Assembly: GCA_009712635.1 (NCBI GenBank)
Contig: WASS01000012.1
Coordinates: 1-64,000 of the forward strand
Direction of reading: 5' to 3'
Length of the DNA: 64,000 nucleotides
Source of the DNA: Hungatella sp.
GTDB taxonomy: Bacteria; Bacillota; Clostridia; Lachnospirales; Lachnospiraceae
Of this stretch, positions 1-64,000 are shown one piece after another; position 1 is the stretch's first letter; the number at the start of each line of letters is the position of its first letter. The notes beneath the pieces were generated by a model that was not told the origin of the DNA, did no database searches, and worked only from the letters and a program-made list of their open reading frames with translations. The position numbers and the translations under genes are program-made.

Positions 1-25
1 AGGGTTTTACATACTGTTCAATCTT

Positions 26-41
26 CTGTTTTCAAAGTGCT
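26..41 (-). promoter_or_regulatory. boxA-like antitermination element of a probable rRNA leader
   Basis: On the minus strand the bases read AGCACTTTGAAAACAG. This is close to the Gram-positive boxA (GCTCTTTGAAAACT) found in rRNA leaders and bound by NusB/S10. It lies downstream of two strong minus-strand promoters. The rRNA genes themselves would be beyond the left edge, so the assignment is inferred from the leader alone. Confidence 0.55.
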
Positions 42-74
42 TTTTGTTGTTATCTCTCGATCAGCAACTCATTT

Positions 75-103
75 ATTCTATCATGTTGCCATTTCTTTGT
101 CAA
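75..103 (-). promoter_or_regulatory. Sigma-A promoter P2 of probable rRNA operon
   Basis: The minus strand has a perfect -35 TTGACA (98-103), a 17-base spacer and a -10 TAGAAT (75-80). It reads out of the left edge of the window. Tandem strong promoters followed by a boxA-like element are typical of rRNA operons in this group. Confidence 0.75.
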
Positions 104-123
104 CAATTTTTTTTATTTTTTCA

Positions 124-139
124 ATCGATTTAAATCGAT
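124..139. repeat. 16-bp perfect palindrome between tandem promoters
   Basis: ATCGATTTAAATCGAT is a perfect palindrome. It lies about 25-40 bases downstream of the expected P1 start and about 20 bases upstream of the P2 -35. It could be a protein-binding site or a hairpin in the P1 transcript. No binder can be named. Confidence 0.5.
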
Positions 140-171
140 CGCCTTTGCGGTGTGTTCCGCATCGGAACTAT

Positions 172-200
172 AATATATCATGTCCCTAAAAGATTGTCAA
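172..200 (-). promoter_or_regulatory. Sigma-A promoter P1 of probable rRNA operon
   Basis: The minus strand has -35 TTGACA (195-200), a 17-base spacer and -10 TATATT (172-177). It precedes P2 by about 97 bases on the same strand. No coding region lies between it and the left edge. Confidence 0.75.
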
Positions 201-299
201 GGGAATTTGTGTCATTTATTCATACAATTTTTTGAGAATTGATTTTACTACTATATATATACGTTTTTACGGAATTCCTCTATATGTTGGGATGATAAT

Positions 300-339
300 A
301 AAAAACTGCAGGAAAGACTTTTCGTCCTTTTCCCTGCAG
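300..339 (-). terminator. Intrinsic terminator after the cvpA-like gene
   Basis: CTGCAGG and CCTGCAG arms close a long imperfect stem whose inner part pairs a GTC-rich with a GAC-rich arm. On the minus strand the hairpin is followed by a run of six T. It ends the cluster that reads leftward from pfkA and separates it from the promoters at 75-200. Confidence 0.8.
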
Positions 340-379
340 ATTTGTATCAATTGCATATATCATAAATACAATTATTCTC

Positions 380-1114
380 TCAGATCAGGCCATGCAATAC
401 CCCCATAACCATCAGATTCAGCAGATTATGGCTGTAAAGAAAGGAAAGCCACTGGCTTGATTCAATCTGCCGGGTAATCATCATGCCCCATTCCGTGCCA
501 GAGAATGCTGTAACTAACAGACACGCCACCCAGAGGAACAATAATCCTTCCAGTCCGCCTGCTATTGCACCCGCTAATTTATTAATCCCCGATATTATAG
601 GAAGTCTTGCTATAATATCCAGCCATCGGATTATCAGCTTAGACGCCATATAGACAGCTGCAAACAGCAAAACGAATCCCGCTGAATTAATAATGGTGTC
701 TGCAAGATAGTTCCCTACATAATCAGTAAATGCCTGAACTCCCATCATCTGATAAATCTCACTGTTATTATTCTCAATCAGCGCCGATTTGACCGTACGG
801 GGTAAATTCAGATTTTCTATAATGGTTCTTTGTGCAGAAGGCTTGTCTGAGATCTCTTCCTCAGAACTTTGTTCCTGAGTAAACCCTGCTGCCTTTACAA
901 TATTTTGAGATACTGTCTGCTGAAGAGTGGTATTCTCTTTTAAATAAGTAGTTACAGCCGGCAGCGCTACCCGAACAACAGTCAAAGATAAGATCATTGC
1001 AAATATCGATACAACCAGCCGGATAAATCCTCTGTGATGGCCGTAAAGAACCATCCCAAGCAAATAAACTCCAGCAATTACCGATAACCAGTTTTCCATA
1101 TACAGTCTCGTCAT
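380..1114 (-). CDS. CvpA-like integral membrane protein
   Basis: A 244-residue membrane protein. Hydrophobic segments lie near residues 8-25 and 30-50 and, after a polar central region, near 140-165 and 180-205. The N-terminal pattern with a GxxRGFIRL-like segment after the first helix, plus two late membrane spans, fits the CvpA family (colicin V production/YtxJ-like). The molecular role in Firmicutes is poorly defined. Its ATG overlaps the TGA stop of the HAD gene upstream by 4 bases (ATGA), so translation is probably coupled. It is the last gene of the leftward cluster, with a terminator directly after it. Confidence 0.75.
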   Translation of the reverse strand: MTRLYMENWLSVIAGVYLLGMVLYGHHRGFIRLVVSIFAMILSLTVVRVALPAVTTYLKENTTLQQTVSQNIVKAAGFTQEQSSEEEISDKPSAQRTIIENLNLPRTVKSALIENNNSEIYQMMGVQAFTDYVGNYLADTIINSAGFVLLFAAVYMASKLIIRWLDIIARLPIISGINKLAGAIAGGLEGLLFLWVACLLVTAFSGTEWGMMITRQIESSQWLSFLYSHNLLNLMVMGVLHGLI

Positions 1115-1956
1115 AGTTCCATTTCCAATACCAATTTCCTGATGGCGGAGGCTACCCCGTCCTCATTATTGGTTTCCGTTACATAGTCTGCTGCTTCCTT
1201 CAGTTCTTTGCTGCCATTTTTCATGACAACTCCGACTCCAGCTTTTAGAATCATAGTGAAATCATTCTCTCCGTCACCAATTCCCATAGTTTGACTGGTA
1301 TTGATTCCGAGATGGGACGCTAGCCTTATGATTGCGTCTCCTTTAGTGGCATCAGGTGCATTGATTTCCAGATTATTGATAATTGATGAGGTGACCAGAA
1401 TATCATTTCTTTTTTCCAGCTCTAACCTTAGCTTTGCCCGTTCTTCCATGTCTCCAAAAAACAAATTGATCTTTTCAACAGGTTTCCTGGCATTCTCTAC
1501 GAACTCTATAATATTAGGACAAACGTCACGGGTGTTTCGTACCAGTTCCTGGAGCTCAGAAGTCAGTGCAAACTCTGATAAATGGTCCATGAAGCGTGGT
1601 TCTGTGATTCCCCGTCTATCTATGTACGGATCATACATCACATGGTACGGATCCACAAACCGTAAAAGTTCCAATGCCAGATCACAGCTTAACAGCCTTG
1701 TGTCTATCACCACATTTTCTTTCATGTCCTCAACAACCGCACCATTGGTGGTGATGGCATACCGGATTCCAGGTATTTCTTTTACCTCAGCCGGTATTCC
1801 ATCAACAGTCCTTCCGGTACATGGAACAATGTGTATTCCTTTGCGAATACAGCTTATCAAAGCTTCCCGATTTTGGTCGGACAAACGTTTCCTGCTGTTT
1901 AACAGAGTTCCGTCCAGATCAATTGCAATGAGTTTAATATCCACGTTTTTCTCCAT
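1111..1956 (-). CDS. Cof-type HAD-superfamily phosphatase
   Basis: A cytosolic sugar-phosphate or phosphometabolite phosphatase of the Cof subfamily, 281 residues. HAD motif I is DLDGTLLN near residue 13. A threonine motif II follows (CTGR), and motif IV is GDGENDFTM near residue 225. The long cap domain between them is typical of Cof/YkrA proteins. The substrate cannot be read from sequence. The ATG at 1956 directly follows the stop of the upstream TPR gene and has no close ribosome site. A GTG at 1944, with GGAG six bases before it, is a good alternative start giving 277 residues. Confidence 0.85.
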   Translation of the reverse strand: MEKNVDIKLIAIDLDGTLLNSRKRLSDQNREALISCIRKGIHIVPCTGRTVDGIPAEVKEIPGIRYAITTNGAVVEDMKENVVIDTRLLSCDLALELLRFVDPYHVMYDPYIDRRGITEPRFMDHLSEFALTSELQELVRNTRDVCPNIIEFVENARKPVEKINLFFGDMEERAKLRLELEKRNDILVTSSIINNLEINAPDATKGDAIIRLASHLGINTSQTMGIGDGENDFTMILKAGVGVVMKNGSKELKEAADYVTETNNEDGVASAIRKLVLEMEL

Positions 1957-4134
1957 TTAATAAATAAAATGTTCCTCTTTTAATATAAGCAATCCGTCTT
2001 TATCGTATTTTGTAGAAAACAGACCTTTGATCCGTCTTCCCACTGTTGGCTTCTCAGCCCGGTCTGCAGCTTCTTCAATCAGTCCTTCTGCATTTGCTCT
2101 GTTTAAAGGAACGCCGTCTTCCTCCATGATTTCAATTCTCTCGTAGAGGGCAAGCATACTTTTTCCAGTAATATTACAGTCAATTTCGTTGGCATACCGG
2201 CAGGCATACTGTGCAAATTCGTCAATATCCATCTCTTCGCCAGTATACTCAGGCTGACTTTGCTGTCGGGTGGAGGGCTCGTCCACAGGTTCATATGCAG
2301 ACTCCTCGTAATAATCTCCCTCTTCGAAATCCTGCTCCTGATTATACTCATCATACTGATCATACTCATCGGATTCAGCGTAATGATATTCCTGACTCTG
2401 CTGATATTCCACAGCATTGTTTTGCATTACCGGATCAGGCTGATACCTCTCTCTCTCCTGTACAACCCGAGCATTCCTCTGAGCAGGCACGGATTCTGTT
2501 TTAGGAATCGCAACTTCCTCTCCGCTGCCAATGCATTCGAATTTACTGGCCAGAACCGGATGGTCCTGATGCAGCGTTTCCATCTGCTTTGGATTATCGA
2601 TTAAAACCACAATCATTCCGCTGGCATCTCTTTCCATAAGCTGATTTAACTCATCAAGGGCTTCCGGAGTTAAGTCTCCGGCTTCTTCTATCACTAAATC
2701 TTTTCCAGAAAGCTTATCTGCAGAAGCAAAAACTCCCCGCTTTGAAAGTTTGGATCCTGAAATCTTGGCAACAGGATTATTCACACCGCTTTCCCTGTGG
2801 ATCTGCTTTAATGCTTCTACTGCCATCTGAAGTCCTTTTTCAGGAGTTCTGGCTTCGATCATAAGATGATTGCGGACAGGCTCTTCAATAACCTCCTCTT
2901 CTTCCTCATCTTCATACAGATCCTCAAACGCAAACTCTTCCCCTACTTCCTGCTGCGGGAAATGATATCCGTTTCCGTCTTCCTCCGGATATGCTGCTTC
3001 TTCTGCCTCATAATAGTTAGAATACTGCTCTTCCTCATTATCAAAGCTTTCTTCCTGAGGCAGATCATAGACTTCATCTTCTTCTGCAGTAGCAGCTGAC
3101 TGGATACCGTAAATCTCCTGACCAAACTCCTCAGGCTCTTCCTCTTCAATAACCGGTTCGGAGTATGGTTCCATTTCTTCCTCTTCCGGTATATAATCTT
3201 CCACTGTTTTGGGGAATATGGAAATGTTGCGTCCTACTCTGCGGATATCTTCCAGCACTCTGGTATGCTCTGCAGCCGGTTCTTCTTCAACCACCGGATC
3301 TTCATAAGAAATTCTGGACATCTCTCTGGCAAGAGATTCCTGGACTTCAGCTTCCTGCATGCTGGCTTCGTAATCCTCTTCCACTGATTCCTCATATACC
3401 ATGTTGGAATACTGGCTGATCTCCGGTTCTTCCTGATAATAATCAATCTCCGGTTCCAGCTGTACACTTACTTTTTTACCGGTGCCGTACTCCTGTTCTA
3501 CCGCGCGAAGTCTGGCTTCATATTTATCTCTGTTTTCTATGAGATCCATCTGGTAATTTGTCAGAGGGGCATACTGAACTTTTAAGTCCATTGCCTTTTC
3601 CACATATTTTCCAAGTCCGAACATCAGCATAATACGGTCACAGGTCTCTACACAGCGCTCCGCCATCCCGGCAAGGCTGTAAAGTTCCGCCAGTTCGTAA
3701 AGCCATTTTTCATCAAGCTCTACACTGGTGTAGGATTCAAGTGAATGAATGAGCTGCTGGGCCGGTGCTCCTTTTGCCTTTAAAATCATATAGCGGAGAA
3801 GCTGCTGTCTGGGATCCTCAGAAGCCAGATCTCCAAATTCCTTATAATAGCTTTCAGCTTCCTCGATATTGCCTTCTTTAATGGCCAGCTCTGCCAGTTT
3901 ATAGAGAAGCCTTTTTCCAATAGGCGCACGCTCAAATGCCTGTAAAAGGATCTCCTTTGCCTCCTGATAATCCTCATTCTTCTCGTATACCATGGCTACC
4001 ATGGAAAGCAAATTGGTGTTGCGGACTCTTCTCCAGTCGATTGTGTCGGCGATCTTCATAGCCGTCTCATAGTCGTTTTTACCGACCAGTTTTTTAATTT
4101 GTTCAACTTTTATATTAAACTCGTACTTATCCAT
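1957..4134 (-). CDS. TPR protein with acidic linker and degenerate AAA+-like module
   Basis: A 725-residue soluble protein of unknown function. Residues 1-200 form TPR-like helical repeats. Residues about 230-420 are a very acidic, Glu/Tyr-rich, probably disordered linker. Residues about 425-540 resemble the core of SpoVK/CbbX-type AAA+ ATPases: a Walker B-like LVIEEAGDL, a sensor strand IVVLIDNPKQMETL and an HPVLASKF turn matching the NPGLxSRF element. No Walker A is visible. A second acidic stretch and a short helical C-terminal domain follow. The ATG at 4134 is chosen because TAGGAG lies nine bases before it; the ATG at 4143 abuts that site. The gene sits between recR and the HAD gene in one operon. 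Confidence 0.6.
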   Translation of the reverse strand: MDKYEFNIKVEQIKKLVGKNDYETAMKIADTIDWRRVRNTNLLSMVAMVYEKNEDYQEAKEILLQAFERAPIGKRLLYKLAELAIKEGNIEEAESYYKEFGDLASEDPRQQLLRYMILKAKGAPAQQLIHSLESYTSVELDEKWLYELAELYSLAGMAERCVETCDRIMLMFGLGKYVEKAMDLKVQYAPLTNYQMDLIENRDKYEARLRAVEQEYGTGKKVSVQLEPEIDYYQEEPEISQYSNMVYEESVEEDYEASMQEAEVQESLAREMSRISYEDPVVEEEPAAEHTRVLEDIRRVGRNISIFPKTVEDYIPEEEEMEPYSEPVIEEEEPEEFGQEIYGIQSAATAEEDEVYDLPQEESFDNEEEQYSNYYEAEEAAYPEEDGNGYHFPQQEVGEEFAFEDLYEDEEEEEVIEEPVRNHLMIEARTPEKGLQMAVEALKQIHRESGVNNPVAKISGSKLSKRGVFASADKLSGKDLVIEEAGDLTPEALDELNQLMERDASGMIVVLIDNPKQMETLHQDHPVLASKFECIGSGEEVAIPKTESVPAQRNARVVQERERYQPDPVMQNNAVEYQQSQEYHYAESDEYDQYDEYNQEQDFEEGDYYEESAYEPVDEPSTRQQSQPEYTGEEMDIDEFAQYACRYANEIDCNITGKSMLALYERIEIMEEDGVPLNRANAEGLIEEAADRAEKPTVGRRIKGLFSTKYDKDGLLILKEEHFIY

Positions 4135-4163
4135 TCTTTGCATCTCCTAACAAGGCAAATGAG

Positions 4164-4760
4164 TTACAGTTCGACTCTGCCCTCCAGAGCCCGTAACAAT
4201 GTCACCTCATCTATGTACTCTAAGTCTCCGCCAACGGGAACACCGCTGGCTATGCGGGTAACCCTGATTCCTGTAGGTTTGATCAGCTTACTGATGTACA
4301 TGGCTGTTGTCTCACCTTCCAGACTGGAGTTTGTGGCTATGATCACTTCTTCCACATCTCCCTGCAGCCTCTGCATTAATTCTTTCAGCTTAATATCTCC
4401 AGGTCCGATTCCCAGCATAGGGGATATGGCTCCATGGAGCACATGGTAAACGCCTTCAAATTTTCCGGTTTTTTCATAGGCAGCTAAATCTCTGGTATCT
4501 TCCACCACCATAATAACCTTATGATTGCGTTTTTCACTCTTGCAAATGGGGCAGCGATCCTGATCCGTCAAAGTAAAACACTCTTTGCAGTAATGCACGT
4601 TACGTTTTGCTTCTGTTATGGATGAAGCAAGGCCTGTTACCTGCTCCTCCGGCATATTAATAATATGAAATGCCAGGCGCTGTGCTGATTTACTGCCAAT
4701 ACCGGGGAGCTTTGAAAGCTCTTCAATTAATCTGGTTATCTGACTGCTGTAATAATCCAT
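4164..4760 (-). CDS. recR: Recombination protein RecR
   Basis: A 198-residue DNA repair protein that works with RecO/RecF in loading RecA on gapped DNA. It shows the helix-hairpin-helix start ([18 protein letters not shown], residues 16-33). A four-cysteine zinc finger begins at YCKECFTL and ends at CPICKSE (residues 57-75). A Toprim domain carries VVEDTRD near residue 85. Length is that of the family. It follows ybaB with a 2-base gap, the conserved dnaX-ybaB-recR order of Firmicutes. Confidence 0.97.
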
Positions 4761-4762
4761 AG

Positions 4763-5116
4763 TTAGAACGGAAATCCTCCGCCTAATCCTCCCATTCCAC
4801 CGGTTAATTTAGACATAGCGGAACTGCTGTCTTCTTCCATCTGACGGAATGCTTCATTGGTAGCCGCCATAATTAAATCTTCCAGCATCTCAATGTCATC
4901 GGGATCAACCACTTCCTGGGATAATTTTACGGAAGTTACCTCTTTCTTACCTGAAACTGCTACGGTAACCGCTCCGCCGCCTGCTGTCGCTTTATATTCT
5001 TTCTCTTCCAGAGCTTTTGTCGTCTCTTCCATCTGACGCTGCATCTTCTGTGCCTGCTTCATTAAATTATTCATATTGCCAGGCATAGCGCCTGGAAAAC
5101 CGCCACGTTTTGCCAT
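4763..5116 (-). CDS. ybaB: YbaB/EbfC family nucleoid-associated protein
   Basis: A 117-residue small DNA-binding protein that dimerises and coats the nucleoid. The N-terminal [17 protein letters not shown] helix is typical, as is the central strand region ([20 protein letters not shown]). Glycine-rich tails flank both ends. A GGAGG site lies nine bases before the ATG. It lies between dnaX and recR, as in many bacteria. Confidence 0.95.
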
Positions 5117-5146
5117 GGTGTATATCCTCCTATATTTTCATTCATT

Positions 5147-6736
5147 TTATTCTTCTATTGTTATGTCCATTAAAATATTGGCTTTCAATTCTTCGTCGCT
5201 GACGTAAATAGTATCCATACGCTCGCCACCGCCCCTGAGCCTTGTCTGAAAGGCAATGGATTTTTTATAATGATCCTCCACATACCGTTCAATATCCTCG
5301 ATGGTGGTTTCTCTGCTTCCAATCATATAATTACTCTGATCGGAAAAGACCACACAAAGCCGGCTCTCACCTGCGGGTTCCACCACAGTCTCCCGAAAAC
5401 TGGCCCGTATGGGACCACCCAGTTCCCGTATGATTTTTCCCCAATCACTTCGGATTAAGTTTAAATCCTCTAACTGACCCTGGGGAAGTGCAACTCTCTG
5501 GGCCGGAGTCAGTGCCTCTGCCTCACCAGCACTTAAGCTGGCTTCCGCGGTTGCGGACGCTTCTCCTTTTTGCAGAAATGTTCCGCTCTCCAGCTGCTTT
5601 TCAATACCTTTGATTCGCTGAAGAATCGAATCATAGTTCTGCTCCATCTGAGGGCGGGTCAGCTTGATCAGTGCAACCTCTATCAGAACGCGCTTTTGTG
5701 AAGCGTAGCGCAGCTGATTGGATAAATCCGAGAACACACGGATATACCTTAGAAGTGTCTCGGGGTCCGCAAGATTACTGTCTTCTCTTAACAGATTCTG
5801 GTTCTCAGTCGACATATCCATAAGATTCTCTCCGTCGTCCACTGATTTAATAATCAGAAGATTTCTTAAATACCAGATAAAATCAACTACAAACTGTCCT
5901 AACTCTCGTCCCTGAATCACCATATCTTCCAGACATGCGATGCAGTCTTTGGTTTTGTTTTGTGCAACGGCCCGAAACAGCCTTCCGAATACCGTAATAT
6001 CCACTGCTCCAAGCACATCAAGTACATTATCATAGGTAAGAAGTTCTCCGTAGTGAAAAGCAATGCACTGATCTAACAGACTTAAAGCATCTCTTAATGC
6101 TCCATCTGCCGATTTGGCAATGTAAGTCAGTGCCTTCTCCTCTACCTGGATCTGTTCTGCTTGTGTAAGTTCTTTCAGATGTTCAGCAATGGTCTCAACT
6201 GTGATGCGTTTAAAATCATAGCGCTGACATCTGGATAATACTGTGACCGGAATCTTGTGCACTTCCGTAGTCGCCAGAATAAATATAACATACGAGGGTG
6301 GTTCTTCCAGGGTTTTTAATAATGCGTTAAATGCTCCTGTTGAAAGCATATGAACCTCATCGATAATATAAACCCGGTATTTTCCTTCTGTAGGCGGATA
6401 CTGAACCTGCTCTCTGATCTCCCGGATATTCTCCACACCATTGTTTGACGCCGCATCAATCTCGACAACGTTTAATGAAGCACCTGCTGCGATATTTCTG
6501 CAGGTACGGCACTCTCCGCAGGGGCTGCCGTCTGCAGGCTGTTCACAATTGACTGCTTTAGCGAGAATCTTTGCGATACTGGTCTTACCGGTTCCCCGGG
6601 TTCCGCAGAACAGATATGCATGCCCGATACGCTGGGATATAATCTGGTTTTTAAGTGTTTGCACAATATGGTCCTGTCCCTTTACATCTGCAAAGGATGA
6701 AGGGCGCCATTTCCGATATAATGCCGTATATGACAT
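5147..6736 (-). CDS. dnaX: DNA polymerase III subunit gamma/tau
   Basis: The clamp-loader ATPase of the replicative polymerase, 529 residues. Walker A is GTRGTGKTS (residues 45-53). A zinc module with four cysteines follows (CEQ...CGECRTC). The DEAH-like Walker B reads IIDEVHML, and the sensor/arginine-finger region is LSRCQRYDFKR. Domain III and a shorter tau-like tail end near residue 529. The tail is shorter than the E. coli tau tail. I saw no A-rich slippery heptamer that would make a separate gamma form. It is followed after 30 bases by ybaB. Confidence 0.97.
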   Translation of the reverse strand: MSYTALYRKWRPSSFADVKGQDHIVQTLKNQIISQRIGHAYLFCGTRGTGKTSIAKILAKAVNCEQPADGSPCGECRTCRNIAAGASLNVVEIDAASNNGVENIREIREQVQYPPTEGKYRVYIIDEVHMLSTGAFNALLKTLEEPPSYVIFILATTEVHKIPVTVLSRCQRYDFKRITVETIAEHLKELTQAEQIQVEEKALTYIAKSADGALRDALSLLDQCIAFHYGELLTYDNVLDVLGAVDITVFGRLFRAVAQNKTKDCIACLEDMVIQGRELGQFVVDFIWYLRNLLIIKSVDDGENLMDMSTENQNLLREDSNLADPETLLRYIRVFSDLSNQLRYASQKRVLIEVALIKLTRPQMEQNYDSILQRIKGIEKQLESGTFLQKGEASATAEASLSAGEAEALTPAQRVALPQGQLEDLNLIRSDWGKIIRELGGPIRASFRETVVEPAGESRLCVVFSDQSNYMIGSRETTIEDIERYVEDHYKKSIAFQTRLRGGGERMDTIYVSDEELKANILMDITIEE

Positions 6737-6748
6737 GCCTGTTACTCC

Positions 6749-7828
6749 TTATTTGTCGCCGAAGCTGATTCCAATCATCTTGGCTTCCTTAACGATGGAA
6801 CATTCCGGATCGACGGTTTTTAATTTACCGGCTACCTCAGCTAAGGGCGCCTTAACAATTTCATTGTTGCTAACTGCCACCATGTAGCCATATTCCCTGT
6901 TCTTTATCAGCTTTGCTGCTTCTGCCCCAAGGCGGGTGGAAATCACTCTGTCATATGGACATGGTTCTCCGCCCCTCTGCATATGACCTGGAACTGTGAC
7001 CCTGACTTCTTGTCCGGTCCGTTCCGTGATCTGAGCTCCGATCTCATAGGCCACAGAAGGGTAAATCACGCCATTCTTCTTTTTTTCTTTCAGTTCTTTT
7101 TTCGTCAGGACCGAATTCTCTTTGGAAATCGCACCCTCTGCAACGGCAATAATGGAAAATTTCTTGCCTTCTCTGGTTCTGCTCTTTAACGCTTCTATAA
7201 TTACATTCAGATCATATGGAATTTCCGGAACCAGAATAATGTCAGCTCCACCGGCGATCCCTGCGTAGAGTGTCAGCCAGCCTACCTTATGACCCATAAC
7301 TTCAACAATAAAGACTCGTCCATGAGAAGCAGCCGTTGTATGGATGCAGTCGATGGCATTGGTTGCCACATTAACAGCGCTTTGAAAACCAAAGGTAATA
7401 TCAGTTCCCCACAAGTCATTATCAATGGTCTTAGGCAGCGATACAACGTTTAAGCCTTCCTCTCTAAGGAGATTGGCCGTCTTCTGGCTGCCGTTTCCGC
7501 CAAGGACAACCAGGCATTCCAGCTTTAAGTTTTTATAGGTGTGCTTCATCGCTTCTACCTTATCGAGACCGTTCCCGTCCGGTATCCGCATCAGTTTAAA
7601 CGGCTGTCTGGAGGTTCCAAGAATGGTTCCCCCTTTTGTCAGGATTCCAGAAAACTCTTCCGGCTTCATCACACGGTAATTCGCATAAATAAGACCTTTA
7701 TAACCGTCTTCGAATCCTACAATCTCAATATCATCAAACAGCCGGTACAATGCTTTGGCAACGCCCCGCATGGTAGCATTTAAGCTTTGGCAGTCACCGC
7801 CGCTTGTAAGAATTCCAATTCTCATCAT
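6749..7828 (-). CDS. pfkA: 6-phosphofructokinase (atypical active-site pattern)
   Basis: A glycolytic phosphofructokinase of 359 residues, longer than the usual 320 of PfkA. The nucleotide-binding start is TSGGD (8-12). The phosphate loop reads GGNGS (110-114), where classic enzymes have GGDGS. The catalytic motif is PKTIDND (132-138), with Lys133 where ATP-using PfkA has Gly. Gly113 points to ATP use, whereas Lys133 is a pyrophosphate-type residue, so the phosphoryl donor is not certain. GAGG lies nine bases before the ATG. The gene ends 12 bases before dnaX and is probably cotranscribed with it. Confidence 0.88.
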   Translation of the reverse strand: MMRIGILTSGGDCQSLNATMRGVAKALYRLFDDIEIVGFEDGYKGLIYANYRVMKPEEFSGILTKGGTILGTSRQPFKLMRIPDGNGLDKVEAMKHTYKNLKLECLVVLGGNGSQKTANLLREEGLNVVSLPKTIDNDLWGTDITFGFQSAVNVATNAIDCIHTTAASHGRVFIVEVMGHKVGWLTLYAGIAGGADIILVPEIPYDLNVIIEALKSRTREGKKFSIIAVAEGAISKENSVLTKKELKEKKKNGVIYPSVAYEIGAQITERTGQEVRVTVPGHMQRGGEPCPYDRVISTRLGAEAAKLIKNREYGYMVAVSNNEIVKAPLAEVAGKLKTVDPECSIVKEAKMIGISFGDK

Positions 7829-7898
7829 AAAAGCACACCTCTTCTTTGATTAGATTTGTTATTTGGAAATAGGTACTATTATACCCATTTTATTCTCA

Positions 7899-7927
7899 AT
7901 TATAATACAAAGGGGAATGTGGGGCAA
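7899..7927 (-). promoter_or_regulatory. Putative promoter of pfkA-dnaX-recR cluster
   Basis: The minus strand has TTGCCC (7922-7927), a 17-base spacer and a perfect TATAAT (7899-7904). It lies about 70 bases upstream of the pfkA start. A second TATAAT lies closer to the gene (around 7881-7886) but lacks a well-spaced -35. Confidence 0.55.
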
Positions 7928-7973
7928 GGGAAAACTTTATTTCATAAGATAATGTAAGGAAATATTAAAAATG

Positions 7974-8010
7974 AAAAAACACCGCAAAGCAATTCACTGC
8001 TCTCCGGCGT
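7974..8010 (-). terminator. Intrinsic terminator of SRP RNA
   Basis: A 13-bp stem (7979-7991 with 7998-8010, with G-U pairs and one mismatch) closes a six-base loop. On the minus strand it is followed by TTTTTT. It starts about 20 bases after the 3' end of the SRP RNA. Confidence 0.85.
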
Positions 8011-8030
8011 CCTGATAACTATATTTAAAT

Positions 8031-8292
8031 CCGTGCGTCTCACTTTGAACCGCTATCACAGGCGTTACCCTGACAGTTAACTCGGTCCAGGCACCCTCAC
8101 GGCACACAGAAGGTTCCACTTAGTGCTGCTGCATTCCTGCCCTGACACGGTTCATGAAGATCTGTTGCGTAAGACCCAAACGTCATCGTCACTTATCAGG
8201 GGCAGCCCTACAATAGCCGGCCCTGGGTGAGACATCACCCCTGCTGGAGCGGATTGCAGGTACAGGGCACCGCTATCTCCCCGGCTGCACGG
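8031..8292 (-). ncRNA. ffs: Signal recognition particle RNA, large Bacillus type
   Basis: The RNA scaffold of the signal recognition particle, which binds Ffh and targets nascent membrane proteins. The minus strand, about 262 bases, starts CCGTGCAGCCGGGGAG and ends GACGCACGG, and these termini pair. The Alu-domain block GGTAGCGGTGCCCTGTACC is nearly identical to B. subtilis scRNA. The S-domain apical loop reads TGAACCGTGTCAGG, then GGAATGCAGCAGCACTAAG. The Ffh-binding region and the GACGTTTGGGTC block are also conserved. The ends are set by terminal pairing and may differ by a few bases after processing. Confidence 0.96.
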
Positions 8293-8327
8293 AAACTTTA
8301 TGACGTATTATGACTTAATCGCAGTTA

Positions 8328-8356
8328 AGTATACATGGAAACCACCTGATTGTCAA
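8328..8356 (-). promoter_or_regulatory. Promoter of SRP RNA
   Basis: The minus strand has a perfect TTGACA (8351-8356), a 17-base spacer and TATACT (8328-8333). The start would fall about 25-30 bases before the mature SRP RNA, just after the tadA stop. Confidence 0.85.
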
Positions 8357-8360
8357 GGAT

Positions 8361-8849
8361 TTAGGGGGCAATTGTATCTTCCATTTTCTGTTTTTTATTA
8401 TCCCTTAATTCTTTAAAAAATTTTTTCATCATCTGGGCACATTCTTCCCCCAATACTCCGGATTCCATTTCCACCTGATGATTAAACCCTTTCTCATGAA
8501 ACAGATCAAGCACAGAGCCTGCGCAGCCAGCTTTGGGATTCATACAGCCAATGACAACTTTCTTCATTCTTGACTGTACAATTGCTCCCGCACACATGGG
8601 ACAGGGTTCCAGGGTTACATACATGGTACAGTCTTCCAGTCTCCAGTCCCCCAGCTTTTTGCAGGCTTTCCGGATTGCGATGATTTCTGCGTGGGACAGC
8701 ACATTTTTATCTGATGTACGCCGGTTGTATCCTCTGGCTATAACTTTATCTTCATAAACAATCACACACCCAATGGGTACTTCGCCAACTGCTCCGGCTT
8801 TCTTTGCCTGTGTAACTGCCTGACGCATATATTTTTCATCTATTGTCAT
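8361..8849 (-). CDS. tadA: tRNA-specific adenosine deaminase TadA
   Basis: A 162-residue zinc deaminase that converts A34 to inosine in tRNA-Arg. The zinc and catalytic motif is HAE (His53, Glu55), with PCPMC giving Cys83 and Cys86. The RMKKVVIG strand and the C-terminal helix fit the family. The ATG at 8849 is preferred: GAGGAA precedes it by about six bases, and residues upstream of it do not look family-like. It lies upstream of SRP RNA, a neighbourhood common in Clostridia. It is divergent from the radical-SAM activase across a short symmetric promoter region. Confidence 0.95.
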   Translation of the reverse strand: MTIDEKYMRQAVTQAKKAGAVGEVPIGCVIVYEDKVIARGYNRRTSDKNVLSHAEIIAIRKACKKLGDWRLEDCTMYVTLEPCPMCAGAIVQSRMKKVVIGCMNPKAGCAGSVLDLFHEKGFNHQVEMESGVLGEECAQMMKKFFKELRDNKKQKMEDTIAP

Positions 8850-8877
8850 AATGATTCCTCTTCGCTGTTTAATGTGG

Positions 8878-8896
8878 TATACTTGTCCTAAGTATA
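8878..8896. promoter_or_regulatory. Inverted repeat with -10-like arms between divergent genes
   Basis: TATACTT and AAGTATA arms (7 bp) flank a 5-base centre. Each arm reads as a TATACT -10 on its own strand; the plus-strand copy has an extended TGG before it. It lies between tadA and the nrdG-like gene, so it may be a shared divergent promoter or an operator. No good -35 is seen on either side. Confidence 0.45.
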
Positions 8897-8922
8897 TCAT
8901 GAAATAAAGGAATGGTGAATAG

Positions 8923-9618
8923 ATGAAGCTATGTGGTCTTCAAAAAACAACACTTCTGGATTATCCAGGTCATGTGGCTGCCACGATTTTTCTGGGCGGC
9001 TGCAATTTCCGCTGCCCTTTTTGCCATAACAGCGGATTGATCGGAAGTGATGCGGCGTCACAGTTCTCAGAGGAAGAAATCTTAGATTTTCTTATAAAAA
9101 GAAAAGGGATTCTGGAAGGTGTCTGTATTACCGGTGGAGAGCCAACCCTCGCTGCAGAACTGGAGTCATTTATCCGAAAAATCCGGGAACTGGGGTATCT
9201 TATTAAACTTGACACCAACGGCTATCGTCCTGATGTATTAAAAAAGCTGATTACAGAAGGGCTTCTGGATTATATAGCCATGGACATAAAATCCGGTCGG
9301 GAGCATTATAAGAAAGCTGCAGGAACCGGAGATCTTAAAATAAGGAACGTGGAAGAAAGCGCTGCATTTTTAATGGAAAACCGTATCCCATATGAATTTC
9401 GCACAACAGTCGTAAAAGGGATCCATACAATTGGGGATTTCGTGGATATTGGCAACTGGCTGGAGGGAGATTCCCCGTATTTTCTTCAAAATTATGTGGA
9501 TTCTGATCAGGTTTTATGCCCGGGCTACACCTCTTTTTCAGATAGTGAACTGAAGGGGTTTTTAAAAATATTAAAACCATTTCTTCCGGGAGCCATGCTC
9601 CGGGGCGAATCTTTTTAA
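8923..9618 (+). CDS. nrdG: Anaerobic ribonucleotide reductase-activating protein (radical SAM)
   Basis: A 231-residue radical-SAM activase of the NrdG2/PflA type. It uses a 4Fe-4S cluster and S-adenosylmethionine to install a glycyl radical on a partner enzyme, most likely the class III ribonucleotide reductase. The cluster motif is Cys27-x3-Cys31-x2-Cys34 (GCNFRCPFCHN). A glycine-rich SAM-binding ITGGEP follows near residue 70. AAGGAAT precedes the ATG. The reductase itself is not in this window, and a related glycyl-radical partner cannot be excluded. Confidence 0.88.
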   Translation: MKLCGLQKTTLLDYPGHVAATIFLGGCNFRCPFCHNSGLIGSDAASQFSEEEILDFLIKRKGILEGVCITGGEPTLAAELESFIRKIRELGYLIKLDTNGYRPDVLKKLITEGLLDYIAMDIKSGREHYKKAAGTGDLKIRNVEESAAFLMENRIPYEFRTTVVKGIHTIGDFVDIGNWLEGDSPYFLQNYVDSDQVLCPGYTSFSDSELKGFLKILKPFLPGAMLRGESF

Positions 9619-9626
9619 CGCAAACC

Positions 9627-9655
9627 AGGGGGCTTTTTCAGCCCCCTACTTTTAT
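9627..9655 (+). terminator. Intrinsic terminator after nrdG-like gene
   Basis: AGGGGGCT and AGCCCCCT form a perfect 8-bp stem with a five-base loop, followed by TACTTTTAT. It overlaps the last codons and stop of the convergent DUF6128 gene and is nearly symmetric, so it may act on both strands. Confidence 0.75.
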
Positions 9656-11347
9656 ATCGGTATACCAGAATCCAAAACGTCCATCTTCCATTGGCTGATC
9701 TTTTGACAGTACAAAATTAGGAAAACCGAACATAGATGCCATATATCGTTCGTTGCTGTAATAATGTCCCGGAATTCCCAGCAGATAGCGGGGAGATCCT
9801 TCTGTGTTAAGCCTTGCGAGGATCAGATACCGGTAATTGTAGTAACCATGCAATAAGAAACTGTTATTTCCATATACCCAGGCATCTCTGGGAAGAAGAC
9901 CGATATCCTGAGGTTTGATCGTCAGAATTTCACACCCGTCTTCATAATCAAACGCCAGAATCCTGGTATGCTCTTTTCTTAATTTTTCCCAGATCGCACT
10001 ATGTTGATTTTCTTCCTGACTTTCATTTTCGCGCAAATGTTCCAATACCTCTGGATCACCAAGCTTTGGTTCCGTATGGTCTTGGTTTTTAGTTTCTTTT
10101 ATTACGGCATCTGCGCGGTATAAACGGGTAGTTCCTGCTTCGGGCTCAAGAAATACATCTGTGTCCTCCGCCAGGCCTGCATCGCCCGAACTCATCTGAA
10201 CAGATTCTTTTAATCCGCCATCTTCAGCTTCAGACATCATGGGCTTTGGCATTAAGGGAACAGATTCCTGCTGACTTTGTAAAACGGTCTGAGTCTCTTC
10301 GGAAGGTTCTGTATGTACGGACTCTGCAGTCATGGGTACTGTTGGCGTCGGTCCCGTTGGACGTGGCGTTGGAGATGCAGCGCCGGTTGGGTTCGTTACA
10401 GGAGACATTGACCCTGTCGGCATGGTCCCTGCCGGCATTGGTGATGTGGGCATTGGTCCTGTCGGCATTGACCGTGTTGGCATTGGCCCTGTGGGCATTG
10501 ACCGTGGCATTGCACCATTAGGTATTGGCGTTGTTGGCATTGACCCATTGGGCATCGGGGCTGTCGGCATTGGTCCGGTAGGACGTGGTTCCTGCCACCA
10601 GCCAGGAACTGGTCCAGTCATGGTCGGGCGAGTATTTTGCTGTCTATCCGGTGCAGGCGCAGTGACTGAAGGCGGATTCCCCTGCCTCCCTCCTGCTGTG
10701 GGACCGGTCACTGTGGTTCTGGTATTTCCACCTTGCGGTATGGAACCTGTCATCTGCTGGATCTCAGGCATGAGACTTTCGGCCTGCGGGCTTGGCTCAC
10801 TGTCGGATGACACCGGACTTTCCGCCTGGAGAAGAACCTCTTCTTCATTTTTTGTATCCTGACTGTCCCCATCTTCCAGTGGAAACTCTTTTTCTATCTC
10901 CTGAACAGCTTTTTTAATCTGTTCTTCCGATATGGCAGAATTTTCTTTTACAGCAGAATCTGTATTTTCCAGATCAACTGCCGCTGCATGAGCAACTGCA
11001 TCCTCCCATATGGTGGTATAAGATCTCCATGTATTTTTTACATCATGTATGGTCAGTCCAAAACATTGGTCCATGTTAAAACCGGAACGTTCAATATCAT
11101 TTACGGATACTGTGGCTCTGAATTCACCGGAACCGCCTCGTATGAAAATATTTCCAAGGTATATTTCCTGTTCTCCGGCCAATAGATATACTCCAATGTC
11201 GTTACCGCCTACATAGATTCTTTTCACACTTACCGTAATTTTGCACTGGATTCCTCTCGTCTCTATCTTGGCAAATCCGATGTTTTTTCCTTTGACTCCG
11301 CCTTCGTAGGCATAAATATATGAGATTAGTCTTCGATAGTTAGACAT
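9638..11347 (-). CDS. DUF6128-type protein with Pro-Met repeat linker
   Basis: A 569-residue protein of unknown function, resembling Lachnospiraceae DUF6128 proteins. Residues 1-125 form a beta-rich N-terminal domain (YIYAYEGGVKGKNIGFAKIE). Residues about 240-345 are a low-complexity linker of repeated PMPTG/PMPxS units, rich in Met, Pro, Thr and Gly. Residues about 455-569 form the conserved C-terminal domain (AWVYGNNSFLLHGYYNYRYL, then GIPGHYYSNERYMASMFGFP). No signal peptide or membrane span is seen, so it is probably cytoplasmic. The ORF on the opposite strand over the repeats is a compositional shadow. Confidence 0.7.
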   Translation of the reverse strand: MSNYRRLISYIYAYEGGVKGKNIGFAKIETRGIQCKITVSVKRIYVGGNDIGVYLLAGEQEIYLGNIFIRGGSGEFRATVSVNDIERSGFNMDQCFGLTIHDVKNTWRSYTTIWEDAVAHAAAVDLENTDSAVKENSAISEEQIKKAVQEIEKEFPLEDGDSQDTKNEEEVLLQAESPVSSDSEPSPQAESLMPEIQQMTGSIPQGGNTRTTVTGPTAGGRQGNPPSVTAPAPDRQQNTRPTMTGPVPGWWQEPRPTGPMPTAPMPNGSMPTTPIPNGAMPRSMPTGPMPTRSMPTGPMPTSPMPAGTMPTGSMSPVTNPTGAASPTPRPTGPTPTVPMTAESVHTEPSEETQTVLQSQQESVPLMPKPMMSEAEDGGLKESVQMSSGDAGLAEDTDVFLEPEAGTTRLYRADAVIKETKNQDHTEPKLGDPEVLEHLRENESQEENQHSAIWEKLRKEHTRILAFDYEDGCEILTIKPQDIGLLPRDAWVYGNNSFLLHGYYNYRYLILARLNTEGSPRYLLGIPGHYYSNERYMASMFGFPNFVLSKDQPMEDGRFGFWYTDIKVGG

Positions 11348-11464
11348 GCCACCACTCCTTTATCACTATTTTATGCAAAATGGCATTGCATCTATGACAT
11401 AAAAATGATATCCTAATGAAAGAATAAAATAAAAATTTTTTCCCAAATATGGAGGATGATAAAA

Positions 11465-12199
11465 ATGAAGCTCTACCGTGCAAAAGACTACTATGACATG
11501 AGCCGAAAAGCAGCCAATATTATATCTGCCCAGATCATTATGAAGCCGAACTGTGTTCTGGGACTTGCTACCGGTTCCACACCTGTAGGTGCCTACAAAC
11601 AGCTGATTGAATGGTACAACAAAGGTGACTTGGATTTTTCCCGGGTAAAAACAGCAAACCTTGATGAATACAAGGGATTAACCAGAGATAATGACCAGAG
11701 TTACTACCACTTTATGAAGCAGAATTTATTTATGCACGTAAATATCGAGGTAACCAATACTCATATACCTGATGGTATGGAATCAGATGCAGAAAAAGAA
11801 GCTGCCAGATATGAAGAGATTCTCAGAAATCTGGGCGGCATTGACTTACAGATTCTTGGACTTGGTCATAATGGGCACATCGGATTTAATGAGCCTTCCG
11901 ATATCTTCCCAAAAGATACCCACATTGTTGACTTACAGGAAAGCACCATTGAAGCAAACAAGCGTTTTTTTGAATCTGCAGATCAGGTTCCGCGCCAGGC
12001 TTATACCATGGGAATCGGTACAATTATTAGAGCGAAAAAAATCCTGTTAATGGTAAGCGGCGAAGATAAGGCTGAAATTCTGCATGATGCCCTTTGCGGT
12101 CCGGTAACCCCAAAAGTTCCTGCTTCTATTCTGCAGCTCCATCCGGATGTAATTATTGTAGCCGATGAAGCAGCTCTGTCAAAATGGGAAACGAACTAA
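11465..12199 (+). CDS. nagB: Glucosamine-6-phosphate deaminase
   Basis: A 244-residue enzyme that converts glucosamine-6-phosphate to fructose-6-phosphate and ammonia in amino-sugar catabolism. Family motifs are LGLATGSTPVGAYKQL (phosphate loop), NLDEYKGL with the catalytic Asp, LGLGHNGHIGFNEP with the catalytic His, and the late MVSGEDKAEIL. The ATG at 11465 is chosen: GGAGG (11451-11455) stands nine bases before it, whereas the ATG at 11456 abuts the site. No nagA lies next to it. Confidence 0.96.
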   Translation: MKLYRAKDYYDMSRKAANIISAQIIMKPNCVLGLATGSTPVGAYKQLIEWYNKGDLDFSRVKTANLDEYKGLTRDNDQSYYHFMKQNLFMHVNIEVTNTHIPDGMESDAEKEAARYEEILRNLGGIDLQILGLGHNGHIGFNEPSDIFPKDTHIVDLQESTIEANKRFFESADQVPRQAYTMGIGTIIRAKKILLMVSGEDKAEILHDALCGPVTPKVPASILQLHPDVIIVADEAALSKWETN

Positions 12200-12201
12200 T
12201 C

Positions 12202-12230
12202 TTGACGTAAATAGCTTACAATGATATAAT
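12202..12230 (+). promoter_or_regulatory. Consensus sigma-A promoter of the ABC-2 leader
   Basis: TTGACG (12202-12207), a 17-base spacer and a perfect TATAAT (12225-12230) start two bases after the nagB stop. Transcription would begin near 12237, about ten bases before a very strong ribosome site. Confidence 0.85.
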
Positions 12231-12249
12231 GAGTTAAATTTTTTAAAGG

Positions 12250-12390
12250 AGGTGAGACGCTGTGGGAAATATATCTATTAAAGCTACTTCATTATGGACT
12301 AATATTAATAATATCTCTGCAGTTTTCGGTAATTTTGACGCGTCCGTGTATCAGTGCGCCCATTTTTACGAAAAAGGCAGCGTCTCATCT
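12250..12390 (+). promoter_or_regulatory. Candidate structured leader RNA: 14-bp long-range helix around a leader ORF
   Basis: Bases 12250-12263 (AGGTGAGACGCTGT) can pair with 12377-12390 (GCAGCGTCTCATCT) over 14 consecutive positions, including two G-U pairs. The 5' arm contains part of the ribosome site and the first bases of the leader ORF; the 3' arm lies inside its last codons. A further GCGTC at about 12341-12345 could compete for the 5' arm. With the downstream terminator this resembles an attenuator or riboswitch. No known riboswitch class was recognised. Confidence 0.5.
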
Positions 12391-12414
12391 GAAAATTATT
12401 CTGTTAGCCGGTAG
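12262..12414 (+). CDS. 50-residue putative leader peptide
   Basis: A short ORF starting with GTG and ending in TAG. It is preceded by AAAGGAGGTGA, a near-perfect anti-16S match nine bases upstream, and by its own consensus promoter. The peptide starts MGNISIKATSLW and ends SENYSVSR, with one cysteine near residue 32. No signal peptide or membrane span is evident, and I recognise no family. Its position between a strong promoter and an intrinsic terminator ahead of an ABC transporter suggests a regulatory leader peptide, as in B. subtilis bmrB-bmrCD. It could instead be an ORF fortuitously open across a structured RNA. Confidence 0.5.
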   Translation: MGNISIKATSLWTNINNISAVFGNFDASVYQCAHFYEKGSVSSENYSVSR

Positions 12415-12446
12415 GTTTTACCACTGGTTTTTCGGTTGATTTTCCG

Positions 12447-12474
12447 CCCGGATGCTCCTGCACCGGGTTTTTTT
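12447..12474 (+). terminator. Intrinsic terminator/attenuator upstream of the ABC-2 operon
   Basis: CCCGG and CCGGG arms plus an inner TGC/GCA pair (one bulged A) form an 8-bp stem with loop TCCT, followed by seven T. It lies 80 bases before the first permease gene and after the leader ORF, with no other obvious promoter in between. CCGGT at the end of the leader ORF (12408-12412) is complementary to ACCGG in the 3' arm and could act as part of an antiterminator. Confidence 0.8.
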
Positions 12475-12553
12475 GTGTGTTTTTTTCGAAATGGCAGTCT
12501 GAACGGACTTTTTCCACTTTGATTCTAGACACACAATATGGAGGATATGACCT

Positions 12554-13384
12554 ATGAAACGAGTAAAAACCATTCTGTCCGGCTGCGGCTCTCTCTCAAG
12601 AGCTGTATGCTCCACAACTTTAATCTGCTCCAAACAAATTTTTGACGGAGGCTTTCTCTGTGTAGCTGGAGGATACGTTGTCCAGATAGTCCAGTTTATT
12701 ATGCTGACCTTTATCTGGAAGACTTTGGCAGAAACTAATGCTCTGCCAGCAAACGTATCATTAGACCAGTTAATGACCTACACGCTGATGTCTGCCGTAT
12801 TACATGAGGAATTAAATATTATCTCTCCCGCCACTTCGTCCTTGTGGGAGGGATCCGTCATTGGGCGTTTTTTAAGGCCCATGGCAATTGAAGCAAGCTT
12901 TATTTCAGAAACCATTGGCCGATTCTGGGTTCCCAACTTCTTATTTCTGGGTATTCCATTATTGCTTTTTGCACCGGTTCTGTCTGTCAGTCCGTTGCCT
13001 GCTTCTTTTCGCATGGGAATTCTCTCTCTCATAAGTCTGCTGCTGGCAATTTGTATTGGATTTGCCATAGATTTGCTGTTCGCTTCTCTTGCAATGAATC
13101 TGAAAAATGGATGCTTTGCGGCTCTTGCTGTCAGAGAGGCAGTTTATTCCCTGCTTTCCGGAGAAATGATACCATTTTCTTTATTTCCAAAAAAATTGGG
13201 AACGCTTTTTTCCCTGCTTCCGTTGGGCTCAGTTGCCCATGGACCTTTAACTATCTACACTGGCACCGCCCATCTCCCTTATAGGGTTCTGGCGCTTCAG
13301 TTTTTCTGGGCTGTTAGTTTATGGGCTCTTGCAATTTACGTATTTAATAAAAGTAAAGAAAGGATGATCTCTTTTGGTGGATAA
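12554..13384 (+). CDS. ABC-2 type transporter permease subunit 1
   Basis: A 276-residue membrane protein with about six hydrophobic segments, resembling the COG4587 permease family found next to COG3694 and COG4586 genes. A possible reentrant segment follows residue 50. It would form the membrane channel with the next gene and be driven by the ATPase at 14188. The substrate is unknown; drug or lipid-like export is usual for this class but unproven. GAGG stands upstream of the ATG. Its end overlaps the next gene by about 11 bases, so translation is probably coupled. Confidence 0.8.
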   Translation: MKRVKTILSGCGSLSRAVCSTTLICSKQIFDGGFLCVAGGYVVQIVQFIMLTFIWKTLAETNALPANVSLDQLMTYTLMSAVLHEELNIISPATSSLWEGSVIGRFLRPMAIEASFISETIGRFWVPNFLFLGIPLLLFAPVLSVSPLPASFRMGILSLISLLLAICIGFAIDLLFASLAMNLKNGCFAALAVREAVYSLLSGEMIPFSLFPKKLGTLFSLLPLGSVAHGPLTIYTGTAHLPYRVLALQFFWAVSLWALAIYVFNKSKERMISFGG

Positions 13385-14234
13385 TTTTAAAATACTAATC
13401 AGGCTTTACAGGCAATATGCAAAAATGGATTTATTATGGTTTCTGCGGGATACCCGTTATTTCTTTATTCAGCTGGTCTCTGATGTTGTAAGCGGTGGGT
13501 GCACCATAGCTGGTGTCTGCCTGTTATCCGCAAACTTTAAAAACTTTTCCGGTATGACCCAAAATGAAATTTTATTTATGATGGGTTACGCTCTCTTTAT
13601 TGACGGTATATTCATGGTATTTTTTATGGGCAATAATACCGGCATGGTCAGCCGGATTATTGGCAGGGGACAGCTTGACCACATTATGATTCAGCCCGTC
13701 CCTCTGTGGGCAGAACTTCTGGCACAGGGTTTTTCCCCTGTTTCCGGTTCTCCCATAATGATTTTTGGAACTGGGCTTACTGTTTACGGTGCCATCAGAG
13801 CTGGTTTACCTATAAACGCTTTTACTATACTGCTGTTCCTTTTTTACAGCATTTGCTCGATTGTCATTGTGATGTCATTTATCTATCTGATTTCCTGTTC
13901 AGCATTCTATGCCCCTGCTGCTGCAGAGGAAATCGCCGGGGTGGGCAAGGAATTATTTTCTTCATTAAAAACTTACCCGCTGGGTAATATGAAAGGTTTT
14001 CAAAAGCACATTTTTTTGTCCTTGATTCCTGTGGGCCTTTGTGCCTGGCTTCCTTCCACACTTTTAATAAACGCTGGGAAATATGGATTAGAGGCAGTTT
14101 TCGTTCCGAAAGCGCTCTACCTGCCTATTGCAGCTGCAATTTTTTCATTTATAGCAATTATCACATTTAAGAAAGGAATGAAATATTATGAAACCTATGG
14201 TTCTCCAAGATACTCCGGCTTTGGCCATCGATAA
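13374..14234 (+). CDS. ABC-2 type transporter permease subunit 2
   Basis: A 286-residue membrane protein with about six hydrophobic segments and no ATP motifs. It resembles the COG3694 permease that pairs with the COG4587 permease. The start is uncertain: TTG at 13374 is best spaced from AAAGGA, and GTG at 13377 is the alternative; no ATG is near. Both overlap the end of the first permease. Its end overlaps the ATPase start by 47 bases, so the three genes form one tightly packed operon. Confidence 0.8.
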   Translation: MVDNFKILIRLYRQYAKMDLLWFLRDTRYFFIQLVSDVVSGGCTIAGVCLLSANFKNFSGMTQNEILFMMGYALFIDGIFMVFFMGNNTGMVSRIIGRGQLDHIMIQPVPLWAELLAQGFSPVSGSPIMIFGTGLTVYGAIRAGLPINAFTILLFLFYSICSIVIVMSFIYLISCSAFYAPAAAEEIAGVGKELFSSLKTYPLGNMKGFQKHIFLSLIPVGLCAWLPSTLLINAGKYGLEAVFVPKALYLPIAAAIFSFIAIITFKKGMKYYETYGSPRYSGFGHR

Positions 14235-15198
14235 TATAACAAAAGAATATTGCCAGTGGCAGAGAAGCGGCAACGCCCGCGACATTATTAAAAACCTTCT
14301 TCACCCGGAAAAGCGTGTAGTAACTGCTCTTGATCACATATCACTTCAGATAAAGAAGGGGGAATTCGTTGCTTATGCAGGTGCCAATGGTGCCGGTAAA
14401 AGCACTACAATAAAAATTCTTTCCGGAATCCTCATGCCTACAGAGGGAACGGTATCTGTACTGGGATTAAATCCCGCCAAAGACCGGGTCAAACTCATGA
14501 GCCATATCGGAGTCCTGTTTGGCCAGCGTACAGAATTATGGTGGGACCATCCGGTGATATCCAGCTTCCAATGGAAAAAGGAGGTATGGAACATTCCGGA
14601 TTCCGTTTACAAAGAGAACCTGGAGATGGTTACAGATCTTTTGGATCTTTCTGATATTCTAAAAACCTTTACCAGGGAGCTGAGCCTTGGGCAGAGAATG
14701 CGGGCGGATATTGCCATGCTTCTGCTTCACAGTCCGGAACTGATTTTTCTTGATGAGCCCACGCTTGGTCTTGATGTACTTGCCAAGCAGCAGATGATCC
14801 GGTTTTTAAAGAAGATTAACCTTGAGAACAAAACAACGGTGGTGGTAACCAGTCATGATATGGACGATCTGGAGGAAATGGCCCAGAGAATCATTCTTAT
14901 TAACAAGGGGAGAATTGCATTTGACGGAGACTTTGATGAACTAAGAAATGTGATGGGAGGCTTTTACCGGATTGTCCTTACTACGGCAAAAGAAGAGCTA
15001 CCGCTTTCCATTCCGGGTATGCGGCTTTTAAAAACAGAAAGCGGAGTTCACGAATACGAATTTGACCGGAATGTATTAGGAATCCATAAGGTTATGGGGC
15101 TACTTTCTGAATTCCCTCAGATTCTTGATATGGAAATTAAAAAGGCCCCCATTGAAGATGTAGTGGCTAATTTATATCTGAGCTGGCGGGAAAATTAA
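14188..15198 (+). CDS. ABC transporter ATP-binding protein (COG4586-like)
   Basis: A 336-residue ATPase for the two ABC-2 permeases. Walker A is GANGAGKST (residues about 67-75). The Q-loop region reads GVLFGQRTELWWDHP, a variant typical of this subfamily. The signature is ELSLGQRMRADIA, Walker B is LIFLDEPTLGLD, and the switch histidine is in VVTSHD. The C-terminal 70 residues form a regulatory domain. AAAGGA stands ten bases before the ATG. It ends the operon that starts at the 12202 promoter. Confidence 0.92.
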   Translation: MKPMVLQDTPALAIDNITKEYCQWQRSGNARDIIKNLLHPEKRVVTALDHISLQIKKGEFVAYAGANGAGKSTTIKILSGILMPTEGTVSVLGLNPAKDRVKLMSHIGVLFGQRTELWWDHPVISSFQWKKEVWNIPDSVYKENLEMVTDLLDLSDILKTFTRELSLGQRMRADIAMLLLHSPELIFLDEPTLGLDVLAKQQMIRFLKKINLENKTTVVVTSHDMDDLEEMAQRIILINKGRIAFDGDFDELRNVMGGFYRIVLTTAKEELPLSIPGMRLLKTESGVHEYEFDRNVLGIHKVMGLLSEFPQILDMEIKKAPIEDVVANLYLSWREN

Positions 15199-15201
15199 CA
15201 G

Positions 15202-15230
15202 TTGGTTTTTTCGTAGGTTTAGTGTAGAAT
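15202..15230 (+). promoter_or_regulatory. Promoter of bacteriohemerythrin gene
   Basis: TTGGTT (15202-15207), a 17-base spacer and TAGAAT (15225-15230) lie about 35 bases before the start. The gene is therefore probably transcribed separately from the ABC-2 operon. Confidence 0.65.
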
Positions 15231-15265
15231 ATACTTACATTATTTATTACGAAAGAGGTGTACAT

Positions 15266-15670
15266 ATGGCATACGCATTTACAAAGGATCTGGAGACCGG
15301 AAACCAGTTAATTGACTCAGAACACCGCCAGCTGATTGATGCGATCAATAATTTACTGACTGCCTGCTCCACCGGTAAAGGCCGTGCAGAACTGGCCAAT
15401 ACTACTAAGTTTTTACAGGATTATACTGCCAAGCATTTTGGAGATGAGGAAAAACTCCAGCTTCAGAGCCAGTATCCCGATTATGCAAATCACAAGCGCT
15501 ACCATGAAGAGTTTAAGAAGGTAGTTGCAGGAATCTGCCAGAAGCTCGATAAGGAAGGTCCTACCATTGCACTGGTTGGCGAAGTAAACAGTGCAATTGC
15601 AGGTTGGCTGATCAACCATATCAAAAAAGAAGATGTCAAAGTTGCAACTCACATAAAAAGCAGATCCTGA
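15266..15670 (+). CDS. Bacteriohemerythrin
   Basis: A 134-residue non-heme di-iron protein that binds oxygen. In anaerobes it is thought to scavenge or sense O2. All seven iron ligands are visible: His20, His57, Glu61, His76, His80, His118 and Asp123. The single-domain length is usual. GAGGTG precedes the ATG. It has its own promoter and terminator. Confidence 0.95.
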   Translation: MAYAFTKDLETGNQLIDSEHRQLIDAINNLLTACSTGKGRAELANTTKFLQDYTAKHFGDEEKLQLQSQYPDYANHKRYHEEFKKVVAGICQKLDKEGPTIALVGEVNSAIAGWLINHIKKEDVKVATHIKSRS

Positions 15671-15690
15671 TCAAAAAAAGAATAATCATT

Positions 15691-15732
15691 AAACAGCTTC
15701 TTACCAGAGTTCTGGCCGGAAGCTGTTTTTTT
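15691..15732 (+). terminator. Intrinsic terminator after bacteriohemerythrin
   Basis: AAACAGCTTC pairs with GGAAGCTGTTT across a 21-base loop and is followed by a T run. Confidence 0.8.
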
Positions 15733-15839
15733 GTGCTGTGGCATAAAATAATTGCTGTGCTCTCTTTTCATTCCGTCTGTATTTTGATAAAATAGGTTCA
15801 GAAATCAAAAACAAACTACTGGAAAGAAGGTACATGATT

Positions 15840-16259
15840 ATGAAAGACACAAATTGCGCATATTGTATGAAGGGAGACTTGGTTGCTAAATTTGGTTATC
15901 CTGTCTGTGAAATGGAAACAGGCTTTTTATATTTATTTAAAGAACAGAGCAAGAAAGGCAGAGTCATCCTTGCATATAAGGATCATGTCGGCGAGATGAT
16001 TGATATCAGTGATGAAGAGAGAAATGCATTTTTTGCTGAAGTTTCCAAAGTATCCAAAGCCATTCACAAGGTTTTTAATCCGGATAAAGTGAATTATGGC
16101 GCTTATGGAGATACAGGCTGTCATCTTCACATGCATATCGTTCCCAAATACAATGGCGGAGATGAGTGGGGAGGCACATTTGCCATGAATCCGGATAAAG
16201 TATATTTAACCGATGATGAGTATGAGAAAATGGCTGAAGCCATTCGTGCAGCCTTATAA
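15840..16259 (+). CDS. HIT family nucleotide-binding protein
   Basis: A 139-residue histidine-triad protein, probably a nucleotide or dinucleotide hydrolase. The triad is HLHMHIVPKY near residue 98. A CAYCMKGD pair of cysteines at the N-terminus may bind zinc. The ATG at 15840 has AAGAAGG nine bases before it; the ATG at 15834 is too close. It lies 39 bases before the YwlG gene and is probably cotranscribed with it. A second HIT gene lies at 32325. Confidence 0.9.
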   Translation: MKDTNCAYCMKGDLVAKFGYPVCEMETGFLYLFKEQSKKGRVILAYKDHVGEMIDISDEERNAFFAEVSKVSKAIHKVFNPDKVNYGAYGDTGCHLHMHIVPKYNGGDEWGGTFAMNPDKVYLTDDEYEKMAEAIRAAL

Positions 16260-16298
16260 TCAAACACATAGACTGTACAGGAAGGAAGGTGCCGGATT

Positions 16299-16850
16299 AT
16301 GTTAGATGAAATCAGAAAGCAGGCAGGCAAAGCCGCAAAAGAAGTTTTGGACGCATCTCATTTAAAGGAGAAGGACCTGGTCGTGATCGGCTGCTCTTCC
16401 AGTGAGATATCCGATCATAGAATCGGCTCTCATTCCAGTGCAGAGATCGGCCAGGCAGTATTTTCGGCTATTTATGAAGTCTTTCATAAACAGGGAATTT
16501 ATGTGGCTGCCCAGTGCTGTGAGCATTTAAACAGGGCACTCATATTAGAAAGGGAAGCAGCGGAATTCTATCATTATGAACCAGTCAATGTGGTGCCACA
16601 GCTTAAGGCCGGCGGCTCCTTCTCACTTGCAGCCTACCATAGCCTTGAACATCCGGTTGCGGTAGAATCCATTAAAGCTCATGCTGGAATCGATATTGGA
16701 GATACACTAATTGGAATGCATTTGAAAGCTGTAGCGGTTCCCATTCGCATAAAAACCCAGTATATTGGCTCTGCCCATGTGGTTGCAGCCCGTACCAGAC
16801 CAAAATACATCGGCGGTGTCCGCGCTTCTTATGATGATACCATTGAATAA
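16299..16850 (+). CDS. ywlG: UPF0340/YwlG family protein (TIGR01440)
   Basis: A 183-residue conserved Firmicutes protein of unknown biochemical function. The family pattern is clear: LVVIGCSSSEISDHRIGSHS near residue 26, AQCCEHLNRALILERE near residue 68 and VPQLKAGGSF near residue 97. Length is that of the family. It is followed by a strong bidirectional terminator. Confidence 0.93.
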   Translation: MLDEIRKQAGKAAKEVLDASHLKEKDLVVIGCSSSEISDHRIGSHSSAEIGQAVFSAIYEVFHKQGIYVAAQCCEHLNRALILEREAAEFYHYEPVNVVPQLKAGGSFSLAAYHSLEHPVAVESIKAHAGIDIGDTLIGMHLKAVAVPIRIKTQYIGSAHVVAARTRPKYIGGVRASYDDTIE

Positions 16851-16857
16851 TTAAAAA

Positions 16858-16897
16858 ACCTGCTGTCAGGCGGTATAAACCGATGACAGCAGGTTTT
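16858..16897. terminator. Bidirectional terminator between ywlG and the oppA-like gene
   Basis: ACCTGCTGTCA and TGACAGCAGGT form an 11-bp perfect stem flanked by A and T runs, so it should work on both strands for the two convergent genes. Confidence 0.9.
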
Positions 16898-16909
16898 TCT
16901 ATAATTTAA

Positions 16910-18601
16910 TTATTTTGTAGCGTACATAAAGAACCAGTAGCCGTATGGAGAATGCCATGTTCCTTTAATTTCAGGTTTCTGCAGATAATAATCGCTGGAA
17001 TATACAAGAGGAGATACTGCAGCATCTTCCATCATGATTTTTTCTGCTTTATGAAGCTTATCAAAATGCTCCGTTCTATCAGCTGTAGTTCTTGCCTCAG
17101 TCAGGAGTTTATCTACTTCTGCATTTGAATATTTTCCATCATTGTTTCCGCTCTCAGTTGAGAACAGATTCAGCATGTTGGAAGGATCATCGTAATCATA
17201 AACCCATCCTCCGCGGCAGATCTGGAAATCACCGGCGCGGCGGGTTGGTGTGAATGTAGACCATTCAACAATCTTGATATCCATTCTGATTCCAAGCTCG
17301 CTCCATGCACTCTGTAAGTATTCAGCAACTGCTTTGTTGTAGCCTGCATCATTGGTCATATATTCAATTGCAGGGAATCCTTCCCCGTTAGGATATCCAG
17401 CTTCAGTCAACAGCGCTTTTGCTTTTTCAAGATCAGCTGCATAATTATCTACACTGAAATAGTCACCGCCGTTATTTGTACGGCTTACCGCTTCAAATGA
17501 AGAATCTTCTTTATCATCAGAGATACCAGGTCCTACGAAATTGGAGGCAGGAAGAGCAGTTCCCATCATAAGGGTATTGGCAATATAGTCGCGGTCAATT
17601 GCAAGGCTTAATGCACGGCGTACCTTTGCATTGTTGAAGGGTTCCTTCTGGGTATTAAAAATTGTATAGGATGTTGCCATACGTGGTTCTAAATGGAATT
17701 CAGCGGAATCTCTAAGGTTTGGAATTTCTTCAGTGGGCACATCGCGAATCATCTGTACCTCACCTGTCCTGTATGCGCTGTATGCGGCATTCTGATCTTC
17801 CATAAGAACAAACTTTAAAGTATTTAAAGTAACTCTGTCAGCATTCCAGTAATTTTCATTCTTAGCAAATGTGATGTGAGAACCTGGTACCCACTCGACC
17901 ATCTTTAACGGACCGTTAGAAATATAGGTATCCGGAGAAAGGGACCACTGGTCGCCTTTCGCTTCCACTACATCCTTTTTCACTGGTGCCATGCTTGCAT
18001 GAGTCACAATCTTGTCAAAATATGTACAAGGACCAGAAAGCTCAACTACGAATGTTTTTGCATCAGGAGCAGAAACTGCCAGTGCATCAACATTGCCTGC
18101 TGCTGCTTCGTCATAACCTTTTACCACAGAAAGCATATCTGCTGCATATGGTGCTGCTGTAGCAGGATCAGCCATACGTTTCCAGGAATATACAAAATCC
18201 TCTGCAGTAAAATCAGAACCATCGCTCCATTTTAAGCCGTCTCTTAAATGAAACGTATAAGTAAGTCCGTCATCGCTTACATCATAAGATTCTGCCTGAC
18301 CGGAAACGATATTGTTGTTCTCATCAAATGTCATAAGAGTCTCAAAGGCATGCATAATGATGTTAGATGCATCAATTGCTGTACTAAGAGCCGGATCAAT
18401 GGTTTCGGGATCAGATCCTATCTGCACTGCCAGGTCAAGTGGCTCTGTTGAGGTGCTTGCTGCTGTTTCTGTGTTAGCTGCTGCTTCTGTGGTCTTCTCA
18501 GTTCCGCTTTGTGCCGCGCCGGACTTTCCGGTACCTCCGCATGCACTTAAAACGAGACCAGAGACAAGAACAGCCGCTAATACGATTGCTGTTTTCTTCA
18601 T
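16910..18601 (-). CDS. Oligopeptide ABC transporter substrate-binding lipoprotein
   Basis: A 563-residue extracellular solute-binding protein of family 5 (OppA/DppA type). The signal peptide ends in a lipobox LSAC near residue 20, so it is anchored to the outer membrane face by a lipidated Cys. A Thr/Ala-rich linker follows. Family patterns are FHLRDGLKWSDGSDFTAEDF and YSWKRMADP. The ATG at 18601 is chosen for the lipoprotein signal and GGAGGG upstream; an in-frame extension further upstream is not signal-like. No permease or ATPase genes are adjacent, so it is an orphan binding protein. Confidence 0.92.
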   Translation of the reverse strand: MKKTAIVLAAVLVSGLVLSACGGTGKSGAAQSGTEKTTEAAANTETAASTSTEPLDLAVQIGSDPETIDPALSTAIDASNIIMHAFETLMTFDENNNIVSGQAESYDVSDDGLTYTFHLRDGLKWSDGSDFTAEDFVYSWKRMADPATAAPYAADMLSVVKGYDEAAAGNVDALAVSAPDAKTFVVELSGPCTYFDKIVTHASMAPVKKDVVEAKGDQWSLSPDTYISNGPLKMVEWVPGSHITFAKNENYWNADRVTLNTLKFVLMEDQNAAYSAYRTGEVQMIRDVPTEEIPNLRDSAEFHLEPRMATSYTIFNTQKEPFNNAKVRRALSLAIDRDYIANTLMMGTALPASNFVGPGISDDKEDSSFEAVSRTNNGGDYFSVDNYAADLEKAKALLTEAGYPNGEGFPAIEYMTNDAGYNKAVAEYLQSAWSELGIRMDIKIVEWSTFTPTRRAGDFQICRGGWVYDYDDPSNMLNLFSTESGNNDGKYSNAEVDKLLTEARTTADRTEHFDKLHKAEKIMMEDAAVSPLVYSSDYYLQKPEIKGTWHSPYGYWFFMYATK

Positions 18602-18659
18602 AATACTTCCCTCCGTATTTACGTTCATTCGTCCGTCCTTCAAGGACAGCACGAGTAAT

Positions 18660-18688
18660 AGCATATCACAAAAGGGACAATCATGCAA
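18660..18688 (-). promoter_or_regulatory. Promoter of oppA-like gene
   Basis: The minus strand has TTGCAT (18683-18688), a 17-base spacer and TATGCT (18660-18665). It lies about 60 bases before the start codon. Confidence 0.65.
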
Positions 18689-18743
18689 CGAACTTTTTCG
18701 CATTAAACTATTGTGTATTAAGGTTATACCGTGATAAAGCATC

Positions 18744-18782
18744 AAAGAGCCAGACGATTGATACCTATATTTCGTCTGGCTC
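18744..18782 (-). terminator. Terminator hairpin after oleate hydratase
   Basis: GAGCCAGACGA and TCGTCTGGCTC form an 11-bp perfect stem with a 14-base loop. The minus-strand T run (TTTGATG) is weak. It lies just after the oleate hydratase stop. Confidence 0.65.
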
Positions 18783-18807
18783 ACAAAGACATTATTATTA
18801 ATATATC

Positions 18808-20538
18808 TTATCGATAGGAGGTCTGCACTGCCTTAACTAATACCTTAGGATCTTTCACATAGGGCGTAACCGGACAGATCTTTTTATCAATTCCCATCAG
18901 TGTGTAGACTGCTATTCTTGCAGCACGAACGGAATACTCTTCCGTAAATACCATGTCATCCGGAATCTCAACAAACTGACTGATCATTGCAAAGTTGGTG
19001 GAGCCGGCTGGAACCACCTCCGGACGGTCAACCATTTTACGTGGCTGGAACTGGGCATCTACATAAGGCATCATGCATGGGATTACATTTACCACATCTG
19101 CCATTATCTCATCCTTGCGGTCTTCCATATGAAGGTGGCAGAGAAGCTCTGTAAGAAGTTCCTCTCCTGTACAGTCTTTCATTGGTTTCTTGATATAATC
19201 ACCTATTTTATCGGTGTATAAGCCATAGCCCCAGAATATGGTCTGATCCATGGGCTGATTAGGAAAGTGAGGCTGCGCGGCAACAACAATACTCATTAGC
19301 CAGTTAGAGTCCTTAAAGGTCATTAAGGCTCCGCTTCCCGGAACGTTGCCAGAATAATCCTCAATAAGTTTTAAAAGCTTGTTTCCTTTGCTGGTTACGG
19401 TAAAACTCAGCCAGTTGGTTTCGTTGGCATCTCCAAAAAATGGATAAGGATTTCCAAGTCCCTGCTTTTTCACTGCCACTTTACTCCACAATTCCCCGGA
19501 TATGGGCCTTAAAACAGGCGCTGGCGCTGGTGTATGAAGATCGCCTAATGTAGCACTGTCTGTCATACATGCATTGGTCATAATGCAGATATCATCATCT
19601 TCCAGTTCTAACATACGGGTAACCCCATGATCAGTCAGATGAAGAACTTTAGCGGTAATCTTATCTCCTTCTGCAAAGTCAATGTCAGTTACTGTACAGT
19701 TCTCCGCAAAAATAACCCCTTCTTTTCTTAAATAGGTTTCAAGCGGGCGTATTACACTGTCATATTGATTGAGAGGAGTCCTTGTAACGCCTTCCAATGT
19801 ATTAATACGGGAGAATTCCAATATCATCCTGCGCATATAACGGCGGAACTCAAATAGACTGCTCCATTTTTGGAATGCAAAGGTAGTCTGCCACATGTAC
19901 CAGAAGTTGGTAGTAAAAAAGTGGGGAGTATCAGCAAACCACTCTTCAATGGTCATATCATCAAGCTTCTCTTCCGGTGTATTCATCAATTTCAGTAAAG
20001 CCATACGTTCTTTCTGATTAAATCCCATACTTTTTACATCAAGGATGTTACCATCTTTGTCAATCAGTCTTGCCTTGGCTGAGGTAGGATGCGCATGATC
20101 AAAATCCAAAATTTCTTCTGTAACGCTTCTTCCCGGTTTGCTTAAAGAGGGAATGGATCGAAACAGCTCCCAGAAGTTTTCATAGGTTTCTTCATTGAGC
20201 ATGCGTCCTCCCCTGCAGACAAATCCTTTTTCAGGAGTACCGATACCGTCATTGCTTCCTCCAAAAATGGGCATCCCCTCAAAGATGGTGATCTGGTTAC
20301 CCGGCATCTTGCCGTCTCTGATAAGATAGGCTGCTCCCGCAAGGCTGCCAAGACCGCCTCCTACAAAATAAGCCTTTCCTTTTGGAATAGCGGAATTGTA
20401 TTTGGAATCCATCCGCTTTGCCTTTTTTGATTTCCCGGTACGTTCATACAGTGTCTTGGCGGCCACACCTGCTGCCGTAGCTGCTGCCCCCAGTGCCAGC
20501 AATTTCATCATGTTACTTTTCTCCATTTTTTTTAACAT
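18808..20538 (-). CDS. ohyA: Oleate hydratase (myosin-cross-reactive antigen family)
   Basis: A 576-residue FAD enzyme that adds water to the cis-9 double bond of oleate and related unsaturated fatty acids. The FAD fold is seen as FVGGGLGSLAGAAYLIRDG near residue 60. The substrate/active-site loop is FEGMPIFGGSNDG near residue 87, followed by RGGRMLNEETYENFWELF. Unlike typical members it starts with a hydrophobic Ala-rich helix (residues about 11-28) followed by a Lys-rich stretch. This could be a membrane anchor. The ATG at 20538 is chosen because GGAG stands eight bases upstream; a GTG nine bases earlier overlaps that site. Confidence 0.93.
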   Translation of the reverse strand: MLKKMEKSNMMKLLALGAAATAAGVAAKTLYERTGKSKKAKRMDSKYNSAIPKGKAYFVGGGLGSLAGAAYLIRDGKMPGNQITIFEGMPIFGGSNDGIGTPEKGFVCRGGRMLNEETYENFWELFRSIPSLSKPGRSVTEEILDFDHAHPTSAKARLIDKDGNILDVKSMGFNQKERMALLKLMNTPEEKLDDMTIEEWFADTPHFFTTNFWYMWQTTFAFQKWSSLFEFRRYMRRMILEFSRINTLEGVTRTPLNQYDSVIRPLETYLRKEGVIFAENCTVTDIDFAEGDKITAKVLHLTDHGVTRMLELEDDDICIMTNACMTDSATLGDLHTPAPAPVLRPISGELWSKVAVKKQGLGNPYPFFGDANETNWLSFTVTSKGNKLLKLIEDYSGNVPGSGALMTFKDSNWLMSIVVAAQPHFPNQPMDQTIFWGYGLYTDKIGDYIKKPMKDCTGEELLTELLCHLHMEDRKDEIMADVVNVIPCMMPYVDAQFQPRKMVDRPEVVPAGSTNFAMISQFVEIPDDMVFTEEYSVRAARIAVYTLMGIDKKICPVTPYVKDPKVLVKAVQTSYR

Positions 20539-20631
20539 AAGCCACACTCCAATCTCTTTTTAAATCAATTGATAAACTTATATTATCATACAACATTTTT
20601 TCCGTCACCATACATGCTTTTGTTCCTGTAT

Positions 20632-20660
20632 AAAAAAACGACACCCTTAATATGGTGTCG
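20632..20660 (-). terminator. Intrinsic terminator on the minus strand
   Basis: CGACACC and GGTGTCG arms (20639-20660) are followed on the minus strand by seven T. The nearest upstream gene on this strand is the TetR regulator at 20977. Its transcript would therefore run antisense through the small plus-strand gene before stopping here. Confidence 0.75.
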
Positions 20661-20746
20661 AAAAACCAGACAATTCTTCTATTTTGTCTATCGTAATTTT
20701 TTATATATTCTTTTACAATGAAAATAATGAATAAGGAGGACTATCC

Positions 20747-20980
20747 ATGTCGGGAACGTTGCACAATCATATACGGGAAAGCGTTTTAAAAACAGCACTT
20801 TTTCATCAGCTTAAAAATGGTCAGAAAGCACCGGAACGGACCGCCCGTAACTTAAGGGAACTGTTACAAAAGTTCAGCCCCGCCTCCAGTGAACTTTTTA
20901 CTTACGAGGAACTGCTTATCATGATAAAAAATTGTTCCAGAGACGATTGCCTGAATCTGATTATTCAGAAACTGGCTTAA
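20747..20980 (+). CDS. Small 77-residue protein of unknown function
   Basis: A small, basic, probably all-helical protein with no recognised family. The strong GGAGGA site eight bases before the ATG supports it as a real gene. It contains KNCSRDDCLN with two cysteines five residues apart near the end. Its stop overlaps the stop of the convergent TetR gene. No membrane span or signal is seen. It sits beside a regulator and oleate hydratase, but a functional link is only conjecture. Confidence 0.55.
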   Translation: MSGTLHNHIRESVLKTALFHQLKNGQKAPERTARNLRELLQKFSPASSELFTYEELLIMIKNCSRDDCLNLIIQKLA

Positions 20981-21540
20981 AGCTCCGCCTGGCTGCGAAT
21001 ATATCCGATCCGCTCCGTAGCCCTGGCGAGGCTTTTTAACCGTTTTGAGACTTCTTTCGGCTCCATCTTCATTCCTTCTTTTACCCAGTCCATGATTACT
21101 CCGCAAAGACCATAGGCATAAAATCCAGCATCAAAATCCCGTTCTTCAAAGGTCAGTTTTCCCTTTTCATCAAGTAACTCAATTGCCTCTGAAAATAATG
21201 CTTTTGTCATGTCATACAAATAACTCTCAAAGGTATGTTCCTGCTCTTTAATAGTATTTACGTAAAAGTTTTTTTCCTGTTTCATCTTACTCAAAAGCTC
21301 ATGGATTTTCTCATTCCAGTTATCAAGGCTGATATCATCTGCAATTGCAGCAAAATTTTCATTATAATAAATCCAGCTTAATAGTTCATATTTATCCTGA
21401 TAGTGATAATAAAAGGTCTGCCGGTTCAGACCGCATACTGCCGTAATATCTGATATGGATATCTTATCAAATGGTTTCTCTTTGCACACCTGCTTCAGTG
21501 CTTCTGCAATTGCACGTTTCGTAATAAGCGAATCCGACAT
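20977..21540 (-). CDS. TetR/AcrR family transcriptional regulator
   Basis: A 187-residue repressor-type protein. The N-terminal TetR helix-turn-helix reads ISISDITAVCGLNRQTFYYHY (residues about 27-47). The C-terminal half, with a LCGVIMDWVKEGMK-like helix, resembles the DhaS-type TetR_C domain. The ligand is unknown. It lies close to oleate hydratase and the small 77-residue gene, which are candidate targets. It is 16 bases downstream of rsmA on the same strand. Confidence 0.88.
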   Translation of the reverse strand: MSDSLITKRAIAEALKQVCKEKPFDKISISDITAVCGLNRQTFYYHYQDKYELLSWIYYNENFAAIADDISLDNWNEKIHELLSKMKQEKNFYVNTIKEQEHTFESYLYDMTKALFSEAIELLDEKGKLTFEERDFDAGFYAYGLCGVIMDWVKEGMKMEPKEVSKRLKSLARATERIGYIRSQAEL

Positions 21541-21556
21541 AGGCCCTCCTGTTATA

Positions 21557-22429
21557 CTATTCCTTTATATTTGTAAAATAATTGGCAAGTGCCGCAAACT
21601 GCTGTAAATTCAGTGCTTCTCCTCTCACAGACGGGGAAAGGTCCAGGCTTTCAATTGCTGATATAATCTGTTCTTTGGTATAAGGAACCTCAGGAGAGTT
21701 ATTCAAACCATTTTGAAGTGTTTTTCTTCTCTGATTAAAGGAGGCCCGGATCAGGCGAAACATCAGTCCCGGATCCTGTGCACTGACAGGGGGATTTTTA
21801 TGCCGGGTCAGGCGGATTACCGCTGATCCCACGTTGGGACGGGGCATAAAGCAGTTGGGTGGAACATTGGCTACAATATATGGCTCTGCATAATATTGAA
21901 CAGCCAGTGAGAGGGCACCGTAATCCTTGGAACCTGGTCCTACCTGCATACGGTCTGCCACTTCCTTCTGTACCATGACTGTAATGTTATCAATAGGTAC
22001 CTGACCTTCAAAAAGTCCCATAATAATGGGTGTGGTAATATAATAAGGCAGATTTGCCACTACCTTGATGGGACGTCCACCGTTAAATTTCTGAGTCAGC
22101 TCATTGATATCAGTTTTCAAAATATCTGCATGAATTACAGTTACATTATCGTAATCAGCCAGCGTTTCCTTCAGAATTGGTATTAAGTTTGAATCGATCT
22201 CTACTGCGACCACATGGCCTGCTGCTTCTGCCAGATACTGAGTCATAGTACCGATTCCAGGACCAATCTCCAAAACGCAGTCATCCTTGGTTACACCTGC
22301 TGCCAGAATAATTTTATCAAGTACGTGTGTATCAATTAAAAAATTCTGTCCGAACTTCTTTTGAAACGCGAACTCATATTTTTGGATAATCTGGATTGTA
22401 TTTTGAGGGTTGCCTAATTTATTTTGCAT
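21557..22429 (-). CDS. rsmA: 16S rRNA dimethyladenosine transferase RsmA/KsgA
   Basis: A 290-residue methyltransferase that dimethylates two adjacent adenosines in helix 45 of 16S rRNA. Motifs are KKFGQNFLID, the SAM site LEIGPGIGTMTQYLAE, the catalytic NLPYY and PRPNVGSAVIRL. The C-terminal domain includes FNQRRKTLQNGL. The ATG at 22429 is best spaced from AGGAA; an ATG six bases earlier is the alternative. TatD lies upstream on the same strand, a common pairing. Confidence 0.97.
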   Translation of the reverse strand: MQNKLGNPQNTIQIIQKYEFAFQKKFGQNFLIDTHVLDKIILAAGVTKDDCVLEIGPGIGTMTQYLAEAAGHVVAVEIDSNLIPILKETLADYDNVTVIHADILKTDINELTQKFNGGRPIKVVANLPYYITTPIIMGLFEGQVPIDNITVMVQKEVADRMQVGPGSKDYGALSLAVQYYAEPYIVANVPPNCFMPRPNVGSAVIRLTRHKNPPVSAQDPGLMFRLIRASFNQRRKTLQNGLNNSPEVPYTKEQIISAIESLDLSPSVRGEALNLQQFAALANYFTNIKE

Positions 22430-22577
22430 ACACATTTTCCTATCGTTTTTTATTAATCAATGGTATCTTATTATAAACAAAAAGTCAATAAATATAAGAC
22501 GGGTCCGAACCCGGATACCCGCCACGTTATTTCCTTGATTTCTTTCACATAAACGCCTTACCAACTCTTTGTCTTTT

Positions 22578-23342
22578 CTACAGATGATAAAGCTTTTTAG
22601 CATTCCGGTTGGTAACTTCTACAACCTCATCCCTGGAAATCCCTTTTATGGTGCTAATCTCATCAATAACATAAGAAAGATTCAGGGAAGAATTGCGCTT
22701 TCCCCGATTGGGAACAGGGGCCAGGTATGGGCAGTCTGTCTCAAGTACCAGCTGATCCAAAGGCATATATTCCACTACTTCTTTCAGCTTTCTGGCATTT
22801 TTAAAGGTCAGGACACCGCCAATTCCCAAATAAAATCCCATATTCAGATATTCCCTCGCCATCTCTTTTCCATAGGAAAAACAGTGAATCACACCCCCCA
22901 CATCTTGGGAATGCTCCGCCTTCATAATATCAAGGGTATCTTTCGCCGCATCACGGCTGTGAATAATAACCGGAAGCTTTACTTCCTTAGCCAGATTCAG
23001 CTGACGCACAAACCAGGTCTTCTGTGTTTCATGATCTGGTTCTTCCCAGTAATAATCAAGTCCTATTTCCCCAATGGCGACTATTTTGTTACGGCTGGCA
23101 TTTTCTTTCAGCCAGTTTAACATCTCATCATTTAACTCACCAGTCTCATTGGGGTGAACACCGATTGCCCCGTATATATAAGAATACTTCTCTGTGAGTT
23201 TGATGGTATTCTCTGATGTCTTTATGCTGGCTCCAACATTGGTAACCGCTTCTATGCCATGAGACTGCAGACTTACAAGCAGCTCTTCTCTGTCTTCATC
23301 AAATGCCTCATCATCGTAATGGGCGTGTGTATCAAAAATCAT
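22578..23342 (-). CDS. tatD: TatD family deoxyribonuclease
   Basis: A 254-residue metal-dependent hydrolase of the TatD/YcfH family. Metal ligands appear as DTHAHYD (residues 4-10), the Glu in IGEIGLDYYW near residue 92, the His in IIHSRDA near residue 128 and in VIHCFS, and the final LETDCPYLAP. Family length. It is 236 bases before the traX-like gene and 149 bases after rsmA in gene order. The DNase role is inferred from the family. Confidence 0.94.
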   Translation of the reverse strand: MIFDTHAHYDDEAFDEDREELLVSLQSHGIEAVTNVGASIKTSENTIKLTEKYSYIYGAIGVHPNETGELNDEMLNWLKENASRNKIVAIGEIGLDYYWEEPDHETQKTWFVRQLNLAKEVKLPVIIHSRDAAKDTLDIMKAEHSQDVGGVIHCFSYGKEMAREYLNMGFYLGIGGVLTFKNARKLKEVVEYMPLDQLVLETDCPYLAPVPNRGKRNSSLNLSYVIDEISTIKGISRDEVVEVTNRNAKKLYHL

Positions 23343-23365
23343 AGATATCTCCTTTAATAGGTTTG

Positions 23366-24121
23366 TCAGCCTGTAATCAATAATCGAACAATATAAAGCA
23401 GGATTAAATGAAGAGGATAAAACCCGTAAAATAAATATTTTAAATTTCTCTCACCTTTTTTTCCGTTATAAAAGTGGATCGGCAAAAGAGCAAATATTCC
23501 TGCTCCAAAACAGCTTGCGCTGATTAATGCAGCCATAATTCCTGCAAATATAGTCTGAAGTTTTTTATTATTCCGAAATATATATATGATCAGTATCAGT
23601 ACAATTCCGTCTAAGTTGTAATCTGATTTCAGCAGTATGGATACCCCACATCCCACTCCTATCGCCAGAAACTGCCGAAGGGGATCACCCATGGCCTTCT
23701 GATACCACTCAAGTACCCACAGACCAATAAATAGGGTGAAGAATACATTCTGATACCCTGGGTGAAACCAGCTGTTAAAAACCGCAAGATCAAACGGTAT
23801 CTCCGAAATCAAAGCAAATGCCAAAAGTCTGATTCCGTATTTTCTGACATCTTTGGTATGAAGAAACCCCTCAACCAGCAAAAAGCAGAAAATCGGAAAG
23901 GAAATTCTTCCAATGGTTCGGAGAACAAAATCAATGGTACTCCACTTTACGCCTTCTGGCGTAGCCAGGATTGTCTGCATCAGCAAAGGCTCCTGATACT
24001 TCAATATCCCATTTTCAATTACAACCGCACCAATATGATCAATCAGCATGGTTATGATCGCGATGATCTTTAAGGTATTTCCTGAAATTCCTTTATTTGG
24101 GAAAGCAGTGGATTCTGTCAT
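23366..24121 (-). CDS. TraX family membrane protein
   Basis: A 251-residue protein with about eight hydrophobic segments. The N-terminal KIIAIITMLIDHIGAVV motif and FLLVEGFLHTKD are characteristic of TraX-like acyltransferase-fold proteins, common in Clostridia outside conjugative elements. In F plasmids TraX acetylates pilin; here the substrate is unknown. The ATG at 24121 has GAGGAGG five bases upstream; a TTG directly before it is less well placed. Confidence 0.85.
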   Translation of the reverse strand: MTESTAFPNKGISGNTLKIIAIITMLIDHIGAVVIENGILKYQEPLLMQTILATPEGVKWSTIDFVLRTIGRISFPIFCFLLVEGFLHTKDVRKYGIRLLAFALISEIPFDLAVFNSWFHPGYQNVFFTLFIGLWVLEWYQKAMGDPLRQFLAIGVGCGVSILLKSDYNLDGIVLILIIYIFRNNKKLQTIFAGIMAALISASCFGAGIFALLPIHFYNGKKGERNLKYLFYGFYPLHLILLYIVRLLITG

Positions 24122-24144
24122 CAAGTCCTCCTCTTAAACGATAA

Positions 24145-24167
24145 GACCGGATTATAAAAATCCGGCC
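24145..24167 (-). terminator. Intrinsic terminator after metG
   Basis: GGCCGGATT and AATCCGGTC form a 9-bp stem including a G-U pair, followed on the minus strand by TTATCGTTT. It separates metG from the traX-like gene. Confidence 0.6.
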
Positions 24168-24205
24168 TCATTATCATCTTTTCCTGTTCTTAAAACAGCT
24201 TTTTA

Positions 24206-26182
24206 TTAGCAGATCTCCGCTCCTGATGGCATTGCCTTTTCCGGAACCATAAGAGATAAATTGCCCTGTGCATCTTCCGCACATAAAAGCATGCCTTCGG
24301 ATAAAACGCCAGCCAACTTCGCTGGTTTTAAGTTTACCACAACCATAACCTTTTTACCAACCATTTCTTCTGGTGAGTAATGGGCCTTAATACCGCTGAC
24401 AATCTGTTTAACCTGGCTTCCTATTTTAACCTGGGAACATAAAAGTTTTTTGGATTTCGCTACTGCTTCGCAGGCAATGATCTCACCCACCTGGAACTGC
24501 AGCTTTGCAAAATCCTCATATTCGATTTCTGCTTTTGCCTCTATATCAATTCCATCATCTTCCTGTGATTCTTTCTCCTCTGTAGCACCTTCTGCAGCTG
24601 TATGCATAGCTTCCACTTTCTCCATCACTTCCTTCATATCCATACGGGCAAATAAAATCTCAGGTTTGTCGGTCACTTTATTGCCAGATGGATATAAACC
24701 GAATTCATTCATCTGGGGCAGCTCTCTTTTTGTTGTATTAAGCTGAGAAAGAATTTTAGCAGAAGTCTCCGGCATAAAAGAAGCCAAAAGAGATGCTCCG
24801 ATGGTAATAGCTTCTGTCAGGTTATAAAGAACTGTCTCCAGACGGGCTTTTGAAGCTTCATCCTTTGCAAGAGTCCATGGTGCTGTTTCATCAATATATT
24901 TATTGCTTCTTCTGAAGATATTAAAAATAGAAGTAATTGCATCTGCGACGCGGAGTTTTTCCATCTTCTCGCTGACCTTTTTCACCTCTTCAAGCACAAC
25001 TGCTTTTAAATCCTCATCAAACTCATCTGTGATACCGCCATCTCTTACCACACCGTCGAAATACTTATTGGACATGGAAATGGTACGGTTTACAAGGTTG
25101 CCCAGAATATTTGCAAGATCAGAATTCATGCGCTCTACCATCAGCTCCCAGGAAATGATTCCATCATTATCAAAAGGCATTTCATGAAGAACGAAATAAC
25201 GAACGGCATCCACTCCGAAGAAATCTACCAGCGTATCTGCATAAAGAACGTTACCCTTTGATTTACTCATCTTTCCGTCTCCCTGTAACAGCCATGGATG
25301 ACCAAATACCTGTTTTGGAAGGGGTACATTCAGTGCCATTAAGAAAATTGGCCAGTAAATAGTATGGAAGCGGATAATATCCTTACCAATCAGATGAAGA
25401 TCTGCAGGCCAGAGCTTTGAAAACTGTTCACTGTTTTTTCCATCGCAGTCATATCCAATTCCAGTAATATAATTTGTCAATGCATCCAGCCATACATAAG
25501 TAACATGTCTTGGATCAAATGTGACTGGAATTCCCCATGTAAATGTGGTTCTGGACACGCATAAATCCTGAAGTCCCGGAAGAAGGAAGTTGTTCATCAT
25601 CTCGTTCTTTCTTGATACGGGCTGAATAAAATCAGGATTTTCATTAATGTGCTGGATCAATCGATCTGCATATTTGCTCATACGGAAGAAATAAGCCTCT
25701 TCCTTTGCCGGTTTTACTTCACGTCCGCAATCCGGACATTTTCCGTCTACAAGCTGGGATTCAGTAAAGAAAGATTCACATGGAGTGCAATATAAACCTT
25801 CATAATATCCCTTATAGATATCACCCTGATCGTAGAGTTTTTTGAAAATTTTCTGAACCTGTGCTTCATGATCCGGATCAGTAGTACGAATAAACTTGTC
25901 ATAGGAGGTATTCATCAGATCCCAGATAGTTTTAATCTGACCAGCCGCCTGATCTACGAATTCCTTTGGAGTTATGCCTGCTGCCGCAGCTTTTTCCTCA
26001 ATCTTTTGTCCGTGTTCATCCGTTCCTGTCTGGAAAAACACATCGTATCCTTCTTCTCTTTTAAACCTTGCTATGGCATCAGCTAAAACAGCCTCATAGG
26101 TGTTGCCAATGTGAGGCTTACCGGATGCGTATGCAATGGCTGTGGTGATATAATATGGCTTTTTGTTTGAATCTTTACACAT
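24206..26182 (-). CDS. metG: Methionyl-tRNA synthetase
   Basis: A 658-residue class I aminoacyl-tRNA synthetase with the C-terminal tRNA-binding extension. HIGN stands for the HIGH motif (24-27). Four zinc cysteines occur in CTPCES and CPDCGRE (about 130-150). KMSKS lies near residue 303. The C-terminal EMAP/Trbp111 domain reads FQVGEIIACEAV, then VKIGSQVKQIVSG. It is controlled by a methionine T-box upstream. Confidence 0.97.
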   Translation of the reverse strand: MCKDSNKKPYYITTAIAYASGKPHIGNTYEAVLADAIARFKREEGYDVFFQTGTDEHGQKIEEKAAAAGITPKEFVDQAAGQIKTIWDLMNTSYDKFIRTTDPDHEAQVQKIFKKLYDQGDIYKGYYEGLYCTPCESFFTESQLVDGKCPDCGREVKPAKEEAYFFRMSKYADRLIQHINENPDFIQPVSRKNEMMNNFLLPGLQDLCVSRTTFTWGIPVTFDPRHVTYVWLDALTNYITGIGYDCDGKNSEQFSKLWPADLHLIGKDIIRFHTIYWPIFLMALNVPLPKQVFGHPWLLQGDGKMSKSKGNVLYADTLVDFFGVDAVRYFVLHEMPFDNDGIISWELMVERMNSDLANILGNLVNRTISMSNKYFDGVVRDGGITDEFDEDLKAVVLEEVKKVSEKMEKLRVADAITSIFNIFRRSNKYIDETAPWTLAKDEASKARLETVLYNLTEAITIGASLLASFMPETSAKILSQLNTTKRELPQMNEFGLYPSGNKVTDKPEILFARMDMKEVMEKVEAMHTAAEGATEEKESQEDDGIDIEAKAEIEYEDFAKLQFQVGEIIACEAVAKSKKLLCSQVKIGSQVKQIVSGIKAHYSPEEMVGKKVMVVVNLKPAKLAGVLSEGMLLCAEDAQGNLSLMVPEKAMPSGAEIC

Positions 26183-26235
26183 AATCTTTTCCTCCAGAAA
26201 TATAATGAGATGCAGGGTGAATCATTTCCCAACAA

Positions 26236-26577
26236 AGAAAAACCCGTCTTAAAAAATCCACATAGGAAATTTAAAGACGGGGCACTATCCCGTGATACCA
26301 CTTTAATTTATCCATGCCTTACGACACAGACCTCACCGGCTGCGTTCTAATCAAAAGCTTTCCAGAATGGCGCTTTTGGTATATAATAACAGTCTGACAC
26401 GATAACGGGTGTGACCGTCGAAATTTAAAGGCTTATTAAGCCAATTCAACTTCGCTGCTCCAAGGCCATGTTGGGAAATACGCTCAGGCTTCCTTTTCAG
26501 CTACCGGAATTCTCTGTACATGAGGCGGGTTTCTTACTCTTCTTTTCTCAGCATTCTCAAATGAATCAATTGTCAGT
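26236..26577 (-). promoter_or_regulatory. T-box riboswitch (methionine), metG leader
   Basis: The minus-strand leader has the T-box sequence AAAGTGGTATCACGGG (26289-26304) just before a terminator. That terminator pairs CCCGTCTTT with AAGACGGG and ends in TTTTTC (26236-26281). Stem I features include AGAGTAAG, CAGAGAA and GGTAGCTGAAAAGG. The probable specifier codon is ATG in AACATGGCC (26467-26469), matching methionine. Uncharged tRNA-Met would stabilise the antiterminator. Confidence 0.93.
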
Positions 26578-26583
26578 AACCCT

Positions 26584-26612
26584 AGTGTAATAGTTTCATT
26601 CCCGTTTGTCAA
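26584..26612 (-). promoter_or_regulatory. Promoter of metG T-box leader
   Basis: The minus strand has a perfect TTGACA (26607-26612), a 17-base spacer and TACACT (26584-26589). The start is expected near 26577. Confidence 0.8.
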
Positions 26613-26700
26613 GCAGGTAAGTTTCAGGATCTGACCTTTTGTCATTACTTTTTTCTTATAAACATATAAATAATATTAGTGAATTGTGGAGGATCTTAAT

Positions 26701-28518
26701 ATGAAAAACATGATTATCAGGCAGGGACGCCGTATCCTTTCCATTGTCTTGGCGGCCTCTCTGTTTTGCGCCTGTACACCACCTCCAAGACAGACGGGAA
26801 CGCCTTCCGATGCCCAATACCAAAAATACCATGCCCAGGATATATCCATGCAAAAAGCATTCGATCAGTTTACTGCAGATTTATTCCGCGATGAAATCAG
26901 CGATTCCGGCATCAGTTTTCATTTCAGTATTGCTGATCCTGCTTCCAGAGGAATTAATACGGTTCCTTTGACTCTTGGAGATTTCTCTCTGGATAAGATG
27001 AAGCAGGGTACAAAGGACCTTCAGGAGGTAAAGAAAAAGCTGGAAACCTTTAACCCCCGGAAGCTGACTGCCGACCAGAGGCTTACATATCAGATTCTGT
27101 ATTCCTACATTGATACCGAATTAAGTTCTGATGGAATGGAACTCTACGCCCAGCCGCTGACCACCACCATAGGAATTCAGGCTCAGCTTCCTGTACTCTT
27201 TGCCGAGTATACGTTTAACAATAAAGCGGATGTAGACCATTATCTATCATTGCTGTCATCCATTGACGAGTATTACGGGCAGATATTGGAATTCGAAAAG
27301 AAGAAATCAGAGGCAGGACTTTTTATGTCAGATGCCGCAGCTGACCATGTTTTAAAATCCTGTGAAGCTTATTTAATACAGCCGGATCACAGCTTCCTTG
27401 CAGAAACGTTCAATACCAGAATTGATTCCCTGACAGACTTAACCGATGAGGAGAAAGCAGAATATAAGAAACAGAATATTAAAGTTCTGGAAGAACATTT
27501 TGTTCCAGCCTATAAAAATTTAATAAGCGGTATTACAGCTCTAATGGGAACAGGAACCAATGACAAAGGTCTTTCCTGGTATCCCGACGGAAAGAAATAC
27601 TTTGAATATCTGGTAAACTCCAATACCGGTACCTCCTATGATTCCGTCAAAAGCCTGAAAAAAGCCATTGAAAAACAGATGAATAGTGATATCAGGGCGT
27701 TGGGCCAGATTACCAAAGATCATCCTGAAGTAATTGACTCTCTGGACCATTACTCCTTTAAGTACACAAAGCCGGAAGAAATCCTGGAATCTTTAAAATC
27801 TCAGATTACTACAGATTTTCCAGAGCTTCCACCATGTAACTACACAGTTAAGTATGTGCCAAGCGCTTTGGAATCCTCTTTAAGCCCGGCATTTTATCTG
27901 GTCCCCCCTTTGGATCAGTACCAGAATAATGTTATTTACATCAACAACAACCCGCGTTTTCAAAATGATGACCTTTATACTACCCTGGCTCATGAAGGCT
28001 ATCCAGGACATTTATATCAGAACGTATACTTCCTAAGCAAAAAACCAAATGATTTAAGGAGCATCCTTTCATTTTCAAGCTATTCCGAAGGATGGGCTAC
28101 CTATGTAGAATATTATTCCTATACATTAGATAACGGTCTGGATCCAGAACTTGGCAAACTTCTGGCACATAATACAGCCATTACGCTGGGAATTTACGCT
28201 TACCTTGATATCTGTATCAATTATGAAGGCTGGGATAAGGAAGCTACCGCTAAATATCTTGGTACCTTTTATAACGTGGAAAATACAGACATCGCAGACT
28301 CCATCTACAACAGCCTGGTAGAAAATCCAACCAATTATATGGAGTATTACGTAGGCTATCTGGAAATCATGGAAATGCGAAACACGGCGGAGAGAGTCTT
28401 AAAGGATAAATTTAACTTAAAAGACTTTCATACTTTCTTACTTGATGTGGGGCCAGCTCCATTTTCAGTAATTCAGCCTGCATTCCGCAACTGGCTGGCT
28501 AAACAGCTTAGAAGTTGA
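26701..28518 (+). CDS. DUF885 family lipoprotein, putative metallopeptidase
   Basis: A 605-residue secreted lipoprotein. The signal peptide ends with a lipobox-like LFCAC near residue 21, followed by a Pro/Thr linker. The DUF885 fold is marked by LAHEGYPGHLYQN near residue 435 and SYSEGWATYVEYYS near residue 462. The HExxxxH-type His/Glu cluster resembles a zinc peptidase site. The substrate is unknown. The ATG at 26701 has GGAGG eight bases upstream and begins the signal peptide; an earlier in-frame ATG overlaps the ribosome site. Confidence 0.85.
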   Translation: MKNMIIRQGRRILSIVLAASLFCACTPPPRQTGTPSDAQYQKYHAQDISMQKAFDQFTADLFRDEISDSGISFHFSIADPASRGINTVPLTLGDFSLDKMKQGTKDLQEVKKKLETFNPRKLTADQRLTYQILYSYIDTELSSDGMELYAQPLTTTIGIQAQLPVLFAEYTFNNKADVDHYLSLLSSIDEYYGQILEFEKKKSEAGLFMSDAAADHVLKSCEAYLIQPDHSFLAETFNTRIDSLTDLTDEEKAEYKKQNIKVLEEHFVPAYKNLISGITALMGTGTNDKGLSWYPDGKKYFEYLVNSNTGTSYDSVKSLKKAIEKQMNSDIRALGQITKDHPEVIDSLDHYSFKYTKPEEILESLKSQITTDFPELPPCNYTVKYVPSALESSLSPAFYLVPPLDQYQNNVIYINNNPRFQNDDLYTTLAHEGYPGHLYQNVYFLSKKPNDLRSILSFSSYSEGWATYVEYYSYTLDNGLDPELGKLLAHNTAITLGIYAYLDICINYEGWDKEATAKYLGTFYNVENTDIADSIYNSLVENPTNYMEYYVGYLEIMEMRNTAERVLKDKFNLKDFHTFLLDVGPAPFSVIQPAFRNWLAKQLRS

Positions 28519-28527
28519 TATTAAATA

Positions 28528-28572
28528 AAACAGGCAAAAGCCTATGATCCATTGGCTTTTGCCTGTTTTTTA
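28528..28572. terminator. Bidirectional terminator between DUF885 and GerMN genes
   Basis: AACAGGCAAAAGCC and GGCTTTTGCCTGTT form a 14-bp stem with T runs on the plus side and an A-rich mirror on the minus side. It separates two convergent lipoprotein genes and overlaps the last bases of the minus-strand gene. Confidence 0.85.
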
Positions 28573-29106
28573 TTTTATTTCCTTATAATTCTTTACATAT
28601 TCCAGATAATCATTATCGCCCAGTTTGATGGATTTGCTGGTATAATTTTTGCCGTTCACCAGAAGTTTTAATTTATCCAGTTCAAAGTTCTCTACAAAGG
28701 TGTTGCCAATGGCTGTAAGGGTAAGTCTGTCATCACCAGAACCGCTTTGTGGAACTGCAGATAAATCCAACGTACCAATTCCATCAGCAGAATCATACTT
28801 CAGAACCTTTGTACCATCCTCTAATACGCCGTATTCTATGAGTTTGCTTACGATTGCATCCGCAGTCAGCTTGTCCACTGCATCCATCGCCTGATTTAAA
28901 CCAGTCTTATTTTCATTCTTACTATATACAGAAATAATCTCCATGGGTTCTGCATTAGGGTCGGGAACTTTATCACTGGCGCCTCCTGTTGATGCCATTA
29001 CCTGTGGATCAGGTGCTGTTGTCTCCATCTTTGGCTGGGTTGGTGTACAGGCAGCCAGGGATACCATCAGCATAGCGCTCACTAAATATAAAATAATTTT
29101 TTTCAT
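28570..29106 (-). CDS. GerMN-domain lipoprotein
   Basis: A 178-residue secreted lipoprotein. The signal peptide ends in the lipobox LAAC near residue 20. A short linker follows. The C-terminal 120 residues fit the GerMN fold of GerM (KLIEYGVLEDGTKVL, then LSAVPQSG and LTAIGNTFVENFELDKLKLLVNG). GerM-type proteins act in sporulation and germination; other GerMN proteins are general cell-envelope lipoproteins, so a sporulation role is inference. Confidence 0.75.
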   Translation of the reverse strand: MKKIILYLVSAMLMVSLAACTPTQPKMETTAPDPQVMASTGGASDKVPDPNAEPMEIISVYSKNENKTGLNQAMDAVDKLTADAIVSKLIEYGVLEDGTKVLKYDSADGIGTLDLSAVPQSGSGDDRLTLTAIGNTFVENFELDKLKLLVNGKNYTSKSIKLGDNDYLEYVKNYKEIK

Positions 29107-29133
29107 AAATGCGTATTGCCTCCTTTAATTCTG

Positions 29134-29568
29134 TTAAAGACTCCGAAACCACTTATTCAGTTTGGTCAGAACTTTGATTAAAACTTCTACCTCATTCTCG
29201 CTTAGCCCTTCTATCATTCCGGCTATCATCTCCCGATGAAATGTAGCATGATGTTCATAGGCCAGTTTTCCTTTATCTGAAAGAGAAATATAAACAACGC
29301 GCCGGTCTTCTTCTCCCCTTTGGCGGGTAACATAACCTTTTTTAACAAGACTGTTCATGGCTATGGTCAATGTCCCCACTGTGACAGACAATTCTCTGGC
29401 TATTGCGGACATATTCTTAGGTTCTCCGACTCCGATCGCCTCAATCACATGCATATCATTATTGGTGATATTATTAAATTCCTGTGTAATGATAGCCTGC
29501 TGTTCGATATCCATTACGTCTCGAAACAGCCTTACCAGTACTTCGTTAAGAGTTCCGTAAGTATCCAC
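29134..29568 (-). CDS. MarR family transcriptional regulator
   Basis: A 144-residue winged-helix regulator. The recognition region reads MSAIARELSVTVGTLTIAMNSLVKKGYVTRQ, and the wing is GEEDRRVVYISLSDKG. The GTG at 29568 is chosen because AAGGGG stands six bases before it; an upstream in-frame TTG overlaps that site. A promoter overlapped by a symmetric sequence upstream suggests self-repression. The nearby target gene is not obvious. Confidence 0.9.
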   Translation of the reverse strand: MDTYGTLNEVLVRLFRDVMDIEQQAIITQEFNNITNNDMHVIEAIGVGEPKNMSAIARELSVTVGTLTIAMNSLVKKGYVTRQRGEEDRRVVYISLSDKGKLAYEHHATFHREMIAGMIEGLSENEVEVLIKVLTKLNKWFRSL

Positions 29569-29606
29569 GTTTATCCCCTTCAAATCTATATGACAATAAA
29601 AGCTTC

Positions 29607-29641
29607 TTCGTAATTATACATGATTATGTATACGAAGACAA
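29607..29641 (-). promoter_or_regulatory. Promoter and candidate operator of the MarR gene
   Basis: The minus strand has TTGTCT (29636-29641), a 17-base spacer and TATAAT (29613-29618). The whole region is an imperfect dyad: outer arms TTCGTA/TACGAA and inner arms ATACAT/ATGTAT separated by four bases. MarR dimers bind such dyads, and here binding would cover the -10. Confidence 0.65.
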
Positions 29642-29689
29642 CCACCTGAATTCTTATGAAATTCTTAAATCAAAATGATTAATTTCCTT

Positions 29690-30229
29690 TTATACCAAAA
29701 ACCGGCTTAAAAATACACTGGCTGCGATACCAGCAACAGTTGCTGTTAAGGCTCCCCCAAGAGTGTATCTGGTTTTTCTGATTTTAACAGTACCAAAATA
29801 TACACTAAGGCAGTAAAATAATGTCTCAGTACAACTCATCAGAACAGAAGTCATAAATCCAATATAAGAATCTGTACCATATTTTTTAAAGATATCCAAA
29901 ACAAGCCCGATGGCCGCCGAATTAGAGACCAGCCGAACTAAAATAACCGGCACAACCGGTGCCGGAAGAAATAAATAAGATGCGGGTTTTGTAAGCAGCT
30001 TTGCCAGAAAGTCCAAAAACCCGGATGCCCTAAGTACTCCTACCGCTGTCATCAGACCAATTAGTGTAGGCATAATGCCTGCAACCGTTTTCATACCATC
30101 TTTTGCGCCGTTTAAAAAATCATCAAATACCGGGCGCTTTGATAAAACACCAAATCCAACAATGTAAAAAATGATCAGCGGAACCGCAGCCTCAGAGAGA
30201 AATAATAAAAATCCCATAGTTTTACTCAC
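29690..30229 (-). CDS. spmB: Spore maturation protein SpmB-like (nucleoside recognition domain)
   Basis: A 179-residue membrane protein with about five hydrophobic segments and the Gate/nucleoside-recognition pattern. It reads GAKDGMKTVAGIMPTLIGLMTAVGVLR, then LVSNSAAIGLVLDIFKKYGTDSYIG and SCTETLFYCLSVYFG. In Bacillus it acts with SpmA in spore core dehydration. No spmA lies beside it here. The start is a GTG at 30229 with weak ribosome site; an ATG at 30217 is the alternative. Confidence 0.88.
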   Translation of the reverse strand: MSKTMGFLLFLSEAAVPLIIFYIVGFGVLSKRPVFDDFLNGAKDGMKTVAGIMPTLIGLMTAVGVLRASGFLDFLAKLLTKPASYLFLPAPVVPVILVRLVSNSAAIGLVLDIFKKYGTDSYIGFMTSVLMSCTETLFYCLSVYFGTVKIRKTRYTLGGALTATVAGIAASVFLSRFLV

Positions 30230-30282
30230 TATCCGTTAATTATTATAATCTATTCCGGCTGTTTCCTTTTCATTCTTTCCAT

Positions 30283-30582
30283 TTACTTCAAAATTCTTCT
30301 CTCAAAAATAAAGACAATCTTTTGAAAGAAATGAATGACGAAATTACAGTAATGCAGTACTTTCAGCTGCTTTCTGACAATCGTCTTGGATCCCCTTTTA
30401 TTAAACTCTGCCATAATCTTTTGAAATTCATCTGGCGGAGGCGCAGGCACAGACGGTGTTAATTCCGGGTGTTTCTGCATATAATCAAGCAAACGGGCTT
30501 CCAGTTTCTCTCTTGAATTATGATTTGTATGAAACAAATAAAAGATGGAACACTTATTGATGGAATCTTTCTTCTGCTCCAC
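30283..30582 (-). CDS. Hypothetical 99-residue protein
   Basis: A small basic protein of no recognised family. It has a helical N-terminal part, a proline-rich stretch (SVPAPPPDEF near residue 47), and a hydrophobic/aromatic C-terminal segment (FVIHFFQKIVFIF) that could associate with the membrane. The GTG start has AGAGG seven bases upstream, which supports translation. It lies divergently beside murG. It may be a remnant of a longer protein. Confidence 0.45.
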   Translation of the reverse strand: MEQKKDSINKCSIFYLFHTNHNSREKLEARLLDYMQKHPELTPSVPAPPPDEFQKIMAEFNKRGSKTIVRKQLKVLHYCNFVIHFFQKIVFIFERRILK

Positions 30583-30633
30583 GTTTATACCTCTTTATGA
30601 TTGGTTATCCTTTGGTTCTCATACGCTTTGGGG

Positions 30634-30664
30634 TTGACTTTTTACCGCTAACGTTTACTATAAT
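30634..30664 (+). promoter_or_regulatory. Putative promoter of the murG-like gene
   Basis: TTGACT (30634-30639) and TATAAT (30659-30664) are separated by 19 bases, longer than ideal. They lie about 30 bases before the start codon. Confidence 0.45.
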
Positions 30665-30694
30665 AGTATATCGAATTTGGGAGGCAGCTTTTCT

Positions 30695-31765
30695 ATGAAA
30701 AAAATAATATTAACTGGCGGCGGTACTGCCGGTCATGTTACCCCGAACCTGGCTTTAATTCCTTCACTAAAAGAAAAAAACTATGAGATTCGTTACATCG
30801 GTTCCTATCAGGGAATTGAACGAAAATTGATCGAGAATGCCAAGATCCCATATAGCGGTATCTCAACTGGTAAATTCCGAAGATATTTTGATATCAAAAA
30901 CTTTACGGATCCTTTCCGTGTAATAAAGGGATTTGGAGAAGCCCTTAAACTGATTAAAAGCTACAAACCTGATGTAGTATTTTCCAAAGGCGGCTTTGTT
31001 GCCGTTCCAGTCGTGTTAGCTGCAAAGCATTTAAAAATACCGGTAATCATACATGAATCGGACATGACTCCCGGCCTTGCCAACCGGATCTGCATTCCGG
31101 CTGCTACCCGTGTCTGCTGTAATTTTCCGGAAACACTCAGCTATCTCCCGAAAAATAAGGCTATACTAACCGGTTCCCCTATTCGGAAAGAACTCTTAGA
31201 GGGCGACCGGATGACTGGATTAAAGTATGCCAGGCTAAACGGCAATAAGCCTGTTATACTGATCATCGGAGGCAGCCTTGGTTCTGTAACCGTTAACAAC
31301 GCCATAAGGGGCATCCTTCCAAAACTATTAAACAATTACCAGATCATACATATCTGCGGAAAGGGCAATCTGGATGAAAGCCTTGCAGGTGTCCATGGAT
31401 ATGTACAGTACGAATATGTAGATGCCCCTTTGAAACATCTTTTTGCTGCTGCTGACTTAATGATTTCCAGAGCTGGTGCCAACGCAATCTGTGAGATACT
31501 GGCACTGAGAAAACTTAATATTCTGATTCCCCTTTCCGCTGCTGCCAGCAGAGGTGATCAGATACTAAATGCCAGATCTTTTTCAAAACAGGGATTCAGT
31601 TATCTTCTGGAAGAAGAAAGCTTAAATGGAGACACCTTACTGCAGGCCATTACAGATACCTTTGCTAACCGTCAGACCTATCTTTCAAAAATGGAAAGCA
31701 GCGAACTTCATGATGCCGTTAATACAATTATAGAAATGATAGAGAATCTGGTTTCCAAAAATTAA
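30695..31765 (+). CDS. murG: MurG-type UDP-GlcNAc transferase
   Basis: A 356-residue peripheral membrane glycosyltransferase that adds GlcNAc to lipid I to make lipid II for peptidoglycan. Motifs are TGGGTAGHVTPNLALIP (residues 5-21), GIERKLIENAKIPY, FSKGGFVAVPVVLAA and the C-terminal SRAGANAICEILAL. The ATG at 30695 has GGGAGG ten bases before it. It stands outside any mur/dcw cluster, so it may be a second copy or a relocated one. Its stop overlaps the convergent sigma-factor gene by four bases. Confidence 0.9.
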   Translation: MKKIILTGGGTAGHVTPNLALIPSLKEKNYEIRYIGSYQGIERKLIENAKIPYSGISTGKFRRYFDIKNFTDPFRVIKGFGEALKLIKSYKPDVVFSKGGFVAVPVVLAAKHLKIPVIIHESDMTPGLANRICIPAATRVCCNFPETLSYLPKNKAILTGSPIRKELLEGDRMTGLKYARLNGNKPVILIIGGSLGSVTVNNAIRGILPKLLNNYQIIHICGKGNLDESLAGVHGYVQYEYVDAPLKHLFAAADLMISRAGANAICEILALRKLNILIPLSAAASRGDQILNARSFSKQGFSYLLEEESLNGDTLLQAITDTFANRQTYLSKMESSELHDAVNTIIEMIENLVSKN

Positions 31766-32307
31766 TCAGTATTATAATTTGGACCGAGTATATTCTTTAA
31801 GCAGACTCTTGTCCGATAGATCCGGGAACGGCAGACCGTTCCCGGTATTTCAAGCTTCTCACAAATCTCCGGAATCGTCAGCTGTTCCAGAAAATATAGT
31901 ACAGCCATCTCCTTCCACTCATCTCTCATATTGGAAATCTCACTGGTGATTTTTAAAACAGACTCTTCCCCAAGAACTACCTCAAGAGGATCCGTTACCA
32001 CATACCTTGCGAGCATCGCCATCTCGTTGGATGCATCTTCCTCATCAAGACTTACTTTCTCATAATGACCATTTTTGCGAAGAGAGTCTATGCATTTGCG
32101 TTTTAATATTTTGATCAACATGCTTTTTTTCCGCGTGTCTGACCAGGTTAATGAATAATTCTCAAAATAAGAAATAAATGTCTCCTGTACCACATCATCA
32201 AGTTCCAGATCCGGTACATTCAGTGTTTTAGCTATTCGTCGCAACAGCCCCTGATATTTACCATATATGGACTGAAGCAGCAGATTTTCATCTTCATGTA
32301 TGCTCAT
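31762..32307 (-). CDS. Sigma-70 family (ECF-like) RNA polymerase sigma factor
   Basis: A 181-residue sigma factor with only regions 2 and 4. Region 2 reads LELDDVVQETFISYFENYSLTW, and region 4 reads LTIPEICEKLEIPGTVCRSRIYRTR, a helix-turn-helix. No anti-sigma gene is adjacent. It lies 17 bases after the HIT gene and probably shares its transcript with the rhomboid protease gene. Target promoters are unknown. Confidence 0.88.
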   Translation of the reverse strand: MSIHEDENLLLQSIYGKYQGLLRRIAKTLNVPDLELDDVVQETFISYFENYSLTWSDTRKKSMLIKILKRKCIDSLRKNGHYEKVSLDEEDASNEMAMLARYVVTDPLEVVLGEESVLKITSEISNMRDEWKEMAVLYFLEQLTIPEICEKLEIPGTVCRSRIYRTRVCLKNILGPNYNTD

Positions 32308-32324
32308 ATCATATGCCCCTCTGA

Positions 32325-32741
32325 TTACAGGGCGCTCCTGATGGCGGCTCCTGTCTGTGCTAGTTCTTCCGGACTTACCTTACCCGGCATCCAAGAAACC
32401 ATAACAGGACCTTCCTCGTAACGGGGAATCAAATGCACGTGAAAATGAAAAACCGTCTGGCCCGCCTCTTTTCCATTATTCTGCACTACATTGAACCCGG
32501 AGCATCCCAGCGCCTTTTTCATGGCGACTCCTATTTTTGCTGCCAATGGAAGGACCTTTGCTGCCGTTTCTTCATCCAGATCACAGATATCTCTGTAATG
32601 CTGCTTGGGAAGAATCAGGGCATGCCCTTTGGAAGCTGGTCCTAAATCCAAAATTACACGAAACATGTCATCCTCATAAATTGTCTCTGAGGGAATACCC
32701 CCATTTGCAATTTTACAGAAAATGCAGTCATCTTCTCTCAC
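32325..32741 (-). CDS. HIT family protein (HinT-like)
   Basis: A 138-residue histidine-triad hydrolase. DCIFCKIANGGIPSETIYED begins the protein and HFHVHLIPRY is the triad; both match HinT purine nucleoside phosphoramidases. The start is the GTG at 32741, with AAGGAGGTGA seven bases before it; upstream in-frame codons are not family-like. It lies between the rhomboid and sigma-factor genes. Confidence 0.95.
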   Translation of the reverse strand: MREDDCIFCKIANGGIPSETIYEDDMFRVILDLGPASKGHALILPKQHYRDICDLDEETAAKVLPLAAKIGVAMKKALGCSGFNVVQNNGKEAGQTVFHFHVHLIPRYEEGPVMVSWMPGKVSPEELAQTGAAIRSAL

Positions 32742-32773
32742 ACACTCACCTCCTTCCAGCATTTTTTCCAAAT

Positions 32774-33382
32774 TTACCGGCTGCGACCGTTCCTGGGTCT
32801 GCGATATAAAACCACTCCCATTATAATACCTATTATAAGACCTGCAATATGGGCAGCGTTATCAACACCTGTGCTGGTAAAGCCAAAATACAGAGAGCAT
32901 AAAATTACCACTACCAATTGGCGGGTGCTTAGGTCCTCCAATTGCCCACGATTAACTGCCACTGCATATAAAAGACCGCCGATCACTCCGAAAATGGCAC
33001 CGGAAGCGCCAGCGGAAACCACATTTCTATATCCGGACAGATTTATAATCATGGAAGCAACATTTGCTCCCACACCACAAATCAAATAGAAAAGCAGGTA
33101 TTTAATATGACCCAGTGCACGTTCCAGATTATCTCCCAGAATGAACAGAATCAGCATGTTGTTCATAATATGATTTATTCCAAAATGCATGAACGTGGAA
33201 GTAATTAACCTGTAATACTCCCCTCTTTCAATAACCAGCGGCGCATACATAGCCCCATGGGAAACCATAAACTGGGTATCCTCGGTAGATCCATTCATCT
33301 CCAGGTATAGAAAATAAATGACATTCACCGCAATGAGACCAATATTGACAAAGGCCTTCTTGCGCCTGCTAAATTCATCCAT
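32774..33382 (-). CDS. Rhomboid family intramembrane serine protease
   Basis: A 202-residue protease with about six membrane segments. The catalytic serine is in GASGAIFG near residue 128 and the histidine in NAAHIAGLIIGI near residue 180. INHIMNNMLILFILGDNLE carries the conserved histidine and asparagines of helix 2. It cleaves membrane-embedded substrates, which are unknown here. It is the first gene of a likely operon with the HIT and sigma-factor genes. Confidence 0.93.
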   Translation of the reverse strand: MDEFSRRKKAFVNIGLIAVNVIYFLYLEMNGSTEDTQFMVSHGAMYAPLVIERGEYYRLITSTFMHFGINHIMNNMLILFILGDNLERALGHIKYLLFYLICGVGANVASMIINLSGYRNVVSAGASGAIFGVIGGLLYAVAVNRGQLEDLSTRQLVVVILCSLYFGFTSTGVDNAAHIAGLIIGIIMGVVLYRRPRNGRSR

Positions 33383-33413
33383 TGAAGCGCTCCTTCTGAA
33401 CTATAATATGCTT

Positions 33414-33443
33414 ATTTTATCATAAACTGACAGATTATGTAAA
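33414..33443 (-). promoter_or_regulatory. Putative promoter of the rhomboid-HIT-sigma operon
   Basis: The minus strand has TTTACA (33438-33443), an 18-base spacer and TAAAAT (33414-33419). It overlaps the end of the FHA gene, and no clear terminator separates the two. Confidence 0.45.
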
Positions 33444-34733
33444 TATAAACGCAAAATTTGCGATAAAAATTTCATCTCCCGTGTTTAATAAAACTGTTTC
33501 GTTTGTTTCCAGAAGCCGGCCGTTGACATATGTGCCATTGGTAGAGTTTAAATCACTGATGAAATAATCATTTTCCTCCTTTTCTATTTTCACATGAATC
33601 CGGCTGATAGCTTCTCCATTAAGAACATAATCCACCAATCCCTCCTGCTTGCCTATGAGATAGGGTGTATATGTAATTATTATATCCCCGATTCCAGTAC
33701 TGGCAGATTTAAAAACCCGTACTTGCATGTCTTTTTGACTGTTGGTAAGAAGTACTGTCTGCAAGGATTCTTCTCCTGCTGTTGATTTAAGCAAAACTGA
33801 TGATTCCTCCTTGCTCTCATAAAAAGCAGTCTGCCACTCTTCCTGTTCGCTGTCATAACTCCGGTCTTTTGGGGGGCTGTCTTCCACTGGGTGCTGGCAT
33901 TGATTTCTGCCTGTTAATTTGAATCCAAATAAAACGGATAATACTCCTGCTGCCATGACTAAATACCAGTATCTTAATATTCCCTTGTAACCAGCTACAC
34001 TCCACAACACAGCTGAAAAACCAGTCACTACTACAGACGATATAATAAGCGGTTTCCACAAACCAAAGCCGGTAGTTTTGTTTTGTGCAGGACTTGAAAA
34101 TTCCTCAATGACCTGTATTTCCACTTTTTCTGTATTTGTAAATCCGGACTGAGTCTCACACTCCTCCTCTTCCTGCCTTGCTTCCAACTTATCATTGTGG
34201 AGACTAACCAGCTCGGCCAAAGCATCCATACCGTAATTATCCTTTACACTCTCCTGATATAACGCATAAGCCATAACCACGCATTCTTTATCCTGATGGT
34301 TAATCTTTCCCAAAAGATAACGAAGTAATTCGCTCATTTCAGCTGAGAACTTCCTGTCTCTTCCAGGTATCAGACAGAGAGACACAAAAAACTGTTCTGG
34401 CTCAATATAGATATATTCCGGTTGTAGAAGTATCTGATCTTCTTTAAGCAGATATGCAGGAAGACGATTAAGAATCTGGGCAATCCCAGTACTTAAATTT
34501 ATAAGTTCCTGTTTATTTATGCTGTGAAACTCTAAAATTCGGCTTAAAGGCTGTTTTGAAGTGATTTCATAATAGAAGTATTTACGATTATCAATCTGTT
34601 TTAATTGGAATTTCAACAAACCACTTATCTTATTTTCTTTGAGCATATTTTCTTCATATCTCTGCATCTGGGCATTATCCTGCTCTATAATCAAATAATT
34701 ATGCTTCATCTCCCGTCTATATGTAACAATCAT
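33435..34733 (-). CDS. FHA-domain membrane protein with DUF6382-like N-terminus
   Basis: A 432-residue protein closing the Tad locus. The N-terminal 190 residues resemble DUF6382. Two hydrophobic segments lie near residues 230-275. The C-terminal 90 residues form a forkhead-associated domain (SRIHVKIEKEENDYFISDLNSTNGTYVNG) with the phosphothreonine-binding Arg, His and Asn present. It may read phosphorylation of a partner, but no Ser/Thr kinase is in this window. Its ribosome site overlaps the stop of the TadE-like gene. Confidence 0.8.
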   Translation of the reverse strand: MIVTYRREMKHNYLIIEQDNAQMQRYEENMLKENKISGLLKFQLKQIDNRKYFYYEITSKQPLSRILEFHSINKQELINLSTGIAQILNRLPAYLLKEDQILLQPEYIYIEPEQFFVSLCLIPGRDRKFSAEMSELLRYLLGKINHQDKECVVMAYALYQESVKDNYGMDALAELVSLHNDKLEARQEEEECETQSGFTNTEKVEIQVIEEFSSPAQNKTTGFGLWKPLIISSVVVTGFSAVLWSVAGYKGILRYWYLVMAAGVLSVLFGFKLTGRNQCQHPVEDSPPKDRSYDSEQEEWQTAFYESKEESSVLLKSTAGEESLQTVLLTNSQKDMQVRVFKSASTGIGDIIITYTPYLIGKQEGLVDYVLNGEAISRIHVKIEKEENDYFISDLNSTNGTYVNGRLLETNETVLLNTGDEIFIANFAFIFT

Positions 34734-34734
34734 A

Positions 34735-35124
34735 TCATTCCTCCTGACTGATCAGTGTCAGCTTTCTTAAAAAATTTTCAGGATCAAATACTTGTTGTTC
34801 CAATTCAAGCTTCCATCTGCCGCCTGCACCTGTACCCTTAATCCGCTTTCCTGTAAGCAAATTTCCTGATAAATTTAATTCAAATTGATATTCCTTCCAT
34901 GAAAATGGGGTTCCAGCCCTGTAAACTGCCCAATTTGCAGCATCACCAGTCGGCTCTGTCTCATTGTGCCTTAATCTCTGCACTGATTCAGCAAGTGCCA
35001 TAGCCCCTGCCACCTCATCTCTCAGGCGATACGCAGACTGAATGGATATCATAAGAGAGAATAATATGACAGCCATAACAAAGGCGGCTTCTACCGTATA
35101 ACTTCCGTTAAAGCGCTTGTTCAT
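34735..35124 (-). CDS. TadE-like pseudopilin
   Basis: A 129-residue protein with the N-terminal pattern of Tad pseudopilins: basic residues, then GSYTVEAAFVMAVILFSLMI (residues 7-26). The Gly-Ser and the Glu five residues later suit cleavage by a prepilin peptidase. The rest is hydrophilic. It overlaps the upstream prepilin peptidase gene by 4 bases (ATGA). Confidence 0.75.
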   Translation of the reverse strand: MNKRFNGSYTVEAAFVMAVILFSLMISIQSAYRLRDEVAGAMALAESVQRLRHNETEPTGDAANWAVYRAGTPFSWKEYQFELNLSGNLLTGKRIKGTGAGGRWKLELEQQVFDPENFLRKLTLISQEE

Positions 35125-35552
35125 CTTATCACCATGATTAGCCAGACTGGAACCAGAAACGGAATAAATGGGATTCTCTCTTTTCCCACATCAATTCCTT
35201 TTACCCGGTTTAACAGAAAGAACAGACCGCAGAAAATACCGCTTAAACTTAAGCCATAGAAAAATAATATCAGATTGGACTGCACAGGCAAAAACAAACC
35301 GCTTATTATAAAAAAGCAGCCATCCCCGGTGCCCACTGACTCCTTTGATAATTTACTTACTGCTAATAAAGCAAGACCAATCAGACAGCCAGTAAACTTA
35401 AAACAATCCTCTCTCTTTAATAAACACAACACAATTCCTGCAGCCCCACCGCTTAAAAGGAGCCAGATACTGATACTTTTCTTTCTCCCATCTTCCCAGG
35501 CTGCTGCCAGAAGAAACATACCAAAAACAATATAATTTAATTGTTCAACCAT
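35121..35552 (-). CDS. A24 family prepilin peptidase (second copy in locus)
   Basis: A 143-residue membrane aspartyl protease with about five hydrophobic segments. The two catalytic aspartates are in AAAWEDGRKKSI near residue 20 and GTGDGCFF near residue 75, the second being the GxGD motif. The ATG at 35552 is chosen because AAGGAGG stands five bases upstream; the longer in-frame start has none. It probably processes some Tad pseudopilins; a second A24 gene opens the locus. Confidence 0.85.
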   Translation of the reverse strand: MVEQLNYIVFGMFLLAAAWEDGRKKSISIWLLLSGGAAGIVLCLLKREDCFKFTGCLIGLALLAVSKLSKESVGTGDGCFFIISGLFLPVQSNLILFFYGLSLSGIFCGLFFLLNRVKGIDVGKERIPFIPFLVPVWLIMVIR

Positions 35553-35562
35553 TATTGCCTCC

Positions 35563-36486
35563 TTACTGAGAACAATAAGAACAAGCACCTAAATGAATCA
35601 CTTCCGATATAGGAACAAGTCTCACATATGCCGTAATTGCACTGCATTCTCTACTGTTGTGGAATTTTTCACCTGACGGCATGATATAGACAATACTGCC
35701 TTCTCTTTCCAGACTGCTGCACCTGCTGCAGGGTTTGTATATCCCTCCGCCAGTATTACGAATACTCTCCAGATCCGTTTCATTCACTGCCTTTATATGA
35801 TTGAATAAATAATGACAGGTTCTTTTTTTGTGATATCTGGTGCTGTCTCTTCCTACATAAACCATCTCTTCCATAGCGCCTGACTCTTCCTCATAGAGCA
35901 GTGTATTACCAATCCACGCTCTCCGGAAACATCGGGCGGACATTGGAACACTTTTCAGCCCTAAAACAGGAAATGGAAGACGGATCCGATAATCCATAAT
36001 CAAATCAATGGTTTCTTTATCTTTCAAAACAGAGGATCTTAAAAAAGATACAGATTCAGCATCCTGGTATACTTCATACTTTCCCATTTTCATTCTTACA
36101 TATAGAAGAATACTCTGTTCTGTTATTCCCTCCACAAAACCATCCGGCAGTTCATTTAATCCCGCTGCACTTAAATCTTCGCCTCTCTTTAACTCTTTTA
36201 AAGCTGATACATACTGACTTAACTCTTCTCCTGTAATCTCAAGCGCAGTCTGAATCTTTCTTCCGTCATTTAAAAGTTTCATTGGCGTCATCAGTATTAT
36301 TACTGCAAACAGAAAAAGAGGAAGTGCCATAGCTGCTTCGATTGTCAGACTGCCTGGTTTGGTTTGAAAGGAGGCGGATAATAATACCCTTTTTGCAGAG
36401 ATGTTTTTTCTTATCAAGGGGAAATGTACCTGGAGAGTAACCTTTGCTTTACAAATGATTTTTATTAACTCTCTGAAAAAGGGCAT
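35563..36486 (-). CDS. TadE-like protein with two C-terminal Cys motifs
   Basis: A 307-residue protein. After a basic N-terminal stretch, GSLTIEAAMALPLFLFAVII (residues about 45-64) is a TadE-type pilin-like segment. The last 90 residues hold two repeats of a Tyr-His-x4-Cys pattern, each completed by a CxxC: RYHKKRTC with CSRC, and KFHNSREC with CSYC. These look like small zinc-binding modules. The N-terminal segment before the pilin motif is unusually long (about 45 residues), so a later start is possible, but none has a clear ribosome site. Confidence 0.7.
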   Translation of the reverse strand: MPFFRELIKIICKAKVTLQVHFPLIRKNISAKRVLLSASFQTKPGSLTIEAAMALPLFLFAVIILMTPMKLLNDGRKIQTALEITGEELSQYVSALKELKRGEDLSAAGLNELPDGFVEGITEQSILLYVRMKMGKYEVYQDAESVSFLRSSVLKDKETIDLIMDYRIRLPFPVLGLKSVPMSARCFRRAWIGNTLLYEEESGAMEEMVYVGRDSTRYHKKRTCHYLFNHIKAVNETDLESIRNTGGGIYKPCSRCSSLEREGSIVYIMPSGEKFHNSRECSAITAYVRLVPISEVIHLGACSYCSQ

Positions 36487-36505
36487 AATTATTCGCCTCC
36501 TTATC

Positions 36506-38395
36506 CTAATATGCTTTTTCTGTCCGAACCTCTATTGGATAAACAGGTTCCAGCACTCCGAAAAAGAAATGCTGCCCACGCCCTTTTCCCTGAATCTCTG
36601 CCCCATATACACAATGAGTCATGCGAAACTCAGTATCGGTTGTCCGAAGATTCATCTGAATGGCATCCATAAGCCTGTAATACTGCCGGGTGCTATGAGA
36701 GAGAAATAGAAGCAATTTTAAATAGCCGGTATAATTAACACCGTTATTGTCACTTCCCTCACCTTCAAACGACCCACTGCTTCCTGAATCCAGCAAGCCC
36801 TGAAGTGAAAGCCTCCAGTTATCCTTTGACTTGATAAATGCAACCTTTTCACCCTGTAACAGCCGTCTGACATCCATAATGGCTTCTCCCATTGCCCAGA
36901 TACTCATAACAAAGAAAGCCACCAGTCCCGTAAGAGGGGCAGTTCCTGTCACTCCGGTTATCATGCCTGCCAAAGCTTCTGCTTCTTTTCTTTTTTCCTG
37001 ATCCATTAAAATATGTACCAGATTGAGACCTTCCCTAATGGCCAAAACATCTGTTACAGCCTTTGAAAAATTTTTCTCATCACTATTCATCCCTCCGATT
37101 AAATATTCCAGCTCATATTTAACCGCCTTATCTTCTTCTGATAAAAAACTGGTAAGAAAACGTCCACAGTATTCCTCAAATAAAATTCGGTCTGTCAAAC
37201 CATCAATTTCACCCTGTTCCTCTGAATAAATCAGAGATGGAAACGAGTTAAGATCAAGCTGCCCTTTCGATATCTGTGTCCCCTCTGGAAGCACAAGACT
37301 CATAAGACCATTTCGCACAAGACTCTCCACCTTTTCTAAAATCTTTTCTTTCTGAGGATCTTTTACACCATTATTATAGGTAAGCATAGAAATATGGATT
37401 TCACACCAGATATCCCTGACAGAACCCCATAACTCAGATAAATCTGGTCCATCATCATCGTCATCTGAACTGCTTTCCCATTCATCAATTATTTGTTCCA
37501 CTTCCAACGCCCGGTCTTTTGAACGTTCTATTATGTTCTTACTATTAATAGCCTCTGCGGCAAGTGCTTCGACTTCTTTTCGCCTTTCTCCATCCTGTCT
37601 CACATAAGAATCAAACCAATCGGTATCACTGTTTAATGTTATCTGGATTGGATAGCTTAACTGATCCATTTCTTCTGTTTTTTTACTTTTTGTCAGTTGC
37701 AATTGAACATATAAGTCATCTGCAATATTCCCATAAGATTTTACAAGGGCCGGTATACGATCCGTCTCTTTCTCCAATTCAATCGCTTTTCTTATAAATT
37801 CCTGTCCATTGTAATTGCTCAAATATGAATTTGCCTCATTCCAGATGTATTTCTGCTTTTCTAAGGAACTATTAATTTCTTCAATCACATGCTCCAGACG
37901 CACTGCTTCTTTTGTATGTTCCCCATATGATCTGGAGAGATCTTTTACAACAGCAGCTTCCTTAAGATCAGCAAGCATTGTAACGGCTCCTGCCTCATCA
38001 GGTATGTGATCAAAAATTCCATACTTCATATAATCCAGGACCTCCTGCTTCATATATTTCCCACCGGCACTGGTAATGAGGTCACGATGTAACACATTGG
38101 CCCCCTCTATATTCACACCATACCAGCCAGAATGCTCCATATATGGTGCTATATACTCCTGCCATTTTTGTTCCAGATCATTCCCGCTTTTATCTTCCAG
38201 AAGAAAAATCCGGTACTTATCCCACGCCTCTCTGTGATATCTGCTAAATACAGAATCCATTGCGGAATCCGCAGCAATTTTTAAATACCATCTTGTTCCT
38301 GCAGTCCGTGCGGACTCTAAAAGTCCGCACATTAAACTGACAATGCATAAAAGGGTTAAACTTAGAAATACCGTTATATGACCATTGTTGTGCAT
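36506..38395 (-). CDS. DUF5702 (TadG-like) protein
   Basis: A 629-residue protein with one N-terminal membrane span (HITVFLSLTLLCIVSLMCGLLESAR), which resembles the TadG/DUF5702 start. A long, mostly alpha-helical exported domain follows, with a possible second membrane span near residue 485. The last part is hydrophilic. DUF5702 proteins accompany Tad loci in Lachnospiraceae; their role in pilus assembly or adhesion is unproven. Its ATG shares one base with the stop of the pilin gene. Confidence 0.78.
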   Translation of the reverse strand: MHNNGHITVFLSLTLLCIVSLMCGLLESARTAGTRWYLKIAADSAMDSVFSRYHREAWDKYRIFLLEDKSGNDLEQKWQEYIAPYMEHSGWYGVNIEGANVLHRDLITSAGGKYMKQEVLDYMKYGIFDHIPDEAGAVTMLADLKEAAVVKDLSRSYGEHTKEAVRLEHVIEEINSSLEKQKYIWNEANSYLSNYNGQEFIRKAIELEKETDRIPALVKSYGNIADDLYVQLQLTKSKKTEEMDQLSYPIQITLNSDTDWFDSYVRQDGERRKEVEALAAEAINSKNIIERSKDRALEVEQIIDEWESSSDDDDDGPDLSELWGSVRDIWCEIHISMLTYNNGVKDPQKEKILEKVESLVRNGLMSLVLPEGTQISKGQLDLNSFPSLIYSEEQGEIDGLTDRILFEEYCGRFLTSFLSEEDKAVKYELEYLIGGMNSDEKNFSKAVTDVLAIREGLNLVHILMDQEKRKEAEALAGMITGVTGTAPLTGLVAFFVMSIWAMGEAIMDVRRLLQGEKVAFIKSKDNWRLSLQGLLDSGSSGSFEGEGSDNNGVNYTGYLKLLLFLSHSTRQYYRLMDAIQMNLRTTDTEFRMTHCVYGAEIQGKGRGQHFFFGVLEPVYPIEVRTEKAY

Positions 38396-38580
38396 TAATA
38401 CACCTCTTTCGACTGCTTATTAATCTCCTCGAAAATGCCATCCAGCAATTTCTTGATATTGGTTTTAAAAATAATAACAAGACCAATTAAAACTACCAGA
38501 ATTAATACAATCTCAATAACCCCTACTCCATCTTCTTCTTTTATAAAATCTTGAATCTGCTCTTTCATTATTAAAGCCAT
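38395..38580 (-). CDS. Flp1-type type IVb pilin
   Basis: A 61-residue pilin subunit. The short leader ends before DGVGVIEIVLILVVLIGLVIIF, where the Gly-Val-Ile-Glu pattern marks the prepilin cleavage site and the Glu the pilin fifth residue. AGGAGGTGA stands seven bases before the ATG, the strongest ribosome site in the locus, which suits an abundant structural subunit. Confidence 0.9.
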   Translation of the reverse strand: MALIMKEQIQDFIKEEDGVGVIEIVLILVVLIGLVIIFKTNIKKLLDGIFEEINKQSKEVY

Positions 38581-38595
38581 AATATCACCTCCTCT

Positions 38596-39858
38596 CTAGT
38601 AAAATGCAAGAAATGCAGGTACTACGATGATAGTCATGACAATGAATAACATTAGAAGGAGAGGCAGCAAAAGCTTTGTACCTGCTTCTTCTCCCAGCTT
38701 TCTGGCTGCATTCTTTCTCTGCTCAAAAGCCGAAGCCATTTCTATATCAAGTGCATTTCTTAACTGCCTGCCTCCATTTTTCTGATTTTGCTCCAGCAAA
38801 GCTGCAAGCTTTATGTATGGCTGGAGGCTGCAACGCCTTCCAAATTCATTGTAAGCACGGCTTTCCGACAAACCGCTTTTTAACTGTGATGCCGTATGTA
38901 CCATCTCTTCATAAGCCGGGCGCATGACACGCCTTCCATTTTTAAGTGACTCTCTGTATCCTGCTGCAATTCGTTCCCATGCCCCCCTTACTGTATAACC
39001 TGCTCCAATATAAACCACAAGCTTTGAAACCACCTCTGAATAATCCATTAAAAGCTGCTGCTCTCTCAACCTGCTTTTTTTCTGTTTTTCAACCTGAGTC
39101 CTGACCTGCAAAAGTACAGCCAGAACCAAACCAAGCACAGGCAAAATTCCATAACTTTCCCCTTTTGGTTTAGAGTACTTGAGTTTTTGTCCTTTAAATA
39201 CATCAGGTAAAATAAGTGACGAGTCGGTCTGTTGCTTCGTATCAAGAGCATCTGCCCATTTTTGAAATTCCGCTTTCTTTTTTTCTTCCAACGTCAGAAC
39301 AGGTGGATATACTTTACCTTTGTATTGATAGCTTTGCTGGTGGATACCATCTGATACTATAGCCAGGATCAGAATTTCTTTCCCTGTCTCAGGAATATCC
39401 TTGTTATAAATTGTTCCAAAGGAGTCAATGAGTTCTGGGTCACTGGTTTCCCAGCGCACGGTTAATCCAAAAGTGTCCAGTCTGGTTTTCAGATTCAGGT
39501 TTTGTCTTATTGAGTTAAGAGAATCATTTTCTGAAAGTATTTGTGCTGGAAGCTGGGTTTCCAGCTGGTCAAACAGGCTTTCTGCTTCTTTGTCTGTATA
39601 TCTCCGCTCCCTTACAGGAATTTCTATTAATAATTTTTTATCTTTCTGCTCTTCATCCAGTCCTTTTACTAAAACCTCATAAAGGTTCTCTCCCTGCCCT
39701 GGTCCGGCTCTTTTAAGCCCCTCGCCGGAAAACACATCCTGCCTGCCCCAAAAAGTGGAAAGTTCCAGAACTGCATATAAAACAATCCCGCCCGCTGCAC
39801 ATGCCGCCTGTACCTTTGTTACAGGCGGCCTCCATTTAATATTTAATTGTTTTTTCAT
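38596..39858 (-). CDS. tadC: TadC-like type II/IV secretion F protein
   Basis: A 420-residue inner-membrane platform protein. The first 230 residues form an unusual extracytoplasmic region after one hydrophobic segment (residues about 17-35), with repeated Ig-like/strand patterns. The C-terminal 190 residues contain the T2SSF domain (LLMDYSEVVSKLVVYIGAGYTVRGAWERIA) and a final hydrophobic segment. Typical TadC lacks the large N-terminal region. It lies just before the pilin gene. Confidence 0.8.
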   Translation of the reverse strand: MKKQLNIKWRPPVTKVQAACAAGGIVLYAVLELSTFWGRQDVFSGEGLKRAGPGQGENLYEVLVKGLDEEQKDKKLLIEIPVRERRYTDKEAESLFDQLETQLPAQILSENDSLNSIRQNLNLKTRLDTFGLTVRWETSDPELIDSFGTIYNKDIPETGKEILILAIVSDGIHQQSYQYKGKVYPPVLTLEEKKKAEFQKWADALDTKQQTDSSLILPDVFKGQKLKYSKPKGESYGILPVLGLVLAVLLQVRTQVEKQKKSRLREQQLLMDYSEVVSKLVVYIGAGYTVRGAWERIAAGYRESLKNGRRVMRPAYEEMVHTASQLKSGLSESRAYNEFGRRCSLQPYIKLAALLEQNQKNGGRQLRNALDIEMASAFEQRKNAARKLGEEAGTKLLLPLLLMLFIVMTIIVVPAFLAFY

Positions 39859-39870
39859 ATGGCTCCCCGA

Positions 39871-40749
39871 TTATATCTCAATTTCCATAATCCGCTTTGC
39901 TGTCTGGTAAGCAATCATATAAAGGATCATACATATGGTCATTAAAATTCTTCCCGCTCCAGTGGTGTACATAATCTGAAAAAAGCCAGGGGATGTGAAA
40001 TCAATATAAATGACTATGAAAAAAGGAATAAGATTCATTATTTTTAGTTCAAACTGCTTGGAAGCCGTCATGGTCAGAATCTCCTGCCTTACCTGTACTT
40101 TGTCCCGAATTACATCTGCCGTGTGACTGATGATAGAAACCAACTCGCCTCCGCTGCGCTTTGCTGTGGAAAATACCTCTGCAAAGTTCTTCACATCATC
40201 CAGACCGCTTCTTAATGCAAATTCTAAAAATGCCTGCTCAACGGACCGGTTCATATGAATCTGGCTCTCAATGAACCGGAATTCCTTTGTTATGAGTCCC
40301 TCTTCGCCATAAAGAACAGATAATTCTTTTGACGCAGAAATAACAGAGTTTTCTACGGAATAACCTGCACTCAAAAAGGAGGAGAGAAGTAAAATGCCTT
40401 CTTTAAATTCCAGATTCAACTGCTGAAGCTGTTTGCCTTTTAATTCTTTTCTTTTTGTCAGAGGAACTATAATTCCGAAAGGAATGAAAATAAGAAATAC
40501 TATAAGACTGCGATAGAAAATATAAGAAAAAAGTGCTGCAATTAAGACTCCCTGTCCACTATAATACAGCCACTCCCTCATAGAAAGGATATAAATATCA
40601 TAATTCAATGCCTGCTGCTTTGAGCTTTTCTGTGTTTTTAAGATCTCCGACCTTCTTAAGGCTTCCACCAACTTTTTTTGCATCTCCCCTGTCTTTTTCC
40701 CCTTCTTCAAACCGGTAAATGGGATTAAGTCTGATTTCACCATCTTCAT
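39871..40749 (-). CDS. tadB: TadB-like type II/IV secretion F protein
   Basis: A 292-residue platform protein with the T2SSF domain (LLLSSFLSAGYSVENSVISASKEL) and hydrophobic segments near residues 65-95 and 235-285. The conserved TadB part begins near residue 48 (NYDIYILSMREWLYY). The ATG at 40749 is supported by GGAGG nine bases upstream, so the first 50 residues overlap the end of cpaF in another frame by 152 bases. Later ATGs have poorer ribosome sites. Confidence 0.82.
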   Translation of the reverse strand: MKMVKSDLIPFTGLKKGKKTGEMQKKLVEALRRSEILKTQKSSKQQALNYDIYILSMREWLYYSGQGVLIAALFSYIFYRSLIVFLIFIPFGIIVPLTKRKELKGKQLQQLNLEFKEGILLLSSFLSAGYSVENSVISASKELSVLYGEEGLITKEFRFIESQIHMNRSVEQAFLEFALRSGLDDVKNFAEVFSTAKRSGGELVSIISHTADVIRDKVQVRQEILTMTASKQFELKIMNLIPFFIVIYIDFTSPGFFQIMYTTGAGRILMTICMILYMIAYQTAKRIMEIEI

Positions 40750-41818
40750 ATCCAGCTACCTCCACAATTGATAAGACCCGTCTGCTTTTATCCCTTAATC
40801 TGCCTAAATGAATTAAGATATCAATTGCTGCCGCTACCTGGCTGCGCACCGCCAAAAGAGGTATGTCTGTTCCCATGAGCACCATGGTTTCTAACCTTGA
40901 CAGCATGTCCTTTGGACTGTTTCCATGCCCCGTGCTTAAACTTCCGTCATGTCCGGTATTCATGGCAGAAATCATATCAAGTGCTTCTCTTCCTCTTACT
41001 TCACCCACGATAATCCTGGATGGGTTCATGCGAAGTGCTGCCTTTATTAAATCGCCGATGGTCACCTCTCCCTCCCCCTCTCCATTGGCACCTCTCGTCT
41101 CCAGACGTACCAGATTGGAGATGTGAGTGATCTGAAGCTCTGCAGAATCTTCAATGGTCACTATACGCTCGTTTTGGGGAATGTAAGAAGATAGGGCATT
41201 TAAAAAAGTACTTTTACCGGAATTGGTTCCTCCGCTGATGAAAATATTATATCCAGCCTCTACAATTGCTTTTAAAAAATCTGCTGCTTCCCTGGTTATT
41301 GATCCCAGCTTTAAAAGCTTACCAATGGTGATGGGTTCTGGAAACTTTCTGATTGTAACAGCTGGTCCGTCAATGGAAACCGGAGGCAGGACAACATGAA
41401 CCCTGGAACCGTCGCCCAGTCTGGCATCTGCTATGGGTCTTGAAACATTCACAGTCCTGTTTACACGGCTGACGATCTGCTGAATCATATCTTCCAATTG
41501 CTCCTGATTCTCAAATTCCTTTTCCCACCGCTCCATTCGGCCATTTCGCTCAATAAAGATGTTATCTGCCCCATTTACCATGATCTCTGTGACGGTTTTA
41601 TCATCTACCAGTTCCTGAAGAATCCCCAGGCGTCTGAAGGAGTCAAACAGCCAGCCTCTTAATATTAATTTTTCTCTTAAGGGCAGATATTCAGTCATTC
41701 CCAATATGATTATCTTCTCATCGATCATGGTGTAAAGCTCTTCATCTGAAATCTGTTGATGCTGATTTAGTTCCAACATAATATCTTCCCGCAGCCTGAT
41801 GCGTTGTTCTTCGTTCAT
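40598..41818 (-). CDS. cpaF: CpaF/TadA-type pilus assembly ATPase
   Basis: A 406-residue secretion ATPase that powers Flp pilus extension and possibly retraction. The N-terminal domain is followed by Walker A GGTNSGKSTFLNAL near residue 195. The Asp box/Walker B region reads RIIVGEVRGREALDMI, and the His box contains HDGSLSTGHGNSPKDML. The C-terminal 50 residues, beyond the family core, overlap tadB. Not to be confused with tRNA deaminase tadA at 8361. Confidence 0.93.
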   Translation of the reverse strand: MNEEQRIRLREDIMLELNQHQQISDEELYTMIDEKIIILGMTEYLPLREKLILRGWLFDSFRRLGILQELVDDKTVTEIMVNGADNIFIERNGRMERWEKEFENQEQLEDMIQQIVSRVNRTVNVSRPIADARLGDGSRVHVVLPPVSIDGPAVTIRKFPEPITIGKLLKLGSITREAADFLKAIVEAGYNIFISGGTNSGKSTFLNALSSYIPQNERIVTIEDSAELQITHISNLVRLETRGANGEGEGEVTIGDLIKAALRMNPSRIIVGEVRGREALDMISAMNTGHDGSLSTGHGNSPKDMLSRLETMVLMGTDIPLLAVRSQVAAAIDILIHLGRLRDKSRRVLSIVEVAGYEDGEIRLNPIYRFEEGEKDRGDAKKVGGSLKKVGDLKNTEKLKAAGIEL

Positions 41819-41831
41819 ATCTTCTCCCTCC

Positions 41832-42833
41832 CTATGGCTGTTTTCTTAACAGCTGCCGGGTATAATCTCCTAATTCACTCCACAAAAGCTGATCCAGATA
41901 ATTGTCCTTCCTGCCAAAGGTACAATGATAGGGAAGATTGATTTTCTGAATCCTGCTCATTACAGCATTGTGCCCGGAAGCTGCAAGGTATGCTTCAAAC
42001 TCTTCAACCTTGGCTGCTGATACACAATCATCTTTCACCGGCATATAGATTCCGTCACATACTTCCAAAACGTCAGCCGCTCTTTTTCCCATCTGCCCCA
42101 GATCAAGGATAATGGTACCGTATGTACTCTCCTCAGAGATCTGCTTAATTAGTCCGGCTATTTCCTGAGATGAAATAAATGCCAGATCTTCCGGATACTG
42201 AACCGGCGGCACATAATCCAGATCTCCCCATGAATATATAACAGAACCAAGCCGTCCAAATGAAAAACTGCCCTGTCTGTAATAATAAAACAGATCTGAC
42301 ATCCCCCTTTTATACTCTTCTCCTGTCAGACCCTCAAAACCAGAGCAATCTTCCATATTTAAGTAAAGAACCTTTAAATCCCGTGATAAAAGCTGAGCCA
42401 TAGCCAGAGAAAAAGAGGTTTTCAAACAACGGTTTACCGGTGAATAGACACATACTACCTTACTTCTTTCAGACAGTGTGGTATATCCTGTTTCTTCCAA
42501 ATCAGCACAGTATTGTTCCATAATCTCCCGAATGAGGTAATCTGCCGCCTGGTACTTATAAACACTGGGATAGGACTCATTTGCAGGAATTATTTTCTCT
42601 TCTGCTAACAGAACTACTTTATCTGCACCAATCTGCCCGATCTCCTGGTTTGAAACTCTGGAACTGATGAGCAAAAGTTTAATATCATGATCACAGCTGT
42701 AACTCTTAAGTTCCTCTAGTGATGAAAACGATACAATGGACACAGGAAACCGCTCTTTAAAATTTACAAATTCTGCAAATCGTTCTCCAAATCCCGAGTC
42801 CGCATCGTATATTGCCATAATACGTTTTGTCAT
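41832..42833 (-). CDS. TadZ/CpaE-like ParA-family protein with degenerate Walker A
   Basis: A 333-residue protein placed where Tad loci carry tadZ, the pole-localising ParA-like factor. An N-terminal receiver-like domain (residues 1-120) is followed by a MinD/ParA fold. The expected Walker A is replaced by VYSPVNRCLKTSFS, lacking the usual glycines but keeping Lys-Thr. The Walker B strand IILDLGQMG is present. ATP binding may be weakened or lost. Confidence 0.72.
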   Translation of the reverse strand: MTKRIMAIYDADSGFGERFAEFVNFKERFPVSIVSFSSLEELKSYSCDHDIKLLLISSRVSNQEIGQIGADKVVLLAEEKIIPANESYPSVYKYQAADYLIREIMEQYCADLEETGYTTLSERSKVVCVYSPVNRCLKTSFSLAMAQLLSRDLKVLYLNMEDCSGFEGLTGEEYKRGMSDLFYYYRQGSFSFGRLGSVIYSWGDLDYVPPVQYPEDLAFISSQEIAGLIKQISEESTYGTIILDLGQMGKRAADVLEVCDGIYMPVKDDCVSAAKVEEFEAYLAASGHNAVMSRIQKINLPYHCTFGRKDNYLDQLLWSELGDYTRQLLRKQP

Positions 42834-42847
42834 AGCAAACCTCCTTA

Positions 42848-43369
42848 TTAAAAGAAAACAGCAGTAAGTATTGTTCCTAAAAACATACAGAATCCTAACG
42901 GAATTACTGCGTCGTACCCATCCCGGGCGGAACTATAATAAGCTGTAATTTTTTTTGTCTGAATCAATGACCTGATATAGGTCAGAAAGTAAGAAAACCG
43001 CTGAAAGGTACAGCCTTTCACAGTCATTAGAACCAGGGACCAGAATGCCCCTATTAAGAAACCTCCGGCAACTGCTGCAAAACCGTTGCCATAACCCAGA
43101 TAACCGAATATCAAAGCAATGATTTTAATATCACCGGCTCCAATCATACGAAATCGAAACAAAAGAAAAAACAACGCTGTTACTGCTAAGAAACGGCTTA
43201 AAAAGAAGATTGCTCCCCATAGTACTGCCTGATTCCCTGCCTCCCAGCCAAATAAAATAACTCCCGCTGCCACACCAATCAGCACCAGCCTGTTGGGTAT
43301 TCTGTGCTCTTTTACATCAAAATAAGAACCGGCTGCCAGAATAAAAAATAATACCTCAAATTTTACAAT
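42848..43369 (-). CDS. A24 family prepilin peptidase with AUU start
   Basis: A 173-residue membrane aspartyl protease that cleaves prepilins. The catalytic aspartates are Asp18 in SYFDVKEHRIPN and Asp80 in GAGDIKIIA. The first lies upstream of the first GTG (43285). Between that GTG and the previous stop there is no ATG, GTG or TTG in frame. The best start is ATT at 43369, with AAAGGGG five bases before it. About five membrane segments follow. It opens the Tad operon, about 120 bases after its promoter. Confidence 0.8.
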   Translation of the reverse strand: MVKFEVLFFILAAGSYFDVKEHRIPNRLVLIGVAAGVILFGWEAGNQAVLWGAIFFLSRFLAVTALFFLLFRFRMIGAGDIKIIALIFGYLGYGNGFAAVAGGFLIGAFWSLVLMTVKGCTFQRFSYFLTYIRSLIQTKKITAYYSSARDGYDAVIPLGFCMFLGTILTAVFF

Positions 43370-43460
43370 ATCATCCCCTTTATTTAAACTATAAATCTGG
43401 AAATAGTGCCGGAATATCGGCCTTGAACGACAAAATAAAGAAATTCATTGATGATGAGAA

Positions 43461-43487
43461 AGTCCGTATACAGAACTATGCGGGACT
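43461..43487 (-). promoter_or_regulatory. Hairpin in the 5' leader of the Tad operon
   Basis: AGTCC and GGACT plus an inner GTATA/TATGC helix form a 10-bp stem with one bulged base and a six-base loop. It lies just after the expected transcription start of the Tad operon. It could stabilise the mRNA or bind a regulator; no terminator T run follows. Confidence 0.4.
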
Positions 43488-43495
43488 CTGACTTT

Positions 43496-43524
43496 ATTAT
43501 GCACAAGATAAATACAAAAGTCAA
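43496..43524 (-). promoter_or_regulatory. Promoter of the Tad pilus operon
   Basis: The minus strand has TTGACT (43519-43524), a 17-base spacer and CATAAT (43496-43501). It is the only good promoter seen upstream of the A24-TadZ-CpaF chain. The rest of 43370-43650 is AT-rich and holds only this promoter and the leader hairpin. Confidence 0.8.
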
Positions 43525-43650
43525 CAGCTTTTTACATTTTTTATAAAAGCACTTAAACAGGTGTATGTAACACGAATGGTGTTTTATTGTTATATTTTAC
43601 AATATTTTATCATTTTTTTATTTTATATAAGTGATTTTACACAATATCAG

Positions 43651-43679
43651 TTGACCTTTTTCTCCCTTGGTGTTACTAT
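43651..43679 (+). promoter_or_regulatory. Promoter of the ArsR-DUF2508-glgB group
   Basis: TTGACC (43651-43656), a 17-base spacer and TACTAT (43674-43679) lie about 40 bases before the GTG start. A TATAAT three bases downstream gives a 20-base spacer and is less likely. Confidence 0.55.
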
Positions 43680-43719
43680 AATATTAGTTTACTATTTTAA
43701 ACCAAAGGAGATGTTTCAG

Positions 43720-44055
43720 GTGGCAAATAGCGAATTTTCTGAGCTTTTTAAAAGCTGCATGCCGCTTTTTATTGCATTGGGAGACGAGGTCCGGCTAACA
43801 ATTATTGAAGTTCTGGCCAGTACGGATTCGTTTCAGACAAATGTCCGGGGAATGAACGTGAACGAGATCACGGATCAGACAAACTTATCCCGGCCGGCCA
43901 TATCTCATCATTTAAAGATTCTCAAGGAAGCAGGACTGGTGTCTGCCAGACAGGAAGGAACTGCTAATTATTACTTTCTTACCTTTGGAGAAAGCACAAG
44001 AAAGCTATGTACTCTTGGGCAGTATCTCCAGAATTTTATGGATCCAGTCCAATAA
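43720..44055 (+). CDS. ArsR/SmtB family transcriptional regulator
   Basis: A 111-residue winged-helix regulator. The recognition region reads LSRPAISHHLKILKEAGLVSARQEG near residues 63-87, preceded by ALGDEVRLTIIEVL. Metal-binding cysteines of classical ArsR are absent, so it may be a non-metal member. The GTG at 43720 has AAAGGAG nine bases upstream; an ATG at 43711 abuts that site, and the reading frame further up is not protein-like. Confidence 0.85.
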   Translation: MANSEFSELFKSCMPLFIALGDEVRLTIIEVLASTDSFQTNVRGMNVNEITDQTNLSRPAISHHLKILKEAGLVSARQEGTANYYFLTFGESTRKLCTLGQYLQNFMDPVQ

Positions 44056-44078
44056 ATTTATGGAGATTCAGGCAATAG

Positions 44079-44372
44079 ATGAATAAAGTTCCAATTTCCA
44101 GATATACTGAAATTGATAGGTACCTCGTTAATTTGTTATCTGGAGATGATCGTATGAAAAATTTATTGTTAGGAAATCACTTTTCCCTTACGGAAGAGGA
44201 ACGGAATTTACGCAAAGAAATCGAACGTTCCAAAACCGCCATTGATGCAGCAAGAAATCATTTTGAACAGGTCGTCGACCCGACATTAATTGACTGTTAC
44301 ATTTACGAGCTTAATGCCGCACAGCTACGTTACCAGTTTCTTTTGCGTCGTTTTAAAAGCCGTGAAGTATAG
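44079..44372 (+). CDS. DUF2508 (YaaL-like) protein
   Basis: A small helical cytosolic protein of unknown function. The pattern KEIERSKTAIDAARNHFEQV, then DPTLIDCYIYELNAAQLRYQFLLRRFK, is that of DUF2508. In Bacillus the yaaL gene follows recR; here it has moved away from recR. The ATG at 44079 gives 97 residues. An ATG at 44154 has GGAG eight bases upstream and gives 72 residues, close to the length of YaaL, so the shorter form is quite possible. Confidence 0.8.
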   Translation: MNKVPISRYTEIDRYLVNLLSGDDRMKNLLLGNHFSLTEEERNLRKEIERSKTAIDAARNHFEQVVDPTLIDCYIYELNAAQLRYQFLLRRFKSREV

Positions 44373-44459
44373 TCAGACAAAAACCCGCTTTAATACGTAA
44401 CCTGTTGCAAACGCTGCTTCTGCCTGTGGAATCGTGTACCAAAATGGAGGGGTGAGCAA

Positions 44460-46370
44460 ATGGAAGATTTAACAAATGAATTGGAAACAGGTTTTATTAC
44501 TGAGCTTGACCGGTATTTGTACAACAACGGCCGGCATTACGAAATTTATGAAAAACTGGGCGCTCATCCAAAAACATGCGACGGAAAACAGGGAATGTAT
44601 TTTGCTGTTTGGGCACCTCATGCCAGTCAGGTCGGTGTAGTGGGAGATTTCAACGGTTGGAACCCCGACTTAAATCCTATGGTTCCCTTGGCCGACTCCG
44701 GGATTTGGGAAGTATTTGTACCAGGAGTCGGTCTGGGACAGTTATACAAATATTCTGTGACCACACGCAGCGGAAAGATTCTTTTTAAAGCGGATCCCTA
44801 TGCATTTTATGCAGAGTTTCGCCCACAGACCGCTTCTATTACTGCAGATTTATCTGTATATTCGTGGAATGATCTGGAATGGGTTGAAAAAAGGGAAAGA
44901 CAGGATCCATTATCAGGGCCATTAAGCATTTATGAGGTCCATTTAGGATCCTGGAAAAGAAAAAACCGAGAGGATAAAGAAGGTTTTTATACATACAAAG
45001 AAGCTGCTCATGAACTGGCAGAATACATAAAAGGTATGGGTTATACCCACATAGAGCTGTTGGGTATTGCGGAACACCCCTACGACGGTTCCTGGGGCTA
45101 TCAGGTGACCGGTTATTATGCTCCTACCTCCCGGTACGGGACACCGGAAGAGTTCATGTACTTTGTTGATTACATGCATCAGAATGGAATTGGAGTCATA
45201 CTTGACTGGGTGCCTGCACATTTTCCAAAGGATGCCCATGGACTTTCCGAATTCGATGGAGAGGCCTGTTATGAATACGCAGATCCACGTAAGGGGGAAC
45301 ACCCTGACTGGGGAACCAAGGTTTTTGATTACAGTAAGTATGAGGTTGATAACTTCCTGATTGCCAATGCTCTCTACTGGGTAGAAAAGTATCATATTGA
45401 CGGGCTGCGGGTGGATGCTGTCGCTTCCATGCTGTATTTAGATTACGGAAGGTCCCAGGGTGAATGGGTGAAAAACTGTCTGGGCGGTAATGAAAACCTT
45501 GAGGCAATCGAGTTCTTTAAGCACTTAAACAGCGTCATGAAGGAACGTGGAAAAGGTGCTGTTGTAATTGCGGAAGAATCCACTGCCTGGCCAAAGGTTA
45601 CGGATAAGCCGGAAAATTCAGGTCTTGGTTTTACATTTAAGTGGAATATGGGCTGGATGCATGATTTTCTTGAGTACATGAAGCTGGATCCCTACTTCAG
45701 AAAATATAATCACCATAAAATGACCTTTGGAATTACATATTTTACCAGTGAAAAATATATACTTGTATTATCCCATGATGAAGTGGTTCATTTAAAAGGT
45801 TCCATGATTGGCAAAATGCCCGGACTTCTTGAGGATAAGTTTTCTAATTTAAAACTTGGTTATACCTTCATGCTTGGTCATCCAGGCAAGAAGTTGCTTT
45901 TTATGGGACAGGATTTCGGGCAGTTCCACGAGTGGGATGAAAAAGATTCCCTGGACTGGTATCTGGCCAAAGAACCTCTAGGGGAAGATCTTCAAAATTA
46001 TGTCAGAGATCTTCTTCACCTGTATCGTAAATTCCCTGCACTTTATGACAATGATTACGTCTGGGAAGGTTTTTCCTGGATAAATGCCAATGACAATGAG
46101 CATAGTATTTTCAGTTTTATAAGGCACAGTAAGGACACTCAGGGAAGCTTGCTGTTTGTTCTTAACTTTACTCCTGTAACCCGTCCTGAATACCGTGTGG
46201 GAGTGCCTAAATCAGGAAAATACACACTTGTGCTGGATACTTCTAACGGTCTGTATAAAAAAGCAAAAACAGCTCTGGTTTATAAATCTGAAAAGACTCC
46301 ATGGGATGGTCAGGATTATTCCATTGCTTATCCACTTCCGGCTTATGGAGCCGCCATATTTTGTTTCTGA
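44460..46370 (+). CDS. glgB: 1,4-alpha-glucan branching enzyme
   Basis: A 636-residue GH13 enzyme that makes alpha-1,6 branches in glycogen. A CBM48 domain (YFAVWAPHASQVGVVGDFNGW) precedes the catalytic barrel. Active-site motifs are DWVPAHFPKD, GLRVDAVASMLYLDY with the nucleophile Asp, VIAEESTAWP with the acid Glu, and LSHDEVVH. The C-terminal beta domain follows. Length matches the family. glgC and glgD lie 6 kb away on the other strand. GGAGG with a suitable gap precedes the ATG. Confidence 0.96.
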   Translation: MEDLTNELETGFITELDRYLYNNGRHYEIYEKLGAHPKTCDGKQGMYFAVWAPHASQVGVVGDFNGWNPDLNPMVPLADSGIWEVFVPGVGLGQLYKYSVTTRSGKILFKADPYAFYAEFRPQTASITADLSVYSWNDLEWVEKRERQDPLSGPLSIYEVHLGSWKRKNREDKEGFYTYKEAAHELAEYIKGMGYTHIELLGIAEHPYDGSWGYQVTGYYAPTSRYGTPEEFMYFVDYMHQNGIGVILDWVPAHFPKDAHGLSEFDGEACYEYADPRKGEHPDWGTKVFDYSKYEVDNFLIANALYWVEKYHIDGLRVDAVASMLYLDYGRSQGEWVKNCLGGNENLEAIEFFKHLNSVMKERGKGAVVIAEESTAWPKVTDKPENSGLGFTFKWNMGWMHDFLEYMKLDPYFRKYNHHKMTFGITYFTSEKYILVLSHDEVVHLKGSMIGKMPGLLEDKFSNLKLGYTFMLGHPGKKLLFMGQDFGQFHEWDEKDSLDWYLAKEPLGEDLQNYVRDLLHLYRKFPALYDNDYVWEGFSWINANDNEHSIFSFIRHSKDTQGSLLFVLNFTPVTRPEYRVGVPKSGKYTLVLDTSNGLYKKAKTALVYKSEKTPWDGQDYSIAYPLPAYGAAIFCF

Positions 46371-46499
46371 TTCACAAATTATTTGGTAATTTATTCTATA
46401 TATTTCTATAAATTGCTATACTTTTTCGGTATTTTGTAGTAAAATAAACGTATAAAATTACTTAATATGCTAGACTCAAAGATGGAAGGAGAGGTTTAT

Positions 46500-47249
46500 A
46501 TGGCAGCAGAATTAATCGCTACAACAGCAACAAAAAAGGTCTTTCACGATGGTGAAAAGGCAATTAAGGTTTTCAACGCTGAGTTTCCAAAGGCTGAAGT
46601 TTTAAACGAAGCACTGATCAGCGCCAGAGTAGAAGAAATTGGCGGCGTTAATGTTCCAAGGGTACTGGAAGTCGGTGTTTTTGATAATCAGTGGTCCATT
46701 ACCTTTGATTTTATTGAAGGCAAAACCCTCCAGCAGCTTATGGATGAAAATCCGGAAAAACTGCCTGAATATATGGAACAGATGGTAAATCTTCATCTGA
46801 ATGTCATGTCTAAGCATTGTCCCCATTTAAATAAGCTGAAGGATAAAATATCCAAGCAGATCCAGGACATTGAAGAGCTTGGTGACGTAACAAGATATGA
46901 CATGCGCACTCAGCTTGACAGCATGCCAAAGCATACAAAACTCTGCCATGGCGATTTTAACCCCTCCAATATCATTGTAAAGGAAGACGGCACCATGTTT
47001 GTTCTGGACTGGGTTCATGCCACTCAGGGCAATGCCAGTGCAGATGTAGCAAGAACCTATCTGCTGTTCTGTCTGCAGGACCAGAATAAGGCAGATATGT
47101 ATATGAACCTGTTCTGTAAGAAGACCGGAACCGCGAAAAAGTATGTTCAGTCATGGCTTCCCATTGTTGCCGCTGCACAGCTTTCCAAGAAACGGCCGGA
47201 AGAAGCAGAGCTTCTGAATAAATGGGCCGGAGTTTGTGATTACCAGTAA
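46500..47249 (+). CDS. APH/choline kinase-like phosphotransferase
   Basis: A 249-residue small-molecule kinase-fold protein. HGDFNPSNIIV near residue 157 is the catalytic Brenner motif, and FVLDWVHATQGN carries the metal-binding Asp. The N-terminal lobe has the ATP lysine in KAIKVF. Substrate unknown: aminoglycoside, choline, homoserine and sugar kinases share this fold. The ATG at 46500 has AAGGAGAGG upstream; an earlier in-frame ATG is unsupported. Confidence 0.85.
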   Translation: MAAELIATTATKKVFHDGEKAIKVFNAEFPKAEVLNEALISARVEEIGGVNVPRVLEVGVFDNQWSITFDFIEGKTLQQLMDENPEKLPEYMEQMVNLHLNVMSKHCPHLNKLKDKISKQIQDIEELGDVTRYDMRTQLDSMPKHTKLCHGDFNPSNIIVKEDGTMFVLDWVHATQGNASADVARTYLLFCLQDQNKADMYMNLFCKKTGTAKKYVQSWLPIVAAAQLSKKRPEEAELLNKWAGVCDYQ

Positions 47250-47259
47250 AAGACAGGAA

Positions 47260-47291
47260 AAGGGAACGGAATTTGTTTCATCCGTTCCCTT
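47260..47291. terminator. Terminator hairpin between convergent genes
   Basis: AAGGGAACGGA and TCCGTTCCCTT form an 11-bp perfect stem between the phosphotransferase and the ABC exporter. T runs are weak on both strands. Confidence 0.65.
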
Positions 47292-47292
47292 A

Positions 47293-49050
47293 TTAAGAAT
47301 CATATTGAGCCATGACCATTTCATAATATCTGCCCCGTTTTTCCATTAAACTCTGATGAGTCCCCTGTTCTGCAACTCCCCCCTGATAAATAACCGCTAT
47401 CAGATCTGCATCCTGAATGGTAGATAGACGGTGTGCAATAACAAAACAGGTTTTTCCTGCCATCAGGCGGCGCATGGCCTGCTGAATCCGAATTTCAGTT
47501 CTCGTGTCCACATTTGATGTTGCTTCATCCAGAATTAGTATTTTACTATCAAGCAGCATGGCTCTTGCTATGGTTAAAAGCTGCTTCTGACCCTTAGATA
47601 TATTTGTTCCGTCTTCTTTTAAGATGGTATTATAACCTTCCGGCAGTTGTTCAATAAAGGAATGAATCCGTGCATCTTTTGCCGCTTTTACCACTTCATC
47701 CAAAGTCGCATCTTCTTTTCCATAAGCCAGGTTCTCATAGATCGTTCCCTGAAACAGCCATGTTTCCTGTAATACCATTGCAAATGCCTTCCTCAGACTT
47801 TTCCTGGTCAGATCTCTTATATCCATACCATCAATGGTAATTTTACCGCCATCCACATCATAAAAGCGCATTAACAGATTTATAATTGTTGTTTTACCTG
47901 CTCCAGTGGGACCTACAATCGCAATCATCTTTCCAGGTTCTGCTTTTAAAGATAGATTCTGCAATATAGGTTTTCCAGTCTCATATCCAAAATCCACATG
48001 AGAGAATTCAACACAGCCTTTGACTGATTGTTTTAAATCAGAAATTACCACCGCATCTTTTCTGTCTTCCTGCTCCGGAATTTCATCCATAAGCTTAAAC
48101 ACCCGCTCTGCCGCAGCAAGGGCAGACTGAAGATCGTTCATAATATTTGCAGCCTCATTAATAGGACCGGAGAATTTTCTGGAATAGAGTACAAACGAGG
48201 AGATCTGGCCCACTGACATGGCACCTGTCAGATAAAGGAATGCACCAAATACGCTGATTAAGGTCAGGGACAGATTGTTAATAAAATTGACCATTGGACC
48301 TGTCATGCTTCCATAATATTCTGATTTATAATAACTTTCCACTGCCTCTTTATTTTTAAAAGAAAATTTACGGATTACCTCTTCTTCCTCGCAATAGGCT
48401 TTAATACTTTTCTGACCAGTAACCGTTTCTTCCACAAATCCATTGAGCGCTCCAAGACTTCTGGCCCGCTCACGAAACAGAGGCCTTGTTCGGCTTGTAA
48501 TAAATCTGGTCATCAGACCTGATAAGGGCACCGTTATTACAAATACCAACACGAGTTTTGGCGATATGATCACCATCATATATAGAGCCCCCACAACCGT
48601 AACCAATGTGGTAAGAATCTGAATTAAGTCACTGGACAGCGATTCATTTACCGTATCAATATCATAAGAAATACGGCTTATAATATCTCCTGTCTGATGG
48701 GTATCATAATAACCGGCTGGCAGGTAAAGCATTCGGTCAAACACATCCTTACGCATCTGATATACTACCTTTCGGCTGATTGTAATCATCAATACAGACA
48801 GGATATAGGACAGGATGGAAGATACCAGATAAAACATTGCCATAAGACCTGCGTATTGAAATACGCGGGAAAAATTTACACTTCCTTTGCCAGGTTCTAT
48901 GGCATCAACAGCGTAACCGGAAAGCAATGGTCCCAGTAATGCCAGCAGATTGCTTCCTATTGTCATAACAAAGGCAAGAAGAAGTAAAAACCGGTATTTC
49001 ATCAGATAAGGTATCAAACGTTTTATTGTGTTTTTTTGTGAGTCCTTCAT
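47293..49050 (-). CDS. Heterodimeric ABC exporter subunit with catalytic glutamate
   Basis: A 585-residue fused permease-ATPase. Six membrane segments occupy residues 1-320. Walker A is GPTGAGKTT, Walker B is ILILDEATSNVD with the catalytic Glu, and the switch His is in IAHRLS. The signature is NISKGQKQ, not LSGGQ. With the next gene it forms an asymmetric pair in which one ATP site is degenerate, as in BmrCD and TM287/288. Likely a multidrug or lipid exporter; substrate unknown. Its GTG/ATG start overlaps the upstream subunit by 4 bases. Confidence 0.9.
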   Translation of the reverse strand: MKDSQKNTIKRLIPYLMKYRFLLLLAFVMTIGSNLLALLGPLLSGYAVDAIEPGKGSVNFSRVFQYAGLMAMFYLVSSILSYILSVLMITISRKVVYQMRKDVFDRMLYLPAGYYDTHQTGDIISRISYDIDTVNESLSSDLIQILTTLVTVVGALYMMVIISPKLVLVFVITVPLSGLMTRFITSRTRPLFRERARSLGALNGFVEETVTGQKSIKAYCEEEEVIRKFSFKNKEAVESYYKSEYYGSMTGPMVNFINNLSLTLISVFGAFLYLTGAMSVGQISSFVLYSRKFSGPINEAANIMNDLQSALAAAERVFKLMDEIPEQEDRKDAVVISDLKQSVKGCVEFSHVDFGYETGKPILQNLSLKAEPGKMIAIVGPTGAGKTTIINLLMRFYDVDGGKITIDGMDIRDLTRKSLRKAFAMVLQETWLFQGTIYENLAYGKEDATLDEVVKAAKDARIHSFIEQLPEGYNTILKEDGTNISKGQKQLLTIARAMLLDSKILILDEATSNVDTRTEIRIQQAMRRLMAGKTCFVIAHRLSTIQDADLIAVIYQGGVAEQGTHQSLMEKRGRYYEMVMAQYDS

Positions 49051-50774
49051 ACGTTTCCTCCAGCTCCCATCTGAGAAATGACTATTTCCCGATAGCCTTC
49101 ACAGGTTTTCATCAATTCTTCATGAGTGCCCTGCCCAATAACAGCCCCCTCATCCAGTACCAGAATATGATCTAAATTCATAACAGAGCTAACCCTCTGG
49201 GCAATCAGGATACAGGTAGTGCGGGAAAAGTTTTCCTTTAGTTCTCTCCTTAGCTGTGAATCTGTTTTATAGTCCAGAGCACTAGAAGAATCATCAAGTA
49301 CTAAAATTTCAGGATGAGCCGCAAGGGCTCTTGCTATAAGAATTCGCTGCTTCTGACCTCCGCTTAAATTGGCACCCCGGATATTTAAGGATTCTAAAAT
49401 GCCCCCTTTTTCTCCGATAAAATCAAGCGCCTTGGCATAACCGGCTGCATCAACTGCTTCCTTCTCAGAAATATTACGCCCCATTCGTATATTTTCCAAT
49501 ATAGAATCTTCAAATATCACATCATTCTGAAATACAGTTCCAAACCTGGACCGTAAATCTTTAAGACTCATAGCTCGGATATCCCGCCCATTGATACGGA
49601 TTGTACCTTCATCCGGATCGTAATATCTCATAAGAAGATTAACAACTGTAGATTTTCCCGATCCTGTTGCACCTATAATACCCAGTGTTTCTCCTTTTTC
49701 CATTTGAAACGAGATATCCCTTAAATGATTACCAGTACCATCATAAGAAAAGGATACATGATCGAATTCCAGAAATGAAATTTCTTTTTCCTTCTCCTTT
49801 GATACACATGCCAATTGAAAAGAGATCTCATCTTCACCTTTAAGAACTCTGTCAATCCGCTCTGCTGACGCGGCTGCCTTTGATACAATAACAAACATTC
49901 TGGAAATAGACATGAGCGCATTTAAAATTATTGTAAAGTAAGTCATAAATGCCAATATGGTGCCGACTTTGGATAGACCCTCATTAACACGGTATGCACC
50001 TGCAATTACAACACACACCAGCCCCATATTGAGAAACAGGTTCATGACCGGGTTTATTATGGCTGTTGTAACGGTAGCACGTTTTTCCCAATCCACTACC
50101 TCACGATTATGTTGATTGAACCGTTCCTGTTCAAAGTTTTCTTTGGAAAGGGCTTTAATGACACGGATTCCAGCTATGTCCTCCCTAATCAGACGCACAA
50201 ATCCATCCACCTTTTCCTGCAGCTGGGTAAACTGAGGAATACTCTTACCTGAAACACCAATGACCACTGCTGTCAGAAGGGGAAGAACCCCTAAAAGGAT
50301 ACAGGCTAAAACAGGATCCAGTAAAAAAGTCATTATAATTCCGCCCACCAGTAAGATTGGGGATCGTACTCCAAGTCTCTGAATTCTTCCGATCATCTGG
50401 TGCACATTATAAGTATCACTGGTAAGTCTGGAGATCAGGGAGGGTCTTGTTATTTCATCAACCTGCCTGTTTGAAAGAATCATTACCTTGCGAAATAAAT
50501 CCTCCCGTATGGTAAAAATCGAGTCACTCGCCACTCTTGATGCCATGCGGTTTGCAATAATGCTTAATGTCACTGCCAGAACAGAGCATACCAGCATGAA
50601 GATTCCCCACAGAAAAATTTCTTCCTTTTTTCCTGCCGGAATGACCACATCAATCATTCGGGCCAGTGTCCAGGGGAGAAAAAGATCCATCAGCGTACCT
50701 GAAAATTTAATGAAAAAGCCCACAGTCATCCGAAGATAATAGGGCTTTAAATAATACGTTATAATTCGTTTCAT
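49047..50774 (-). CDS. Heterodimeric ABC exporter subunit with degenerate ATP site
   Basis: A 575-residue permease-ATPase, partner of the subunit at 47293. Walker A is GATGSGKST and the signature LSGGQKQR is canonical. Walker B reads LVLDDSSSALD, with Asp in place of the catalytic Glu, and the switch His is Gln in LIAQRVSS. Together with the ISKGQ signature of the partner this makes one non-hydrolytic site. It overlaps the DUF3783 gene by 4 bases. Confidence 0.9.
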   Translation of the reverse strand: MKRIITYYLKPYYLRMTVGFFIKFSGTLMDLFLPWTLARMIDVVIPAGKKEEIFLWGIFMLVCSVLAVTLSIIANRMASRVASDSIFTIREDLFRKVMILSNRQVDEITRPSLISRLTSDTYNVHQMIGRIQRLGVRSPILLVGGIIMTFLLDPVLACILLGVLPLLTAVVIGVSGKSIPQFTQLQEKVDGFVRLIREDIAGIRVIKALSKENFEQERFNQHNREVVDWEKRATVTTAIINPVMNLFLNMGLVCVVIAGAYRVNEGLSKVGTILAFMTYFTIILNALMSISRMFVIVSKAAASAERIDRVLKGEDEISFQLACVSKEKEKEISFLEFDHVSFSYDGTGNHLRDISFQMEKGETLGIIGATGSGKSTVVNLLMRYYDPDEGTIRINGRDIRAMSLKDLRSRFGTVFQNDVIFEDSILENIRMGRNISEKEAVDAAGYAKALDFIGEKGGILESLNIRGANLSGGQKQRILIARALAAHPEILVLDDSSSALDYKTDSQLRRELKENFSRTTCILIAQRVSSVMNLDHILVLDEGAVIGQGTHEELMKTCEGYREIVISQMGAGGNV

Positions 50775-51181
50775 GACTCTTCTTTGCCAGACATAGTCTC
50801 ATGCTCTTTTTTCAGTTCCTGATATAATTCGTAGAAACTCCATTTTGAATTGGTATCTGTTATCACAGCCTTTAAAGCTATTTTCGATACTCCGGAACGC
50901 CTTAAATTCATTAACAGTTCATCAATTTTTCTGCTGGAAAAATTCTTCATTACCAGAACCTCTTCCTCCACCATCGGATATTCACCTGATGGCTGTTCTT
51001 CAAAACCCTCAATACCAGCCAGATAACCGATCGTCTGACCTGTCTGGTCTGGTGTAATATTTTTAATGCGGATTCCCATTCGTACCAAAACTGCCTTTAA
51101 CCTGGCAATTCTTGAATCATTCCCCTTCTGAATATCCTTTTCCGGACAATAATACAATACCATTTCTTTCTTTACTGACAT
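50771..51181 (-). CDS. DUF3783 protein coupled to the ABC exporter
   Basis: A 136-residue soluble protein, mixed alpha/beta, of unknown function. The pattern EEEVLVMKNFSSRKIDELLMNLRRSGV with a C-terminal WSFYELYQELKKEHE is that of DUF3783. AGGAGGAGA precedes the ATG. Its stop overlaps the exporter start by 4 bases, so the three genes are probably translated together. A regulatory or adaptor role is possible but unproven. Confidence 0.78.
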   Translation of the reverse strand: MSVKKEMVLYYCPEKDIQKGNDSRIARLKAVLVRMGIRIKNITPDQTGQTIGYLAGIEGFEEQPSGEYPMVEEEVLVMKNFSSRKIDELLMNLRRSGVSKIALKAVITDTNSKWSFYELYQELKKEHETMSGKEES

Positions 51182-51202
51182 TTCGTCTCCTCCTGCTGCT
51201 GT

Positions 51203-52189
51203 CTATAGCAGTTGTCTGCGAAGTTGTTCGCCGTCTAATATGCTTAAATAGGAAGGTGCAATATCAAACACTGTTTTACAACCGCTCACCCCTTCTTTAT
51301 TCAAACGATAGGCAGCCCTTGCATAAGCAATCAGGACAGATGCGGTAAATTCAGGGTTTGAATCCAGTTTTAAGCTGTATTCAACCACATGACCGTTCTC
51401 ATCTTTCCAGCCGGTTGTTCCAGTTCTTATCACAGACCCGCCGTGGGGGATTCCTTTATGATCCCGCAGCAGTTCCTCTTCACTGATAAAATGAACCTCT
51501 GTATCATAATCAGCAAAATAATTGGGCATGGTCACAATCTCTTCCCTTATTTTTTCCTGATCTGCTCCATCTTTTAAAACTACATAGCACTCCCTGGTAT
51601 GTTTCTGTCTGGTAGTGAGCTCTGGGTTTTTCCCACTCCGCACTGCCTCCAGAGATTCTTTAACAGGAATGGTATACTGCCTTGCATCTTTAACACCATC
51701 TATCTTACGTATGGCATCTGAATGTCCCTGGCTGACTCCCTTGCCCCAGAAGGTATAATCATGTCCACCTGGTAATATGGCTCCTGCATACAGGCGGTTT
51801 AAGGAGAACATACCCGGATCCCAGCCAACGGATATAATTCCTGTTTTATTACCCTCTTTGGCGCTGGCATCCACCTTTTCAAAGTGTTCCTGAATTTTAG
51901 CATGGGTATCAAAGCTGTCCACCACATTAAAATATCTGGCAAACTGGGGAGTCTGCTCTGGAAGATCATGCGCACTTCCCCCGCAGAGAATCAGTACATC
52001 AACAGAGTCTTTCATGGAAATGGCCTCTTCAACCGGATAAACCTCTACTCCCGGTGTAAGCAGACTGATTGATTTAGGATCTCTCCTGGTAAATACCCCA
52101 CTAAGTTCCATATCCGGATTATGTAGAATTGCACATTCCACACCTCTTCCAAGATTTCCATAGCCTAAAATTCCTATTTTTATAGTCAT
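51203..52189 (-). CDS. ddh: meso-Diaminopimelate dehydrogenase
   Basis: A 328-residue NADP-dependent enzyme that makes meso-diaminopimelate in one step from tetrahydrodipicolinate, for lysine and peptidoglycan. The dinucleotide site is IGILGYGNLGRGVE (residues 4-17). Family blocks include GVFTRRDP, SVGWDPGMFSLNRLYAG and FWGKGVSQGHSDAIRKI. Length matches the family. It has its own promoter. Confidence 0.96.
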   Translation of the reverse strand: MTIKIGILGYGNLGRGVECAILHNPDMELSGVFTRRDPKSISLLTPGVEVYPVEEAISMKDSVDVLILCGGSAHDLPEQTPQFARYFNVVDSFDTHAKIQEHFEKVDASAKEGNKTGIISVGWDPGMFSLNRLYAGAILPGGHDYTFWGKGVSQGHSDAIRKIDGVKDARQYTIPVKESLEAVRSGKNPELTTRQKHTRECYVVLKDGADQEKIREEIVTMPNYFADYDTEVHFISEEELLRDHKGIPHGGSVIRTGTTGWKDENGHVVEYSLKLDSNPEFTASVLIAYARAAYRLNKEGVSGCKTVFDIAPSYLSILDGEQLRRQLL

Positions 52190-52223
52190 AAATGACCCAC
52201 CTTTCGCAAATTTATTACTTTCT

Positions 52224-52252
52224 ATTATAGTTTACAAGAACACTGGTGTAAA
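52224..52252 (-). promoter_or_regulatory. Promoter of ddh
   Basis: The minus strand has TTTACA (52247-52252), a 17-base spacer and a perfect TATAAT (52224-52229). It lies 35 bases before the start and just after the spoVG terminator. Confidence 0.75.
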
Positions 52253-52276
52253 TCCCGTATTCCATTGATTTTTGAT

Positions 52277-52314
52277 AAAAAAAATCCGCAGCCCGATAAA
52301 CTGGTCTGCGGATT
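52277..52314 (-). terminator. Intrinsic terminator after spoVG
   Basis: AATCCGCAG and CTGCGGATT form a 9-bp stem with a 14-base loop, followed on the minus strand by eight T. Confidence 0.85.
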
Positions 52315-52330
52315 AAGATTATATAGTTAC

Positions 52331-52618
52331 TTAAGCAAATGCTGCTGCGACCTCCGGCATCTCAAGAGCCGTGGTCTCATACTTATCCAAAATTACTCTC
52401 TGGATCATATCCCGGGTTCCGGAATTAATGGGATGTGCGATATCCCGGTACTCCCCGTCTGCAGCCTTGCGGCTTGGCATGGCAATAAACAGGCCTTTTT
52501 CTCCTTCAATTACCTTAATGTCATGAATCACAAATTCATTGTCCAGTGTTATGGATACAATAGCTTTCATCTTACCCTCTTTTTCGATGCGTCTAACTCT
52601 TACGTCTGTAATCTGCAT
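52331..52618 (-). CDS. spoVG: SpoVG family RNA/DNA-binding regulator
   Basis: A 95-residue regulator. [20 protein letters not shown] and [19 protein letters not shown]-like strands, then [23 protein letters not shown], are family hallmarks. In Bacillus it affects septation and spore cortex formation; it also binds RNA. The ATG at 52618 has AAGGGG upstream; the in-frame GTG further up is unsupported. It follows glgD after 26 bases and may be cotranscribed with it. Confidence 0.95.
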
Positions 52619-52644
52619 GTTAAAGCCCCTTCCCGTCACATTTC

Positions 52645-53766
52645 CTATAATGTGTATCTCTCGTTTTTTTCTATGACAATTTTTACATTGTCTGGCGTTC
52701 CTATATAGGTGGTATTGGCCCGGATGGTATCCCGGCTTTCCACGATACAGTTTTCTATTACCGTATTGTCTCCTATATAAACATCATTTAAAATGATGGA
52801 ATTCCTGATGACACAGTTGTTACCAATATAAGCTTTTTTAAATAAAACGGAGTTTTCTACTACTCCGTTGACAATACTGCCGCTGGAGATCAGGCTGTTT
52901 TTCACAGAAGCTCCAGGATTGTACTTTGCTGGTGGCAGATCATCAATTTTCGAATAAACATCCGGATACTGTCGGAAGAAATAATCCCTGACCTCTGGTT
53001 TTAAAAAGTCCATATTGGTCTTATAGTAGGACTCCACAGAGGCAATGTTTCTCCAGTATGTATTCATACGGTAGGCATAGATCCTTTTAAGATTCCGGTA
53101 ACGGACGAGAATGTCACTCACAAAATCATAACGGTCTTCCATGGCACACCGCTCAATTAACTCAATCAGCTGTCGTCTGCGGATTACATAAATACCGCAG
53201 GAGACTGTGTTAGAGGAAGCAACCATTGGCTTTTCCTCAAAATCTGTAATTCTTCCGTCATCATTGGTTTTCACAATCCCAAAGCGGGTTGTGTCTTCTC
53301 CTGCCGGAAGATCCGTACAGACAACGGTGATGTCAGCCTTCTTTTCAATATGATATTCCAGTACTTTTCCATAATCAAGTTTATAGATGCCATCTCCTGC
53401 AGCGATAACCACATATGGCTCATGACTGTTTTTTAAGAATATCAGATTCTGATAGAGGGCGTCGGCAGTTCCCCTGTACCAGTCGCTGCTTTCCGCTGTA
53501 ATGGTAGGGGTAAATACATACAGGCCTCCCTGCTTTCTACCGAAATCCCACCACTTGGAAGAGCTTAAATGCAGATGAAGAGATCTGGAATTATACTGGG
53601 TTAAAACCGCCACATTCTGTATATGAGAGTTGGTCATATTACTGAGTGCAAAATCTATGCTGCGGTAGTTTCCTGCAATGGGCATAGCGGCTATGGCCCT
53701 TTTATTGGATAATTCCCTCATTCTTTTGCTGTTTCCGCCTGCTAATACAATTCCTATGGCCCTCAT
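52645..53766 (-). CDS. glgD: Glucose-1-phosphate adenylyltransferase subunit GlgD
   Basis: A 373-residue partner of GlgC. It has the nucleotidyltransferase start [23 protein letters not shown], which departs from the catalytic GlgC pattern, and a C-terminal left-handed beta-helix. In Firmicutes GlgD modulates GlgC in a mixed tetramer. Its start overlaps glgC by 4 bases (coupled). Confidence 0.94.
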
Positions 53767-55037
53767 TTCATACCACCTGCCTTTATGATGTAGTCACCGC
53801 CTGCCAGCTCCCCATCCGGATAATCCTCCAGTCTGGTCTCACCGACAATTGCTGTGTTCTTCCCCACCTTTACTTTATCTGGTATGACTGAATTTTCACC
53901 AATGGTCACCAGATCAAACTGATAAACCTTGGGATCGTATTTGCTGGGTGCGAAATCACCTGCTCCCAATTCACAGTCTGCACCGACAATAACGTTCTCA
54001 GCGATGATTGCTTTACTGATTGTAGTGTTCTCCCCTATCACGCACTCTCTCATGATAATGGAATCCTTCACAACAGCCCCTGACTTGATTACTACACCAG
54101 CACCAATGACGGAGTTATGAACCTCTCCGCAGATTTCAGTTCCTTCTCCGATGATACTTCTGTCAATGACAGCCTCTTTTGACACATACTGAGGCGGAAT
54201 AATATCACTCTTGGTATAAATCTTCCAATACTCTTCATAGAGATTAAATTCCGGAATGATATCAATCAGCTCCATATTGGCTTCCCAATAAGAGCTTAAG
54301 GTTCCTACATCCTTCCAGTAACCGTTATATTCGTATGCAAAAACACGGTTCCCTGAATCAAAACAATCTGGTATGATATGCTTTCCAAAGTCACAGCCGG
54401 GAACATCTGACATTTTGATTAACGCTTCTTTTAAGACCTTCCAGCTGAATATGTAGATGCCCATGGAAGCAAGATTGCTTCTGGGATTTGCAGGTTTTTC
54501 CTCGAATTCTGTTATCCGGTTGTTCTCATCGGTTATCAGAATTCCGAAACGGCTGGCCTCTTCAATAGGGACCGGCATGGCAGCAATAGTGATATCAGCA
54601 TTATTTGCTTTATGATACTCCAGCATAACCTCATAATCCATCTTATAAATATGATCCCCTGAAAGGATAAGAACATAATCCGGGTTATAGGTTTCCATAT
54701 ACTCCAGGTTCTGATAGATGGCATTGGCTGTACCGGTATACCAGTCGCTTCCCTTGCTTCTTTCATAGGGAGGAAGAATCGTGACACCGCCAACGTTACG
54801 GTCTAAATCCCACGGAATGCCTATTCCAATATGAGTGTTTAAACGCAATGGCTGATACTGAGTCAGGACCCCTACTGTATCGACTCCTGAATTGATGCAA
54901 TTGCTGAGCGGAAAATCGATGATCCGGTATTTTCCACCAAAGGATACTGCGGGTTTTGCCACCTTCTGCGTCAGAACACCTAAACGACTGCCCTGACCGC
55001 CCGCAAGAAGCATGGCAATCATCTCTTTTTTAATCAC
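53763..55037 (-). CDS. glgC: Glucose-1-phosphate adenylyltransferase
   Basis: A 424-residue enzyme making ADP-glucose for glycogen. Motifs are [21 protein letters not shown] (pyrophosphorylase signature) and [22 protein letters not shown], then [12 protein letters not shown] and a C-terminal beta-helix ([20 protein letters not shown]). The start is GTG at 55037 with GAGGTGA upstream. A promoter lies 40 bases before it. No glgA is in the window. Confidence 0.96.
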
Positions 55038-55074
55038 GTTATCACCTCTTGCTGTTGATATTTATTGTACTAGC

Positions 55075-55103
55075 ATTATACCACACATTCGTAAAATAGT
55101 GAA
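55075..55103 (-). promoter_or_regulatory. Promoter of glgC-glgD-spoVG
   Basis: The minus strand has TTCACT (55098-55103), a 17-base spacer and a perfect TATAAT (55075-55080). Confidence 0.65.
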
Positions 55104-55215
55104 CAAATTTTTGAATTATTGTGATAATTTTTTGTGCATTTTCCGACATTTTTCATGCTTTTGTCATTTCTTTTACAATTTAGTACAGATACAGCGTTTT
55201 TGCCCCCCATCCCCC

Positions 55216-55244
55216 TTGAATCGAGGCCGAAAATACAGTATAAT
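55216..55244 (+). promoter_or_regulatory. Promoter of asnS
   Basis: TTGAAT (55216-55221), a 17-base spacer and a perfect TATAAT (55239-55244). The leader to asnS is only about 30 bases, so there is no room for a T-box. Confidence 0.8.
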
Positions 55245-55282
55245 CTTACTAAGTATGCGAACATGTAAAAGGAGAAGCTATT

Positions 55283-56674
55283 ATGGAATTAACCACAGTA
55301 AGACAAATATATAGAGACAAAGATTCATTTCTCAACAAGGAAGTTACAATTGGCGGCTGGGTGAGAAGCTTAAGGGATTCTAAAACCTTTGGTTTCATTG
55401 TATTAAATGACGGAAGCTATTTTGACACGCTTCAGATCGTATATCATGACACCATGGATAACTTTTCGGAGATATCCAAATTAAACGTTGGAGCAGCGGT
55501 TATTGTCACAGGAACCCTGATTCCGACACCGGAAGCCAAACAGCCTTTCGAGATTCAGGCCGCAAAAATCGACATTGAAGGTGCCTCTGCCCCTGACTAC
55601 CCACTTCAGAAAAAGCGTCATACCTTCGAATATTTAAGAACCATCTCTCATCTTCGTCCAAGAACGAATACGTTTCAGGCAGTTTTTCGTGTACGTTCTC
55701 TCATTGCCTATGCCATTCATCAGTTCTTTCAGGAGCGGGATTTTGTCTACGTACACACACCCCTCATCACAGGAAGTGACTGTGAAGGCGCTGGTGAGAT
55801 GTTCCAGGTAACAACCATGGATCTAAAGAATATTCCCATGACCCAGGAGGGCGCTGTAGATTTTTCTCAGGATTTCTTTGGAAAACCAACCAACTTAACA
55901 GTAAGCGGACAGCTTAATGCAGAAACCTATGCCATGGCCTTTCGGAATGTTTATACCTTTGGTCCTACATTCCGTGCTGAGAACTCCAATACCACCCGGC
56001 ACGCAGCAGAATTCTGGATGATCGAGCCTGAGATGGCTTTTGCTGATCTTCAGGATGATATGGAACTGGCAGAATCCATGTTAAAATATGTGATCCGTTA
56101 TGTTCTTGAGCACGCTCCGGAAGAGATGAACTTCTTTAACCAGTTTGTGGACAAGGAATTGTTAGAAAGACTGAACCATGTATTAAATTCCGAATTCGCT
56201 CATGTGACTTATACCGAAGCAGTTGAACTTTTAGAGAAACACAATGAAGAATTTGATTATAAAGTATTCTGGGGCTGTGATTTACAGACTGAGCATGAAC
56301 GTTATTTAACAGAACAGCTCTATAAAAAGCCGGTATTTGTAACTGATTATCCAAAGGAAATCAAAGCATTTTACATGAAGATGAACCCGGACAACAATAC
56401 TGTTGCTGCTGTTGACTGTCTGGTACCAGGAATCGGTGAGATTATTGGGGGAAGCCAGAGGGAAGACGACTTGGACAAGCTCACCGCACGTATGGATGAA
56501 CTGGGACTTAAGAAAGAAGATTATGATTTCTACCTTGATTTAAGAAAATACGGTTCTACCCGTCATGCCGGATTCGGTCTTGGATTTGAACGCTGTGTTA
56601 TGTATTTAACCGGTATGTCCAATATCCGCGACGTGGTTCCATTCCCAAGAACCGTTAACAACTGCGAACTTTAA
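55283..56674 (+). CDS. asnS: Asparaginyl-tRNA synthetase
   Basis: A 463-residue class IIb synthetase. The OB-fold anticodon domain includes [24 protein letters not shown]. Class II motif 2 appears as [24 protein letters not shown], and motif 3 as [15 protein letters not shown] near the end. GGAG precedes the ATG. Length matches the family. Confidence 0.97.
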
Positions 56675-56679
56675 GCCGC

Positions 56680-56714
56680 TGAGGCTGCTGCCAATAATCA
56701 GGCAGCCTCTTTAT
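56680..56714 (+). terminator. Intrinsic terminator after asnS
   Basis: GAGGCTGC and GCAGCCTC form an 8-bp stem with a 13-base loop followed by TTTAT. The T run is short. Confidence 0.65.
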
Positions 56715-56837
56715 ACCGGAACCATGTATGAAGGGAGTTTAAGATTTCTTTTATATGTGGTTCCAAGTCTATGAAAGAGGATTCCGTACAGCAAGACCAG
56801 ATTCTCTGTACAGTGCTGTACCAGCGAGGTATTGACG

Positions 56838-57908
56838 ATGAAATTCATACATATTGCAGATGTTCACTGGGGCATGAGCCCTGACAGCGATAAGCCCTGG
56901 AGCCGGGAACGTTCCCAGGATATAAAAGACACTTTTGCAAAGGCGGTAAACCAGGCAAAGACTCTGGAAGCTGACTGTCTTTTTATTTCCGGCGATCTTT
57001 TTCACCGCCAGCCCCTTGCCAGAGACTTAAAAGAGGTTAATTATTTATTTTCAACCATTCCGGGTGTTCGTGTGGTCATCATTGCAGGAAATCATGACCG
57101 CATCCGTAATAATTCAGCCCTTTTAAGCTTTACCTGGGCTCCTAACGTGTCTTATATCATGGGAGAGGAGCTGGAAAGCGTTTATTTTAAAGAGATCAAT
57201 ACAGAGGTTTATGGCTTTAGCTATCACTCTGTGGAGATACCCGAAAACCGCCTTGATCATTTGAAGGTACCAAACAACGGAAGAATTCACGTCCTTTTAG
57301 GCCACGGAGGTGATGCCAACCATATCCCCTTTGATAAAGGCGCCATGTCAAGTCTGGACTTCTCCTACATCGCTATGGGACATATTCACCGTCCTGAGAT
57401 TCTCATTGAAAACCGTATGGCATTTGCAGGTTCTCTGGAACCTCTGGACAAGACAGAATCCGGCCCTCACGGCATGATGGTAGGAGAGATTAACGAGGTG
57501 ACCCGTATGGTAACCTCATTAAAATTCATCCCTCTTGCAAAGCTTCAGTACATCTCTCTTGCAGTCAATGTCACCCCAGCCACTACCAATACAGAACTTG
57601 CCATGAAAATCACCCAGGAGATCCAAAACCGGGGCGGGGAGAATATTTACCGGTTCCGCATACGTGGCATGAGGGATCCTGATATAACCTTTGATTTAGA
57701 TATGCTTTCCACCCGTTTTAAAATTTTGGAAATGATTGACGAGTCTGAACCGCAGTATAATTTCTCAGCTCTCTTTGCGGAACACCCCAGCGATATGATC
57801 GGCTTTTTTATCCAGGCACTTCAAAAGCCGGAGATGAGCGGGGTGGAGAAGAAAGCACTTTATTACGGAATCAATGCTTTGCTTCGTACAACGGATGAAA
57901 GGAGCTGA
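56838..57908 (+). CDS. SbcD/YhaO-like metallophosphoesterase (DNA repair exonuclease)
   Basis: A 356-residue nuclease subunit. Metal-binding motifs are IADVHWG, FISGDLFHRQP, AGNHDR, LLGHGGD and AMGHIHRPE, in the standard order of the calcineurin-like fold. The C-terminal domain would bind the ATPase partner. The ATG at 56838 has GAGGT seven bases upstream; an in-frame TTG upstream is unsupported. The SbcC-like gene follows after 3 bases. Confidence 0.9.
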   Translation: MKFIHIADVHWGMSPDSDKPWSRERSQDIKDTFAKAVNQAKTLEADCLFISGDLFHRQPLARDLKEVNYLFSTIPGVRVVIIAGNHDRIRNNSALLSFTWAPNVSYIMGEELESVYFKEINTEVYGFSYHSVEIPENRLDHLKVPNNGRIHVLLGHGGDANHIPFDKGAMSSLDFSYIAMGHIHRPEILIENRMAFAGSLEPLDKTESGPHGMMVGEINEVTRMVTSLKFIPLAKLQYISLAVNVTPATTNTELAMKITQEIQNRGGENIYRFRIRGMRDPDITFDLDMLSTRFKILEMIDESEPQYNFSALFAEHPSDMIGFFIQALQKPEMSGVEKKALYYGINALLRTTDERS

Positions 57909-57911
57909 CCC

Positions 57912-59774
57912 ATGAAAATACTGGACATCTACATCAATGGATTTGGAAAATTCCACGGCAGGAACTTAACGTTCCATGATGGAATCAACATTGTTTACGG
58001 AAAAAATGAAGCTGGGAAATCCACAATCCATACCTTTATCCGCAGCATGCTCTTTGGAATTGAACGGCAAAGAGGCAGAGCTTCCAGAAATGATCTCTAC
58101 TCCCGTTTCGAGCCATGGGAAAACAGCGGAACCTATGAAGGCCAGATCCGGGTGGAACATAAGGAACATATCTACCGGATTGAGCGGACTTTCCAGAAAA
58201 ACAAAAAAGAGTTTAAGGTAGTGGATGAAACGGCTGGAAAAGAAATCGAGCCCACTAAGGCGTTTTTAGATGATCTTCTTTGCGGTTTAAGCGAAACCTC
58301 CTACATCAACACCATCAGCATCGGTCAGTTGAAAAGTGCCACTGATGAAGGTATGGTGACGGAGCTGAAAAATTATATTGCAAACTTAAATACAACTGGT
58401 AATCTTGCGCTTAACATAACCAAGGCCGCCGCCTGCTTAAAGTCTCAGAGAAAAGAACTGGAATCCCAGATGGTGCCGGAAGCTGCCCGTACCTACACCT
58501 CTCTGTTAAGTGAAATACGTAATATTGAAAAGGAAATTTCTGCCCCTGAGTACGAAAACCAGATTCAGACCTATCAAAAGCTTCGGGTGGATATGAAGAC
58601 GGATCTGGAAGAACGCCAGGCAGAAAAGGAAGAGTTAATTAAAAAAGTGGCAAGAGGCAGGCAGGTTCTTACAAGCAACCAGTTTACCGACCACGACTCC
58701 ATAAATTCCTATTCCCAGAAGGCTCAGGAGCATTATGATGATTATATGGAGGCTCAGGCCGCCTGTAACAGGAAGCCTAAAAAATTTGCTTCCGTCATTT
58801 CACTTATTTTAGCCACACTTTTACTTTGCAGCACCGGAGTTATTTACTATTTGGGAGAATCCAATTATTTTTCAGCGTATTACGGCGTTGATCTCATTTT
58901 GCTGTTAAGTGTTTTTGTAAGCGGGGCTCTTATTTTCTATCTGATTGGCCTGCTCCTTTTTCTAAGGATTCGTCATCATGTAAAAGATATGGAAATGAGC
59001 GGCAAGGTACTGGAAGAGATTTTGTCCCGGCACTTAGGTGATACGGATATTACTCCAGAATCCATACAGGCATTTAAGAACCGTATGGCTGAATTCACAC
59101 GGCTTTGCTCTGCCGTATCCAAATCAGAAGCTGCCATCAACCAGAAAGCTGCCCAGATCGAAGAGCTTAATAAGAAGCTGGAAGGCTGCGGAGTAACCAT
59201 AGAGACACAGCAGAAAAGTCAGTGGGAACTGGAGAAGAAGCTGGATCATTTATCTGGCTGTAAAACCCAGGCGGAAGGATTAAAGCATATACTTGCTGAA
59301 AATGACCGTATACGGGAAGAAATCTCAGCGGTAGACTTAGCGCTGGAAACCATGACCAACTTATCTTCCTCGATCCGAGACTCGTTCGGACTATACTTAA
59401 ATAAAGCGGCTTCGGATTTAATTTCCGGAATTACTGGCGGAATCTACACCAGCATGAGCGTAGATGAGAACTTAAACATCTTCTTAAATACGAAAACCAA
59501 GCTGGTACCTTTGGAGCAGGTCAGCAGCGGAACTATGGATCAGGTTTATCTGGCTCTCCGTCTGGCTGCTGCAACGCTGATTCAGACCGGTGACGAAAGA
59601 ATGCCATTTATCTTTGATGACAGCTTCGTTCTTTATGACGATGACAGGTTAAAGACCGGATTAAAATGGCTGGCTGGCACTTATACAAATCAGATCATTA
59701 TTTTTACCTGCCACCAGCGGGAAGCTCAGATGATGACTGCAAACTTAATGCCTTATCATTTAATTGAAATATAG
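57912..59774 (+). CDS. SbcC/YhaN-like AAA ATPase with membrane segments
   Basis: A 620-residue partner of the nuclease. Walker A is YGKNEAGKST (residues 32-41). The ABC-like signature is VSSGTMDQVYLALRL near residue 537, and Walker B is FIFDDSF. Coiled-coil arms flank a pair of hydrophobic segments near residues 297-315 and 325-350, where SbcC has its zinc hook. This is the layout of B. subtilis YhaN rather than SbcC. It suggests membrane attachment. Confidence 0.85.
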   Translation: MKILDIYINGFGKFHGRNLTFHDGINIVYGKNEAGKSTIHTFIRSMLFGIERQRGRASRNDLYSRFEPWENSGTYEGQIRVEHKEHIYRIERTFQKNKKEFKVVDETAGKEIEPTKAFLDDLLCGLSETSYINTISIGQLKSATDEGMVTELKNYIANLNTTGNLALNITKAAACLKSQRKELESQMVPEAARTYTSLLSEIRNIEKEISAPEYENQIQTYQKLRVDMKTDLEERQAEKEELIKKVARGRQVLTSNQFTDHDSINSYSQKAQEHYDDYMEAQAACNRKPKKFASVISLILATLLLCSTGVIYYLGESNYFSAYYGVDLILLLSVFVSGALIFYLIGLLLFLRIRHHVKDMEMSGKVLEEILSRHLGDTDITPESIQAFKNRMAEFTRLCSAVSKSEAAINQKAAQIEELNKKLEGCGVTIETQQKSQWELEKKLDHLSGCKTQAEGLKHILAENDRIREEISAVDLALETMTNLSSSIRDSFGLYLNKAASDLISGITGGIYTSMSVDENLNIFLNTKTKLVPLEQVSSGTMDQVYLALRLAAATLIQTGDERMPFIFDDSFVLYDDDRLKTGLKWLAGTYTNQIIIFTCHQREAQMMTANLMPYHLIEI

Positions 59775-59775
59775 A

Positions 59776-59818
59776 AAAATCCCTGAAAGATTTGATTCAC
59801 ATCTTTCAGGGATTTTTT
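59776..59818. terminator. Bidirectional terminator between SbcC-like gene and brnQ
   Basis: AATCCCTGAAAGAT and ATCTTTCAGGGATT form a 14-bp stem with T/A runs on either side, between two convergent genes. Confidence 0.88.
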
Positions 59819-59819
59819 A

Positions 59820-61136
59820 TTAATCATGAGTTTTTAATGGCCCCATTATAGCTTCGATTATAACTCCAATTACAATACCCACGACTGCCGGACATATCCA
59901 GCCAAGCCCGTATGAATAAAACGGAAGCTTTATAAGTTCCGCATGTAAAATATCTGCTCCTGCCGTTTCCAGTGACAGCAGCACTCCTATGATTCCGGTT
60001 AAACCCATGGCACAGACATAGACGGCTCTCCATCGTTCTCCATCACGAAAAGCAAACGACAGTATAATGAGTACAATGGAAATGGGATATAAAGCACTTA
60101 AAACAGGTACTGATATCTCCAATATCTTATTTAGTCCTGCATTGGATATGATAAGGCTGACAAAGGCGAATAAAAACGCCCACGTCCGGTACCCAACCTT
60201 GGGTATAATGGTGCAGAAATACTTGCTGCAGCAACTGATCAGACCAATACAGGTATTCAGACATGCAATGAAAAAAACTGCCGCCAGCAGAATAAGACCT
60301 GCTTTCCCATATAAAAACTGTACTGCCTGGTTCAAGGTCTGAGCACCGTTATCTGCCAGTCCAAATGCTCCGCCGGTCACCGCGCCAACATGTGATAAGG
60401 CGCTGTAAACCAGCAGGAGAATTCCACCTGCAAAAAAACCGGCCCTGATGGTTTCACGAACTACATCTGCTTCTTTCTTTATACCCATGGCCTTAATATT
60501 TAACGATATAATTATACCGAAATTTAAGGCTGCAATGGTATCCATGGTCATATAACCTTCTAAAAATCCTTTAATAAACGGGGCCTTCTGATATGTCTCA
60601 GAAGGTGTTCCATAGGCTCCCGCCGGGTGAATGATACAGCCGGCAAAGATCACTGCGATCAGAACCAAAAGTATGGGAGTCAGAATCTTCCCCAGACGGT
60701 CTGTCAGTTTATCTGGCTTTAGCGCTACTACGAATGCAATAGCAAAAAATACTACCGAATACAGAAACTGCATCAGTGCACTTGAAGTTCCCTCTTTTAA
60801 AAAGGGAACCACTGCCATCTCAAAAGATGTACTTGCAGTCCTTGGTATTGCAAGGCAAGGGCCAATGGATAAATAGATTAATAGGGTAAAAATAAAAGCA
60901 AACTTCGGATGAACACGCCCCGCCAGCTTATCCAGTCCTCCGGACTGAGCCACTGCCACGACGCCTAAAACCGGAAAACCGATTGCAGTTACTGCAAATC
61001 CTGCCACTGCAATCCAGGTAACGGTTCCTGCTGACGCTCCCAGAAAAGGTGGAAAGATCAGGTTTCCTGCTCCAAAAAACATGGAGAATACCGTAAGTCC
61101 GGCTAAAACTAACTTTTCTTTAGTCAATCGCTCCAT
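59820..61136 (-). CDS. brnQ: Branched-chain amino acid carrier BrnQ
   Basis: A 438-residue secondary transporter of the LIVCS family with about 12 membrane segments. Hallmarks are VLAGLTVFSMFFGAGNLIFPPFLG near the N-terminus and YSLS-like ALSHVGA segments. It imports leucine, isoleucine and valine with a cation. The ATG at 61136 (GAGG five bases before it) is chosen; the longer in-frame ORF overlaps prs and lacks transporter features. Confidence 0.93.
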   Translation of the reverse strand: MERLTKEKLVLAGLTVFSMFFGAGNLIFPPFLGASAGTVTWIAVAGFAVTAIGFPVLGVVAVAQSGGLDKLAGRVHPKFAFIFTLLIYLSIGPCLAIPRTASTSFEMAVVPFLKEGTSSALMQFLYSVVFFAIAFVVALKPDKLTDRLGKILTPILLVLIAVIFAGCIIHPAGAYGTPSETYQKAPFIKGFLEGYMTMDTIAALNFGIIISLNIKAMGIKKEADVVRETIRAGFFAGGILLLVYSALSHVGAVTGGAFGLADNGAQTLNQAVQFLYGKAGLILLAAVFFIACLNTCIGLISCCSKYFCTIIPKVGYRTWAFLFAFVSLIISNAGLNKILEISVPVLSALYPISIVLIILSFAFRDGERWRAVYVCAMGLTGIIGVLLSLETAGADILHAELIKLPFYSYGLGWICPAVVGIVIGVIIEAIMGPLKTHD

Positions 61137-61149
61137 AATATCCTCGTAA

Positions 61150-62328
61150 TTAACGGTCTCCGGCGCGGTAACGCTCCAACAGCCGGTTGATTCTGGTTGT
61201 TGGGTTAAGCAGACCGCTGAGGGAAGCATCATGGTTTAAGTTGTCAATAATAAGGGCAATATACTTGCTCATATCAACATTAATATAATAAGGTCTGGAC
61301 AGAAGATCTGGTGTCTGATATACCAGATTGGTGGTTAAGATCCTGTCGATTAATCCATTTTCATAATATTCATCAAACTTTGCAAGTCCGTTGGTAAAGA
61401 GTCCGAACGTAGCGCAGACAAATACTTTTCTTGCCTTTCTCCGTTTTAGTTCTTTTGCAACATCAAGCATACTTTCGCCAGAGGAAATCATGTCATCAAC
61501 AATAATTACATCTTTTCCTTCTACGGAAGCACCAAGGAACTCATGGGCAACAATGGGGTTGCGTCCATTTATAATCTGGGTATAATCACGACGCTTATAG
61601 AACATACCCATATCCAGTCCCAGTACATTGGCAAAGAATACTGCACGTCCCATGCCGCCTTCGTCCGGGCTGATTACCATCATATGTTCGCTGTCAATAT
61701 CCAGTTCTTTCTCTTCTTTTAACAAATATTTGATGAACTGGTATATCGGCTGAACCGTCTCAAAACCTTTTAACGGAATTGCGTTCTGCACTCTGGGGTC
61801 ATGAGCATCAAATGTGATAATATTCTCCACACCCATATTCACAAGCTCACGAAGTGCCAATGCACAGTCAAGAGACTCTCTTCTGGAACGCTTATGCTGA
61901 CGGCTCTCATATAAGAAAGGCATAATTACATTAATACGTCTTGGTTTACCTGCTGATGCAGCAATCACACGCTTTAAATCCTGAAAATGATCATCAGGGG
62001 ACATGTGGTTGGTCATACCGCACAGAGAATAGGTCAGGCTGTAGTTACACACATCGACCATGATATAAAGGTCATCACCTCGCACAGACTGCTGCAGGGT
62101 GCCTTTTGCCTCTCCGGTTCCGAATCTGGGGGTGCTGGCTCCTATGATGTAAGTATCTCTCTGATAACCGGAAAAAGCAATGGTAGACTTATGTTCACTT
62201 TCCCGCTCCTGTCTCCATGACACCAGATAATCATTTACTTTCTCTCCCAGTTCCTTGCAGCTTTTTAAAGGAATTAAGCCCAATGGTCCAACCGGAATGG
62301 TTTCTATCGTTTTCTCTTCGTAAAGCAT
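61150..62328 (-). CDS. prs: Ribose-phosphate pyrophosphokinase, long atypical form
   Basis: A 392-residue enzyme, longer than the usual 315, that makes PRPP from ribose-5-phosphate and ATP. RFGTGEAKGTLQQSVRGDDL matches the start block, IMPFLYESRQHKRSRRESL the ATP/R5P block and VISPDEGGMGRA the conserved loop. The PRPP loop is VDDMISSGESM, unlike the usual DDMIDTAGT. Extra residues occur at the N-terminus and near residue 100. ATG at 62328 has GGAGGAG upstream; an in-frame ATG 30 bases earlier is unsupported. Confidence 0.87.
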   Translation of the reverse strand: MLYEEKTIETIPVGPLGLIPLKSCKELGEKVNDYLVSWRQERESEHKSTIAFSGYQRDTYIIGASTPRFGTGEAKGTLQQSVRGDDLYIMVDVCNYSLTYSLCGMTNHMSPDDHFQDLKRVIAASAGKPRRINVIMPFLYESRQHKRSRRESLDCALALRELVNMGVENIITFDAHDPRVQNAIPLKGFETVQPIYQFIKYLLKEEKELDIDSEHMMVISPDEGGMGRAVFFANVLGLDMGMFYKRRDYTQIINGRNPIVAHEFLGASVEGKDVIIVDDMISSGESMLDVAKELKRRKARKVFVCATFGLFTNGLAKFDEYYENGLIDRILTTNLVYQTPDLLSRPYYINVDMSKYIALIIDNLNHDASLSGLLNPTTRINRLLERYRAGDR

Positions 62329-62370
62329 TTGTTTCTCCTCCAACGTGTCCTTATGCAATGCAACGGTTCT

Positions 62371-62399
62371 TTTATAACATTATGTGTCGCTTTAGTCAA
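62371..62399 (-). promoter_or_regulatory. Promoter of prs
   Basis: The minus strand has TTGACT (62394-62399), a 17-base spacer and TATAAA (62371-62376). It lies 43 bases before the start. Confidence 0.75.
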
Positions 62400-62489
62400 G
62401 TCAATCAGAAGAATTGCTCCTAATTTCTAAAATATCTATTTTATTTATTCTAGCTTTTACCATTTACTCCAAAACTTAGAAATAAGAAC

Positions 62490-62515
62490 AGCTTCATCCA
62501 ATAAATGGAGAAGCT
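62490..62515 (-). terminator. Terminator hairpin after the GntR gene
   Basis: AGCTTC and GAAGCT with an inner CCA/TGG pair form an imperfect 9-bp stem. On the minus strand it is followed by GTTCTTATTT, a weak T run. Confidence 0.5.
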
Positions 62516-62537
62516 ATTACTATACTTATGCAGGCAT

Positions 62538-63275
62538 CTAGCCCTTTACCAGACCTCCAAGGAAATCATCACCAAAGATCCTCATCTTACCCTTCTTGGG
62601 AAGGGCCTCAAATAGTTCCGGGTATTGTTCCCCGATTTTAATGGCATTATCATCAATATCAAGCAGATGCTGGCTTGCAATATGAATCAGAGACTCCTCA
62701 TCTTTCTTTATAATTGCCTCAATCATTAGCCGATGTTCGGAAAGCACGCTCTCCTCATGAGTGGTATCCACACAGATAAGCTGACGAAGACGCTGGTAAT
62801 TGCCAGCATCGCCCCAGATAAGTTCCGCACAATACTGCTTATCCGTTGCGGCAAAAAAATACTTATGGAATTCGTCATCCAGAGACAAGAAAGCCCTGGT
62901 GTCTTTTTCCTTAATGGCTTTTTCCTGCTGTTCAATCAGACTGTTTAAATCGGATATATGTTTTCTTGTATAATTATCAATAAATTCTTTTAAAACGTTT
63001 ATCTCAACGCTGTACCTGATATATTGTTCCTTCTGTGCCTTTTCCAGATTGATTTTTGAAATCATAATGCCTTTTTGGGGAAGAGTCATGATAAGCCCTT
63101 CTCTTTCCAGACGAATTAAAGCATCACGTACCGGCGAACGGCTTACATTCATTTCCTGTGCAAGATCATTGATGGTAAGAATGACCCCCGGCCGAATCCG
63201 CATTTCGATAATGCTATTGCCAAGTTCACTATAAATATTATCAGCAGTGGTTTTCTTTTCGGGTTTATTCAGCAA
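62538..63275 (-). CDS. GntR family regulator, FadR/FCD type
   Basis: A 245-residue repressor-type protein. The N-terminal winged helix reads LTINDLAQEMNVSRSPVRDALIRLEREGLI. The FCD ligand domain has the metal-binding pattern DDEFHKYFF, SEHRLMI and ASQHLLDI. Ligand unknown, often an organic or amino acid. No ATG is available in the right place; a TTG at 63275 with AAAGGAGG seven bases upstream is the best start. Confidence 0.88.
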   Translation of the reverse strand: MLNKPEKKTTADNIYSELGNSIIEMRIRPGVILTINDLAQEMNVSRSPVRDALIRLEREGLIMTLPQKGIMISKINLEKAQKEQYIRYSVEINVLKEFIDNYTRKHISDLNSLIEQQEKAIKEKDTRAFLSLDDEFHKYFFAATDKQYCAELIWGDAGNYQRLRQLICVDTTHEESVLSEHRLMIEAIIKKDEESLIHIASQHLLDIDDNAIKIGEQYPELFEALPKKGKMRIFGDDFLGGLVKG

Positions 63276-63423
63276 CAGATGTCCTCCTTTTCTATCTTTA
63301 TTAATTAGGCGTTTATAAAGCGCCACAAACCGTACAAATATGGCCTATTTCTTTTTATAAACAAGCCATTTTTATATTTTATACTAATATATTAATATAC
63401 CACATTTGCGGAGAAACGTCAAA

Positions 63424-64000
63424 TTAATTAAGCTTGTCATCACTTAAAGCCATATCAAGTAACCGTTCATATACACATGGGTGACAGTCTGATTGGCTCA
63501 TAAGCCTGGATAATTCAACTGCCGCTACTTCACTGGCAGCAATGCAGCTGGCATTATAGGAAAACACCCAAAAAAACCGCTTTTTTATCATTCTGGAAGC
63601 GGTATATATCTCTGGTGTTATGGTTTCGATATGATGGAATATCTCGTGATACATTGCGATATGTCTCATCTCTTCCTCTGAAAACATATCACAAAGATCA
63701 TTTTGTACAATAAAATCATGTACCTTATTAAGAGCTTTATGCTGGAGTACAATTGTTTTTTTTAATGGGAGATAAAGGGCGATATATCTTTGAATCTCAT
63801 ACTGTTCATAGTAATACCGGTGCTCCACCTCTAAAGAAAACCGCGCCGGCCATTCCTCAGGGGAACAGCCAGCGTAAGCTTTCATGTATTTCTTATACAT
63901 AACCATAGCAGTTTGAATACTTTTTTCTATTATTTCCTCTTTGCTTTCCTGCAAAAGAGCTGAATCGGGTGCATCTTTATTAAAGGTATATTCCCTCCAA
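63424..64000 (-). CDS. Partial protein with an HExxH motif
   Basis: A protein of at least 190 residues whose 5' end probably lies beyond the right edge: the frame stays open to the last base and no ATG with a ribosome site appears in it (a TTG at 63954 is the first usual alternative start). It is helix-rich and cytosolic. MYHEIFHHIET contains HEIFH, the zinc-metalloprotease pattern. A second part (ASCIAASEVAAVELSRLM) follows. Resembles no family I can name. A small ImmA/IrrE-like or phage-type peptidase is possible but unproven. Confidence 0.5.
   Translation of the reverse strand, partial: WREYTFNKDAPDSALLQESKEEIIEKSIQTAMVMYKKYMKAYAGCSPEEWPARFSLEVEHRYYYEQYEIQRYIALYLPLKKTIVLQHKALNKVHDFIVQNDLCDMFSEEEMRHIAMYHEIFHHIETITPEIYTASRMIKKRFFWVFSYNASCIAASEVAAVELSRLMSQSDCHPCVYERLLDMALSDDKLN

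Follow-up and report, generated by a model that had tools for sequence, protein, structure and literature searches.

A conserved leader with the layout of a ribosome-mediated attenuator precedes an ABC-2 exporter operon and, in related bacteria, ABC-F genes

How is the ABC-2 exporter operon in the 64,000-nucleotide stretch of DNA analysed here (the window) controlled, and could translation of the leader in front of it decide whether the operon is transcribed? A first-pass annotation had described a promoter, a ribosome site, a 50-codon ORF, a 14-pair helix and an intrinsic terminator between the gene it named nagB and the first permease gene. By direct reading all of these elements, which make up an RNA leader 250 bases long, are at the places claimed (Table 1). 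The promoter has a consensus score of 11 out of 12 and is one of two promoter-like sites on the + strand within 11800-13200. The same consensus scan finds no + strand site in 12415-12600, in agreement with the statement that no separate promoter of the transporter is obvious, and a strong promoter in 12475-12554, which would make the leader irrelevant, was not seen in it. When the naked leader RNA is folded, a helix of 14 pairs forms between codons 39-43 of the ORF and the stretch with its ribosome site and start codon. Only 1 of 300 shuffles reaches the strength of this duplex, the long helix that we call P1. The whole leader (z -3.1; 1 of 200 shuffles equally stable) and the terminator (z -3.5; 0 of 200) are also unusually stable. 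A simple terminator scan did not detect the hairpin, probably on account of a bulged A.

Table 1. Features of the leader and the exporter operon in the window
Feature	Position	Strand	Remarks
Gene named nagB	11456-12199		Directly before the leader promoter; name carried over from the first-pass annotation
Sigma-70-type promoter	12202-12230	+	TTGACG-17-TATAAT (TTGACG 12202-12207, TATAAT 12225-12230); read directly, consensus scan
Ribosome site of leader ORF	12245-12255	+	AAAGGAGGTGA; read directly
Region 1	12250-12263	+	5' arm of long helix P1; covers ribosome site and start codon
Leader ORF	12262-12414	+	GTG start, 50 codons, TAG stop
Motif M	12355-12367	+	TGCGCCCATTTTT; conserved at the RNA level, function presumed
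Region 2	12377-12390	+	3' arm of P1; candidate antiterminator strand
Local hairpin at ORF end	about 12391-12444	+	Contains CCGGT 12408-12412; from folding
Intrinsic terminator hairpin	12446-12468	+	U run to 12474; starts 31 bases after ORF stop
Region 3	12450-12456	+	GGATGCT; candidate partner of region 2
First permease (perm1)	12554-13384	+	No match in Pfam; a single one in NCBIfam, far below cut-off
Second permease	13374-14234	+	PF06182 ABC2_membrane_6, 83.7 bits against 22
ABC ATPase	14188-15198	+	Best NCBIfam match TIGR01188 drrA, below its cut-off

Two of the earlier suggestions concern the identity of the RNA and of its switch. The first-pass annotation recognised no known leader or riboswitch, and Rfam (release 15) agrees: at the gathering score nothing was found in the leader or in the loci of ten relatives. 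Across the whole window the sole match at that score is an SRP RNA (bacterial large SRP RNA, RF01854, at 8031-8292 on the - strand). Eight weak matches seen with a lax threshold all lie below the gathering score and were rejected; an L20 leader, with 16.8 bits where 58.7 are needed, was dropped. The proposal that CCGGT at the ORF end pairs with the 3' arm of the terminator fared less well, as the folds prefer to place CCGGT in the local hairpin at the ORF end. Folding thus does not favour it as antiterminator, and the 3' arm of P1 itself is the better candidate.

The genes behind the leader (12554-15198) encode two permeases and, last in the row, an ATPase; the permease with the PF06182 domain adjoins the ABC ATPase, the arrangement of an ABC-2 exporter of this kind. 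The ATPase resembles DrrA, below the cut-off of that family. A search of solved structures with the second permease as query gave no relative (best E 0.92), and a literature search on viologen exporters yielded nothing useful. The window gene at 15266-15670, which we take to be hemerythrin-like, has a counterpart directly after the nagB gene in a genome that lacks the exporter (L019). Across the nagB gene from the leader, the - strand (9638-11347) encodes a protein of 569 amino acids with a GPMPT-like repeat stretch, whose start (MSNYRRLISYIY...) is found at the same place in several relatives.

If the leader serves the exporter, as had been supposed, the two should be kept together, and they are. 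Leader DNA is present in 18 of 99 related genomes, namely in 17 of the 25 of the genus (the window's own included) and in one from another genus; in G018 it is divided between two contig ends, and three further genomes (G007, G040, G029) gave short matches only, without leaders. TTGAC stands upstream in all 17 of the 18 relatives that have sequence there. A perm1 gene of at least 67% identity occurs in 17 of the 25 genus genomes, the same 17 that carry the leader, so that the leader accompanies the orthologous exporter in 17 of 17 cases and is found in 0 of 8 genomes without it. These eight also lack a perm1 ortholog, one of them (G002) having a homologue of 27% identity.

The association extends well beyond the genus. 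Tracing perm1 through 397 genomes of the family gave nine homologues of at least 31% identity, every one with a leader whose ORF has 50-58 codons and whose ribosome site pairs with the 3' part of the ORF at -21 to -34 kcal/mol. A profile of the peptide, run on 397 family genomes, had matches at E<=1 in 230 of them, nearly all of which we take as chance; the seven places at E<=1.5e-5 that were used include the leaders of Hungatella (52 codons) and of two further genera. Outside the family, 392 genomes of the order hold seven strong perm1 relatives, again all with a leader, which is followed directly by perm1 in three loci and by an ABC-F gene and then the exporter in four. The three leaders directly before the first permease (L123, L127, L128) were missed by a first automatic screen, having a AAAGGCGG ribosome site or a long ORF, and were identified by eye. 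Once widened, the screen picks up all 12 known carriers and none of 30 weaker perm1 homologues (21 of the 28 weak perm1 places in the family, L116 and L129-L136); the four candidates that it gives at L076 are other frames. Two weak homologues (L084, L095) had shown ORFs with weak duplexes (-16.2 and -12.2) in the first screen. Relatives in other families thus keep the architecture with differing sequences, before the same exporter, before an ABC-F gene or sometimes before an ABC-F gene and then the exporter. In G078 both arrangements occur within a single genome, with a leader in front of the exporter and another in front of the ABC-F gene.

The ABC-F branch was also reached independently of the exporter. 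A 26-base pattern of the start region, allowing at most 2 mismatches, matches 12 of 295 genomes of the order, and the reversed pattern gave none among the matches listed. Eleven of the 12 belong to this kind of leader. Ten of the eleven precede the same ABC-F gene, and three of the ten (G514, G528, G592) had already been found via the exporter. A sample of 196 genomes from the taxonomic class gave one match to the pattern, a false one. Two matches were rejected as leaders: L149 sits at a gene that is presumably phage-like, and L161 has an ORF of 140 codons. A complete leader at L152 (G542:C117) is followed by short unrelated frames without ABC-F or exporter gene; the gene behind it has perhaps been lost or replaced. 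Searching 186 genomes with the ABC-F protein gave 15 orthologs of 63-79% identity, 13 of them with a leader, including six that had escaped the pattern search. The other two (L173, L175) have different leader ORFs (MM[NS]KS...) and weaker start-site pairing. Nine relatives at 42-49% identity also have different upstream ORFs with weaker start-site pairing. Three ABC-F relatives (L176, L177, L178; 43-49% identity) have leader ORFs of 43-48 codons that share LDRLP[MI]S..GI[TV]H, with weak start-site pairing, and possibly form a second leader family. Two of the ABC-F proteins were scored and reach 456 and 500 bits against a cut-off of 380 for the ribosomal-protection-like family NF000355; both stay below the cut-offs of the named subfamilies Vga, Msr, CplR, OptrA, Lsa and Sal.

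Conservation of pairing was analysed in 32 leaders, 15 of the window's branch and 17 of the ABC-F branch. In 26 of the 32, no more than 15 of 300 shuffles match P1 in strength; the helix is weak against shuffles in L008, L010, L039, L040, L140 and L142 (in L142, 73 of 300 are as good). The expectation that the long helix and the terminator covary among relatives was borne out. In an alignment of all 15 leaders of the window's branch, two of which (L039, L040) end before the 3' arm of the terminator, both partners have changed in 8 of the 22 pairs of P1 and terminator, P1 accounting for 5 of the 8, and 1 of 500 shuffles is as high. In an alignment of 11 of the 17 ABC-F-branch leaders (L137, L139, L140, L141, L142 and L143, which do not share one register, being left out), 93.1% of the cells are paired and 7 of 29 pairs have changed on both sides, a level that 0 of 500 shuffles attain. 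Whichever measure is taken, at most 2 of 500 shuffles equal the covariation of either alignment.

The ABC-F branch shows most clearly how P1 and terminator may be connected. Here the strand at the ORF end (typically GATTGTTTTGAATGCC) is complementary both to the start region (GGCATGAAACAATC) and to the terminator top (GCAGACAAAACAATC). With the register fixed, region 2 matches region 3 at 10 of 10 positions in 7 of the 17 leaders, a count from a table that mis-sets region 2 in L137, L139, L142 and L143; in L160 all three strands are altered together. Over the 11 aligned leaders 97.9% of the cells of the helix between regions 2 and 3 are paired, against 36-50% when the strands are slid; the covariation of this helix does not reach significance (53 to 86 of 500 shuffles). 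In the window's branch 83.3% of the cells of this helix are paired, with no covariation. A test of the whole ORF end as duplex-forming antiterminator was noisy, and a second antiterminator test gave z < -1.64 in 11 of 32 leaders, with a mean of -1.1; L143, like L142 one of the strong exporter relatives outside the family, has no antiterminator signal. Taken with the folding results below, the candidate antiterminator has good support among the ABC-F-branch leaders and is plausible in those of the window's branch.

Folding with ribosomes modelled as blocked stretches bears on the same question. Blocking the start region costs a leader's own terminator 5.3 kcal/mol of net stability (mean of 32 leaders). 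An equal stretch blocked elsewhere has a mean effect of 0.02 kcal/mol, with one outlier (L138, at -11.0), and with the start blocked and terminators swapped with those of the other branch the mean is 1.6 kcal/mol. A stricter null, in which base pairs are permuted within the same hairpin, leaves 5.1 against 2.5 for all leaders. In the ABC-F branch 16 of 17 lie above their null mean and L157 lies below its null (35/40). In the window's branch the values are 5.7 against 3.7 kcal/mol, with 11 of 15 leaders above the null mean and a single one in the top 5%; 4 of 40 permutations attain the value of the window leader. At equilibrium the terminator still wins when the start is blocked, with a mean pair probability of 0.81 in the window leader and 0.56 in the lowest (L138), and therefore antitermination would need the order of events during transcription. 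In 25 of 32 leaders the effect of a ribosome at the start is more than 1 kcal/mol larger than that of one at the stop codon. The terminator of the window leader is weakened to the same extent by either position (difference -0.3). L141 goes against the model: with the ribosome at the stop its terminator is lost (0.14). When the start of the window leader is blocked and the terminator disfavoured, region 2 pairs in the model with the terminator and motif M with the GGGU end of the latter, a fold that we regard as a candidate for the ON state.

We consider it quite probable that the leader is a ribosome-mediated transcription attenuator with anti-antiterminator, antiterminator and terminator. P1, which pairs region 1 with region 2, would act as the anti-antiterminator. 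With no ribosome on the leader P1 would keep region 2 and the terminator would form; freely running ribosomes would cover region 2, and the terminator would form again. Ribosomes held at or near the start codon, be it by an inhibitor of initiation or early elongation or in a queue behind a stall, would cover region 1 and leave region 2 free to pair with the upper terminator (region 3), so that the exporter genes would be transcribed. The long ORF carries an anti-Shine-Dalgarno strand in its own 3' end, and therefore the leader should respond to occupancy of the start site. Ribosome-targeting drugs are the likely signal because a ribosomal-protection-like ABC-F gene shares the leader, and the pump may export the inducing drug.

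Does the peptide matter by itself? In the window's branch 15 of 50 columns are invariant among 10 sequences, and for codons 2-38 pN/pS, pooled over 28 pairs from 8 leaders, is 0.59 when read in the frame of the ORF, compared with 0.86 and 1.12 for the two alternative frames, which weakly suggests that this part is read as protein under weak purifying selection. Since the peptide is conserved there, a stalling role in the window's branch is conceivable. The same conservation would fit a small functional or exported peptide that is the cargo of the pump, the terminator setting the ratio of peptide to pump mRNA and P1 dampening translation. We think this improbable. In codons 39-50, which contain the helix arm, pN/pS is 1.31 and there is thus no protein-level constraint at the ORF end; ORF length varies from 34 to 79 codons across leaders; the leader also stands before ABC-F genes with no adjoining pump gene seen in loci of a few kb; and the peptide has no match above cut-off in Pfam and NCBIfam. 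Protein searches of phages and plasmids, with one peptide each, gave no leader relatives. Motif M argues in the same direction: UGCCC[A/U]UUUU recurs before region 2 through the leaders, read in two frames; five of the 17 ABC-F-branch leaders (L139, L140, L145, L150, L160) have it in another frame. Some long ORFs (L137, L152, L158, L143) contain it more than once. The motif may serve as a pause site for the polymerase or as a second strand of the antiterminator. Pairing with the terminator end is possible at 4 or 5 of 5 positions in 28 of 32 leaders, a count that includes a wrong M site in L141 and L147, an overlong terminator end in L012, L015 and L016 and no M found in L157. We treat this pairing only as an idea, because M barely varies and site placement erred in several leaders.

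Conservation of motif M and of the helices at the RNA level would equally suit a ligand-binding riboswitch, or a plain terminator, in which the ORF is incidental. To this we give still less weight than to an exported peptide, as the ORF is kept with some rigour: it has exactly 50 codons in 18 of 18 first-round relatives, and the frame is open in 11 of 11 pattern-found leaders (product of shuffle probabilities 3e-11, with related leaders taken as independent). The lack of an Rfam match points the same way. Just as unlikely, in our estimate, is an attenuator that senses an amino acid, like the trp and his leaders, with ribosomes waiting at a scarce codon of the ORF. It would share the general anatomy of leader ORF, mutually exclusive helices and terminator, but runs of at least three equal residues occur in only 4 of 32 peptides (Leu in L143 and L160, Ser in L137, Pro in L156), none of them from the window's branch; region 1 is the start site and no codon run; and the controlled genes are a drug-type exporter and an ABC-F gene, no biosynthesis operon.

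The attenuator that responds to ribosomes held at the start codon is hence the reading we prefer. For a wider version the chances seem to us about even: the leaders would make up an unnamed attenuator family spanning the order, in which the terminator tip copies the start of the leader ORF and an internal strand chooses between start site and terminator, so that a ribosome halted at the start is sensed largely regardless of the peptide, and which drives a paired defence of ABC-F protein and ABC-2 exporter, together or apart. A search of the open-access journal literature by title and opening of the abstract found neither the leader nor such a family among the matches listed. If the reading is right, it would connect the exporter of Lacrimispora, Hungatella and their relatives with antibiotics that target the ribosome, and a leader class defined by sequence could be used to find drug-inducible ABC-F and exporter genes. 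Mimicry of the start site would also explain how inhibitors of the start stage are sensed without a dedicated stalling peptide, and it gives clear predictions for reporter tests.

Ribosome-mediated attenuation of resistance genes has been described before, and we compare the leader with four systems as far as the accessible part of each report describes them. Listeria hflXr/rli80 likewise has three alternative RNA structures and a short ORF over the anti-antiterminator; in that account the ORF has 14 codons with an RLR stall motif, and RLR is absent from all 32 leader peptides here (PMC6310831). Bacillus subtilis bmrB-bmrCD shares a long translated leader ORF, an intrinsic terminator, an antiterminator (here a candidate) and a downstream ABC multidrug exporter (PMC4191407). 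The bmrB terminator lies inside the ORF, whereas the window terminator lies past the stop, and therefore the window leader is not filed as bmrB-type. Unlike bmrCD, the exporter here consists of two permeases, one with PF06182, and an ATPase, and the start-site helix present here is not described for bmrB in the part of the report available (PMC4191407). Closest are B. subtilis vmlR (PMC9226507) and Clostridioides difficile cplR (PMC10201436), in which, according to the accessible text, a ribosome stalled on an ORF of 3 codons prevents the anti-antiterminator or 5' hairpin. By its sequence the window leader resembles this type in having a promoter, a translated leader ORF, a terminator before the gene, no other promoter, and an anti-antiterminator (P1) that overlaps the start of the leader ORF. 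In cplR a 5' hairpin sequesters the ORF (MRI), stalling allows an antiterminator, and an ABC-F resistance gene lies downstream; the cplR terminator is described as also hiding the ribosome site of cplR, whereas the GGAGG of the permease here (12540) is about 70 bases past the hairpin (PMC10201436). With vmlR the leader shares an anti-antiterminator, an antiterminator (here a candidate) and a terminator, an ORF within the anti-antiterminator, presumably a stalled ribosome that prevents the anti-antiterminator, and, in the ABC-F branch, the downstream ABC-F gene (PMC9226507). In the available account of vmlR the ORF (MIN) has 3 codons rather than 34-79, the Shine-Dalgarno sequence is single-stranded before SL-1 and not, as here, held in a helix whose other arm is inside the same ORF, and a pause hairpin with mapped pause sites takes the place of what is only an idea for motif M (PMC9226507). 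Unlike what is described there for vmlR, the target of the leader here can be an ABC-2 exporter (PMC9226507).
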